From the NCBI GenBank assembly GCA_038093515.1, contig JBBPSI010000068.1:1-64000 (forward strand): 64,000 nt of DNA, read 5' to 3'. Made by a program: the position numbers and the translations under genes. The notes beneath the pieces are model-generated. The model ran no database searches. It was not told the origin of the DNA and saw only the letters and a list, made by a program, of their open reading frames with translations. This DNA is from Butyriboletus loyo. Taxonomy: Eukaryota > Basidiomycota > Agaricomycetes > Boletales > Boletaceae. Each line of letters opens with the position of its first letter. Within the stretch, counting starts at the first letter, position 1. Shown piece after piece: positions 1 to 64,000 of this stretch.

Positions 1-373
1 TCAAGTGACTTTAGAGTCACGTTATCGTGGGAATTAATTCCCATAAAGGCACCGCTTGAGTTTATCCTAAGTGCCTTCCCTTCGGACTATCCAAAGGGTT
101 AACGTTGACAGCACGTGACCGTGAGAATTCTGCGGAGTTTGATCGGCGTGGGTCACATGCTATACTCTAGTTGTTGCTTGGTAAGGCGCACAGCCGTGGG
201 ATTCGGGAATGCCCCGGCCCGATTTACGGACCGCTCCGGCTAGCAGCAGGACCGGATTTGCGGTTACTTCCTAATCGGGACAGCTGGTCCGTGCGCGGCC
301 CAACCGGTCTAGCGAAGCAAATACAAAAATGGTCTGGCCACACTAGGAGAGGCTGATAGTAAAAAGTGTATAC

Positions 374-430
374 TAGGGGGTAATGGAGTGTGCGCTCCAT
401 CTGATGAGACCTAAAGGTCGAAACCCCCTA
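374..430 (+). ncRNA. Type-III hammerhead ribozyme, copy 1
   Basis: Every element of the hammerhead fold is present. Stem III is open and 8 bp (TAGGGGGT at 374-381 with ACCCCCTA at 423-430). The cleavage triplet is GTA, with cleavage predicted after A382. Stem I is 6 bp (ATGGAG 383-388, CTCCAT 395-400) closed by TGTGCG. The core CTGATGA is at 401-407. Stem II is GACC/GGTC (408-411, 416-419) with loop TAAA, followed by GAA 420-422 and A423 pairing with T381. There is no mismatch in any stem. Entry through stem III makes it type III, as in plant retrozymes and viroid-like RNAs. Activity is inferred from the fold. Confidence 0.9.
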
Positions 431-582
431 AATTGTGGGATACCCCCCATAATTAATCGTTATCAATTACGTTCTGACATTACGTAATGAGCCGAATAAG
501 GCACGATTAAGCTCGCCTAATCCCATAAGCCGAGTCGAGTACAGGTGGGTTGGTTACGCTAGTCACGTGACCCGCTCACCTC

Positions 583-599
583 ACCAGCCTTCGGCTGGT
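583..599 (+). other. Stable hairpin near the 3' end of the subtelomeric unit
   Basis: ACCAGC (583-588) pairs with GCTGGT (594-599) around a CTTCG loop. The hairpin lies 12 bp before the point where the later copies switch to telomeric repeat, and it recurs at 1508-1524 and in the third copy. It could mark or protect an RNA 3' end; that role is inference. Confidence 0.6.
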
Positions 600-616
600 T
601 CGGCTCGTTCACTAAC

Positions 617-1541
617 GGTCCAGGGATCGGGGGGAGGGGTAAATGAAGTCACGTGGCAACACGTGTCCGAGGGGCCCAAAGTGCATAGCTGGTGCCTGGC
701 GTGCCTGTGACGCGCGTGATTGATCTCGATTCAAGTCACGTGACCAGCACAGCATGAATAAGAGATAGGGCGAAGGGAAAAGGGGCGTTCTGCCTAATAC
801 ACCCTGTTCCCACGGTACCTGAAAGGTTTCAATCAGAGGTCACGTGAGTTACCCATCACGTGATACGCCTAGCTGGTAAAACAGCGGGCTGGCCCGAACG
901 AGCGCACACTCCGGCCCCCTCCAAGTCAAGTGACTTTAGAGTCACGTTATCGTGGGAATTAATTCCCATAAAGGCACCGCTTGAGTTTATCCTAAGTGCC
1001 TTCCCTTCGGACTATCCAAAGGGTTAACGTTGACAGCACGTGACCGTGAGAATTCTGCGGAGTTTGATCGGCGTGGGTCACATGCTATACTCTAGTTGTT
1101 GCTTGGTAAGGCGCACAGCCGTGGGATTCGGGAATGCCCCGGCCCGATTTACGGACCGCTCCGGCTAGCAGCAGGACCGGATTTGCGGTTACTTCCTAAT
1201 CGGGACAGCTGGTCCGTGCGCGGCCCAACCGGTCTAGCGAAGCAAATACAAAAATGGTCTGGCCACACTAGGAGAGGCTGATAGTAAAAAGTGTATACTA
1301 GGGGGTAATGGAGTGTGCGCTCCATCTGATGAGACCTAAAGGTCGAAACCCCCTAAATTGTGGGATACCCCCCATAATTAATCGTTATCAATTACGTTCT
1401 GACATTACGTAATGAGCCGAATAAGGCACGATTAAGCTCGCCTAATCCCATAAGCCGAGTCGAGTACAGGTGGGTTGGTTACGCTAGTCACGTGACCCGC
1501 TCACCTCACCAGCCTTCGGCTGGTTCGGCTCGTTCACTAAC
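617..1541 (+). mobile_element. Complete 925-bp hammerhead-bearing unit abutting CCTAA repeats (copy 2)
   Basis: This is the one complete unit if it is taken to end at the telomeric junction. It starts at GGTCC (617) and ends in ACTAAC (1536-1541), where copy 1 continues into GGTCC but this copy continues into CCTAA repeats. The ACTAAC tail shares CTAAC with the telomeric repeat. The first 309 bp (617-925) are unique to this unit in the window and hold five of its seven CACGTG motifs. The RNA sense of the ribozyme reads toward the CCTAA array. That is the orientation expected if an RNA 3' end anneals to the G-rich overhang of a left chromosome end and primes reverse transcription. No ORF of note is present. 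I infer a non-autonomous retroelement. Confidence 0.7.
1299..1355 (+). ncRNA. Type-III hammerhead ribozyme, copy 2
   Basis: It is identical to the copy at 374-430, shifted by exactly 925 bp. Predicted cleavage follows A1307. Two cleavages, here and in copy 1, would release a 925-nt linear RNA from a transcript of the tandem; such RNA could in principle be circularised. Confidence 0.9.
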
Positions 1542-1580
1542 CTAACCTAACCTAACCTAACCTAACCTAACCTAACCTTA
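1537..1580 (+). repeat. Interstitial telomere-like array, CCTAA x7
   Basis: Seven perfect CCTAA units run from 1541 to 1575, followed by a degenerate unit. The strand is C-rich on the + strand, as at a left chromosome end, and the array directly follows the hammerhead unit. The period is 5 (TTAGG on the other strand), not the common fungal TTAGGG. The array marks a former or captured chromosome end. Confidence 0.8.
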
Positions 1581-2059
1581 TTTCATACACCCACTACCTA
1601 GGGTTAGGATCAGGGGTTATTGCATTGAGTGATATTTAATATAAAATATGCAAACATGTGGACAGTTTTTTGAGCCACTGTAAGAAAGCTGAATTCCTCA
1701 TTGACCACCAGGTTAAGAGTGTCCAGGTATGAATGACAAATCAGTCCATCAACTAGGTCCAGTGATTGCATTGGAGATGGTGGTGCGCCTGTTTGATGTG
1801 GTTGCAGTATGGACTATGCATGCTTGTCTGTCAGACCAATGTTGAATGACTTGTGTCTCCTTATCATAAGTGATGGTAAACTCTCTGGAATTGGTGACAT
1901 GGACCTCATTGACCATGGTGAATTTATGTTTGTGTCCTGCATCATTCATGTTAGCATGGGTGCATTGAAAGTGTTGTGCATAAGTACGTCGACGTCGCCA
2001 TGCACAATGTGTTGAATGTTTATAATACATAGGCCAATGTGGCCATACAGAACATGACT

Positions 2060-2880
2060 GTTGATGATGGAGATAGCTTTCAGTGGCTGTCCAGTAGCTT
2101 TCACCCTCATATGGAAGTAGCTTTCTGTGGCTATACAGTCTCTTGACTAATGTGGAAGTAGCTTTCTCTGTGGCTGTTCAGTAGCTTTCTCCCTTATATG
2201 GAAGTAGCTTTCAGTGGCTGTGTATTGCCCCCTGCACATGGTCACCATTTGTGTACATATACTTGGAATAATAGTCCAAGTGAATCAAGTTAAATTTAGG
2301 GGCTATTGTACATGGCAATGTCAATGTTGCCATGCATGATCTTGACATTACTTATTGGATGTCTACACTATTGCAGTGGGTATAGACTAAAACTAGAAGG
2401 TGTGGTAGCTTGCATAACATGTTGATATTACCATGCAAGGATTGGAGCATAGGCTGCATAACACATCGACGTCACCATGCAAGGTCAATGATACTCTTGG
2501 TGCTTTCCAAGGACAGTGTGACATGATCCCAAAGTGGAAGTAGCTTTTGTGACATGACCCAAAAGTGGAAGTAGCTTTTGTCACACAATCCCAAAGTGGA
2601 AGTAGCCTTTGTCACACAATCCCAAAGTGGAAGTAGCTTTTGTGACATGACCCAAAAGTAGAAGTAGCTTTTGTCACACAATCCCAAAGTGGAAGTAGCT
2701 TTCTGTGGCTGTCCCATAGCTTTCAGTGGCTGTGTATTGGCCCCTGCACATGTCACCATCCATATACCCTTGGATAATAGTCCAAGTATGACCTAGTGAG
2801 TGAATCAAGTAAACTTAGGAGCTACCATGCATGGTGACATCGATGTCACCATGCACAATCTTGACAAGTATAATGAATGT
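2060..2880. repeat. Minisatellite block 1 (31-bp period) inside a larger duplicated segment
   Basis: The motif gaagtagctt recurs at 2537, 2568, 2599, 2630, 2661 and 2692, a strict 31-bp period, with spacers alternating between 'tgtgacatgacccaaaag' and 'tgtcacacaatcccaaag' types. Around it, a segment containing 'gtattg', 'cctgcacatg' and 'aatagtccaag' occurs at about 2200-2330 and again at about 2720-2870, offset by 512 bp. The open frames across it are artefacts of the repeat. I see no gene. Confidence 0.8.
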
Positions 2881-3081
2881 CTCACAGTTTGGGACTTGGA
2901 CTAGACAGGTGCAAATATACTGTAGGCCAGGATACAGCTGTTGCAGTGGAGCATAGACTAAAACTAGAATGGCAGCTTGCATAACACATCGACACCACCA
3001 TATACATACAAAGATTGGGATGTTATGCTATAGTGCTAATACTGGCTCACATCAATGTTGCCATGCATGACAGTGTGACAC

Positions 3082-3300
3082 AAACCCAAATGTGGAAGTA
3101 GCTTTCGTGACACAACCCAAATGCAGAAGTAGCTTTCGTGACACAACCCAAATGCAGAAGTAGCTTTCGTGACACAACCCAAATGCAGAAGTAGCTTTCG
3201 TGACACAACCCAAATGTAGAAGTAGCTTTCGTGACATGACCCAAAAGTGGAAGTAGCTTTCTGTCACAACCTGAATGGGGAAGTAGCTTTCTGTTGGAGC
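3082..3300. repeat. Minisatellite block 2 (31-bp period, about 7 units)
   Basis: The gaagtagc motif falls at 3095, 3126, 3157, 3188, 3219, 3250 and 3280. Most units share 'cgtgacacaacccaaatg', so this is a homogenised variant of the array at 2.5-2.7 kb. It ends about 30 bp before the truncated hammerhead copy. Confidence 0.85.
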
Positions 3301-3330
3301 TACGCCACCTAGTCCCTGGTTTAGAATATT

Positions 3331-3850
3331 AGGGTTAACGTTGACAGCACGTGACCGTGAGAATTCTGCGGAGTTTGATCGGCGTGGGTCACATGCTATA
3401 CTCTAGTTGTTGCTTGGTAAGGCGCACAGCCGTGGGATTTGGGAAGCCCCGGCCCGATTTACGGGCCGCTCCGGCTAGCAGCAGGACCGGATTTGCAGTT
3501 ACTTCCTAATCGGGACAGCTGGTCCGTGCGCGGCCCAACCGGTCTAGCGAAGCAAATACAAAAATGGTCTGGCCACACTAGGAGAGGCTGATAGTAAAAG
3601 TGTATACTAGGGGGTAATGGAGTGTGCGCTCCATCTGATGAGACCTAAAGGTCGAAACCCCCTAAATTGTGGGATACCCCCCATAATTAATCGTTATCAA
3701 TTACGTTCTGACATTACGTAATGAGCCGAGTAAGGCACGATTAAGCTCGCCTAATCCCATAAGCCGAGTCGAGTACAGGTGGGTTGGTTACACTAGTCAC
3801 GTGACCCGCTCACCTCACCAGCCTTCGGCTGGTTCGGCTCGTTCACTAAC
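3331..3850 (+). mobile_element. 5'-truncated hammerhead-bearing unit abutting CCTAA repeats (copy 3)
   Basis: Homology to the 925-bp unit begins abruptly at 3331 (equivalent to position 95 of copy 1) and runs to ACTAAC at 3845-3850. It then passes into CCTAA repeats at exactly the same base as copy 2. It differs from copies 1 and 2 by a few substitutions and single-base indels, so it is older. Truncation at the outer (5') end with a fixed 3' end is the usual mark of incomplete target-primed reverse transcription. One indel breaks the 61-codon ORF of the other copies, while the ribozyme is untouched. Confidence 0.75.
3608..3664 (+). ncRNA. Type-III hammerhead ribozyme, copy 3
   Basis: All stems, loops and core bases match the other two copies although the surrounding unit has diverged. 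Stem III is 3608-3615 with 3657-3664, stem I is 3617-3634, and the core CTGATGA follows at 3635. Its conservation in the most diverged copy suggests constraint, although the sample is three copies. Confidence 0.88.
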
Positions 3851-3872
3851 CCTAACCTAACCTAACCTAACC
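3846..3872 (+). repeat. Interstitial telomere-like array, short CCTAA run
   Basis: The sequence is CTAAC followed by three to four CCTAA units and then AT-rich DNA. It has the same orientation and the same junction with the hammerhead unit as the array at 1541. It is read as an older chromosome end buried by later additions. Confidence 0.75.
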
Positions 3873-5287
3873 AAAAATGCGCCAGGTTGAGCAGAGGAGC
3901 GGGGGTGTAGATCTGAACTCAAAGCATAGGAAAATGTCATTGCATTGTTTGATTTTTATCTACAGAATCGCACCGCAGAATCCTTGACCAGAAGCACCCA
4001 GATATGCTCTTTTTCATGGTATTTTTGTTTGATTTTTATTACAGAATTGCAGAAGCTCCATAAGAATATTTAAATCAAGAATGGCTTATATCTATGTGGG
4101 AATTGATGTAACAGAGTCAAATGTCATCTTATATGGTCCCTGGACTGTGGGAGTTATATGCAGGCTCAGGGGCTCTATGCTAGTCTGCAATTTGACTTGT
4201 TTTGTTGATCTATAAATGTGATTACTTATTTAATTCCAGGCCAATTTCCAAATATCATAATTATCGCAGCCAGATAGACAATATGTAGAGTATTACGCAA
4301 CTGATAAAAAATAAATCATGACAATCGGACCGTGGGAAGCATAGCAAAAGTGCAATCTAAAATTAATAGTGTAGTCAAACTGTACCATTTGTGGCGCTTT
4401 TTTGATTACCAAATGTGTTGTATCCACTGTGCCAAAACATAGCCAAACTGTACTCATTGTGGCGCTTTTTTGATTACCCAATCTGTTGTGTTACTGTGCC
4501 AAAATATTGATTATTGTGTAGATGTGGCTGCTTGACTCTTTTGGGATGCTTACATAAGCAAAAGTGCGCTGTCTCATACTGGCGTCCTGGATGCCCATGC
4601 TACTACAGCCACAATCTCAAAATACATTGATACATATTATTTCTATTTTTCTCATAACTTGATCAAATCATGATAGATCTACAGTATATACCAATGATAA
4701 TATTCATATTCAGAGTGGTGTTTCCATATAGCAAATCCTATTTCCTGATTGGGTCATTTTGGGTGTAGATCTGGGATTCAGATTACCTAGGATTGGCTAC
4801 CAAAGCAGGCTCATAACACCAGGGCAGTGAGGAGATGCAGGGTATGTTTGTGAGAGTTGCTGGACAGTGTGAGCAGCACTGCGATCAATGATACACACCA
4901 GTTCATTCACTTAGGGGACTTGGGATCTTCCATGTTGTGTCACTATCTCTGAGCATGTCTCTGGCCCCCAAAAGCAGGGTCTCTGGTCTAGTCTCTCAGA
5001 GTCCCCAGAGAACGTTCTCTGGAGACTTTCCCACCGGACTGGATGTTCTCCCCTTTTTGGTCAATTCAGTCTCTACAAGCAACCCCCCGTAATGGCCGTG
5101 GGAGCATCTCGAAACTGGTGCCTAAGGTGAGATATTTATTATTTATTTTCGGCGATCCGCAAATCAGGCGTTGCTATCTCCGACGCCGACTGTTTGACCC
5201 ACCCTACCACATAATACTGCTCCTTCTCCTTGTCCTTCTATTCCGCTCCCGTCGATATCAGTCTGATCGCAAACACAGGGCTGAAGG
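3873..5287. other. AT-rich intergenic DNA upstream of coronin
   Basis: No gene is supported. There is a local direct repeat: two segments of about 60 bp starting near 4375 and 4445 share 'gtggcgcttttttgatta' and 'actgtgccaaaa'. At 5005-5022 lies a perfect 18-bp palindrome centred on AACGTT. The last 250 bp should include the coronin promoter. Confidence 0.6.
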
Positions 5288-7251
5288 ATGTCCAGATTTG
5301 TGCGCGCTTCCAAGTATCGGTATGTCTAATTCCCCAGATCATCTCGCCGTTGATAGTCATTCTTCGCCGCACGCGCGTCCACCTTTCAACCCTGCCCTGA
5401 TCTTATTATTGCGTTCTCAGACACGTCTTCGGACAAGCAGCCAAAAAAGAACACAGCTATGATAATGTCAAAGTTTCTTCCAGCGCCTGGGATACTAATC
5501 TCATCGCCGCATCCGCGGTACGTGCCATTCACTCCGAGTGCGTGCCAGCTAATTGATATTTGTACAGCGTTACATCAGTATTAATTGGTCTGCATCCGGC
5601 GGTGGTGCATTTGCCATACTTCCGCTTCCATCCTCGTTTGGTTCAGGCCAACATGACGTACCTTCGAAGCTCCCTGACATCATTCCCCTCGCTCGTACGC
5701 ATACGGCAGCTGTTCTTGACACCGCCTGGTCGCCCGCAAATGACACCCTCGTCGCTTCTGCATCTGAAGATGGCACTTCTCTCCTTTGGAAAGTCTCTGA
5801 CAGCCTCTTTGACGGCTGGACCTCGGACGCTTGGGAGCCTTACGACTTAGAACCCGTCGCAAGGGTCGACGTAAGCCCAAAGAAAGTCGGTCAGGTTGTT
5901 TGGCATCCAACTGCCGCAAACGTTATCGCAACCGCATCCGGCGAGCACCTAGTGAAACTTTGGGACCTCGCTGATCTGTCGCGTCCTCGCTCCGCCTTGA
6001 ACGGCCACGGTGATACCATCCAGTCCCTTGCATTTAACGTGACCGGCACCATTCTTGCAACCACGTGCCGAGACAAGAAACTTCGTCTCTTTGACCCCCG
6101 CACCGGTGGTGACCCCGTCCGTATCACAGAAGGACATGGCGGTATCAAAGGCACCCGAGTGATCTGGATGGGAGAGCACGATCGCATCGCCACGACTGGT
6201 TTCAGTAAAATGAGTGACCGGCAGGTCAGCGTTTGGGAAACCGGAGGACTTGGAAATATGAAAACTCTCATGATCGACCAGAGCGCTGGAGTCATCATGC
6301 CATTCTGGAGCGACAATGGCATTCTGTTCCTCGGTATGTCCACATGTTTCTTGACGTTCGTGATGTTTACTGATCCTTTCCACGACAGCTGGCAAGGGGT
6401 GTGTCTTTTGTTATAGACGTCGGATTTATTGCTGAGTTTCCGTTTAATCAGAGATGGAAATATTCGGTATTATGAGTATGAATCTGACTCATTGTACTCC
6501 CTCGCAGAGCACTCGACCTCGAACCCTCAGCGTGGCATGTGTTTCCTTCCTAGACGTGCGCTGGAAGTCTCCGAATGCGAGATTGCACGAGCATTCAAGG
6601 TTACCAGCAATGGAGTGGAGCCGATCGCATTTATTGTTCCCCGTCGGGTGAGTATAATAGTTGGGTTCAATCTCATTTCGCTCTCCACGCAGCTATGTGC
6701 ATGCTAAGTTGACGTATGCCATCCAACGCAGGCTGACTCCTTCCAATCGGATATCTACCCACCTGCAGTATCTTCGGAGCCATCTCTGACTGCTGCCGAG
6801 TTCTTCGCAGGCAAGACGGCGCCACTAAACCTTGTCAGTCTCGAGAATGGCGCCGTTTTTGCCGGAAATGATGTACCACCCGCGCCAACCGTAATTTCTG
6901 TCCCAGCTCCAGCTCCAGCTCCAGCTCCAGCCCCAGCGCCGTTACCTGAACCGACGTTCACTCCCGCTGTGACAAAATCAGCGACAGCAACTCCTGTGCG
7001 TTCCGAATCACTTCCTATCAATACACCAATTGCAGACTCTCCTGGAGACAACGTGCGTCCTTGTCATCTAAACGTTGGTGGTGGGTCTGAACACTCACTG
7101 TCTCCAGGGAAATTCTGGGCTCGAAGAGGAAGTTGACCGCTTAAATGGCGAACTGCGCGAAGCCAGACAAAAGATTCGTAACCTCGAACTTCAAGTGGAG
7201 GGTTTGAAGACCAACGCAAGGAAAGCCGCGCAAACCTTGATGGAGGGATAG
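5288..7251 (+). CDS. Coronin (WD40 actin-binding protein)
   Basis: Coronins bind F-actin and Arp2/3 and organise cortical actin patches. Seven exons keep frame to give 521 residues: 5288-5319, 5421-5517, 5568-6333, 6389-6398, 6452-6647, 6732-7052 and 7108-7251. The N-terminus MSRFVRASKYRHVFG is the family signature, followed by WD repeats (HTAAVLDTAWSP, GHGDTIQSLAFN). The blade GKGDGNIRYYE is reassembled only through a 10-nt exon. After the propeller comes a low-complexity linker with an Ala-Pro run near 6905-6945, then a C-terminal coiled coil (GLEEEVDRLNGELREARQ...) for oligomerisation. The length is somewhat below yeast coronin and typical for filamentous fungi. All introns are GT-AG. The stop is TAG. 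Confidence 0.95.
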
Positions 7252-7714
7252 ATCTATTAGCCGCAGAGAAAGCATACCCAGTATAAAGGACGGGATTTGT
7301 TTAGCTTGTAATTTTTGACTTGATATAAATGTCGCCCTTGTAAGTATTTCTGACTGCGCACGAGGTTCACGGAACGGGCAGAGTGCTCCGCAATCCGACT
7401 GAAAACGGCAGTCGACACACGTGCGACTCTGAACCAAATCGAAGTACTAGTTTGGGCCAGATAACTTAAAACTTATATGCAATCCTCTGGTTTCCGCTTC
7501 GACATCACCGCCCTTAACGTCTATCGTGCTAGTCGCTATTGAATCCTCTGAATCGCTCAACCGCTGCGATACTTTCAGCGTACAAACCCAGCTCGCTGAC
7601 AGAGTCAGTGTCTAACCGGCACCGACTCACTCACAGTTGGACACAGGCGGTCCGCAAGGAGTCACTCCAAAGTGTCTCTGTAGCAGGCCCGTCCAACTCA
7701 GCTTTTAGCGCTGG
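7252..7714. other. Intergenic between coronin and the ankyrin-RCC1-BTB gene
   Basis: Both flanking genes read rightward, so this holds the coronin 3' end and the next promoter. I see no ORF or RNA gene. Confidence 0.6.
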
Positions 7715-10700
7715 ATGACCCTCTTCCATGTCTATTTTACCCTCCGCGACCAGCAAGCGTTCCAGCGTCTCCTCGAGTGGAACCGCTCAGCCTCGAACCC
7801 CCTGGCCGGCCAGAGTACGAGCGCTAGCAAATCATGGACGCGCAAGAACATTGCCTCCGCGCTCGAGGTGAATGCGTTCGACCATCTCGGTCGCACAGTG
7901 TTGCATCTCGCGTGTACGTCTACCGAGCCTGCGAGCTTGGAGTACGCACGCATGCTACTCGCGCACCCGTCCATCAATATCAACCTCCCTGACAAGGAGA
8001 ACCATTGGACTGCCCTCCATCGAGCATTGTATGTGGGCAATATCGAGGCTGCGTGAGTGTTGTGGTCACCTTATCATGGACGCGGGCTGGTATGCTTACA
8101 TGGGTTGTGGTAGGATCATGTTACTCAAGCGCACGGACACAGACACATCTATCAAGGATATTGAAGGGTATACGGCGTTTGATCTCTACAATTCAACCGT
8201 CCGGACTGCGAATCCGACGTCACTCGAAGACGGTTATGCCGACTTACTGACGTGGGGTGCCAATCGGTGGGTTCTCTCGTGAACGGAGTTGGCTCGAGGG
8301 CTGATCGTGCATGACGACACATATGACGTCTGTCTCATTCGTGAATCCACGTGTGTATACACACATCATTCACATCATTCGCAACATGTAGCAATGCAGC
8401 TCTGGGCCTTGGGGATAGCAACGATCGTACGCACGCCGACCATGTTGTCATTCTTAAGAAAGGTACACCACTTCCCGCTGGTCGTACGCTGCAAGAACGA
8501 TTCCGGCAGGTCAAGGTGCGAGGCGTCAGTATGTCGAAGTTGCACACAGGTAGGAGGTACAATTTGCGAGTTCCGGGACTTTTATAATATATATGCAGTG
8601 ATTCTTACTGACGAGCCACGCGACAACGTTCGATTGTGTGGATTCGGTAGTGGCGGACGGTATGCATATTGTTGCGCATGCATTTCTGATCCTCGTCGTA
8701 ATTACTTTTCAGCCTCGGTCCCTTTTCTCACACACTTTATACTCCAACACCTTTCACCCTTTCCTCACAGTCTGTTGTGTCTGTTGCCCTCGGTCAAGAC
8801 CACACTCTTGCCCTGACGAGTGCAGGAGAAGTTATAAGTTGGGGCTTAAATCGATTTGCCCAGCTCGGATATGTCGTTGACTCGGGCCAAGGAGGTTCAG
8901 CGGACGAGTCAATTCAAACGACACCACGAAAGATCGCTCATCTGAAGAAAGAGTTTGTGAAGGGCATCGTCGCTTGCAAAACTGCAAGTGCTTGTTGGTC
9001 GGATAGTGACGTATGGACATGGGGCGTGAACGGCGGGCAATTGGGTGCGTTTACCATTGTAGAATGAATATCGAACAAGTTTTTACACGCGTCTTTCGTG
9101 TTCCCCAGGATATAGTAAAACAGCCAGTCCCGTCCAAATCCTGCCTCGCAAGGTATCGATTATTACGCAGTCACTTCGTGAGCTTGCGATGTCGGTCAGT
9201 TTCTGGATTCAGCCCCAAATGTTGCACAACAAACCGATGTCACATTTTCGTTTCCTAGGAAACAGCAATGATATGCCTCTTTATGACTGGGGAGGTTGTT
9301 TGTGTATGGAATGGCGGTGTTTCAAAGATCAAGTACGGGAGCGAGTTTATACTTAGTGGTGTATACTGATTTAGAATTCCAGTTTCCCCGCACACGCATT
9401 CCCGTCTGACATTGCGATGGTCTACCGCCCACCTCAAGCCGTCCGCGCTCCTGCGATTACGAAGCTCGCTTGCTGCGATGACTTGTTTGCAGCCCTGTCC
9501 TCGAATGGCGAGGTATTTACATTCTCTCTCCCGACTGCCACCGAAGCAGAAGGGAGCGTCTCCGGGATGCACGCTGGTGGGAACAGGGGCCAAGTTAAGC
9601 CCCAGCGTGCGTGGGCATTGAGAAGGCAATTCAACAGCGTGCGAGTGTGTCATCTATAACTGGGGCTGTCGTCTGCAGACTCAATGCTTGTCTTTTCATC
9701 GCAAATAATGGCATGCACGCTATCAGGACGTTGACGTTGGCGGCGACGGCGCTCTGATAGTATGCACCCAGTCAGGACATGTGTTTGTTCGCTCTCGAAA
9801 CCTCAAGGGCAACACGACAAGTATTGGGACAAAGACGTTCAAGTTTCAACGCGTCGCACATGTACAACGAGCTGTTGCGGTTTGTGCTAACAGCACGGGC
9901 GCCTTTGGTGCCCTTCGAGTTGACTACAAGCCGCCCCCAATCAGTGTGACTGGGGGACACTTTTCAGCCGACATGGCCGCGATCACACCTTATATCCTTG
10001 ACGAAGCCACAGTTTTACCGCACCGTGACCTGCAAATACCATTGAATGCCACCCTCGGTGCCGATGATGATCTAGAAGATTCATCGGTCATTGATGACAT
10101 TGGGGAATTAGCCAAGTTGATGACCGTCCTCTATAATCAGTCGCATCAAGTGGAGTCGTCCGGAAAGGGCAGCAAGCATGGTGCGGACCTTAGTGTGCGC
10201 ATTGGTACCACATTTGAGATACCCGCACACCGTGTCGTCCTCGCCGCGCGCTGCATACCTCTTCGTGAGGTACTTGGTGGTGATGGCTTCCTTCGGGACA
10301 AGTCTTGCGAGATCACGGTGACGTTCACCCCGCAGCCGTCGGACGCGCCACTCTTTCTTCCAGAACTTCACTTCACGGGAATCACCCCACTTTCGTTGCT
10401 TATCCTCCTCCATTACCTATATGCTGACGAAGTCCTCGCGGTATGGGATCGCCGTATCGGATCGCTGTTCGAGGAACAGTTCTCAAGCCTGGACTTGTCA
10501 GCAACGCAAGTAAAGGCAGACCTTATTGCCCTAGCGCATTTGCTATCCCTCCCTCACCTCGCGTCTGCATTGCAATCTGTCGCAAAACGCATTGTAAAAA
10601 CGTCTGCCAGCAGTGATTTTCAGTGGCTTTTCGACCAGGCGCAGCTCTTTGGCTTATCGCGGCGAAATGTCCGCGAAGACCCTCTGGCACCCGACGTCGC

Positions 10701-12715
10701 TCTCCACCTCGCTGATAAGACCGTTTTCACGCACTCCACAGTTCTCCGCGCACGATCTGCATTCTTTACCGCTTTCTTTGCTGATCCCGACTGGACTGCT
10801 CAAAGAAGGGATGATGCGGGCGTGGTCGATGTCGAGATGGGACACCACAAGTGGCAAGCCGTGCAGTTCGTGCTGTCGTTCGTCTGTTTTGGTGAAGAGA
10901 CATTGTTTGAAACACTCGGTGAGTCATCCTGTGGATTTCGCAACATCGTCCCGCGTCAACTAATGTGTAGAATTCCTGGACAATGTCGATGAATTGCTCG
11001 AGTTTATGCTCCTTGTAATATCTGCCGCGGTGAATCCATCTACTCGCTTCATTGTCTTCAGAGTTGTTGACTTTATTTTCAAATAGAACGAACTGCTCTT
11101 GGACCGGCTGGTCCTCTTATGTTCTCAGATCATCCTCAAGTATCTGAATGTGTACAATGCGTGTTATCTACTCACGGAAGCCATTCACTTCAACGCGGTG
11201 GATTTAGTGGATCACATCCAAAGTTACATGACCGCCAATATCGAGATGTTACTTGAATCAAGGATCCTCGACGACCTAGATCCTCGAGTGGTGCGTAAGC
11301 TCTCGGAACACACGCGCGCGGCACAGGCAGCCCAGTCACCTGTATCTCGGTCCGGCAAGCTGGGACGTGTGGCGCTGGAGAAGCACAAGGAGTGGCTTGC
11401 GTTGCAGGACATACCCGTCCCCATCATCCCCAGCCAGAAAATTTGGTCTGCGAAAGACTCGTCCAAGATGTCACCACCTGGCTCGGCAAAGAAGTCGATG
11501 GGCCGGCAATTGAAGCTGTATTCTCCAATCACGACCCCGGTGCTACGTCCATCGTCGGCGCTGCCGCCCCCGCAGGGAGATGAGATTTTCGCGATGGACA
11601 ATGCTGATGGGGGCCCATCTCTCAAACTGAATTCGGCGCATGCGAATGGGGGCGAGGAGGCGCTCGTTTCGACCATTGGATCTACGAAACCGGTATGGAA
11701 GAGGAATCCGGCGACGCCTCGGTGAGTCGCTCGTGTGTACGTCTTGCATTTATCTTACGTTTGTGTAGCACGGACCTGAAGGCCATCATGATGGAGGCAG
11801 AGGATGGTAAGAGGCAGGTGCATGCAAGAACGCTCGACAGCCAAGGTTCCAGTCTGAGTGCAAGCGCAAGCATAGGTATGAGTACGAATACCCCTACGAA
11901 TGTTGGCCAAGGTGCGGGTCCGTTGCGACAGCCAGGACCTATATCTGGGCAGCGTTGGCGATCTGACACTCCACCAACACCACGTCGTGTGGTGTCATAC
12001 TCTGCGACACCCCCGAACCCCGAGCCTCTCCCGGTGCTGACGCCAAGTCGTACAAGTACCGCTACTCGAGTTACTCAGGCCACGCAAGCGAACCCAGGTC
12101 CTTCGCGGCCAATCATGGGTCCCGTCATCACGCCCGTTCGCCAGACGCAAAACGCGTCTGGGTCCACGAGCACTGGTGGCAGCTCACGGAAGCCATCGTG
12201 CGTGCCTGTGCTGTCTCTTATTGAGCTTCGTTGTGAGGTGACGGTCGTTTTTTTGTTTTAGGCTGGGTGGTGCATGGACGCTGCCGCCCGTACAACCGAT
12301 CGCGGTGCCGACGGTCCCCAGTTCGACGACACTTTCGTTTGTGGAGATACAGAGGATGCAAGAGTTTCAGGGGGCGATCTCTACGCCAAAGGACAAACAG
12401 TCGTTGCGTGATATTCAGGAAGAGGAGCAGGCACGTCAGCAAGAGGCTGATTTCTTGAAATGGTGGGCTGCGGAGGAAGAACGTGTGCGGCTTGAGATGC
12501 TGGAACAGGGGCGGGAGCGGGAGCGGGTGGCGGACCCCCGTGCAGGGGCTAGCCTCCAGAACAAGAACAAGGGGGGTAAGGCGAGGCCACGAAAGGCCAA
12601 GGCTGAGACACAGTTTGAGAGAAATCCATCGAATGTGGTGACCCAGCGGGAGTCACGTGGCCATCGGAAACCCCGGCAGAGAGAGGACACCGATTGTCAA
12701 GTACACAAGTCATGA
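7715..12715 (+). CDS. Ankyrin-RCC1-BTB protein, IBtk-like
   Basis: A large multi-exon gene with the domain order of inhibitor of Bruton tyrosine kinase (IBtk), a CUL3 substrate adaptor in animals. The N-terminus (7715-8054) has ankyrin repeats (LGRTVLHLACTS, HWTALHRALYVGNIEAA). RCC1 blades follow from about 8390 (NAALGLGDSNDRTHADHV, VSVALGQDHTLALTSAGEV, WTWGVNGGQLG). Two BTB domains lie at about 10180-10450 (DLSVRIGTTFEIPAHRVVL) and 10690-10930 (DVALHLADKTVFTHSTVLRARS), then a helical BACK-like segment from 11090. The C-terminal part is disordered and Ser/Pro-rich, ending in a charged coiled coil (EIQRMQEFQ, EEEQARQQEADFLKWW). The start is ATG 7715, in front of the ankyrin exon, and the stop is TGA. 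Roughly a dozen exons are inferred; not all splice sites were fixed, especially 9050-9780. A role as CUL3 adaptor is by family analogy. Confidence 0.85.
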
Positions 12716-14330
12716 GAACGTATGAAGAATATGTTATAGATATGGTATTACTGCATGGTGAGTGGGCTCAGTTCATTCAAGGCTCTCGATGGTATAAAGT
12801 TGCCACCAGGCTACGTGATATGGGATATAGATTCGCTGTGCATTCTTGCAGGTTATTTTAGGCGGACTGTCCAAACACCGTCGGTCAAGTGGTCGTATAT
12901 TCTGTGCTGGAGAATTGAATAACTATATTTATATTTTGTGTCTGTAATTTCACGATACAAACCCGTTTTTTTCCTACCCCTGATTATGGCGGTGCTTGAT
13001 CGATTGTTTCTGTCACGGTTCTCGTCGGTTGCTCTTCATATGGTGTTAAATTAGCACAGATTATACTGGACGCGACGTACCATACCTGACCAGCGAATAC
13101 GCCACGCACAGACTTGCTTTTGGTTTTTAAATTGCCCAAGCATCGCACTGCCTGGACTACGTTGTTAGGGGCACCGCGACAGACTGGTATTGACATCCCC
13201 AATTCGTATCTTCCATTGCATGGTGAGTGCTTAAGATTGAACCTCCACCACGGACTGGTCTCAGATCAGACGTTGATGGCACCATTGCATTTTCCGTCTT
13301 GCAAATCGGAAGTTGATCAAAGTGTCGCGACGAGGTCAGCAGCTACTATAATTACTCACGTACTGGACGGATTGAGTCATAACACTGGTACCTCGCAGGA
13401 TAGCAAACCTCGACACCATTAATGTCCATGGGGCCGATAAAAGCTGGGGAGGTATTGCCTTGAGACGTCAAAACAGCGAACCGATGAGATCGTCACGAAC
13501 ATGAAAAAAACGCACACAGGTGGCCCCAGCTCCGAGCGATTCGAGTCTACTCGGAGCTCAAAATTCGCCGCAGGAACTCGTTTACCTTCACCTTCCTTCA
13601 ACTCGTTGGTTTGTTTGTTTGCGGGAGATTCGACTCGCCGGGCTACGTTGTCCTGCGTCTCACTTTCGGTGCATCAAATGGACTGCCGATGTTCGTGGCC
13701 TTTGAACATTCGAACACACCTCCAGTTCTTCGTTCTCAAGGATCCCACTCAACTTTCATGAGCAGAGCGCATTCGAAATTCAATTCAAATGAAACAAAGC
13801 GACTGAACTCGACACGCCGTCTACCATCCCAAGTCGGGAGGAACTTGACATAGTACGTATCAAAGTTCCCAGAACGATATCATGATGCATCAAGTTCTTT
13901 GAAACTTGTCGCCTTAGTAGTGGACAACTGGGAAGATTCATAGATGGCAGCGAGACGGTGATCGCGGGGGAAAGGAAGCATTGTCATCCCGATAGCGTTG
14001 ATCGTCGATGCGGCGCGTTCCTGATTTTATTTTTTCATCACTTCGCGGATTTACCTCGATGATTTGCCGGCATGTGCGCTATCGAAGTGCTCAGTGCACA
14101 GAACGCATTCAGTCATTCACGAGTATCATCCTGGCCGATATTGTTTCCCTGCAAGAACGTGGTATCTACGCCGGCTTGATCATCGCCAGCCGGGCTGATA
14201 TTTTCGCCCTCATGACTGCATCGTAGCTTTCTTTGTTTTGCATCCGTCTATACATGTGGTACCGCCATCATCCTCTGTTCAAACAATCCGCTGTGCCCTG
14301 TGCTATAATGACTGCCCAAAAATGACGATG
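12716..14330. other. Intergenic between convergent genes
   Basis: The ankyrin-RCC1-BTB gene reads in from the left and the oxidoreductase from the right, so the tract holds two 3' ends. The short ORFs at 13501-13853 and 14008-14226 show no recognisable domain and I do not call them. Confidence 0.5.
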
Positions 14331-16372
14331 TCAGTTGCGTATCGTTGACCCACGTTCCTCCCAAGTGAGATACCGCGTCGGAAGCCAGTCGGGCTGTGTC
14401 CATTCTTTACCCGCCAACTCTGCCACGATCATCTGTGCGATCGCTTCGGCGCTGGAGAGAACACGGGAAAAGGAATCGAGATTAGATGTCATTTTGTCCG
14501 TCCCAAGTAGAGCACATGACAAGGCTTACCATCCAAACGCACGCGGCATACCGTGTCCTGAATAACCGGCGGCGATAAATTGGCCTGTGTACTGCGCACG
14601 ATCGTTCCCTTGTACCATGGGCAATTTATCGATAGGTCCGACCTGAGCGAGTCATCACAACAGATTCGTGTACTTCTCGGACAAGCGGACGATCAAACGT
14701 ACAAACGGATCCCCGATCGCCGTATAAGCCATGATTCCCGTCTAAAAGAGCACGATCAAGATCAAATCATGATTAGATTCAAAACCAATATATGCACACG
14801 CATACGGACGCACCCATTCGGTTTCGGGATCATGCCCAGGTTCAAACTTGCCCTCAAACACGGCAGGTAAAAACGCCCTGAGGGTTTTCCCGATTTTGGG
14901 ATGACATGTACTATCGTCGTCGACGTAAGCTTCAAAGTCAGGGCTGGCAATTTCACGTGCGCCACCGAGGATGATCAGGGGTCTTTCATTAGCTGTCTTG
15001 ACTGGACGCGGGAACCAGTATTCGAAACGCTGTGCGTGGTAAGCGTGTTTAGTTAGTCACGCGTCACGTATTGGTGTAATTTGAATGGGGATAAAAGCAA
15101 AGGGAAGGGAAGGGGAGAACGATATGTCTATACCTCGTTGCCACTCCAACTGTTGGTCTTGATCTGGTCCGTACCGACAGATGCGCGCGTCGCAATGACT
15201 TGTCCACGAACGGGCACGATTCCCTGCGGGCCTGCGAAAAAAGGGAGGAGATGAGAGGCATAGGCATTCGTGGCGTGAACCACGCGTGAGCAGGTGATGG
15301 TGCCTCGGGGCGTCGAAAGCGTGTATGCGCGCGTGGCATTTGTCGATGACCCGCACACCGAGCTCGATACTTTTGTATTTTCGATCTTCGTGACGGGTGT
15401 CTGTGTATGCAATGTGAGGTTAAAATGCTGACCCGTACGCGTCTTGGCCTTTTGATAGAGTTTCGTGACGAGCTTGAGTGGCCAGACATTGTATCCCGGG
15501 AATTTCACTGCCGAATAATGCGCACCAAACGTCTGCCATCGATGGGGAGCGGGAAGAAATCAGCGATTGGTCGACGACGAAGCGCCAAACGATTACAGCT
15601 TCGACCTCCTCCTTGCTCAACACAACGACATCGTCCAAAGACCAACCCGCATCCGCCGCGGCCTCGCGATCGCGCCACGCCTTCTCGACTTGCTTATCTG
15701 AAAACAACAAACTGATGTGACCACCATGCACAAGATCGACGTCGTCCGTCCATCCATGGTCATGGATGAGACGTACGAGCGACGATGCGGTGTGGGCTTC
15801 CAAGGCGTACGATCGCTTGGCTTCTTCGGGGCCATACTTGGTCGCGCGGGCGTGGAATTCAAAAAAGGCGGCCGGAGTGATGTGGCCACCATTTCGACCT
15901 GCGTCGCGGATATGATCGATGTGAAACGGATCCAGATGAGGACCAAAGACTGTTCGACCGAGATCGACAGATCGGCTCACCGGTCGCTCCCGTACCTAAA
16001 AAAAGGGGAGGTTTTCCATCCTCAACGTTGAGCAAATGGACAAGTATGGAGGACATACGTACAAAAGTCTCTCGCCTCGAGAATGGCCACCTTGAGTGGT
16101 GACTGGCGCTCTACGTTCGACCCGATCGCTTCAGAGAGATGGTAGGCCACGCCGACGCCCGTGATACCTGAACCGATGATACACACGTCTGCATCGGTGG
16201 TCAACGGCCCTGTGCTGCCCTCACGCGCCAGCGGATTGGCATCTGGAGAGGAATTTGCCCAGAAAGAGCGCGTTGGGTTCGGGGATGGGAGGCCTGCTGG
16301 CTTGATGCGGCCATTTGAAAATATTTTCCGCAGGTTCTCCCACTCATCGAGCGGGACGGGGAGCGTCGCCAT
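14331..16372 (-). CDS. FAD-dependent oxidoreductase (DAO family)
   Basis: D-amino-acid-oxidase-type flavoproteins oxidise amines or amino acids with FAD; the substrate here is unknown. The start is ATG 16372 (MATLPVPLDEWEN); the frame is open upstream but only from GTG. The dinucleotide-binding motif GSGITGVGVAYHL ends in an acidic strand (VAILEARDF). Through an intron follows CTGATGRNGGHITP, the second FAD contact typical of this family, then FHARATKYGPEEA. Middle exons give TFGAHYSAVKFPGYNVWP and VVHATNAYASHLLPFF. The 3' exons give EYWFPRP and FDAYVDDDSTCHPKIG-type sequence, a GYSGHGMPRAFG-like FAD loop, and end WTQPDWLPTRYLTWEERG. About seven exons; the 5' four junctions are in frame, the 3' ones less certain. 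No signal peptide is seen, so the enzyme is likely cytosolic. Confidence 0.85.
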
Positions 16373-17205
16373 CGCACACGCCGCGACCAAGATATCGATC
16401 TTGTAGACCGGCACGTGCCTTATTTGGTGGCAAAGCAGAACAAGCTAACCCTTTTATTGTGTAAGCTTTTAACGAGCTTGGGATAAGCACAAAAAGTATA
16501 AAATGAACTATGTTACTGTGAGCACACAAGTACGATGTTGTGTGTGTGCTGAGCATGCATGCATGGAGGGGGGAACCATACCTGAATGGGGATTCCAGGG
16601 CCACCCCCCAACCCATACACTTGTTTGAGGGAAATGATGAACATGCGATAAACCCCCTGTGCCGGTGCTGTCCTCCAGGTCGACACGGCTGCGACGGGAT
16701 CAAGCTTTTCTAGTGCGTTTTCTCTGGTTCGCACACCATGTGTTCATCATTCAGTTCCTCCTTGCCTTTGTAGGAGGTACACTGATGCATCACAGTATAC
16801 CCTCTATCAACCACTTCATTCGTTCATCCATAAATTCTAGTCTGCATCCTCTTTTTCTACAGTTGGTACAGTTGGCTTATTTTGTAGATGTTGGGTTTGT
16901 TTGCTCTCGTCCAGATGGTTTCCATGCATGACAAGAGTGTATTATATCACTTGTCAAAGTAGGAGATGTCAGCAAACGGTATGTGTAACTATGTCCCCGT
17001 GAGTATGTTTGATTCGCGGAAACGAGTGCCATCAAAGTCGGGGCTTTCAACCGGAACGTCTATCATGAAAAAGCTAACAAAACCACGGTCCACCTCCCGA
17101 CCCCATTCCCCGTTTCAACCCGAACCAAGGGTCAAGTCGGATCTGAATGCGTGTCAAGGACGAGGGTACAGTGGGTACAAATCAGGGGCGACGATACCAT
17201 CGAGT
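16373..17205. other. Intergenic upstream of the FAD oxidoreductase
   Basis: The oxidoreductase promoter should be here. Short ORFs on both strands at 16.4-16.9 kb lack recognisable domains. I see no repeat or RNA gene. Confidence 0.5.
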
Positions 17206-17421
17206 TCATCTGTTTTGACGCTCTCGAGCCCGTTGCTCTTTAAGCGATCTGCTGAGTTTCTCCAACTGTGCGGTGATGGTGGTGTCGTTCCCTTCGGAGG
17301 GTGTACTCCGAGCTTGGAAATCGATCAAAAATTCGTCCACATGTGATTTGGCGGATTTGAGAGACAGCGGGGATGAGGCATTTGCCTGGATGCGTACCGG
17401 TGGACGAGCGATGTCTTCCAT
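17206..17421 (-). CDS. Small hypothetical protein, possible coiled coil
   Basis: A single-exon 71-codon ORF starts at ATG 17421 (MEDIARPPVRIQ) and ends with a charged helix (TAQLEKLSRSLKEQRARERQ). It lies about 200 bp from the squalene synthase start and is divergent from it, a spacing common for shared fungal promoters. The amphipathic, charged composition (AKSHVDEFLIDFQAR) looks more like a real small subunit protein than a chance frame. I do not recognise the family. An additional exon is possible on either side. Confidence 0.4.
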   Translation of the reverse strand: MEDIARPPVRIQANASSPLSLKSAKSHVDEFLIDFQARSTPSEGNDTTITAQLEKLSRSLKEQRARERQNR

Positions 17422-17619
17422 GTCTGGTAGCTGGACAAGGTTAGAGTCAGGTGATCATCGGTTACTTTTTATGGTAATACCCGCAAAGGGAAATGGCACG
17501 ACGCAATTATATTTCAACCTCGTACTACCATCAAGTGCACTCCTTATATTCAGTTGCGCAGCATCGCCGTCTCCCCTCCACTCTCTCGTTTTGTTCTTCT
17601 TCTGTCCTTCCGCCAAACG

Positions 17620-19305
17620 ATGGCTCTCGGAAAAATTGCTTCTATGCTGGGCTTATTGCTCACGCACCCAACCGAATTCCGGATTCTTCTCCAATTCTAC
17701 CTGTTCCACGAACAGAAACGGGATATCACCGCGCAACAAGAGCACCCAACTTCGGGGTGGGATAGACAGAGCATGCGTCGGTGCTGGGGTTTTTTGGACC
17801 TGACGAGTAGAAGCTTTGCCGCAGTCATCAAGGAGCTTGACGGCGACCTTGCACGAACGGTGCGTGCTTTGACGCTTTTTTAAAATATGAAGCACCTTTT
17901 TATCGGTGTAATTCATGCATATTTTGCACTTGCTAACGTGTTTGTATGACAGATTTGCATATATTATCTTGTACTCCGTGGACTAGATACCATCGAGGAT
18001 GACATGACCATACTCGATGAGGTCAAGCAGCCTGTCCTACGATCGTTTCACGAAAAGACCGTCACGCCTGGTTGGCACTTTACCGAATGCGGTCCGAAAG
18101 AGAAAGACCGACAACTTTTAGTCGAATACGCCACCGTAGTCGAAGAAGTCAACCTTCTCAAACCAGAGTGCGTCGTGTACAGAACACGAAATATGACCTT
18201 TAATAACCAAAGGCGAACAGGTATCGAGACGTCATTTTAGACGTGTGTGCCAAAATGGAGGTTGGGATGGCTGATTACGCACACAAAGCTGCGACCACCG
18301 GCTCGATATTTCTTGGGACTATTGCCGAGTACGACCTATATTGTCATTACGTCGCAGGCCTTGTGGGCGAAGGCCTCACCGCCATCTGGTCAGCTTCCGG
18401 CAAGGAAGCACCTTGGCTCTGTGACGAGCTTGGGCTCGCCAACTCGATGGGTCTTTTACTTCAAAAGACAAATATCATCCGTGATTACCGGGAAGATGCC
18501 GAGGAGCATCGTTTCTTTTGGCCAAGAGAGATCTGGGGCAAATATGGCTTCGATGAGTTGACGGAATTGTACCAGAAAGGCAATCTGCAACGTGCAACTT
18601 GGACACAAAGCGAAATGATCCTAGATGCCCTTCGTCATGCTTGCGATTCGCTAGACTACCTCAGGCTCCTCAAGAACCAGACCGTGTTCGTGTTTTGTGC
18701 GGTACCTGCGTGTATGGCCATGGCCACGCTTGCACTGTGCTTCATGAATCCGGAGATGTTCCAGCGCAACATCAAGATCAGGAAAGCAGAAGCTGCTCAG
18801 GTGTGGGGTTCACATCTCTTGCATTGCGAACTCGAGACTGATCAGTTTTGACTTCCACAGCTGATCATGCAATCCACGAACCCCCGTGAAGTCGCACTCA
18901 TCTTTCGGGACTATGCGCGCAAGATACATCACAAGGCAAAACCACAAGATCCCAACTTCCTCCGGCTTTCCGTCATGTGTTGCAAGGTGATCCCATCCCA
19001 TCCAGCGAGTTCGCCGGTCTGGATAACTTACTCGTGACTTGTAGATCGAGGCGTGGTACGAGCAGAACTACCCTTCCTTTGTTGTTTTGGGACCACAGGG
19101 TGTCACGTACGACCCTGAAGACAAACGAACAGGGGTGATGAAGTTGGAAGAAAAGCGTGCCCATGCGAAGCGCTACCCTCACGCGACGCCACCAGGACCC
19201 GATCTCTTCCCTTGGGAATTGGCGACCTACGTCGGTGGTGCGATCGGGGTGGTCATGCTGCTCAGTGCAGGCATTGTCTATACCGTTATGAAGGTGTATG
19301 GGTAG
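17620..19305 (+). CDS. ERG9: Squalene synthase (farnesyl-diphosphate farnesyltransferase)
   Basis: It condenses two farnesyl diphosphates to squalene, the first committed step of ergosterol synthesis, at the ER membrane. Five exons (17620-17859, 17953-18167, 18221-18800, 18861-18986, 19045-19305) join in frame to 473 residues. Both Asp-rich Mg-diphosphate sites are present: LRGLDTIEDDMT and NIIRDYREDAEEHRFFWP. The conserved YCHYVAGLVGEGL and SMGLLLQKTNIIRD helices are also intact. A C-terminal membrane helix (ATYVGGAIGVVMLLSAGIVY) anchors it, as in yeast Erg9. Length and motif order match functional enzymes. The start ATG gives MALGKIASMLGLLLTHPTEF, the usual N-terminus. Confidence 0.97.
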
Positions 19306-21029
19306 CTGCGTTGTCGGTGTCGACTGTTTGGTATGCTACGCATAGCGCGCCTATGGAGTGCATAAATAGTATATTTGCTGACATTTTTTCTAATATATAC
19401 GTGTTTCACATTACCGATGTCGCGGTCCGCGTAGGAGATCGTGACAGGTGTCTGACTGGAACCCAGGGGTGCGATACAGGGTGTGACGAACGCTTAGATA
19501 TGAGAACGAGTGGCCGATTGGCGTTTCACTGAGGTTGGTACGGCCGAGAAGAACATCAGTATTAACCAAAAGTCCAGTTGCAACGATGGATTTCGATACA
19601 GTTCGACCGCTTGAGCAATTTGGAGAGACAATTCGGGAGGATGGCCCCGAGTCAAGGGAGTCCTTGCCTTTCGAGGAGGTTCCGGTGCTAACAGCCGTCG
19701 GTAATGATGAATGACCCTGTGGTCACATGTGCCGAAGCTCGGGTTTCTTCCCTCGCTCGGAAGTAGCGCCATACAAGACTGAGACATGGGCACACCTTTG
19801 AGATATTAATGTACTACTCCCCTCAAGAGGCACCAATCGAAGGTGCAACGTGAACATGTTCGCCACTCGAACGCTTGCGGCAAAGAGAACATACCGCTTT
19901 GCGACATGTCAGCAGTAGCAGTACACGTACCACCTACCGTACCTGCTCGGAATCCGTCAAAGTCCTCGAGGAACGCTAAGTTAGTGGCAAACTCGAGTGT
20001 GAAACGATGTCATGCTCTTGCCAGCACGCGACGTCACATGGGCTATTACACATTCACCTTGAACAGGCGGAAGAAAGAGCGATGTATATGGAAGCGAAAG
20101 CTTGTGACTGGCATGATATGTAGGTGAATACCATGCCACCGTGCTTACCTGCGAAAAGGTGCATGGCAGGTGGATGTGAGCGGAGTCAAGCGGCTGGGAC
20201 GAGGGGAGCCGCCAGTGACCCAACACGCAAAGGCCTAGGATATAGCGGAACAAGCTAAGGAAAAGGTGGAAAAGAGGCTGCAGAAACAGGCAGAAAAGGA
20301 TGAGCATCTCGCAGGATATCGGCATTCGTTCACGGAGCGGTCAACCTTGCAACCCACGTCCAACCAGGATTTTGAAGCTCGCTAAAGACCAGCTCAAGCT
20401 TCATCAAAGATTGGGTGCTGATACCACCTGGTAATGCCATTCATCTGATGTCTTGCTTGAAAATGAAACGCGCTTTGACAACCTGATGCTGCTGCCAGAC
20501 AATACGAGGCATGTGGAGGAGGAGTATGACCAGCATTCCCAACCACTCACAACAGATAAACGGGTAGTGTCAAGGTGCGACGTGATCACGCTTGCATTTA
20601 TCGAGTCACTGATCCTTTCAGATTTTGACTTTGTTACACAGACGAACCTGATTGATGAGAATGTACTCTAATATCATCATCATCATCGTATAGAATACTG
20701 GTTGTATCTCTATATCCTGATTACATAAGTGCCACACCATAATCGCCCGATGATCAAACACACCGTTACCATGGACGCATCATGATCACAATTAATCTTG
20801 AAATGGAAACCCAATTTATTTGTATGTATGTACTAATCATGGAGGCTGTTGAGGGGCCCTAGCCAGAAGCCGAGGCATATATGCGCATCGTCGTTTAATT
20901 ATGAGATTGAGCGGAGTTTTATAATACATAAACAAGGCACATCGTAGGGAATTTCAAGGGGGTTAAAGCGATGATATTGCGTGTCATCCCTTGGTCCCTA
21001 TGGCGGAACATCTCCCCACTGCAAATACT

Positions 21030-21600
21030 TCGTCCGATCGCAGTTTATTATCACCCGCCGCACGGCGCTTCGTACGATTCACAACTACACACACTTTTTT
21101 TTCGTCTGATCGCAGTTTATTTTCACCTGCCTGCCTGCGCTTGCGCAATTCACGACCGCACGATTTCTTGCAAAATAATATTATAATACACGTCACAAGT
21201 ATGTAGTCAGAGTTACACCAACTGTATATAGTGAACTGCAGGGGTAAACCTGTGGCGGGTCCGTACCTACAGGTTTACCCAAGGGTCGGCCATATAGATA
21301 TATTAAGCGTGCATATCTATTGAGGGCGAGTGCGTGAAGGTGAGGGCGGGGTCACGGGAGGGCGATGAGGGAAATACAGAAGGGCGAGAGGGCCATTGTG
21401 GCAGGGTGGGGATGAGGGTGGGGACGCATTGAACGCATTGGTCAGTGGCGAGTAAGAAAGCCGCAACTTCCATGGCACGGCGGCTGAAAATAAACTGCGA
21501 TCGGGTGACAAAAGCAAGAGTGCGGTTGTGAATTGCCCGAAGCGCGGTGCGGCGGGTGACAATAAACTGTAATCAAACGAAACGTTTGCGATGGGAATAT
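21030..21600. repeat. Imperfect inverted repeat pair flanking about 320 bp
   Basis: The segment at about 21030-21150 matches the reverse complement of about 21470-21600 at roughly 75-80% by eye. Shared blocks include 'cagtttatt', 'tcacccgccgcac' and 'gatcgcagtttattttca'. Each arm itself contains the cagtttatt motif twice. The arrangement resembles a decayed foldback or MITE-like element; no transposase is present. Confidence 0.55.
21242..21280. repeat. Perfect 12-bp hairpin
   Basis: GGGTAAACCTGT (21242-21253) and ACAGGTTTACCC (21269-21280) are exact reverse complements separated by 15 bp. It lies between the arms of the larger inverted repeat. Confidence 0.7.
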
Positions 21601-22564
21601 ATGTGCAGACGGGCCTTTCGCCATAGATCTCCAATCGACCTCGTTTACGGTAAGTTACCGCCCATCGGGTTATCATGCCCGCTCGTCGCACTCGTGTCGC
21701 TGAAGAGACGGATCTTGGAGGCCGCCTCCCCGCCGCAGTGTCGCAGGAGATTAAATAACGGCCTACACCAATCGCCGTGTTTCAGAGTCACATTGCCTCC
21801 GTCCATCTCAGGTTTAACAGGTTCAGTCACTCCTCCAGATGTCGGATGATCGGCTGTCCTGTAGCACAAATTTGAAATACTACTCGCCCTCACGCTGCCG
21901 CCGCTCTATTGACGTGCTGGCCAGTTTTGCCGACTCAGACCAGGCGCACCTTTGTCCTGGCTCCTCTCTGTCGACGTGACTCAATATACACCGCAGCAGA
22001 CCGAACCATCAAAGATCTCTGACAACTGCTTAGTGTTAGTGATATTATTATTACTGGTGTCTGAGCGCTTGAGCATTCAAAGGCCGACGCTATCGGATCT
22101 GTGGGTCACCGTATCGGGGCTTGATCATATACTTATGTAAATTTCTCGACATGAGTGCCTATTTGTTCTCAGGTAGGTTTAGCCTACATCTACAAAGGTG
22201 CAATGCAATTTCCTTTTCTACAGGCCACCCAAGAGTTGTGATTGGACGATGGCCGGCAAAAAAAAATGAAAATTCAGGGCCTTACTAAAAAAGGCACGAG
22301 TGAAGCCCATTCTAATGCGCTTTTCAGAAAGCCGGCGCTAGGTACATTTGAGCAAGATCAAATGGACAACGTGAATGTGCACAAACAAAGATGGCTGCAT
22401 TGTATTTATATCTCGTATCGCTTGAACTACATACTCCACCACAAGCCAATGATCGGAGGATGGCCAGCAAAAAAAGAAAATGAAGCATCTCACTAAGAAG
22501 GAAAACAAGCGCTTTTCAGAATACAGAAATGACTGCCATTCCAACACCAAAAACAGCAGATGAA

Positions 22565-24615
22565 TCACCACGATGTCTGCTGGTTAGTGTGGTTGTCGTA
22601 CGCTGGGCAAAGCGCTCTCCAATCATCTAACCGATCGATAAGATGGGGACCCTGCAAAAATGTTATGACACCGGACTTACCATTCACGGGATCGTTCTGC
22701 GCAGTTCCATTTGGATTTTCCGCGAACACAACTGCCATACCCCTACACAAATAAGGAGTTCATTCATGACAGCTCAGACCCACTGTGCTTACCTCTGCAA
22801 ATGCCAATCGATGTGGCTGATCAAACAAATAGTCAGAGATCGATCGTTGAAACAAGTCAGCACCATACCAGTGAAGGAACCATGGCCCTGAGTTGTCGGT
22901 CACGAATCGGACAGTGGCATTGTCTGTCAGAAATCCGATGTTGACAGTGTCACGCTGCACAGGATTGATATAGTTATAATGTGTTGACCCCGCGCTCCTC
23001 ACGACGTAGAAAGCATGCTGTATCGATTGAGTTGGCGAAAGAATCGCGTTCATAGTAATGGCTTACCCCGTGCAGGTGGAATGGATGCTAACACGACTAT
23101 CAGCAGAGAACGGAACGGACAAGAAAGCGCATACCGGTGTTGTAAGATTCCCCGTTGGGAAGGACACCTCGATGACCTTATTTGGTGGTAGAGTGTACAC
23201 TGTACCTTGTTTGGCCAAGGCTGCGATTCCTCTCGCTCCACTCAGAATCTGCAGGAGGGTCGGCGTGTCTGGTGGGGTGTAGTTATAACCGTTCATATAG
23301 TACTCGAGAGTGACACTGTTCATGGTTCCGACAAGGTTGATGGAAACGTCGGCTCCTCCCTGGTACGGCAGACCTGGTGCTTGCGGATTGTCCCGTGCAT
23401 GCAGTGAAGTTTCGTTGAGTACATTGACAAGAGGCCACGTCCTGTTCATAGGGTCTGCTTCTGGTGCGCCCGCATACCTGAGAATCGCCGAATTCAAGCC
23501 ATTTGTATAGTTTGACGCAAAGCTTCCAGGCAGTGCGCGAATCCAGTAGTTGTCCACTGGTTGATTCGCCTCTAGAACAACCGAGTATCGCTGCCCAGGG
23601 AATATCGGAATCTGGTCTACGGAGAGAGGGAGCACAGCTTGTCCGTCGGCTTCAATGATAGTGAAGTTATGGTTATCGATGGAAAAGAGGACATGTGGCT
23701 TGCACGCCATGTTAATCAATCTGAGGCGATATCTCTTGCCCCGCTCCACATTAGTGACAGACAATGTTGTGTTCGGGCCTCCGGGGTACCGACCCATACC
23801 ATTGACAAGGATGCCCGTAGGATTGTCACTAGCCGCAACATCGTACGCGTTCTTGTGATACCTAGGTTGTGTCAAGCGACTGGTGAAGAGTGTGAGGAAT
23901 ATCTACTTGCCAATCAAGCACGGTGATTACGGTTGAACCTAGGAAAACGTCAGGTGATATCGAAGACCAATGATTCAAGGACGCACTATCATCGACGTCA
24001 TACATGGAACGGTATGGATCCTGAGGATCATATATAACGAGCGGGCCACGAAGGCCGTCGCAGTACTGAAGGTTGTAATGGGAGTGGTACCAGAACGTGC
24101 CAGACTGGTTCGGCACGTCGAACTGATAGAGGAATGAATTCCCAGGAACAATGGGACATTGAGTCACGAAAGCAGCGCCGTCGAAGGCATTCGTGTGGTT
24201 TTGGAATATACCGTGCCAGTGCTTTACCAGCGTTAACGTTGAGCGTCAATGCGATTTAACAACGATGAACTTACCACAGAGGTACTGGTGTTCGTGGCCG
24301 GATCCGAAAGCTGGTTTCGGACGTCGATTTCCAGGCGGTCACCCTTGCGAGCAAAGGAGTCAGTTGAAATGCATTCTAGAGGTAGAGCCATACCTTGTTG
24401 GCTGTGATGAGGGACCCAGGAGTCTCACCATTGACGACAATGGCACTAAAGGTAATGTTAGAGAACGAACCAGAAAGCTCGTTTGGTACTCACCGCCTGC
24501 TATAACCATCTGGAGCCACGTCTGCATTACTCAGAACAAGCTCCGTCCGACGCGTCACAGCACCAGCGTAAGAGAAAAGAGCCGCGAGACTCCATGCTTT
24601 CAAAAGCGGATGCAT
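22565..24615 (-). CDS. Laccase A (multicopper oxidase)
   Basis: Secreted copper enzyme oxidising phenols with reduction of O2 to water. ATG 24615 gives a signal peptide ([19 protein letters not shown]). All four copper motifs are recovered after intron removal: [31 protein letters not shown] (split by an intron after HLHG); and [18 protein letters not shown], which needs two introns to be excised. The central exon (23063-23875 region) carries the plastocyanin-like middle domain ([25 protein letters not shown]). The C-terminus is [15 protein letters not shown]...TSW and the stop is TGA 22565. About ten short introns. The residue at the T1 axial position is Met, not the Leu or Phe usual in fungal laccases. 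It is clearly diverged from laccases B and C and is not part of their duplication. Confidence 0.92.
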
Positions 24616-25550
24616 GCCCGCAACGAGGTTTACCTAGAAATTGGAATAGAGGTGGGCGTCCCCGCATGACCTTTTAATATGGGCGCACTCCAACGAAAGG
24701 GGCGAAAAAAACATGGAGTAGGCGGGAAACACAGCATCCTGAGTTACGTTGAATAATGCATTCAGCATTCACAGCCCTTCCTTGATGTGACGCGAGTAAC
24801 GTCAAGACCAGTGCTTCATAAGAACGGCTGCCATCATCCTGGCGCCGAAGAGGCACGGGACTGGTCTTTTTGATGGATTGCATGCGCAAGACGAAGGTGC
24901 CAATCTGCATTCTGAACAGCGCAGTGGAACGGGCTATAAATTCGCTAGTGCTTCCTTTGTTTTTCTGCTAGTGCTACGCAGCTGGCCTGTAGGTAGATTA
25001 GTCAAGCGGGCAGCGTTGCATAGTGCCACTCGGCGTGCCGAATTTACGCGCTATCGAACGCTTGCCGCCGTCAATCTCCGCGTGCCTCAATCAGTAGCAG
25101 CCAAGGTTCACCTCCAGCTTCTCACAAAATTCCGTGGATGGTGGTTACAGTAAGCAACCAGGATCGAGGAAATCGGTGCTTGATCAATGCACACTGCACA
25201 TCGACTTCGCGATCTCTGTAGGATCCTGGCAGCCGACATGGGCGTTCCGCTTTCTGTCCGCAGGCACGAGCCAAGCTCCGAGAGGGATCAGGCATGTGTG
25301 ACTCGAATAATCAAACAGCAAAGCACAGGATCCAGCAGTGTTCATGCCGATGGGGGATAGCAAGATGATGGTGAAATGGTGGGATGATGGAAATACTAAT
25401 AATATACAGTTTTCGGGTGAGAAATCACTACTATACATTGTAGCGATACCCGTCCAACCACAGACACGAGTTCTTTTGCTATTGCAAGCGATGATCACGG
25501 GCTGATTCTAAATATCCAAATCATTTTTTACGTTTGGTTGCTGATTCAAT
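24616..25550. other. Intergenic upstream of laccase A
   Basis: It holds the laccase A promoter (right-hand side of the minus-strand gene) and the 3' end of the RCC1-PHD gene. The ORF at 24878-25153 has no recognisable feature. Confidence 0.5.
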
Positions 25551-27929
25551 TCATGCTAGTCAACCCGGGGCAAGACGGTGAATGACGCGACTCACCCTTA
25601 TCTATCGCTGAAGGCGCCTTTCGTTTTGTCGCAGTTTTGTCATCATCGGCTGCCGCTTCCTTCGCAACCTTCTTGGACGCTTTGGAGCTACAACTTGCGA
25701 GAGCCCTCATCTCGTCCGTGCATTTAGGACAGAACCATTCACCTTCCGGAATAGCCTGCATTGGTGGGTCAAGGCAGCCAAGATGATAAGGATGATCACA
25801 CTTGACGAAGCATGGTCAAGCAGATTAAGGTAACATGCACAGCGAAAGTCACACCTTGTCGCACTCTAGCGCAGGGTCATCGTCTCCATTGTCTTTGTTG
25901 CAAACGAGGCAAAGTTCTGGCGCATCGACTTCAGGGTGCCGAGGAAGATCAGAAAGCTTCTCGTTTGGCTTTGCGAGGAATAACGTAGTATGCTGGCCGG
26001 CCGCAACGCTGAGAGATCACTCATCAAGTTGTTTGCCCATAATCTCAGAACAAAGTGGCTGACCTGAGAACTTCAATCTCGGCGAGAGGTTGGTGTCTGG
26101 TTGGTTTGGTTGCGCTTTTCGGTTCGTCGGGGCCTAAGCCTAGTTCGCCTTCAAAGCCAATCAGTATAAAATCAGGAAAGGCGTGATACGCCATACCGTT
26201 GGCAGCATTCTGACCATAGGCAATTGTCATAACGCTCCCGTCTTCCTCGGGAGTTAATGCAAAATGGGTAACACCTCCACAGTTCGCTTGAGAAATCTTA
26301 CATCCCCTATGGCAATTCCCTTAGATCAAGTTAGCATGTAGACAAAGCAACAGCGCACATGAGGTCCTGGATGTAACGGAATGAAGAATAGGGCGATCCA
26401 GACGACCCTAAGAGAGCGTAAGTTGATCAGACAAAAAAGCGTGGTATTCAAATTTACCTTCTCCGCTATTTTTCCACTGCATGGTTGTCAAAAAGGTATA
26501 ATAAGTTGCAGAGCAGGAGCCGACGGTCCGACGGCATACCTTCCCGGCCATCCAGTACATACGCTGCTTGTCGATGACAACCGTGTTGCTCGGACCAGCC
26601 ACGATCTGGAATCCCATTGTCATCTCATTTGGACCGGCAAACTAAGGAAGCGGCACGTTTTAGCTTTTGTTCAGAAAAAGATCATTACTGTACCTGTGGT
26701 ACAATTTTCGGGATCAATGCGTCCTGTTGGTTACCGAGACCCAACCGACAGTAACCGTTGTAACCCCAAACATACACCACCCTGCTAGAACGCTCAGCGG
26801 CGGACACGACCAGTTGAAATCACCACTTACCCCTGAGTATCCATTGCTACACTGTGTTGGGCGCCGCAGACAATGTCGACGATAGTCTTGTCGTCTAAAC
26901 CTTTCACAGGTACTGGCTAAGTTGTCAATGGGATGATTATATGCGGAGAGAAAATCATGCAACCTGGCTCCGTTTCAATATCGTACGCCGTCTTGTTTCC
27001 GGTGGTGATGTGTTCGCCCGTTCTTCCATTGCCTAGTTGTCCCTTTTCCCCGCTTCCAAACGAGAAAACTTGAAAGATTTTGATTTGAGCTCAACACACC
27101 ACTCGCAAAAGCCTACCTTTTCCGTCCTCTGTCAAGACAATGGAAAAGGTGATGCCTGCACCAGCCTTCACCACGCGTCGCCGTTCCCCGTTCACGTATG
27201 GTCCGTCTATAGATTTGAACGCTGTTAATTGAGGAGTCACGGGATGGCCGCACTGTCGAACGACCCATAAAGACAACGGTTCTGGGAAACGATAACGAGC
27301 GAGTTGCTCACCTGCCCAAGGTTATTTGCACCAGCCGACCAGACATTCCCTTCGCTGTCTACCAATAACGAATGGCTTCTTCCGCACGCGGCATGCACAA
27401 ATTTAGTTCCTTCTTTCGCGCCAAATTCCGATGCGAGCACACGTCTGGGCGTATTCTCAGGTATGAAGTTGGCGGCAGCGACACCCAGCGCACACGGTGC
27501 ATTTCGACCAAACATCCATACTGTTCCATCAATGTCGAGCGCAATGAAGTGACATGCACAACATGAGGCATGGATGGACACTATCTTGACATTGCTTAAC
27601 GAACGTAGTATGTGAGGTTCAAGAAGGTCGGGTCTATAGAGGCTAGTGAAGGCGCCATTTTTCGAAGTTCAATGGTGCAACGCTTACGCCTCAGGATTGC
27701 CCTCGCCCTTGCCTCCACGTTCCTTTCGACCAAGCTTCGGCCTGAAAACGAGCCGAGTTAGTTGGGGATGGTAGTTTAGACGACGCCAGGTTACCAATCC
27801 GTTCCACCGCAAATTAGCACTAAGTTCGATTCCATCAGCACAGCAACGTGCCAGGCACATATTATACATACCTCGTCCCCACTGGGCTTCCTTGGTGGTA
27901 TCCGAAGAAAGTAATGTTGCCATAGTCAT
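25551..27929 (-). CDS. RCC1-repeat protein with C-terminal PHD finger
   Basis: The N-terminus (MTMATLL from 27929 or MATLL from 27923) leads into a seven-bladed RCC1-type propeller: CGGTDWKPKLGRKER, VSIHASCCACHFIALDIDGTVWMFGRN, VHAACGRSHSLLVDSEGNVWSAGANNLGQ, VFSFGSGEKGQLGNGRTGE, VCGAQHSVAMDTQG and YGQNAANGELGLG. The C-terminal third holds a PHD finger, CLVCNKDN...CDKCDHPYHLGCLDPPM...WFCPKC, with the C4HC3 ligand pattern visible, followed by a basic Lys-rich tail. PHD fingers read histone tails and RCC1 propellers can bind chromatin, so a nuclear chromatin-associated role is inferred. About twelve short introns. The last intron places the stop at 25551-25553. Splice sites are not all fixed. 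Confidence 0.85.
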
Positions 27930-28260
27930 GTGTAAATTTTAGGTCCAGGTCAGAAGTCACCCACCCGGTGTTTGTTTTTGTTCACACTAAGTAATACCAC
28001 ATGATTGCTGCATTAGGACTTCGCTCAGACGCTCTATCTACGACGAAAACATTATCTCATGGACCAGACACTTGGTGAACATGCTACAGAACAATTCGGC
28101 TATGGGCTCGATACTCCTAGAATATCATGTCTCTTCCGGCAAGCCGACTACCACTACACATACACACTTATCAGTATCAAGCGAGAATGAACAGAATCGT
28201 GCAAACTGACAAATAGTGGTTCCAGTGCGGACTATCTTGCACTACCGAAACACCATTTAG
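27930..28260. other. Short intergenic tract
   Basis: Upstream region of the RCC1-PHD gene and 3' flank of the Zn2Cys6 gene. No feature is seen. Confidence 0.5.
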
Positions 28261-31200
28261 CTACACAGGGCTGTGCACTATTAACGGCGGCGTAATGCTC
28301 ACCTCAAAATTGTCACCATAGAGAACGACACAATCGCCATGTGACAACGTCATAGAGATCTCGGGGACGGAGGCTTTACTCTTGACTTTGGTAACTTTTT
28401 TCTTTTTACGAATACGTCCCTGTTTCGGTTCTTCGTGACGAGCCATCTCCATTCCGGGACCAGAGTGTGGAGCCTTTGGGTCGGGTGTGCCACCAGCGTC
28501 CAAACTACGGCACTGACGCACCGTATCCACGGCAGCAGTGGCTTCGTCCACGTGCTCGACAACAATCGGTGATTCGTTTATCTCAGGCCCGGGGATGAAC
28601 GACACTCGATTACCACCATCCTGCCCTCGGTGACGCGAGGGTCCTGCATGGGGCTCTGCAGGCGGAGATCCGACCCGATCATTGTCTCGAGCACGTCCCT
28701 TCGGCGATTCGTTTACCTCAGGCCCGGGGATGAACGAAACTTGATTACCACTATCCTGCTCTAGGTGGCGCGAGGGTCCTGCACGGGGTCGCGGAGATCC
28801 GATCCGATCATTGTCCTGAGCACGTCCCTTGCCCTTATCCGGTGCGGTTAGTTCCCCAGAGTCCTTGTATCCCCCCTTTGGAGTCAAGTTCAAAACTACT
28901 TCTGCTCCTAGGCAGTGAACGACAACCGGAGATTTACTTGCGCGGAGCACACTTCCCTAGCATCGACGTGAGGAGACTAGCCACCCAGGGAGTATTTGAA
29001 CCAACCTTTCTAGATCCCGAGTTGACCCATGCCAGCATGCGTACCTCGCCAAATCGAGGTTTGGCCATTTCACCGTATCGGTGAACGAAATCGCAGAGTG
29101 TGTAGTAGGCGATACGGACACAATTAGATGTACCCCTCGGGACCGTTGTCTCTGATCCGTCACTCGGATGTGATAACCTAGTAGTATGGGTAAAATAAGG
29201 GCCTTACCACGGCCCAAACGTCAGGCTAAGGATTGAAAGTATAGACATACCCGACACTCACCGAAGGGATCTTCCTTGCGCAATAATACCTCGCACTGAA
29301 TTTTCTCGAGCAAAACAGCGGCGTCTTCTTGAAGATGTTCCTGATTCCCCGTGAATACGTGGCAGAGACTTACTCCATCCCTGACACCGTAGATCCAGGA
29401 CTGCATACCATCGTCCCAGGTTATGCTATCGGTAATTACAACCGAAGGGATACCGTTTTTAGGTCGAATAATAGTGCTAGATTGGTAAGGATCCCGAAGA
29501 CTCGACAAGGGGTCAACTTTTCCTTGGGGAACGCGTTTCTCATGCGTGGACTTGCTATTATTCAGTCATCCATACATGCAGATAAACAAGCAAACTTACT
29601 GCACACATAGTGCTTTGACATATCTGGTGACGAAAGAACTCCTGAACGTTAATCATACCACACGATTTACAAAACCATCCTCGCGGAAATGATTCGCTGG
29701 GGTGGAAATCAGCGAGTAGATCCAGCGGTATGATGCTGAAAAATTGCATCCTCAAATCTCTTGGACGGTAAGGGGTTGTATCGTCCGCCTGTGACAATGT
29801 GTTTGTCGGATCAAACCACCAGGGGTGCAATAGGTCCCTGGTGGTATCAACTGGTACCGAATCCGAAATCATATCCGACGAGGGAGTTGGCCCGCACTCG
29901 AATAGTGCATCTTCACCTCCAGGGGCCCATTGAAGAGTGACTCTCCAACGAACCTGTCCTTGTACGACCCCAGTAGGGGAAGAGTCGTCATGCTGGAGCA
30001 CTGCATGCTGCAAATGTACAGTCAATAGAAATCAGGGTGATATTTCTATAACTCACGCGCAAGTCTGAAATGAAGAAGAGGCCTATGCATAAATATGCAT
30101 ACTCTGAGGGAAGATTGCATGGCACAAGCCCAGACTTATGTGGTATCCACAGTAGTAAAGGGATGGAGTGGAGATGAGAGTCTAACAATGTTTCCACTTC
30201 GGGGGGTTTGTTGAGAGGAATCCGTGGTTGGATCGTATGGTAGGTGATGGGACTGCTCAACGCGGAGCGTGGATGGGATGGCGGCGGGTTCTCTGGAGGG
30301 GAAAGTGGGATGGAGGGATATAGCTGGATCGAGCGGACCGCCGACACCGAGTCATTTGGTGTGGCACTACAGATCGAACTCTTCCCTCTAGCATGGTACT
30401 CGCAGGTACCTTGGCAGGTATATCCTTCGTGTTGTAGTGTACCATCCGAGGGTAGCATTGGCGCACTAAATGTTGGTTGGGGCGCAGAAACTGCCACATC
30501 CGTCGGAAAAAATCCGGTTCTGGATGGTAGATCCGAATATCGCAAACCCTGGATGTTTTGTACGTTAACGCATGGACTCCGTCCGAGAAAGGTTCTACCA
30601 TCGTATCAGCTTCGCAGTCGAGGGTACTTTCTGGAGAATGCGCCACAGGTTGACAGGAATGAGGTTGGGTAGAGCCCTTGTTGTCCAATTCAACGATGGA
30701 CTCGAGCTCAGAATCATAACAGGAAAATTCCCATAACCTTGGACAAGCACGCGATTGATTTACGAGCTGCCGATGAAGGATGAAGGAAGAGGGCTCACAG
30801 GTCAATGCTCAGTGTAGTAGAGGTTATCCAATGACCTTGGGCGTAATTAGTATCAAGCAAGAGTATTGGGGTTTCGGACTGAAACCAAGAAAAACCGACG
30901 GGTGGTTTCGCAAGCTCGGGGAATACTGTCAGAAGCCCGTCGAGTGACTGCAAATGATAATATCAGCCTGGAATGTTTAAACACAATTTGCGTTAGCCTC
31001 ACGTTGGTCCAAACTCGTGGAACCGGAGTGTTGGATGATATAGAGTTCAGGTACTTCTGCCCTGGGGAGGATTTTTCATCTCGTCCACGCGGGTTGTTCA
31101 CAGACGTCCACTTTAGGGCGCTACGTTCGCCGGCCGATACAACTGGAGGTGCCACTTGCGCTGAGGGACCCGCTGTTGACACCTCCGAGCATTCGACATC

Positions 31201-31875
31201 TATTTCGTTTGATGCTACGATCGCGTGACTAGGTGCCTTTCCATTTCGCAAGGTAGTCTTGGCCTGTGTCTTCTTTCGCGGCGGAACAGGATCGGGTCCA
31301 GGACTCAATGGACGTTTTGACCCAGCGGCGATCGATCGACCGGAGTTAGATGGCAAAGCCTGTGACAAAGATCCAATTCTGGCAGCTACCCGCCTAACGC
31401 GCAACCGGCCCGCACTAGGTTCTTGGGCGGAGGAGGAACAAGCCTTCGGGTTTTCGCAAGTCGCACTCGTGCTCTGCCTCCCCATTTTCGAGGGTTTCCC
31501 GACCTTGGGACCAGGGAGCCTCTGGTAGCCTCCCTGAACAACCTCACAATTCATCCCGACTTTCCTGCACCGTACGCAAGCTGGTCGCGTGCGGGAGCAA
31601 GCCTGCTTGAACGATTTGCATCGTTGACAGCTGAACGGGACGACCAAGATAGTCTCTACCGAGCCATTGTGCTGTTTTTCATCGAGTTCAAAAATTGCCT
31701 GTGGTTCAATGATCTCATGGTACGCTTCCGGGCTAGGAAGTGTGGACGGACGCCGAACAGAAGACGTGACCTGGGGGGCTGATTCCCAAGCGCGCATCAA
31801 GTCTGAAATTGCAGCAGGGATGTCTGGCTCGTCGCGGTCGCCATGGTCGTCGGGCCCGGGGTGACCTGCCTGCAT
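28261..31875 (-). CDS. Zn2Cys6 protein with 2OG-oxygenase-like C-terminal region
   Basis: One long minus-strand gene; frames link across about nine introns. ATG 31875 opens an exon carrying a complete Zn2Cys6 cluster, CQRCKSFKQAC...PACVRCRKVGMNCEV (spacing C2C6C6C2C6C), a DNA-binding module. The middle is disordered, then come folded-looking blocks: MQFFSIIPLDLLADF with GWFCKSCGMINVQEFFRHQIC (extra Cys/His cluster), ITDSITWDDGMQSWIYGV, HVFTGNQEHLQEDAAVL, FVHRYGEMAKPRFGEVRMLAWVNSGSRK and VVVHCLGAEVVLNL...TLSHGDCVVLYGDNFEV. The last two resemble the core strands of AlkB-like 2-oxoglutarate oxygenases, but I cannot identify the metal triad with confidence. A 43-45-residue internal duplication lies at 28567-28830. 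The function is unknown. Its 5' exon is partly duplicated at 37 kb. Confidence 0.65.
28567..28830 (-). repeat. Internal tandem duplication in the Zn2Cys6 gene
   Basis: Two consecutive segments (28702-28830 and 28567-28701) encode near-identical 43- and 45-residue blocks. Each runs from KGRA(Q/R)DNDR through AGPSRH and VSFIPGPE to NESP. They are disordered Pro/Gly/Ser-rich sequence inserted between two conserved strands of the C-terminal region. Confidence 0.85.
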
Positions 31876-33029
31876 TTCTGAGCTTGTGCAAGTTCAGAGG
31901 TCGGACTTCTTGGAGTAGTACTTTGTAGAGGTCAACAATAACCCAAATAGACCCCAACTTCGAAATCATTCCCTGCCATTGCCCCACCACAGTGACACTG
32001 CCTCGTACGGTATAACTTAACAAGCTCCGACTCCCACATACAGTTCTGAGGTAATCAGACACCACATACTACTTCCTAGTAGTAGGATCGGTGGGTCTTG
32101 CAATGTATAGCGTTACTCCATTTGGGTTTCGATTGCATTCCCTGGTGGCCCTATGATAATAATAATCTAAAAACTGAGCTGGAAAAGCGAAATGCAGCTG
32201 AGTTTGAACCTTGTGGCCTGCTCGGCCAAGCGCTTCCGCCAAAATGGAGGCGTTTGGGGTCCAAAGTCAGGCGGCCATCGTGCTCGGTATGCTTGCGTCA
32301 CGTCGCCTAACACCACCAAAGACTAGTACCAAAAGATACAAGTAATGAACACCACTCCCAAGGGTTTCTGTTCGTTACAGCTTGCCAGTACTTGGTTGCT
32401 TCGCTGGTGATGAGTCTGATTGCGATCTGATTGTGATGTGACTAGTACTATGTGACAGTGGGAATATCGTTACAATTGACCAGTAAATCGTCCAGGTGTA
32501 CTACTACCTCGACCGACGCATCCGCGTGAGGTCATCCATCGCCAAACATAGGGACCAGGGTGTGAGGGCCAGAGGCACAACTGTAATGGCGGCCCCGAGC
32601 CTGACATGAACATGAGGTTCACCGTGACAACTGAGGATCCGTGTCAGACCAGCTGCCCGGCTGGGATGACGCCTTTCAGCAATATTGTCGGACTTCCTCA
32701 GTACATCCCTGCAGTGGAAGTAAAAGTGCACAGGCAACAGATTCATACCCACCAACGATGACGCTAGCGACATTTTAGAAGCATCGACAAAGTGGCGTTT
32801 GACCGATGAAATTTATATGCTGTGCACTGGAGACAGGGTATATTGAATGGCAGCAGCAACTAGGAAAATGAGCTGTCCGACATCTACACAACCATTGTTC
32901 GAATAGCAAACAAATAGCATGAGTGACTGAGTCCATCAAGTCCGTGATTAGAATAGTAACGACCGTGGTATGAGACATCGGAGTCAGAAAACAGGTTTAC
33001 CCTCTATCGGCCCAGGAACAGGCCCAACC
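31876..33029. other. Intergenic between the Zn2Cys6 gene and laccase B
   Basis: The left 100 bp and right 150 bp match the corresponding flanks in the downstream duplicate. About 900 bp in the middle (roughly 31960-32870) has no counterpart there. No gene is supported; the ORF at 32504-32773 shows no recognisable domain. Confidence 0.55.
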
Positions 33030-35165
33030 TCAATCACATAATTTATTCCAGTAGTCTACACCGGAGGATCAAAAAGACAGTACGACAGAGATGAACATAA
33101 AGAGCCTACCAGGGATGACCTTGCTTTCCTGCGCAGCCGCAACAGCAGGCGCCTCTGCCATGACGACAGCAAATCCACTGGTCAAGCCAAAAGTCAATCA
33201 CAAACTACCGTCCAGAGCCACAGATACGCACGTGTTGAGATGAAAATCAATGTGGCTAGTACCAAGTCTTCCGTGAACATCTGCGGGCCTGGATTATGCG
33301 AAATCGACGTACCAGTGGAGGAGCCATGGTCCAGCGTTGTCCGTCGTAAAGCGCACTGTGACATTGTCGTTGATCGCTTGCGTCCCTAAAGGTATGGTGT
33401 CCCTCCTGACGGGGTTCACAAAGTTATAGGTGCTGCTTCCAGGAGTTCTAATGACATCAAACGCGTGCTACAAAGGGTCATCAACTCGGTCTCGTGCATG
33501 CAAAGGGTATCCAGAAGTACATACACCATGGAGATGAACTGGGTGCTGTCAAACCAATCCATGTGAACGATGTGCCGAGAAGTCGCAACCAGACTTACCG
33601 GTCCACCAATTGCACCACCTGGCGAAAGTTCCGTCGCAGGCATGCTGATTTCGATGACTTTATTCGGGGGAAGTACATAGACACTGCCGTTTGGGAGTAG
33701 CTGGGATGGCTGTCGAGCGCCGTTTAGAACCTGTAACAGTACAGGCATTGGTGGAGGGTAAAACGAGACGCCATTGATCGTATATGCGGTTCCTGTGAAT
33801 CCGGGAACCAAATTGATGTTCACGTCTGCCATGCCTGGTTCTGGAACACCCGGTGCGCCAGGGGAGATCAACGGATGCGCGTTACTCTCCTTGAATGGGA
33901 GCACGTATGGTCCATGTTCGGTCGTGGGATCTGCTTCTGGAGCACCTGCGTACCTCAAGATGGCGGAGCTTTGCCCACCATCAAACGACTGGCCCGGTAG
34001 GTTAGATAGCGCACGAATCCAATAGTTGCCCACGGTCTGGTTGGCAGTTACCACAACGGAATACCGTTGGCCGGCATGCACGGCTAATGAGTCAACGACC
34101 AAGGGCTCCGTCTCAATGCCGTCCGTCTCAATGATTGTCATTGGGTGTCCATCGAGCGTGAAATTGAACCACGGATCACAGGATGCCCCCACAATACGGA
34201 AGCGATAACGTTTTCCCTGCTCGACATCGATGACAGCGAGTGGTGATAGCGGTCCACCCGTGTACCGCCCAAGTCCATTGATCAGTGTCGAATCCGCAAA
34301 AAACGGAGGTTGCACCTGGGCCGCAGGTTTATGATACCTACATATGCACCATTGAGCACTTATCGCGAGAAAGCATTGCATCACACAGACCAGTCAGAAA
34401 GCGTGATCACCGTATTCGCTAATCGACATCGATTTAAAACATCTTGACCACAAACTTGAAATGGAGCACGCACCATCATCCACATCATACAAATCTTTAT
34501 GTGGGTCGTCTGGATCATATATGACCAGCGGTCCTCTGAGCCCATCACAATACTGAGTCGACAGGTGGGAATGGTACCAGTATGTACCGGTCTGGTCCGA
34601 TGCATTAAACTGATGCAAAAAACTGTTGTTTGGTTTTATGGGGCACTGAGTAACCTCCGAAGCGCCGTCGGCCCAGTTCGATTGTATCTGGAATATACCA
34701 TGCCAGTGCTGCGGTCCACTCAGTATCTAAACATACTGAAAACGATCGGTCACACTAACCACAGTCGTGGAAGTGTTCATTGACGTGTCATTGAGCTGGT
34801 TCACCACGTTGATTTTGAAGTTATCACCCTTCGGCAACAGGAAGAGTCAGAACCCAGTAACTACCGAGTGATGGAAAAACGACCACCTTCTCGGCAGCAA
34901 TGAGCGGTCCTGGGAACGTTCCTTCCGCAAGGACAGTTCTGAGGGACGTCAATCCGATTCCCCGAGCACAATCATTTGACGCCACTCACGATCGGGAGAA
35001 ACCGTCGGGAGCAATGACCTTGTTGACGATGTTCAGCTCCGTTATGGGGCCAAGAATATTGGGTCCGCTCGAGGATGATCTCCGTGAGCTGGCTGTAGCA
35101 AAAACTGGGGCCACAGACAAGCAGAGCAAGGCTAGCACCGGAACATGATAGGATGTAGGTAGCAT
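33030..35165 (-). CDS. Laccase B (multicopper oxidase)
   Basis: ATG 35165 gives a signal peptide ([20 protein letters not shown]). Copper motifs are intact after splicing: [34 protein letters not shown] (rebuilt across two introns); [18 protein letters not shown]. The T1 axial residue is Phe. The central exon (about 33600-34340) encodes VNGLGRY-type, [22 protein letters not shown] and [12 protein letters not shown] segments. The protein ends [14 protein letters not shown] with TGA at 33030-33032. It is a tandem duplicate of laccase C at about 90% nucleotide identity by eye. The intron interrupting SDWYH uses GTCTGT as donor where laccase C has GTATGT, so splicing here may be less efficient. 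N-glycosylation sequons are frequent, in keeping with secretion. Confidence 0.92.
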
Positions 35166-36950
35166 GGTGGCGACTCCCGACGATCCACTCTAGCTAAGCC
35201 GGGGAGGGTTGGTAGGTCGAGCTTGCAGTCCCCGTCTTTTAACGTGTAGCGATGAAAATGCGCCATCTATTTTTACTCCGTTTATGTTTTGAGCGCGTTA
35301 CCTGATGGGCCCTAAGATAATGCATTTCGCTTTCGGTCTTTGAGTGCACTAGTCGCGCTGACCCTGAGCCTTTGGCGAAGTACTTCTTAAAGTCCGGCAT
35401 TGTTGCCTTTTTCGTCACAATTGAGCAAGCTGCGCACTCGACAAAGTTAGCTGATGAGAAGGTGATGGACCCGAAGAATACGTCATGTTATTAGAATAGC
35501 TTGCCTGACTTTCTCATACGACCTCACATTCCAAGTTAGTCCATGAGCAGACTGCCATAACACAGGGGGAATGGTATTACATAATCTGCAAAGGCATAGC
35601 GTAACGTTATCGCTTGACTGCTCTACCGCAGGTTAGTTTTGATTTGACGATGGGTCGGCTACGTTTTGTAGTTCATCTGGGTATGCGATTTATCGAGCGT
35701 GGTTTGATGGCAAGGAACGCGGGGTGGATACCGATCCGCTCACGGATTTTCTCTGCAAAGATGTCGAGCCCCGGGTTTGGCCATGTTTGCAGATGCTAGG
35801 CTAATTCGGCTTATGGTCCCGTATCTCCTATATCAGTGAAACGGTTATTGATCGGAACCACCGGTTAGCACTCTGTAGCACTCGGCTGCACTCGGTTAGC
35901 ACCGGAAACCAGCAACTGTTTTACTGATGAGTGACTGTCAATAGCACCAGTCAATAATTTGGTTGGCTCCTACAAGATAAGACACTTGACTCACCCAAGA
36001 TAATGCCAACGATGCGAATAGCTACAGCCCGTTGGAGAACATTACCTACATATATAGCTTCTAAAATTAGAGTCCTCCGGAGCTTGAATCTGAAAAAAAA
36101 AAGACTGGCAGGAATTATGTGCGCCTCGCTCTAGTTCGGGAGGTTATTTGTGTGTCATCGTATCGTTTCTGAAATGAGTGTCGTCTAGACGTTATATTGA
36201 GGAGCCCTCGGCCGGGGAGTGATTTGCGCCCAGTTCCGGTTCGGGCGGTTATTCGGTTCCCCAGTATCAATCGCTTCCAAAATTAGAGCCATTCGGAGTT
36301 TGAATCGGAGTACCCGAGGTCGTTTCCCAAGCGCTGCCCAGCGGAGACCTGCCAAGCTTCTGTTGTCCGATATCAATTGTCGAGATAGTACGGGTCCCTT
36401 ACATGGCCTCAGACAAGTTCGCTGACCAGAGTCTACGGTAGAGTCCACCCAGTTCAACGCCTTGTATAGATGCATTGATGACCTTGCTATGATACCGTCC
36501 GACCGAATCAGGAAAAGGACGTGTTTACGCGTTCTTTATGACTCATGATAAGTTGAATGGCTCTTCCAGGATCACTTTCTCCCAATCCACCTCAGGTTTT
36601 GGAAGGCTTGGTCGACATCCCCCTGGCCTGACATCTCACCCCGAGTCTCTCCGTAAAGTATGCGAGGTCACAGTATCAAGCTTCAAGCCTTCAAAGTCAA
36701 CCCTGGGCCACATGTTGAACTGTGTAGGTTTCACCCGAACACGTGTATGTATGTACATTCTCTTGTGCATAACAACATCCTTGTAAGTTTACAGCTTATC
36801 CGTGCCTTCATGCGAAATGGGGCATATATGCTACACTGCTGACACAACACAGAAAGGCGAAATGCCCATAATCTCGTTGTCTAGCTTGAAACAGAATGAC
36901 AACGAGACCAAGGGACATGAACTACGTACAGTGTCATAACGCCAAATCGG
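35166..36950. other. Intergenic between the two laccase duplication blocks
   Basis: Beyond the laccase B promoter, no gene is supported. Diverged direct repeats occur at about 36060-36110 and 36270-36320 (sharing 'aaaattagag' and 'cggag.ttgaatc'), each preceded by a related 'gttcggg.ggttatt' segment. At 35871-35900 a cluster of 'gcactcgg' motifs includes a 15-bp exact match to the hairpin at 57.5 kb. Confidence 0.5.
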
Positions 36951-36957
36951 GATGGTT

Positions 36958-37330
36958 TCAGTCGGAGATGGCACAAGTGTTCCACCGGAAATTTGGGGCC
37001 ACTACAACGTTCTGTGGTGGGCTAGGTTTGGGCCAGATAGTCTCTACCCAACCATTGTGCTGTTTTTCATCGAGTTCAAAAAGCCTGACGTTCAATGACC
37101 TCATCGTACGACCGTGGGCTCTGACGTGTTCGCGGACGCCAAGCGGGGGAATATCTGGCCGATTCCCAGGGATTGTAGCAGGGATGTCCAGCTCGTTGTG
37201 GTCGATATGATCGTCGGGCCAGAGGTTGACCAGGCTGCATCTCCAAGCTTGTACAAACTCAGAAGTCTGAATCGGTTGAACGAAAGCCTGGATTCTGGAA
37301 CCGACATGGTACTTTGCAATGCAAGTCAAC
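36958..37330 (-). pseudogene. Truncated duplicate of the Zn2Cys6 gene 5' exon
   Basis: The minus-strand frame reads DDHIDHNELDIPATI...FELDEKQHNGWVETIW, matching DDHGDRDEPDIPAAI...FELDEKQHNGSVETI at the start of the gene at 28.3-31.9 kb. The nucleotide match continues past the start codon on one side ('gcttgtacaaactcag') and stops before the Zn2Cys6 cysteines on the other. It therefore lacks the DNA-binding domain and everything after it. Its position relative to laccase C equals that of the intact gene relative to laccase B, so it came along as a passenger in the block duplication. Confidence 0.8.
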
Positions 37331-37601
37331 GATGACCCAACGACGTCGTTATTGCTCCACTGAGCACTTTCGACTGCGGCATCAACTGGGAAAACAAGCT
37401 CGGACTTGCACACAGGCAGACCATGAGCGGGCAAGGCAGCTCGATCAATGCGCTGATGACCATAGTTTGAATAACAAGCAGATAGCACGAGTCCATCTGA
37501 TAAGTCTCGTCACAGTGATATAAATATTAATGAGCGTAGTATGTGAGACCGGACAAGGTCAAACAGGTTTAACGTCCGTCGGCCCGATAACGAGCCCAAC
37601 C

Positions 37602-39747
37602 TCAATCACATAGATGATACCAGTAGTCTACGCCCGAGGATCAAAAGGACAATACAAGAGAAACGAATACAAAGAGCTTACCAGGGATGACCTTGCTTTC
37701 CTGCGCAGCCGCAACAGCAGGCGCTTCTGCCATGACGACAGCAAATCCACTGGTCAAGCCAAAAGTCAATCACAAAACCATCCCCAGGTGCAGAGCCACA
37801 GATACGCACAGGTTGAGATGAAAGTCGATGTGACTATATAATACCAAGTCCTCCATGAACATCTGCAAGTCTAGATCGTGTGAAACCGACGTACCAGTGG
37901 AGGAGCCATGGTCCAGCGTTGTCCGTCTTGAAGCGCAATGTCATATTGTCGTTGTTCGCCTGCGTCCCTAAAGATACGGTGTCCCTCCTGACGGGGTTCA
38001 CAAAGTTATAGGTGCTGCTTCCAGGAGCTCTAACAACATCAAACGCGTGCTACAATGGGTCATCAATTCGGTCCCGTGCGTGCAAAGGGTATCCAGAAGC
38101 ACATACACCATGGAGATGAATTGGATGCTGTCAAACCAATCTATGTGAACGACATACGGAAAAGTCACGACCAAACTCACCGGTCCACCAACTGCACCAT
38201 TCGTCGAAAGGTCCGTCGCAGGCACGCTGATTTCGATGACTTTATTCGGGGGAAGTACATAGACGCTGCCATTTGGGAGTAGCTGGGACGGCTGTTGAGC
38301 GCCGTTTAGAACCTGCAACAGTACAGGCATTGGCGGAGGGGAAAACGAGACGCCATTGAGCATGAAGTTGGTTCCTGTGAATCCGGGAACCAGATTGATG
38401 TTCACGTCTGCCTTGCCTGGTTCCGGAACGCCCGGCGCGCCAGGGGAGACCAACGGACGCGCGTTACTCTCCTTGAATGGGAGCACGTATGGTCCATGTT
38501 CGGTCGTGGGATCTGCTTCTGGAGCACCTGCGTACCTCAAGATGGCGGAGCTTTGCCCACCATCAAACGTCTGGCCCGGGTGGTTAGATAGTGCACGAAT
38601 CCAATAGTTTCCCACGGTCTGGTTGGCAGTTACCACAACGGAATACCGTTGGCTGGCGAACACGGCCAACGAGTCAACGACCAAGGGCTCCGTCTCAATG
38701 CCGTCCGTCTCAATGACTGTCATTGGGTGTCCATCGAGCGTGAAATTGAACCACGGATCACAGGATGCCCCCACAATACGGAAGCGATAGCGTTTTCCCT
38801 GCTCGACATTGATGACAGCGAGCGGTGATAGCGGTCCGCCCGTATACCGCCCAAGTCCATTGATCAGCGTCGAATCCGGATTAAACGGAATCGCCACTTG
38901 CTGGGCAGGTATATGATACCTGCATATGCATTATTGAGCACCTATAACGAGAAGGCATTGCATCACACATACCAATCAGAAAGCGTGATCACCGTATTCG
39001 CTAATCATTCGGAATTAAGAACACCTTGACCAAAACCTGAAACCGATGCACGCACCATCATCCACATCATACAGGCCTTTATGTGGGTCCTCTGGATCAT
39101 ATATGACCAGCGGTCCCCTGAGTCCATCACAGTACTGAGTCGACAGGTGGGAATGGTACCAGTATGTACCAGCCTGGTTCCGTGCATTAAACTGATGCAA
39201 AAAACTGTTGTTTGGTTTTATGGGGCACTGAGTAACCTCCGAAGCGCCGTCAGCCCAGTTTGATTCCATCTGGAATATACCATGCCAGTGCTGCGGTCCA
39301 TTCAGTATCCAAGCGTACTGAAAACGATCGGTCACACTAACCACAGCCGTGGAAGTATTCATTGACGTATCATTGAGGTGGTTCACCACGTTGATTTTGA
39401 AGTCATCACCCTTTGGAAACAGGAAGAGTCAGAACCCAGTAACTACCGAGTGATGGAGAAACCTCTACCTTCTCGGCGGCAATGAGCGGTCCTGGGAACG
39501 TTCCTTCCGCAAGTACAGTTCTGAGGGACGTCAATCCGATTCTCTGAGTACAATCATTTGACGCCACTCACGATCGGGAGAAACCGTCGGGAGCAATGAC
39601 CTTGTTGACGATATTCAGCTCCGTTATGGGGCCGAGAATGTTGGGTCCGCTCGAGGGCCCTCTCTGTGAGCCAGGTGTAGCATAAACTGGAGCCACAGAC
39701 AAGCAGAACAAGGCTAGCATTGGAACATGGTAAGATTTAGGTAGCAT
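37602..39747 (-). CDS. Laccase C (multicopper oxidase), tandem copy of laccase B
   Basis: ATG 39747 (MLPKSYHVP) gives a signal peptide as in laccase B. Copper motifs after splicing are [34 protein letters not shown] and [18 protein letters not shown], with Phe at the T1 axial position. The large central exon (about 38180-38900) is almost collinear with that of laccase B, with substitutions such as [13 protein letters not shown] for [13 protein letters not shown]. The protein ends [11 protein letters not shown] at 37602-37604. I see no stop or frameshift in the exons traced, so both copies look functional. The promoter regions also share several hundred bases. Confidence 0.92.
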
Positions 39748-40352
39748 GGTAGCGATCCCCGGCGAGCAACCCTCCCTGAGCTGTAAAGGAGTCGTAGAGA
39801 GAATGAAATAAACTCACACCGCCGATACTAATGGCCCTTTTAACCTCTCCTCTATCTGATCCAATCTAATAACTGAGCGCGGAGAGAAAAATATCGGAGC
39901 CTTACGGTTCTGCTTTGCCCGCGTATCCTGCGCGCATCGGCTGCGCAGTAATGTCGCAAAGCATGCGGCTTGTCTGATGGCCGCAGTCCTAGAGAAGTAG
40001 GAGTCGCTGGAACCTGAAACTGTCGCCCGACAAAATCCTCGGAGTTTCAGTGTGCATAACGCTCAAACATCAAGAGCTCGGAACATTCAGGAAGAGGAGC
40101 GGCTGGAATGTGAAAATGTCGTCCAACAAAATCCTCAGAGTTTCAGTGTACACAATACTCCTGAATATTCAATTAACAAAGTGATTGCACTGTGCTTATG
40201 GACCGCTGTATTTCATCAAGTCGCAATCTATAACTAAATATATCGTGTGACAAACTGACACAAAACATGGCTTGGGTCACTTACTATGGAGCCTTCCTCA
40301 CATGCGTGCCGGGACAAACGACGGCAGCATCCAAAAGGATCCCATCTATAGT
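39748..40352. other. Intergenic upstream of laccase C
   Basis: Promoter of laccase C and 3' flank of the M28 protease. It contains two copies of a 'tcgcccgacaaaatcctcggagtttcagtg'-like stretch near 40023 and 40108 (about 30 bp, diverged). No gene is seen. Confidence 0.5.
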
Positions 40353-43300
40353 TTAGACGGCAGTCTCACCACGGACACATCCAAGTAGCATGGCATCTAC
40401 GGTTCCGCCCGTTTTCTCTTCAATCCATGCATCAAACGCTTTGAAAAGTTTCATGGCAGGACTTCCATCAGATTCTGCCCTCTTTCCTGGCCACATCCGC
40501 TTCTCTTGGATGCCGATGAAATCGATCTTGAGCGCGGCGTCCATGTCAGTGGTAACACTCTCCTCGTCACTTACCGGAGGATGCTTGATGGTCATCGTTA
40601 CCGTCCATGTATCCGTCCCGTAAAAGGATGCTTCTTTGATGTGGTGGCGTGCGAACTCGTTCGGAGGATTGTTGTCCAATGTCCACTCAAGCACGTAAGC
40701 GTCGAAGGCGATGACTAGGGGCGCGACGGAATGTCAACGGGTGCCTGGCCTGGAACAGATGTGGGTCTCACCGGTCCATATGATCCCAGGATGGTCAATC
40801 TTGAGAGTGAGCTTCCTTGTGCCTGCCCGCTTATCAATGGTATCATTCACGGCGGTAACGCTGAAACGTTCCTCCGGAGGCCAAGGAGCGACATAAGTAG
40901 GGTCCAGTGGGAGATCAATCTTGAACGGAGAAAGGAACTGTATCACACGGGGAGTCGGTTGCGGTTACATGACGAAAATAATGATTAGCACCAAGAGGAA
41001 AAACACTGAGCCGGTGAAGCACGCACAGCTGAGAACGGATAGAGTGTATCCCAGTCATTGTTGTAATCGTCCATGACGATTGCCTTTGGTGTAACACTGT
41101 CCTCGCCGAATTTGTCTGCGATATCGTGAACTAGCTCATCAAATCCTGGAGCACCATCGGCGGCTGCGATGTGCAGATGTTGTTCTTGAGTAACTAACTG
41201 TGGATGTAGACAAATTGTCAGTAGAGGTAAAATGTGTATACATGCGGATCGGAAGGATCAGTATGTTACTTGAATGAAAAAGACACGGGTGTGATAGCAA
41301 CCAATGTTGATTGTGGCACTCGAAAGATCCATGGGGAGTGCACCAATGAACCAGAACCCACCCCTGTGAACAGGGTACAGCCCCCCCCACACGGGGAGGC
41401 CAAGACACGCCCACACAACAGCAAAGGAAAATCGGCTTACGTCTTCCATATGAATCACAAACAATCTCTTTTGATGTTTCTCGTCAAACGACGCCTGGTT
41501 GTAAAAGAACGCCATGACCACTCCAAGTGCCACTATTGCGAGGATCAACGCATGCCGGAGCGTGGCTGACCCAAACCGATGTGCAAACGGAACACTGAAT
41601 GAAATCATAACCGCGCCGAGGACAGTGACTATGGATGCGATGATGAACTCGCCAGGCGCGTCTCCACCAATGCGACCTGTCTGCGATTCACAAATCAACA
41701 TGACCAAGGACCATGCAAAGTGGGATAGAACCATACCAAGGGTACGAAAACCACCAGTGTTGAAGACAAAAGCTGCATGCCCGTTGCGAGCGGGATGACC
41801 ATCGCGATAGCATATATCCAAAGCGACACATCTGACTGTGTTGTGCCATCAAGCACTCGCTTTTCGGTTGTTGTTTTATGTGTGCCATTCTCCTTGGGTG
41901 CACGCTTCGTAGCTGGTGTTTGTCGGGTCCGTGCCACGAGCGCATCGACGCCAAGAGCCGCAAACATGCCTGTCGCGCCAAGGAAAAGAGCGGCACTGGA
42001 ACCAACATTGAAAAGTTGAGCCACCGCGGCCAGCCCAGACTGAAAGAGTAACAACGCCGCCAACAAGGGTCTTTCGAGCGTTTGGCTGGAACCGGTCTTG
42101 CTGAATGGTAGTTGACTGATCAATGCGCCTGTTCAACGCCAAGTCCGAAAATGTCCCAAACGCAGCTGCAACTTGAACCACATACCAACGATTGCTGCAG
42201 GACCGTACAAAATCACTGGAAAGTATTCTGCCCTGAACCAGCTCATACCCTTGTGAAGGATATTGGTCATGACAAACGCTACCCCGTTTGCCCCGATCAA
42301 AGCACCGACAAATGCAGAGACCACCGCCCCCAAAGCCGTCCATACCCGCTTAACCCCGGTTGCCCGAACGAGATAGAAGGAGGCGACGAATAGTGACACG
42401 TACATGATCTTCGCCGTCGTAAATGAATATACTAGGAAAAGGCCAAAATAGTAGAAGAAGACGGTTCGTGGGCGGGCGAAGCCGTGTTCAAGGCGTGGGA
42501 TTGGCGATGCGTCAGAAGATAGGAAGCGTAGGAGTGCAAGCGAATTTTCGGCCATGTGTTGAGCAACGCCAGGTTGTATGTTTTCGACCAAGTCCTGGAG
42601 ACATGTTTGAGATGTTGGCAACAAGAAACACCAGAAGAATTATACCCCGCGCATGTGGTACATGTAGCTGTTTCCGACGACGGCCATCTACACCGTCAAA
42701 ATTAGTTGAGAATGTTGGATGCGGCGACATAACATGTCAACTTACATCTAATCCGGGGACATTCAAGTAATACTCAAATTGTCTGAAGTCGGTACTATCC
42801 AGACATCTCATTTAGAAAGCACGCATTGAACGTCGACGTCCAAATCACATACTCAGATAGCAGGATTCCTGAACTGAAAATCTCATTCGCATATATCGAC
42901 CCGTAGGGTCTAGGCCATGCAAAGCAGAATTAGTATGGACAATTTACTTGGCACGTTGTAACGCACCTAGGTACATGAGAGTATGCTTCAATCATTTCCT
43001 CTGATGTGGCTTGAAAGAGTAGTTCAGGGCCAGTGGTGCCAGCGGCTAACCCATTCGAATCAGTATGGTGCTGTGCCAACATATCAGAGTATGCGGGCAC
43101 CTTCCAGGTTTACCACCGCCCTCACGCTAGCAAAGGCCACTCTCAGAAAATGCCCGTAGTAGTAAGTACTTTGAGAGAGACTGACGTGGAGGCAATGGGA
43201 TGCTGCGTTGAGAACAAATGGGAGCCGTCTTGCAAAGATTCTTCCGCGTTGTTGAACACTGTTGGACATTATATCTTTGAATGAAATGGGGGATAATTGT

Positions 43301-44118
43301 TTCAAACACGCACGAAATATGACCGAGTAAGTTGGCTCCCATCCTTTCGTTTCCACTAGGACTCTTGCACACTCGAGCATTACTCCCACAGCAAGCGCGT
43401 CGTCGGCAGCCCCCGGACTCGGAAGTGTACTGTCGAGATGTGAATTAATGAGTACGGCGGAAGCCTTACCGCGCTCGGTGCCGTCTGATATACGGACGAT
43501 GATGTTCGAGAGATTGACGTAGGTTTTATAAAGTCGTGCGTTCATCATGTCAAACCTGTAGGGATGCACAGCCGGATTGAGAAGACAAGACAAAGACACA
43601 ATTAATTCCGTCCGGACCCACCGATGACTTCCACTCCCTTCCTGCCTCCAAACCTCGCACTCGAGCTTCCGACCGTTCTCCTTGTTCACGACCTCCTCGC
43701 ATAATCGCTTGATCTCCTCTGCCTTGCGAACCATCCATGCATCCGCTTCTGCATGTTCCCGCGTACCGGGAGTGCGGTACCCAATGTCTTCCGAAAGGTA
43801 CTTGGCGTAAGATAGAATGGTGGCTTCGGAAGGATGAGGTAGGCCTGTTTGTAGGTTATATCTGGAGAAGTTACATGGTCATATACATGAGCGGGGTGTA
43901 TTATCGACGTAGGACTTACTGGTGCACATGAGGTGTCGGCAAGGCTAGTCAGGAACAAGACATATTAGCAATGTCAATTCAAGGTCTTTGCACCGTGACG
44001 CAAGCGACTCACTAAATTGTTCGTTCACCGTATAAAATAGCAAACCCAAGAAAAGCGGCGCAAGCGCCAACATCGAACGTATTGGCCCCCATCCCTGGGC
44101 GACCTTACTAGAGCTCAT
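40353..44118 (-). CDS. M28-family vacuolar membrane protease
   Basis: Zn-dependent M28 peptidase with a C-terminal multi-span membrane domain, as in fungal vacuolar Pff1 and the animal ER enzyme ERMP1. ATG 44118 gives MSSSKVAQGW followed by a membrane anchor (SMLALAPLFLGLLFYTVNEQF). The catalytic domain shows the metal signature INSHLDSTLPSPGAADDALAVGVMLECA (His, Asp, bridging Asp) and FNNAEESLQDGSHLFS (Glu-Glu). After VNLEGAGTTGPE, at least eight hydrophobic helices span 42600-41260 (VFFYYFGLFLVYSFTTAKIM, FLGATGMFAALGVDALV, LWIYAIAMVIPLATG). A lumenal C-terminal domain follows (FSVTAVNDTIDKRAGTRKL, TWTVTMTIKHPPVS), ending LLGCVRGETAV. About twelve exons. Confidence 0.88.
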
Positions 44119-44975
44119 CTGAGTACAGCCTGGAGACTGCGTTGTGACCTGTGGATGCTCGCCTGAACGCCTAGAGATTGATGACAGTAAAAGTGAGCAC
44201 AGAGCGAGCAGCGGCTGTGACAATTTGTCACACGACTTTAACAACTGGTTGGTCAAGAAGAAAGGCCGAGGAAGACATGAGCAAGTAACTAGTCTTATAC
44301 ATGTTTTTTTTTTCTGGGCGGCCATATCTTTAGTTTCATCATCAACAAACGAGGGAATCAAGTGAGCTTAATCGCCGCCCAGCGCATGACCGAGCCCTTG
44401 CTACTACTAGAACATCCTCCCCTCCAGCCTATTATAGCCGGGCCACTCACTGGTGGTGGTTAGCTCCCACGCCACCTTTAGGGATTGAACCGATGTACTA
44501 CACTATGGTACAAAAGTGTAGCACGTCTGAGTTTAAACACCTAGCCTAGGTCTAAAATAAAAATCACGGTAAGTCGTTTGTGACTCCGGTACAGATAGTG
44601 GTAAGCACAAAAAGTGTAGCGCGTTTATTTAATATTTTGGCCGACCCTACTGTTTCTGCTGCATTGACGGCCCGCGCCACGATGGTCCACCACAATTTTC
44701 GACTTTGGTAATAATTTCCTGGCCATCACGTGTCACTCGAATGGTCCATCGGTCGCGGCCGTTGCATCGGAACTCTGGGTATGACGAATCTGCCGCTGAT
44801 GGTCGAAAGCTCGACTTTGTGGATCGTACTACAAAAGTACTCCCGAACGACAGGGCTGTGCTAAGGCTACAAAGGTGACTGAGTGGCGATTTATGCGGGG
44901 ATAACTACCATACATCTCAACATAATTTAGTTGCTGTTGCTCGAGTAGCGTTCGTACCGTCGTATCCTAGATCTT
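44119..44975. other. Intergenic between the M28 protease and Hsp78
   Basis: Both neighbours are on the minus strand, so this holds the protease promoter and the Hsp78 3' end. A tRNA-like B-box was examined and rejected. No gene is seen. Confidence 0.5.
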
Positions 44976-47900
44976 CAAGCAGCCGTCGTGTCCAAATGCG
45001 ACGCCACATTCTCCTCCGAATCTGCAGGATGGTTGTCCTGAATATTCAGTGCTTCTGCGACAGCCGTCACACTGACGTGTACAGTGTCACCATCGCTATC
45101 GACAACACGAGAACCAACCTGTTAATCACCAATCGTCTCACACAGAGCCAACACGACACACGTACCGTATCGTGCCCCGCAACAACTTTTGCGCCAACGG
45201 AAACAATACTTCCGTGCGTACCACTCGTGCGATCGCACGTGCACCATACACCTCCGAATACCCCTTCTTCACCAACCACGCTCGAGCGGCCTCGTCCACG
45301 TCGAGCGTAATCCGTCTATCCCTCAATCGATCTGCGACGTCGTTCAACCGCAGAGCCACGACATCCAAGATGGCGCTTCGGGTGAGCTTGTTGAACACTA
45401 GCATTGCATCGAGGCGGTTAAGTAGCTCTGGGGGAAAGTACTCTGACGTCCGTTCCATGACTTCGGTCTTGGCAGCTTCGGTGACAACGCCGTCGGCGTC
45501 GCAGGAGGAGGGAGCTGCAAGGATGTCGCTACCGAGGTTGCTCGTCAGACATATGATCGTATTCTGATGCATAGTTTCTAATCAGTAACATAGATAGGAG
45601 AGATGGCCAGCGGTTCGATGGCTAACAGTGACAGACCTTGAAGTCGACTTTACGACCCTGACTATCAGTAAGACTCCCTTCGTCCAGAATCTGGAGAAGG
45701 ATCATTGCCACGTCCTACCAATCATGATCGGTAAACACCATATCAATCGGAATCAAAGATATGCAAACCTTGTGAGCCTTTTCGAGCTCATCCAGAAGGA
45801 TTACAGCTTTCCGAAATGACCATTATATTGACAATCCCCAAAAATTCAAAATAGATGTACCGTAGGGCTTTCTTCGAATCGCTTCTGTCAATTGTCCTGC
45901 AAGTTGTTCAGGCGGGGCTTGGATGGAGTATGACGGATGTAAGAAACACTCACCACCCTCCTCAAATCCGACATATCCGGGAGCGGCTCCAATCAAACGT
46001 GATATGGTGTGTCGATCGTGATACTGTAAACCAAATGGTTCGGGTATTAACTTGCATCGAACACAAAGCTTACCTCTGACATATTGATATTAATCCTTGA
46101 AGAAAATAAAAATCAGACCGGTTCTCGCTATCGAAAAAGTGTATTTACAATCCTCGTTGTTCATCATTGAACAAAAACGCTGCAAGAGCTTTGGAAAGCT
46201 CCGTCTGGGACTTCGGTCGGGAGCATGTTCGACAGGAATCTACGGATGAAGACGAACCTTGCCAACACCTGTAGGTCCAAGGAATAAGAATGAAGCCACC
46301 GGTCGATTTGGTGCCTGTAGTCCAGCTCGCGAGATTCGAACAGCGTCACCGACGGCCGATACAACATGATCCTGTCCGACCACGCGTTGCTTTAGCGCAT
46401 CTTCCATCTAGATCACATCATGTGTCACCGGAGTGCAAAAAAGCGAGAAATGACTGACATGGACGAGCTTTTCACGCTCGCCTCGGAGGAGATTTTGGAC
46501 AGGAATTCCAGTAGCTTTGGCAACGACTCGTGATATGTCGTTGCTCGTCACTCTATCGTGAAGCATTGCAAGGGGACTATCCGCGTTGTCCTCCTTCAGT
46601 TCACCATCCTTGGGAAGCTGGCGTTCCAAATCGGGAATGATACCAAAACGAAGTTGGGAGGCTCTTTCATACTGGCCCTGCCGTTGTGCGACATCGAGCT
46701 CATGTTTTGCATCTTCAAGACGCTTCTTGAGGCCCTTGATGCGGTCAAGTCTAGCGCGCTCTTTTACATTCCTTTTAATCAGCGTCAGAAAGGACGGCAG
46801 ATGTTGAAGATCATACCATTCTGCCATATCGCAGTCAACTCCTGTGCCCCATCTCGCTTTTTGCGAAGATCACTTTCGAGTTTCGTCCGCCTTTCGACGG
46901 TGAAGACGTCAGTTTCGTTCTTGAGACTTTCGAGTTCGATCTGCAATGTCACAATTTCTCGGTCAAGTGCCTCAAGCTCATCGGGCTTGGACTCCTGGGC
47001 GAGCCGCAGGGCAGATGCAGCCTCATCCACGAGGTCGATTGCCTTGTCCGGGAGGTACCGATCCGATATGTACCGCGCACCATACACCGCAGCTGAAAGA
47101 GAATGGCAGGTAAAGAATATAGGATCGAACCTAGACGTACCAGTCACCAACGCGCTGTCTGCAATTTCGACACCATGGTGCACCTCATATTTAGGCTTCA
47201 AGCCTCGGAGAATCGAGATCGTAGCCTCCACCGTTGGTTCTTGGATTTGTACTGGTTGGAATCTTCGCTCGAGAGCTGCGTCCTTTCCGATCGTTTTCCT
47301 ATACTCGTCGGCTACGCACGGTGTTTAGGGAATGAACAAGCGAAACGCGATGTGAACTCACGTGTAGTGGCCCCAACGAGTCGCAAGCCCCGTGCAAGGG
47401 CAGGTTTGATCATCTGTCCTGCATCTATGCTACCCTCCGCCTTCCCAAGATTGAACAATGTATCTAATGTCGATTTGGACGTTTGTTAATACGACGACGA
47501 CGCATACAGGGACAATACTCACGGACTTCATCGATGAAACAGATAATACCACCAGCCTGACTATGTGTGCCATGAATCACTCAAACGGGAGTGCGGATAA
47601 GATACTCACTTCATCTTCTATATCTCGGATGAGTGCCTTGAACTTTTCCTCAAACTGGCCCCTAATGCCAGAGCCTGCCATGATGGCGGAGAGATCCAAG
47701 GAAAGGACTCTCTTGTCTTGAAGGGACTTGGAATACAAGTGAGCGTGACCTACACCGAGAACAGTTCACAATTGACGCACCTCTGGCACCTCCTTGGCTA
47801 CTATTCGACTTGCAAGACCCTCGAGAATTGCTGTCTTTCCTACGCCGGGAGGTCCAATGAGCTATTGAAATGAATTTGATCGAGAATGGACCGAGTAACA

Positions 47901-48460
47901 GTAGCAATGTACGCACGACCGGGTTGGACTTGGTTCTCCGGGATAGAACTTCGAGCATGAGAAAAGCACACAATAACGCGATGCCAAAGCAACCCACTTT
48001 GAACTGTCCTGCGGATTTCTGTAACGCGTGTGTATGAGTGCGAGGGCTAGGCGAAAAGAATCGACACATGCCTTCGTCTCGCCCAATGGTAGGATCGAGC
48101 TTGCCGTTACGCGCCATTTCTGTAAGATCAACGCTCTACAAAGGATATGAACAACAGAGGTAAATGTCTCTTATTATGCAGACTCGCGTATTCTTTCAAC
48201 GTCTCTCCCTTTTGACGGGGCTGTTGGAACAGAAAGTTCGGGATACCTCCCCCACCACCCATGCCGCCAGGAGGCTGCTGAGAAGCGTAGCCGCGCACAT
48301 CTGGCAGTCGCCGTCCTAGCTCGTTCGCAGCACGAGTCAGAGTATGATAGTGGAGAGAGTGGCGGGCAAGAGCTACGACGGCACACCCATTTCGGAGTCT
48401 GAGTGGTGTGCGTGAGATGGTCGGCCTCGGTAAAAACGCGGTGGTCGTCGTGAACAACAT
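44976..48460 (-). CDS. HSP78: Mitochondrial ClpB-type disaggregase (Hsp78)
   Basis: Hexameric AAA+ chaperone resolubilising aggregates in the mitochondrial matrix. ATG 48460 starts a basic, hydroxylated leader ([19 protein letters not shown]) typical of matrix import. There is no Clp N-terminal domain, as in yeast Hsp78. AAA-1 has Walker [19 protein letters not shown] and Walker [15 protein letters not shown]. The coiled-coil M-domain spans [19 protein letters not shown] to [14 protein letters not shown]-2 has [15 protein letters not shown], Walker A GPTGVGKTELSKAL (split by an intron after GK), [24 protein letters not shown], and sensor region SNLGSDIL. The D2 small domain ([28 protein letters not shown]) is complete. 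The last exon encodes [16 protein letters not shown] and ends TGA 44976-44978. Confidence 0.95.
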
Positions 48461-48931
48461 GCAGGGTGACTTGGAAGTGTTGAGGCAAGTGGTCGAATTT
48501 GATCCGTGTCAGCAGATCGTGAGTAAGGGTAGTTGTAAGGGAATCCTTTGGCGCCACCTGCAATTTCTTCCGAAATGCTCTTGCCGCGTTTCAATGCCAT
48601 CCTTACAATATTCCTTGGCCAAGTCCACGGCTTCACAATCTCGTGCTCGCCGACGTGCCCAACTTTTGCAGTCGCAGAGGATCAAAACACACCCACGTCT
48701 ATTAGTACGAACGTTCGTGCTCCAAACGCCTCAGGACCAAAGTCCGGTGGTGTCGTAGAAAGGAGCAACGTCGTCGATCTGGCAAGTTTGTCAGGACTGG
48801 ACGAATGTGGTTGGAAGATTGGTAACGATTTTGCCCAGAACGGCATGCTGACAGGAGAGGGGTGAATAGGAGATATGTATTAGGGTCACCCGGCTGCCAT
48901 CAGTGCAACTTGCACAAAACGATCCGCAGAC
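48461..48931. other. Divergent promoter region
   Basis: It lies between Hsp78 (leftward) and the small membrane protein (rightward). The open frame at 48548-48865 begins at TTG rather than ATG and is not called. Confidence 0.5.
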
Positions 48932-49512
48932 ATGCACCTCTCTCTACATCCGGCTACGAACGCCCCCGTCTTCCTCGCCGTCCTCTTCACCGTGATCCCA
49001 CCAAGCGTGCATGCCCAGCCTCCAGTTCCGATTCCGAGTCAATCCACCGATGATGGCGGTAACTACAACTATTTATTGTTTGTACTACCCGGTCCGTCCT
49101 CCATTCAGCGCGCGCTCTTATGAAAGCAGTCCAGTTGCTCACAATACGTACAGCCGGTTTAGTGTGCTTGCTGATGTTGATGGCCTGCTGCAGTTTTGTG
49201 GCAACCCGGAAATTCCGCGTCCGGGATGTCGAAGGACGGCCGGCCACATCTTCACGCCAAACGCAAGGGAAAGGGGAAGGGGAAGGTGAACCGGCGCTAC
49301 CTCCACAAGCACTTACCAAGGAAGAAGTACTAGGTGTTGACGCCGCATATGAATGGGAACCAAGTCCACCGCCGTACTATCCGGTGCGTCGTTTTTCTTT
49401 TATAGCGAAGGAGAGAAAGAAATTCACGTGTGCATTTCACGTCCTTTGGCGTTGAAAGCCTCCACCACATCTGCCTCCTGCACCCCGGAACGCAGCAACG
49501 GTGCCAATTTGA
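48932..49512 (+). CDS. Small single-pass membrane protein with proline-rich tail
   Basis: Three exons (48932-49058, 49154-49383, 49459-49512) join in frame to 136 residues. The N-terminus is a signal-peptide-like segment (LSLHPATNAPVFLAVLFTVIPPSVHAQ). The second exon opens with a membrane helix (GLVCLLMLMACCSFVATRKFRV), and the cytosolic tail has a Gly/Glu stretch and ends in PSPPPYYPPPPHLPPAPRN. The PPPYY element is a possible WW-domain (Rsp5-type ligase) contact; that is inference. The splice acceptor at 49153 was chosen because it brings the membrane helix in frame with the leader; the acceptor nearer the donor gives no helix. I do not recognise an orthologue. Confidence 0.55.
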
Positions 49513-49990
49513 ATCACACCGATGAGACTGAAGGTGTTGGTGGAAAGCTTGAAAAGGGGTAGAGCAAACAGAGCAACTAAATGTCAACTTACGACAGTGA
49601 TCGAGGATTCAGAAGTGCCTACAACACACTAGAGGTATGATCGACGAGATGTTTGAAATCTGAATGTAAAGCAAAGGACGACGTATGGATATTGGTCTAC
49701 TACAAGCGTATTACACTCATTGCGCATCGAGTCCACTCTCAAAGCCCAAGAGAAAAGGAGTAAGAATCCACACCAAAAATACGTCTATCTCACCCTTTCA
49801 TCTTTGCCCTGCTGAGTCCGAGTCTCTCCATCGTCCTTCATTAGCTCGCGCTGGTAAGCCTCACTCTCGAGCTTCGTCTATTTTTCCTCCGGACTCTATC
49901 CTATCCTGATCACTAATTTCGGATAAGAATAACAACACAAAAAACGATAGCCTGGTCCAGGGTACGAGAGAGAGAGAGATGAAGTTCCAC
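49513..49990. other. Intergenic
   Basis: No gene is supported. It contains a short GA run (ctctct on the minus strand) near 49970-49980 at the edge of the MFS relic. Confidence 0.5.
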
Positions 49991-50620
49991 CGGAGACCGT
50001 ACCGACACGCATCCTTGTGCGAGGCCGACCGTTCCGCCTAGCGATCCTCGGGTGGATGAACGGACATACATACCTGACGAAATTTGGAAGTCATCCAAAT
50101 GTAAATCAATGATCCCACCCCAACACCAGGAGCAAAGCATACTAGTTGTATGCATGCCTCCGCAGCAGTCTGTCCAGCAATGATCGCCGTGAAGATCGAA
50201 ATGAAATGAAACATCACCAACATAACCCTGCTGGAGACAAGCGATCCGTACATGACCGCGCAAACGCTGTACGATCGGAAGATCAAGACCCCCAAAGGTA
50301 ACATAGTATCACAGTTGAGGACCTTGTGACGCGACGGAAAGATTTGAAGCAACTGCCTCTGCAGCACATGCTCGAGCAGGCAGGTAATGAGCAACAGGGG
50401 GCCAAGGATCCAAAAGAGGATGACTTTGACGGAACTCCAAGAGACAGTGGAGCCCCAGTTCGACGCAAGCAGCACCCAAATTTCTCCGCAAACGAAGAGA
50501 AAAGCCCCAACCCAATCGATCCAGAGTAGCTTTCGAAAAAATGTCACCTGCCCCATGTAGTTTTCCACGAGCCGGTTGGGTGGCTGGCCTCCCTTTACTT
50601 TTGCTCGCGGCAAGAGATGA
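49990..50620 (-). pseudogene. Relic of an MFS drug transporter (TRI12/DHA2-like)
   Basis: The minus frame reads FRKLLWIDWVGAFLFVCGEIWVLLASNWGS, then VILFWILGPLLLITCLLEHV and MLPLGVLIFRSYSVCAVMYGS through AIIAGQTAAEACIQLVCFAPGVGVGSLIYIWMTSKFRQ. These are the central helices of a 14-TM MFS transporter. What precedes (50620-51123) is an open frame without membrane helices, so the first six helices are missing. After FRQ the frame meets a stop, and a shifted frame continues with SLGGTVGLAQ, a motif expected about 150 residues further on. This indicates an internal deletion plus frameshift. The codons for conserved motifs are still clear, so decay is recent. A very divergent spliced gene is less likely. 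Confidence 0.65.
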
Positions 50621-51185
50621 CAAGGGACGATAGACCAAGTGCATCGACAAAAGACCGCAACATAATCAGGGAAAGAATTTTGACCCCAGGGTATAAACTT
50701 GCAGCGATGCGAGGTTGCGCAGTCGCCACGACTAGAGCATAGCATGCATCGTGGATTAAACGGGAACATACTGGTGTAATTCAGAGTCTCGAGGGAGACG
50801 GGGAGTAGCAAAGCCGGCAACGATCTTACATTAAACGAGAATGTTGACCTCGCTGGAGAGTTGGACTGTTGCCCGGTCTGCCCATCCACACCCTCTTTTT
50901 GTTCGGCGTTGGATTCGTATTTGGGGCCTATAAGAAGCGGTTTATTCGAGCCGTCGTTAAAAGGGTGATGCAGTGTTACGGTTGCCTGAGCTTGAGCATG
51001 TGCCTCCCTTCTGACTTTTTTTCCCTTCGAGCAATGTCGATGAAGAACCATCCCTGTAGTGAAAGTAAAACTGGGACCGACGTGCTCATAACCAACCCGC
51101 CATCTAACCAACCACAGCACCACTGTAAAAATAAAACAAAAATGACGCCGTGCCAGTTAGTAGTAAACCACTTCTATCCTCGCGT

Positions 51186-51975
<790 letters not shown>

Positions 51976-52233
51976 TTATCTCGTAATTCACTCAATGACC
52001 CGTTGTCGAGACGTTATCGATGCGGCGTGTCCGATGTTGTGATAACCAACTGAGATACGCATTTAATAAATGTCGGGACACTACATATATTAGCTGCAAT
52101 ATCATGTTAGTAGTGCGTTGTCGGTGTGCTCAACATAAAAGTACAACATGCGATAGATAAGCATCCGTGTGCACGCCAGAAACGCAAATGGTATCCGTGT
52201 CCTTGCCCTTACCATTATGCATGTCTCCCTGTC

Positions 52234-53621
52234 CTACCTCCAAATCCGACCCGTCCCACCACACTCATCGCACATCACGTCAAACAACATTACCAACCGT
52301 ATACCGTCACCACCACACCGCATACACAGGCGGCCACCCAGCCTCGGATCCCCGGGCTCGACCGCAATCGCGTCTGACACCGGCGGTATCGAGTCGCGTG
52401 GAGATAACGGGTTCCTGACATAGTACGATGGTCCCGACCCTAGTGAATGTACAGAATGTGGCTGGGATATAGACCTGCTATGATGTAGCTGTCGAGGCGG
52501 CTGAAGTGCATGGGCTGGTCTCGAGAACGACCCCGCTAAATGGGGTGGTAGGAATTTCGGAAGGGGACGTTGCATTCTGGGATCATTCCCGGAGGGAGAC
52601 CAGGGCGTGTATGTGAGAGCGCCGGTATAGGGCTTTCCATATTTTTCCCAACATTTGCGACATGGATGGGAAGGATCATATTCTTTGTAGCCCGTGTTCT
52701 TGCCTGCCTGTGCGTGAGTACGGGCATCATCATAAGAGAGTGGAGAAACCCACATTTAACACACAAATGATCCTTGGGGTAGACTAGCAGCTGACCACTT
52801 CGTAACAACGGATGTCCAGGTACAGGTGTCCGCGTCGGTGATCCATCGTCCGGTGCAGTAGGCGGAGACCGGGGCGGCGTCGATGCTGGACGAGGCGGAG
52901 GCGGTTGGTGCATCGGCCCCGGGTGACCCGGAGGCGGTGCGTACATGGTACCCGTGCTAGAGTACGGGGCAGCGTACGCTCCCGCATTGGCTCTCCGTGA
53001 TGCCATCACCCGTTCGTCATGTGCACCCGAAACGACATCCGCAATGTCCCTGACGGTATCGAAAAGCGCACCAAGCAAACCTCCGCCTGCGTTCTGCCGC
53101 TGATGATACTGTTGTTGGGTTTGCCAGGGGGCCAGACCTGGTCGTGGTCCTGGTTGCATGTGAAAGCCAGAGCTTGAGCCTAGGCCCGTGGGATATGGTT
53201 GAAGTGAATGCGAGGACGGCGGCGGCCGATTCGAATGATGGCGTGAGTCTGGCGGAGGATGGAGCGACGAAGGTGGGATCAGGGGTGGCCGTTGAAAGGG
53301 TCGCAGGGGCCCTAGGCCCACTGTTTGCTCGCCGACGTTTGCGGCAGGTGTGTAAGGGGGAGGGAGATCGTCGTCGATGTTCTCCTCAATTGTCGGTGTG
53401 GATGTTATATCTGGAGGGATTCCATGGCTTGAGGAGGTGGGGATTGCCGAGTGGGAGGATGGATCACTGATGGGGGATCGAGGAGGGAGAGCCGGGGGTG
53501 CACACTGCGGGAGAGGTGGAAGTGGTGGAGAGGGGGTGCGATCTGGGAGAGCTGGGAGCGGTGGTAATGCCACCTGCCCCTCCGAGGGTAAAGGTTTGCG
53601 AAACGGATTCTTGCTTGCCAT
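52234..53621 (-). CDS. Hua1-like proline-rich zinc-binding protein
   Basis: ATG 53621 gives MASKNPFRKPLPSEG. The first exon is a Pro-rich disordered region (PPLPALPDRTPSPPLPPL, DDDLPPPYTP) and a short amphipathic block (GLLGALFDTVRDIADVVS). The C-terminal part has paired CxxC sites: LLVYPKDHLCVKCKNTGYKEY through an intron at about 52700-52750, CRKCWEKYGKPYTGAL, and at the very end CMRCGGDGIRL...MCDECGGTGRIW. The arrangement is that of yeast Hua1, a cytoplasmic protein with a DnaJ-like zinc ribbon linked to actin patch and endocytic factors. The PPPY motif may bind Rsp5-type WW domains. The splice brings CVKC into CKNTGYKEY, which the unspliced frame does not. Confidence 0.8.
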
Positions 53622-54028
53622 GAGCGATATGCTTGAAGCTCAAATGCTAAATAATAAGCCCAGTCGACTGCGGTCGTCTCAGCGGCAGTGCAGAGACGTA
53701 GTAATATTCGGAGTTTGAATTTGATAGATCACTCAAGTCGACCAAAACTGGAGTAGTGAAACGCTACGACGGAACAGAACAGTGACCAGGGAAAACTACG
53801 GCGACTCGATCTATCACAGCCCCACTCATCCTTACATCAGGACGATCGGATCATCAAAGATAGGAATCCGAATCGGTCAACAAGGTCGCTGTTCATCGTG
53901 AGCACATCAGATCATCATCACCCCTCCTCACTCCCAGCGCCGAGCTAGATGGCCAGAGTCGTAAAATATTGCATCTATGTAGATCCAAAACCGTTGCAAT
54001 CAACTGCTACCATTCAACTCAACTCGTC
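53622..54028. other. Intergenic
   Basis: Promoter of the Hua1-like gene and 3' flank of the F-box gene. No feature is seen. Confidence 0.5.
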
Positions 54029-55297
54029 TCATGCTTCATAGTCCTCCTCATCCGTACCCATCGGTTCCTCGTCTATCTCCATATGCATTCGAACCCTCGT
54101 AGCACTGCTCTGCTTTCCCGCATTCGCCGTGGCTTCTCGCCACTGCCTCCATAGCTCGAGCTCCCCCACACACCATGTCTTCCATTCCGTACATGCTCTC
54201 CCGTCAACACATTCCAACTCGAGATCCTCCAGACTCGGAAGCACGGTCGGCCAATTGAACAACTTTGGGAGACAGATCAACGCTTGCAGGGCGAGCGTCA
54301 CCGTACGCAGCCCAACCGGACCAGAGCACGCTCTTCCTCGTACCGCGACATGCCTCAACGACGGTAACAGATGAAACAGCATATACGCCGAAACCGCGTT
54401 CAAAAATACCCGCCCAGTGACCCGAAGATCGCGTATCTGCGTAAGCGGCATGATACCGCTCCCTTCCAGACTGTCCAAGGTCGCAAACTCGAGCGCCACG
54501 ACGTGTTCCTGAAGCTCGAGCATGGTCAGGTTGGGAAAGGACGATACGACATGATGGAAACACGACACCGAGACGAAAAGGGAACCGTATTTGTGTGCGG
54601 GTGCAGTCCACACGAGCGTCGTCAGGTTCAGCCCGATGCCCCAAGGGAGTCGGTGCGTGTGGTGCGCGATCACGACGTTGCTTAGCTCAAGTCGCTCCAG
54701 TCCTGGGGCGTTCCTTCCATCAAAGAAACAGGCTCTGGACCAAGTCGCGGACAAGTTGCCATTCATTGCGATATGGCGTAGAGCGGGAAACTTGGAACCC
54801 CGTCCCGTCCATGTTTGAAGCACAAAATTCAGGAATGTGCTGGATTCGGTGGCGTTGATGGTGATCGACTCGACCCTCTGACTCGCTGGGGCGAGGGTGG
54901 TATCTTCCGTATCCATCGGGGACACGATAGACTGAAGCTGTGCGGTGAGTGCGACAATTGAAAATGATCCTGACGCCGGGGTAGGGTTTCGGAATGGCCA
55001 CTGGTGAACCGTGAGGTGGATGGGGAGGAGTGACGAAAGGCGCAGGTGTTCTTTCAATGCATGGATTGATTGAACTGGAGTGAGATGGACGTCTCTCCAA
55101 AGCATAGGACAGGCAAACACAATGGCTCGCCACGCTCTCGACACGCTCCCGAGACTCCTAGGAGAGCTTAGCCACCAGCCGCTGCGTTTGCGTCGGCATT
55201 GGCACGACGACGACTCGGACGTGATCACGTCATCAAAGATCATGACGAGGATTTCCTCCATGAGAGTCGAGATGGGGCTAGAAGGGCCATTCAACAT
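54029..55297 (-). CDS. F-box-like protein
   Basis: A single long exon of 422 codons. The N-terminus ISTLMEEILVMIFDDVIT...LSSPRSLGSVSRAWRAIVFACPMLWRDV has the F-box pattern of Leu/Ile-Ile-Phe helices followed by SVSRxWR and a LWxxV core. The rest (LRHIAMNGNLSATW, LERLELSNVVI, LTMLELQEHVVALEF, LRHVAVRGR, LEDLELECVDGR) looks like degenerate leucine-rich repeats. The C-terminal tail is acidic. Such proteins recruit SCF ubiquitin-ligase substrates and are greatly expanded in agaricomycetes; the substrate is unknown. The frame is open upstream of ATG 55297 (RQVEAQSPGEHAPVVDATS), so a further 5' exon is likely. Confidence 0.8.
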   Translation of the reverse strand: MLNGPSSPISTLMEEILVMIFDDVITSESSSCQCRRKRSGWWLSSPRSLGSVSRAWRAIVFACPMLWRDVHLTPVQSIHALKEHLRLSSLLPIHLTVHQWPFRNPTPASGSFSIVALTAQLQSIVSPMDTEDTTLAPASQRVESITINATESSTFLNFVLQTWTGRGSKFPALRHIAMNGNLSATWSRACFFDGRNAPGLERLELSNVVIAHHTHRLPWGIGLNLTTLVWTAPAHKYGSLFVSVSCFHHVVSSFPNLTMLELQEHVVALEFATLDSLEGSGIMPLTQIRDLRVTGRVFLNAVSAYMLFHLLPSLRHVAVRGRACSGPVGLRTVTLALQALICLPKLFNWPTVLPSLEDLELECVDGRACTEWKTWCVGELELWRQWREATANAGKQSSATRVRMHMEIDEEPMGTDEEDYEA

Positions 55298-56350
55298 GGA
55301 CGCTAGGCTCGTTGACGCCTCGGAGCAGTTGGATGTAGCGTCGACGACTGGAGCGTGCTCGCCAGGCGACTGCGCTTCAACTTGTCTGCAAGAGACAATT
55401 TGTCTGAGGAGCTCTGGTTACAAACAAGAGAACTTACTGGAGTGAAACAGGTATCAATTCCGAGCTGTCCTTCTCTCCTTGCTCGTAGCCGGTGACCTCG
55501 GCGCGCGCATCACAATACGCCATGCACATGGATTTGGGATGTGAATGTTGGAGTTTGAGTTTGGATGAACTTCTGACCGATCCTCTTTAGGGTCGAAGAG
55601 GTTAAAACCAGACACGTTCGCAGCAGAACGAGCACGCGACGACCCGAACGGACCCACGGAAAGTCTACTCGAGGCACGGGTTTCGCTTCTGTCCCTCCCA
55701 TCGGGTTTGCACGACGTCCATATGTTATTTACAACATGATTGGCGATAAGTATGCATTTTCTATTAACACAACCGTGCCGGGTCAATTCGGGATGTGCAA
55801 AGAGCATCAATGGGACGGTTAGCCGAGGGGGCCTGCTGGAATAAAATCGTTGTGGAGGACTCAATGCTCAATGCAGGACCAACAGGCATTCTCGGGTACC
55901 AGTTGGTGAAGAACAAATCTAGAATCGCTCCGGGCAGACCTGGATATTTGGTTGCGACATGAAAATACCAGCATCTAGCACTTATGTACTTCTGGCCCGT
56001 GTCCGCACTGACAAGAAAAACTAGTGAAAAATATGATCCCCGATGGAAAAATTTAACATGACGTGCGGGATGATACTTCCAATGCCGAGAGGCACTTCTA
56101 CAAAACTGGTCAATGTATCATAAGACAGGCTTGTTGGTTCAGCTCGACTAGCACCTCGGCGCTGGTAGATTGGGTGACCTGAATTTGACCTCTTTCCCGC
56201 ACTACTCGTGTACGACGGTTGTTGAGGGAGAAGAATACTACAAGCAAAGAGGAAAGAGTACGCTTCCGGCGTCACTCAGAATTGACTGAGATCACGTGAC
56301 CGAAATGCTACTGAGGCCTGCGGTGGTTCTGTAATTGAACAACCAAGAAG
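55298..56350. other. Intergenic between divergent genes
   Basis: A 5' exon of the F-box gene may lie in 55300-55445 on the minus strand. Beyond that no gene is supported; the minus-strand ORF at 55454-55864 shows no domain. Confidence 0.45.
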
Positions 56351-57240
56351 ATGGCCACCAAAAGCACTGTAGCTGTACCTTCCAATACGATGTCCCCAGC
56401 TTCCCTACTCTTTGCTACGTCCAAAGCCAAACAGTTTTCCCATTTCTCGAAACCCCACAAAAACGAAGCGTTTGTGCGACTGCGCAACTCCACGTTCTGC
56501 CTCGTGACTCTCGTTTTGCTCACATACTTGCTACCCGTCCCATCGTTGTGGACAGCTCTCAATGTCGTGCGCGGAGAGGGTGGTATGAATATTTTCTGGG
56601 CAATCTGTGCTGCTGGTACGTCGGCGTCTTCAACGTTGAATGTCACGCTGACATTATCGTTTTCTCGATCCCTGTTAGAGATAGTGCTATCAGGTTTGCT
56701 TGCACTCAACCTCATCCAGGCTGCTGTCGCAATCAAATATCCACGAACGCCACTCCCCCCTTTACCTTCGTCACCCGCCAAAAGCCTGTTCACCCCTCAA
56801 AGTCAGAAAAAACGGCGAATAATATTGTCGCCAGGTGTGAGTATACCTTGGTCGTTTCGATGTGGATGTCGAGGCTGACGTTGGCATCTGCATATCGCAC
56901 GGTTGCATCGATAGACGAGTCCACAAAGGCAACGTTCATTAACTTCATCGTACGTCCCCTCGCCCGCATCGACACCTTCTCGGACGTTGCATTATTCCAT
57001 GCCTAGTACGCCGTCCCCATTTGGCGCGTCCCTTGGGGCTTCGACAAGCTCTGCACCGTCGACACCTTCGCCTTCCCTTGCTGCATACCACGGAAGACAT
57101 CCCCCTTCACTCGGTCGTGCGTGTTTTATATCCTTGTGATCGAATGGACAGGGTGTTCATCGTAGGGTTGTGTCTTTGCAGGTGCTTTCAATGGCTCGAC
57201 GCTCAGTCGATTGGCGGGCGACTCTGATGATGATTCGTGA
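56351..57240 (+). CDS. Nuclear pore membrane protein, Pom34-like
   Basis: Three exons (56351-56836, 56915-57116, 57182-57240) join in frame to 248 residues. The N-terminal part has SPASLLFATSKAKQFSHF, then two membrane segments (STFCLVTLVLLTYLLPVPSL and RSLLEIVLSGLLALNLIQAA) separated by a lumenal loop. Next is a Pro/Ser-rich nucleoplasmic tail with PRTPLPPLPSSPAKSLFTPQ, repeated STPSP motifs and a C-terminal GRAFNGSTLSRLAGDSDDDS. This two-helix layout with Pro-Ser tail matches the fungal NPCC/Pom34 family, which anchors the pore complex with Ndc1 and Pom152. Assignment rests on topology and composition. Confidence 0.65.
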
Positions 57241-58207
57241 TGTCAATTGTTGACATCGCTATCCCTTGCTTCCTTTGTGCATTTATCGAGCGTATATGCG
57301 TATAGTCGTTTATTGAGCGTTCGTTGTGTATAAAACATGTGGTCTAAACTATGCTACCGCCTTGTGCTTGGGAGTTCCTCATATAATATGCTCAATCGAA
57401 GGTCGTGGCAGGTTCACTTTCGCCGGGTGTTGTTGAACATTATGTAACGTTGATCCAAGACTCGCGTACTACATCAATCTTTGGTAGGCCCAGGCCCATC
57501 TACAAAACTAGCCAAGTGTAGCCGAGTGCTACAGAGTCTGTAGCACTCGGCTAGTTTTGTAGATGCCAGCATGTGCAATGAAATTACTCTCATGAATAAC
57601 ACACCAGGCATACTCCCTGATAGTGCATACGTTTTTCCATTTCCCGACTTGGTTTGCGGGGAATTTGCATCTTTGACCCGGCCGTTTTGCAATACAAAAA
57701 AAAAATCAATTTCTGTCCCTTGTAGGGTGTCGTACCCCTAGTCTAAGGGGGCCCCTGTGCCCCTACTCCGCCTCCGACTATGCAAATGCCCGTCGCCCCC
57801 TGTTGGTCCGCCGTTCCCGCCAGCCGTTTTAAGTCTCCCACGTTTTATTAAATAATTATACTCTAGCAAGTCATAACCGTGCGTCTAACCGCCCACCGTC
57901 TTCTCGGTCACTCGTTGGCATGATCTTCCAGCTTTAAATAGGGTAAAGGTCAGGTGTACGCGACGTCGTGAGTGTTTGAACGCCCGATTCTAGGAAAGTA
58001 TTTGGGTGACAGCAGATATTACGCCATTCGCTTTCGTCCTTCGTGCCCTACTACTACTATCATAGGTCTTGCGTGATGCCGCATCGTACAGTTTACGCGT
58101 TATATATGGCCCAGGCCGCAATCACACGTATTTATTTACCCGAATTCTCACAGATCCTATCTCAAATTTCTTCTCGAGGTTTCAGTTTCTTGTGCCACAC
58201 CGAAGGT
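57241..58207. other. Gene-poor tract with a hairpin
   Basis: No gene is supported. It includes the stepped hairpin at 57497-57565 and a C-rich stretch near 57740-57800. Confidence 0.5.
57497..57565. repeat. Stepped inverted repeat (two 14-bp stems)
   Basis: The outer arms CATCTACAAAACTA (57497-57510) and TAGTTTTGTAGATG (57552-57565), and inner arms GCCGAGTGCTACAG (57521-57534) and CTGTAGCACTCGGC (57538-57551), are exact reverse complements. The left side has a 10-bp extra segment between the two stems, itself a near copy of adjoining sequence. The inner arm with one more base, CTGTAGCACTCGGCT, recurs at 35873-35887. It looks like a small foldback repeat family. Confidence 0.75.
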
Positions 58208-58210
58208 ATA

Positions 58211-58618
58211 TACTATAATCTAGAGCCAGCTTGGTTGTACTATTTCGCCTATAGGCTCGGTTATATCGACTGGGAAACCTCCGCTCCTTCCGGTTGATTT
58301 GACGTGCCATCTGACCGAAACTCGGAGCTTGAAATCTTGGGTACAAGGATCCTCATCGATGCGGTTGATCTACTTATGCTTATGCCACCTACTACCATCC
58401 ATCCTGCGCAACGATTTTACATCCTGAAGTATATATCGATGTTGATTGGCATAATCACCTGTGCTTTGGGCGCAATTTCCACCTCACTCCTCGAGCTGCT
58501 GGCCAGACGGCACGTGACTCAACTGGAAGGAGCGGAGGTCTCTCAGCCGATGTAACCGAGCCTATAGGCGAAATAGTACAAGGATATTAGAGCTACCAAA
58601 CTGGCTCTAAGTTATAAT
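58211..58618. mobile_element. Foldback/MITE-like element with ~100-bp inverted arms
   Basis: The left arm at about 58211-58308 is the reverse complement of about 58509-58618 at roughly 80% by eye, with a perfect 27-bp core (58237-58263 against 58553-58579). About 200 bp lie between the arms. No transposase is encoded; the two short ORFs that overlap it run through the arms and are not called. Long arms, short loop and no coding capacity suggest a non-autonomous foldback element. Target-site duplications were not identified. Confidence 0.7.
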
Positions 58619-59012
58619 TAATTCGTAGTCATCCAAGACCGATCGATCCTAATATTACCTCTCCATATCACCCTCGTACTTCACAGATAACGACCATGTC
58701 GTTGTCCATGATACGGTCAGCTCTGGTCGCATTTGTGACAAGAGAGGGTAGTGTCGTGTCGTTTACCGCCATCTGTGGGATGTTTTCCATCCCATCCTCA
58801 AGTCACGCCCACATTATAGTAAAGTGGCGTTGCCAGATCCCGTGTTTCATGCTTGCAAGCGTTGCTTATCACGAGGAATCGATCGTGCACCTCACTGATC
58901 CCCTGATATTGGCCTGAACCTAAGGTTAGTAATGTATCATATATCATGTCAGATCGCGTCATTCTTTCCTTTTATGTAGCTGGGTTTCATCAATTCTTTC
59001 GGTGCGCGTTGA

Positions 59013-59413
59013 AGTAGCTGCTTTTCTGCCGCAACGCCCCTCGGCTAAACGATGGATCGATCGGCCCTGACCATGGTTACAGGCCTGACTGGTTCTCTAA
59101 GTGTGACATCGATTCACCAGCCGTCGACGAGGCACGCTTCACGTTGGTGCGCACTATTGAACGAGGTTTCGTCGCGAGGGGTTCCGCGTGCTATGTCCAG
59201 GTGTTAGCTCAGATGTCACCGCGTCTTAGCCGAACGATGCTTCAAGTTGAGTCAAAGATGCTCAGCAATAACGAACGCGCCGCATATGCATTGGGAAGCA
59301 GTCTTGCGGAGGAGGAACAGCCGAGGAGGATCCCGCCTGGAGGTGGAAGGCTGTACACGAATCTACCTGACGGGTCAGCTCATCTGATTTTTCGCGTTAC
59401 AGAGGGGATCTAA
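59013..59413 (+). other. Unassigned open frame, possible gene remnant
   Basis: An uninterrupted frame of about 130 codons without an early ATG reads through DGSIGPDHGYRPDWFSKCD and VQVLAQMSPRLSRTMLQVE to LYTNLPDGSAHLIFRVTEG, then stop. The amino-acid composition looks protein-like but I recognise no family, and no clear splice acceptor or upstream exon was found. It may be a decayed exon. The rest of 58619-60261 shows no supported gene. Confidence 0.25.
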
Positions 59414-60261
59414 TGGAGACACGATGGATGATTTTCCGTGGGAATTTGGAGACGCACCTGATGGATGTTGTCAAACGTTGGGTGACTATGTGCATATCAA
59501 TCGTCTGCGAACTTCTGTCAACCTCAAGCACAAAGCTGTAAGTTTAGAGTCATAGCAGAAGTGACGGTGACGACCCAGTAGTCAGGGTATTCCCAACCGG
59601 AACCATTCACGAGTAGCGAAGCGATTGCAACGGACAGGCACGAAGTAATGCCTCCGCAGACTTGGATCTGTCACAATTTCGACGTAAGGTGGTCTTGGCT
59701 ACCTGGTGGCATTGTCGCATGTCGTATTTTACAGATCCCGCAAAAGAAATGCAATCTGGCATTCACGCGACCCTGGGACGGCAGATAAGTTAGATAAATA
59801 AATAATGTCTTGACTTGTCTTGAGTATACATACATCCTTACTTAGTACGGTGGTGAACGTTCAGAAGCAATGAACGCTTCAGACTCTGGAGTGATCCGGA
59901 TCGTACGCTGTTCTCGTTCGAAAACGTTAGGTTGAAGTATTCAATCTCCGACTCAAACATGTCTTGATTTGGCAGGATCGCGTGGATCTGATCCATTCAA
60001 ACAATCCTGCGCTGTCTCGACGCATGTGGTGATCGAGTAAGATTGACGTGACTTCTAACGGGTTTATACGAGACAAATTCTAAGGATCTGCTCCCACCTT
60101 TCTCTCTGCCTCCGATTGGTTGGCATTGCGCATGCGCAGGGACATCGAAAGTGATCTTTTGAAGCTCACTCTGCAGGTGCGTGAGGGGCTCATACAGATA
60201 AGAGAAAGACGAGGAAGTTGGCCGTCCTATTTAACCAAGCCACTGGAGCGTCCCAAGCTGG

Positions 60262-61538
60262 ATGGTTGCAGCAACTTTGCAATCTAAGCAATTAGCCCAG
60301 ATCAGCGGATACAGTACAGGTGAGCAACACAGTTGTCCATGTCTGTCGCATATACCCACCATAAACGTTTTCTTAGCTGCTTCTTGGCTGGTCAATGTCT
60401 GGGAATGGTTCATCAGACTTGACGATGAAGTCATTTTCATTTGGCCGTACGTGTTGTATTCTTCTATGCGAAACCGTGTGGAACGCGATTTCTGTTGCAC
60501 ACCAGTATGGCACACACGGCCTATATCAAGTGGCTGTACTTCTTTGGGAAATACTTTGGGCTGGCTGTACAGACGTAAGTGTCTGTTCGCTTCATTGCGT
60601 AGAGTGGACCTAACCATCCAAGTCTAGCGGGGTGTTTGCGATTCAAGTGGTGTATTTCGCGAATCATTCCATGTCCCTTGAAAATTGTCGGATATATCGT
60701 GCCCTCGAGATGGTAGCGTCCACATTGCTCATGCTCTGCTTCGATATCGTCCTGCTCCTCCGAAGTGCGTGCCTTCCGATTTTCATATACTCCTTTTCTG
60801 ACGATGAGATTAGTCTACGGATTATACGGGCGGTACGCGCGGAGCTGCGTACTTGCAACATGTGCTGTTGTAGTAGAGTGTGTGACGACGGTTATTACCA
60901 TATTGGTAGCCATCCCCACGGCGATGTACGACCCTACTTGCGCGATGATCCAGGTACCAAAGACACTCATCCTGTTCGTTTGCGGTACGTTCACATCACA
61001 ATCTATCCTCTTGTGGTTGGCGTACCGCAAACGGCGGCCCGTCGCCCGACCAAGGGCATCCATTGCTTGGGTAACCATCCGCGATGGTATGCTGGTATTC
61101 GTGTGCATTTCTGGTAAGCGGTACAATTCATATTTCGAATCGATGAACTGAATCAGCGCGCGCGCAAGCGTTTCTCGCGATTGTTCTCATACTCATACTC
61201 CACGATAGCCCTACGACGACCGTGATGATTTTGTGCGTCCTGCTGTGGCCTTCATCCTCTGACACCCTTTCTGACCCATCGACGAAAGCTTCCTTCCAAT
61301 GTTCGCCTCCCTTGGAGTACGTAGTCCCTCCTAATCCCGCCTTGCGGGTGTTCGAGTATTGACATTAACACACCTTTCCCTAACAACCCCATAGGCGTGT
61401 CATATCATTTTGAACATCCAACGCGTACCACATGTCGAAGCCACCCAACAATTCACGACCGACATTTGGGGACTAGATAGAAGTGGGGATTCGTTCCTCC
61501 TTTCCGACGACCTATTTCAGTCACGCCCCTCATGGTAA
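60262..61538 (+). CDS. DUF6533-like multi-span membrane protein
   Basis: A family of fungal integral membrane proteins of unknown function, numerous in agaricomycetes. ATG 60262 and several ~50-nt introns give WEWFIRLDDEVIFIWP (the charged DDE-WP motif typical of the family's N-terminus), then AHTAYIKWLYFFGKYFGLAVQT, a Cys-containing loop (NHSMSLENCRIYRALE), and helices MVASTLLMLCFDIVLLL, YGLYGRYAR (conserved family motif), AVVVECVTTVITILVAI, KTLILFVCGTFTSQSILLW and FLAIVLILIL. The 3' end (ACHIILNIQRVPHVEATQQF, stop TAA 61536-61538) follows an uncertain junction near 61250-61390. The gene would have six or seven helices. No function is proposed. Confidence 0.65.
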
Positions 61539-62346
61539 TGCGTTGGGTCACGTGGACCAACCGTGCTTTGGAGCACCGTACAAAAGGACAAGCACGCTGG
61601 TTTGGATGTCCGGATCTTGACCAAACAAAAACAAAAAAAGAGTGCTGCAAGAAACTTTCATTGATGCACCGCTAACGGACAGAACAGGGTTGGAGCATGG
61701 AGGTATCCTTCCGATCTGGGAGATAGGCGCGAGTAGTGCGGGCACTTGTACGTGTACTAGTTTTATCTTATTACATTTTATTGTGCAGACGGTGAATACT
61801 CGTGCAAGTGGAGGACGCTCCTCCAATAATGATATCACGCCTGTGGTGTACTCATATCGGGGGTCCAGACTGGTTTTGTGAAAATACACAGCAGGGCCAA
61901 GGACGACCGTACAAAGGATGTAGAACTCGGAACGCACGGCGGCTATGGAGCGATAATAAACTCAGTCGTCGTGCGCGGTAAGGCAACGGACTGAGGGGAG
62001 CGGTCTCGAAAAGATGCGCCTAATATACCAAGTCGGACGCGCTGACAGAACAAAGTATGAATCATATATGACATACGCTCGGTCCATGGCTAGACCCGAG
62101 CGTCGACCGTAGGCAAAAAGGACGCGATTTGAATGAGTGGTATTGCGAAATTTAATAGAAAGGATCAAAGCTATCACGTACAACAAAAGAAGGGAAACAT
62201 ATCGTTGTGACGCGCTCGATGCGTTCCGAGTCAGAGTATAAAGTGGAAGTGGTAAATGTATGGATTATCGTTACAGCGTGTGTCCCTGTACTTTCAACCG
62301 TACTTTAATGTTTCTAGAAATGATTGCGACGTCAGTTTAATTGCGA
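61539..62346. other. Intergenic between convergent genes
   Basis: It holds the 3' ends of the DUF6533-like gene and of trimethylguanosine synthase. Short ORFs at 61548-61937 are not supported. Confidence 0.5.
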
Positions 62347-63431
<1,085 letters not shown>

Positions 63432-63814
63432 ACAAAAACTTGGTTAGGTTCAAGTTTGTCGAGGTAGCGTTGATTCGGGATCCGCTCGTGAGTACTTGAG
63501 TTGGCGCTCCGTTGCAATGAAACTTGACACTAACCGTTTACCATGGACAATTGTACGCTCAGAGCACCACTCTCGTCAGCTCGTTCCCAACTACTCGATA
63601 CGAGGGCTTTCAAATTCTCCGCTCAACAAGGGCACGACAACGACTGGTTGAGCCTGGTCTAGTTGGGAATGGTACACGTCTCAATCGCGTCGATCGGTTT
63701 ACTATCTAACATGGCGTGTCACCAGCCTCCGTTTAAAATCGCACCGATGCATATCGTTACGAGCTGGAACTTCGCTCCAGCGTACAAAAAGCTGGGTTCG
63801 AGCGACGAAATATA
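63432..63814. other. Intergenic
   Basis: Promoter of trimethylguanosine synthase. The short + strand ORFs here have no recognisable feature. Confidence 0.5.
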
Positions 63815-64000
63815 TCATTCCTCACCACTGTCCTCGAGCACTGTGATCTCCTCAAGTCCATCTCGATTCTTGACGCGCTCAAGATGCACGCGTTCTCGCT
63901 GACGTCGTTGGTCCTTCTTCTCTCTGTCGCCCGTTCGTTGGAGGCAGTCTCTCTCGTGTCGAACCCTCGCTCTCGGTTCCGTACGAGGTCTGACGGATCT
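63815..64000 (-). CDS. C-terminus of a highly charged protein (partial)
   Basis: A minus-strand frame enters from the window edge and is open for 61 codons to TGA at 63815-63817. It is rich in Arg, Lys and Glu and ends KKDQRRQRERVHLERVKNRDGLEEITVLEDSGEE. The abrupt change to acidic residues just before the stop is typical of a true C-terminus. The N-terminal part lies outside the window, so no function can be given. Confidence 0.4.
   Translation of the reverse strand, partial: RSVRPRTEPRARVRHERDCLQRTGDREKKDQRRQRERVHLERVKNRDGLEEITVLEDSGEE

Follow-up and report, generated by a model that had tools for sequence, protein, structure and literature searches.

The window analysed here, a stretch of 64,000 nucleotides from Butyriboletus loyo, forms the start of contig C68 in a genome assembly of 30.3 Mb and 420 contigs, and its left end holds copies of a short repeat, here named family C, each of which contains a type III hammerhead motif (Table 1). 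A genome search returned at least three copies of this family, all on C68. The 5' end of the apparently full unit is taken from the tandem joint alone, and the longest ATG-initiated reading frame of the unit, on either strand, encodes 58 amino acids. Copies 2 and 3 read CGTTCA-CTAACC at their 3' ends and then pass into (CCTAA)n, and in copy 1 the CTAAC runs directly into copy 2; CCTAACCTAA occurs nine times in the window against an expectation of 0.10. A previous interpretation made from the letters alone (the sequence-only reading) had described a telomere-adjacent, non-coding repeat, which these junctions and the lack of a longer frame bear out, and had assigned the DNA to a basidiomycete, which agrees with Chiua virens being the sole named species among the matches of a window gene and with reverse transcriptase (RT) matches in Agaricomycetes. 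A minisatellite block of 31-bp and 44-bp units occupies positions 1579-3330 and has counterparts of 96-98% identity on contigs C83 and C135. To the right it borders on family C or on one of two related families, B or A, depending on the contig, and roughly its first 104 nt are found again at more than 30 further places. The hexamer CACGTG occurs seven times in 928 nt of family C, against once in 664 nt of family B and never in 810 nt of family A, and may represent a cluster of bHLH-factor sites.

Table 1. Features of family C and adjoining tracts in the window.
Feature	Positions	Strand	Remarks
Family C copy 1	1..616	+	5' side lost at contig start; head-to-tail joint with copy 2
Type III hammerhead, copy 1	374..430	+	Predicted cleavage 3' of A382
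Family C copy 2	617..1541	+	Sole apparently full unit, 925 nt
Type III hammerhead, copy 2	1299..1355	+	Identical to copy 1
3'-terminal RNA fold	1456..1532	+	UUCG hairpin 1508-1524; CUAACC tail stays single-stranded
Telomere-like tract (CTAAC)8.4	1537..1578	+	Abuts 3' end of copy 2
Family C copy 3	3331..3850	+	5'-truncated, 99% identical
Type III hammerhead, copy 3	3608..3664	+	Motif identical; surrounding element copy 99% identical to the others
Telomere-like tract	3846..3872	+	Abuts 3' end of copy 3

The first hammerhead motif comprises an open stem III of 8 bp (374-381/423-430), a stem I (383-389/394-400) of 7 bp when the terminal U.G is counted and otherwise 6, and a stem II of 4 bp (408-411/416-419), set around a CTGATGA core at 401-407 and GAA at 420-422, with a GUA cleavage triplet (NUH) ending in the predicted cleavage nucleotide A382. 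Family C thus possesses the CTGATGA and GAAA core, the NUH triplet, three helices and the open helix III of the type III form. At an energy of -25.3 kcal/mol (z -3.75), which 1 of 200 shuffles matched, RNAfold returned exactly these stems for 374-430, in agreement with the coordinates, core and pairing proposed from the letters; the 6 bp assigned there to stem I are correct without the terminal U.G and become 7 with it. The sequence-only reading had also suggested running the Rfam hammerhead models over window and genome, and here the outcome was divided. Hammerhead_3 (RF00008) aligns end to end in a 121-nt search with 39.7 bits (E 7.9e-8), below its gathering cut-off of 48.5, which is a database threshold and not a feature of the fold; the hammerhead was absent from the matches of a whole-window Rfam scan at E<=1, and a genome search with RF00008, in which 68 of 5706 candidates were scored, gave no match. 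Since that search missed the window copies themselves, both misses are read as losses in the fast first search steps.

A strict descriptor requiring the core and three helices found three matches in the window, against one in total in 30 dinucleotide shuffles of it (1.92 Mb, both strands). The bare pattern CTGATGA..CGAAA is weak by itself, with three occurrences against 0.27 expected and three reached in 1 of 100 shuffles; both descriptor and pattern, applied to both strands of the window, place the hammerhead on the plus strand only. As the earlier reading had it, the motif is present in three copies including the diverged one, and because all three 57-nt motifs are identical, they provide no independent evidence of selection. 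The hammerhead is real as a fold, and self-cleavage is predicted from it. Downstream, the last 110 nt of the unit (1438-1547) fold at -43.9 kcal/mol (z -4.73), an energy that none of 200 shuffles reached, with the CUAACCUAACC tail left unpaired, giving a 3' layout of hammerhead followed by a reverse-complement telomeric stretch.

This layout is not confined to family C. Genome-wide, CTGATGA(8-24)CGAAA occurs 118 times, compared with 42 for a reversed control, with repeated versions near contig ends among the matches listed. Applied to 90 overlapping locus sequences (354,241 letters), the descriptor found two further families, A and B, with type I hammerheads, as well as a diverged B on C89. 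Both families share the arrangement of family C: the hammerhead, a hairpin with a CUUCG loop, a few bases and, usually, CTAACC. We traced 24 hammerhead copies on nine contigs; one is cut by a contig end, and the remaining 23 reach the hairpin-tail motif, 21 of them continuing as CTAA (the two that do not are the innermost A on C60 and a B on C175). Counted over hairpin-tail motifs, with the motif taken without CTAA, 23 of 26 continue in this way. Downstream of CTAA lie telomere-like repeats in some copies, a further element, in many cases truncated on its 5' side, in others, and unrelated DNA in the rest. The 3' hairpin of family B is no more stable than its shuffles (z -0.80). Families A and B have TATA-like boxes 46-48 nt upstream of the hammerhead core, a position from which transcription could begin just before the ribozyme and continue into the next element; family C has no TATAWA or TATATA counterpart, so no common promoter is claimed.

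For family A, the hammerheads themselves could be compared, eight of the 15 differing and entering an alignment with 97.2% of cells paired. Covariation was 0.121, against 0.041 in shuffles (none of 500 reaching the observed value) and 0 to 0.048 in slid controls, and the clearest covarying pair is CG, UA or AU in three, three and two sequences respectively. Two other counts were not above shuffles: pairs with two-sided change (two, reached by 260 of 500) and further pair types (four, reached by 382 of 500). Given these shuffle-level counts, the derivation of the structure from the same sequences and the invariance of 14 of the 18 pairs, the alignment supports, and does not prove, selection at the RNA level on the hammerhead, a statement made for family A and not for family C.

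Family A is also the family with which a polymerase is associated. It lies downstream of, and adjoins, an open frame of up to 1240 codons that matches Penelope-like element (PLE) reverse transcriptases, so that on sequence match a PLE-type RT belongs to its unit. Searches for such RTs identified four places, all four with family A beside them and none on C68, and family C is without a PLE-type RT. Homologues of the A-associated RT occur in Paxillus, Dichomitus and other Agaricomycetes; they contain RGLAMGVADSPDLAN and YGRYIDD, which we take to be RT motifs, and one has a predicted fold closest to telomerase. The RT core of the genome's own frame is known by match, the motifs coming from these homologues. 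Pfam assigned the longer homologues to RVT_1 and no RT family to the C-terminal RT piece or nine short homologues, some of which have a precomputed PF26215 label that the Pfam scan did not reproduce; a PDB sequence search with the homologue profile found nothing convincing (best E 0.25). The C-terminal 241 amino acids of the family A frame, which ends there, had no Pfam match at E<=1, so that no GIY-YIG endonuclease was detected in that part. A genome search with RVT_1 gave 30 loci, the single one inspected being an LTR-type polyprotein, and the PLE frame was not among the best 150 of 424 candidates. Some family A copies are very short, comprising little beyond the hairpin and tail (C208:42102-42145, C304:24881-24924, C81:5037-5084 and 7089-7130, C151:6937-6979), and two of these close before the RT frame, judged by its reported length, which suggests a preferred copying stop or a partial terminal repeat.

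The ends of the A and B copies are consistent in form. A family A query of 800 nt gave 33 matches, of which 27 extend at least to position 797; the 5' starts of these fall at 19 positions, one of which is a contig end; of the other six, one is cut by a contig end, one ends at 777 and four are internal pieces, the same two on C208 and on C304. For family B, eight of nine matches reach at least position 642 of 654, and the ninth is cut by a contig end. Family A therefore exists as 5'-truncated copies with kept 3' ends near contig ends, their position at chromosome ends being judged from contig ends only. Among 17 head-to-tail A/B junctions (two internal A-A pieces and the C-C joint are not counted), eight overlap by 1-6 nt and nine have 1-36 nt between them; some recur on several contigs, and duplication of chromosome ends probably multiplied these. 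Where the extent of the contig was known (C99, C151, C208, C218, C304, C310 and C335 were left out), the elements point their 5' ends toward the closer of the two contig ends on C26, C60, C68, C81, C83, C86, C89, C128, C135 and C175; C316 does not follow this rule, nor do two copies in inverted arrangement at the end of C26. The predicted cleavage point is H17, at position 721 of the 800-nt query, and none of the 33 family A copies starts at a distance of 10 nt or less from it, so 5' ends cut by the hammerhead are not seen as copy ends.

We consider it likely that family C is a short, non-coding, telomere-attaching retroelement, moved by priming through its RNA tail and copying by the RT that family A encodes; on sequence comparison it is probably non-autonomous and copied by the enzyme of family A. 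The element RNA would fold at its 3' end and leave the CUAACC tail free to pair with the TTAGG overhang of a chromosome end, whereupon the A-encoded RT would extend the chromosomal 3' end by copying the RNA, often halting early, and further elements or telomeric repeats would then be added. Pairing of the tail with the overhang and extension of the chromosome end by RT have been proposed for Terminons, in the portion of PMC6431247 consulted. The role of the hammerhead is the least sure part of this proposal. Each of the 23 traceable copies continues beyond the cleavage site as far as the hairpin-tail motif, implying that the RNA had not been cut there when copied, or had been re-joined. The most likely role of the hammerhead is accordingly to release single units from tandem read-through transcripts and to form part of the 3' fold, rather than to make the priming end.

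The type III hammerheads, standing 925 nt apart in an exact head-to-tail dimer, invite comparison with the retrozymes of plants, which have type III hammerheads and circles of 600-1000 nt (PMC6155905, in part). Family C might accordingly be a fungal retrozyme, its hammerheads cutting tandem transcripts to a 925-nt RNA that circularises and is copied from the circle onto telomeres by RT, and the unit folded as a circle does surpass all 40 shuffles (z -4.57). Strong folding is not specific to circles, however, and the telomeric 3' junctions of copies 2 and 3 speak against this reading, as do the lack of a match to the Met-tRNA primer-site motif with up to two mismatches in window positions 1-2425 and of visible LTRs; we regard it as unlikely. 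A telomere-homing version, in which a 925-nt non-coding RNA, unit-length or circular through its type III hammerheads, would parasitise the telomerase-like PLE RT and be copied onto chromosome ends, sometimes for more than one round to yield head-to-tail dimers, seems to us equally doubtful. Family C could instead be the 3' UTR of a second autonomous PLE family, unassembled or extinct: the family A 3' UTR often stands free of its frame through 5' truncation, and chromosome ends may be poorly assembled in 420 contigs. All four PLE RT places nevertheless belong to family A, and the joint of copies 1 and 2 suggests that 925 nt without a frame is a complete unit, so that we give this explanation a low probability.

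Passive spread is improbable. On that reading, family C would be a subtelomeric satellite with a relic ribozyme, and recombination among chromosome ends would have spread it; its copies are few and nearly identical, and the neighbouring block common to C83 and C135 indicates that subtelomeric exchange happens. Against this, the mostly kept 3' ends, the variable 5' ends and hammerhead covariation in A and B argue for copying by way of RNA. Fungi harbour viroid-like RNAs (PMC13343976, whose text uses "hammerhead" nine times, in the part available), and family C might be a DNA copy of such a replicon; we think this extremely improbable, the hammerhead being on one strand only as opposed to both polarities in Avsunviroidae, and the telomeric 3' architecture being common to a PLE. 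No other ribozyme class was among the matches of the whole-window Rfam scan (E<=1), in which the hammerhead was missed as well. The template-like tail led us to consider a telomerase RNA, an assignment we rejected: that scan gave no Rfam family in the window, and a template at the extreme 3' end would be odd.

Telomere-attaching retroelement, our preferred reading, has precedents. Gladyshev and Arkhipova reportedly described endonuclease-deficient PLEs of the Coprina type from fungi in 2007; family A fits these as a basidiomycete PLE-type RT frame beside telomere-like repeats, whereas an RT frame is lacking in family C. In 2014, Cervera and de la Pena reportedly described, in PLEs of fungi, hammerhead variants with activity as monomers. 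HeT-A resembles family C in that it lacks an RT of its own and that its copies, joined head to tail, attach to chromosome ends through their 3' ends; it carries a gag gene, and we know of no hammerhead in it. It differs in being a non-LTR (LINE-type) element, found at Drosophila telomeres (PMC5537684, in part). Terminons are endonuclease-deficient PLEs at the telomeres of bdelloid rotifers and, in the sections of PMC6431247 at hand, Terminons/Athena have, at the 3' end, a hammerhead just before a short telomeric stretch in reverse complement and form 5'-truncated head-to-tail arrays at chromosome ends, as here. Since this layout is published, and a PLE-type RT frame accompanies the same layout in this genome, the claim of the sequence-only reading that the element belongs to no described class is overstated. 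Terminons reach 40 kb in length, code for RT and other products and have minimal type I hammerheads (PMC7761336, in part); family C, at 925 nt, non-coding and of type III, differs further in its UUCG hairpin between ribozyme and tail. PLEs are recorded at the chromosome ends of Agaricus bisporus (excerpt of PMC7473861).

Plant LTR retrozymes share with family C a non-coding unit and type III hammerheads repeated at under 1 kb (parts of PMC6155905, PMC7229834 and PMC4918200), yet they possess LTRs, PBS, PPT, 4-bp target duplications and Ty3/Gypsy-like ends where family C ends in telomeric repeats. Animal non-LTR retrozymes are likewise non-coding tandem hammerhead units, for which PLEs/Terminons have been proposed as movers (PMC7761336, in part), but are type I with repeats of 150-450 bp (PMC7229834, in part); telomere attachment is unmentioned in the passages of these two reviews consulted, in contrast to the telomere-adjacent family C. 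In the available portions of reviews, PLE and Terminon hammerheads are minimal type I and type III is the plant-retrozyme form (PMC7761336, PMC7229834, PMC6155905), and a type III hammerhead in telomeric PLE-like elements seems unreported within the open-access literature surveyed, as far as the extracts extend. What is unusual here is that the hammerhead is of type III and that the unit is small and non-coding, the architecture itself being known.

One small genome thus contains an RT-coding PLE family and two apparently non-coding families with a like 3' layout and ribozyme topologies I, I and III, which constitutes a natural test of the role of the hammerhead in telomere-attaching elements, called a mystery in a 2020 review (PMC7761336, in part). 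The same trio also tests how a telomerase-like RT picks its RNA. Should family C prove mobile, it would be a non-coding element parasitising a PLE enzyme that adds to telomeres; we know of no such case demonstrated before.

Several minor features accompany the arrays. Kinase-like or related reading frames lie beside them on C135, C89 and C86; the Pkinase match of the C86 frame is below the Pfam cut-off, and the N-terminus of the C89 frame presumably resembles crinkler-type proteins. A further CTTCG..CTAACCTAAC place, at C103:42919-42952, is possibly another family. Near 188,641-188,679 of C26, at the contig end, the array passes into an inverted copy of itself, which suggests a hairpin-type rearrangement, an end fusion or an assembly artefact.
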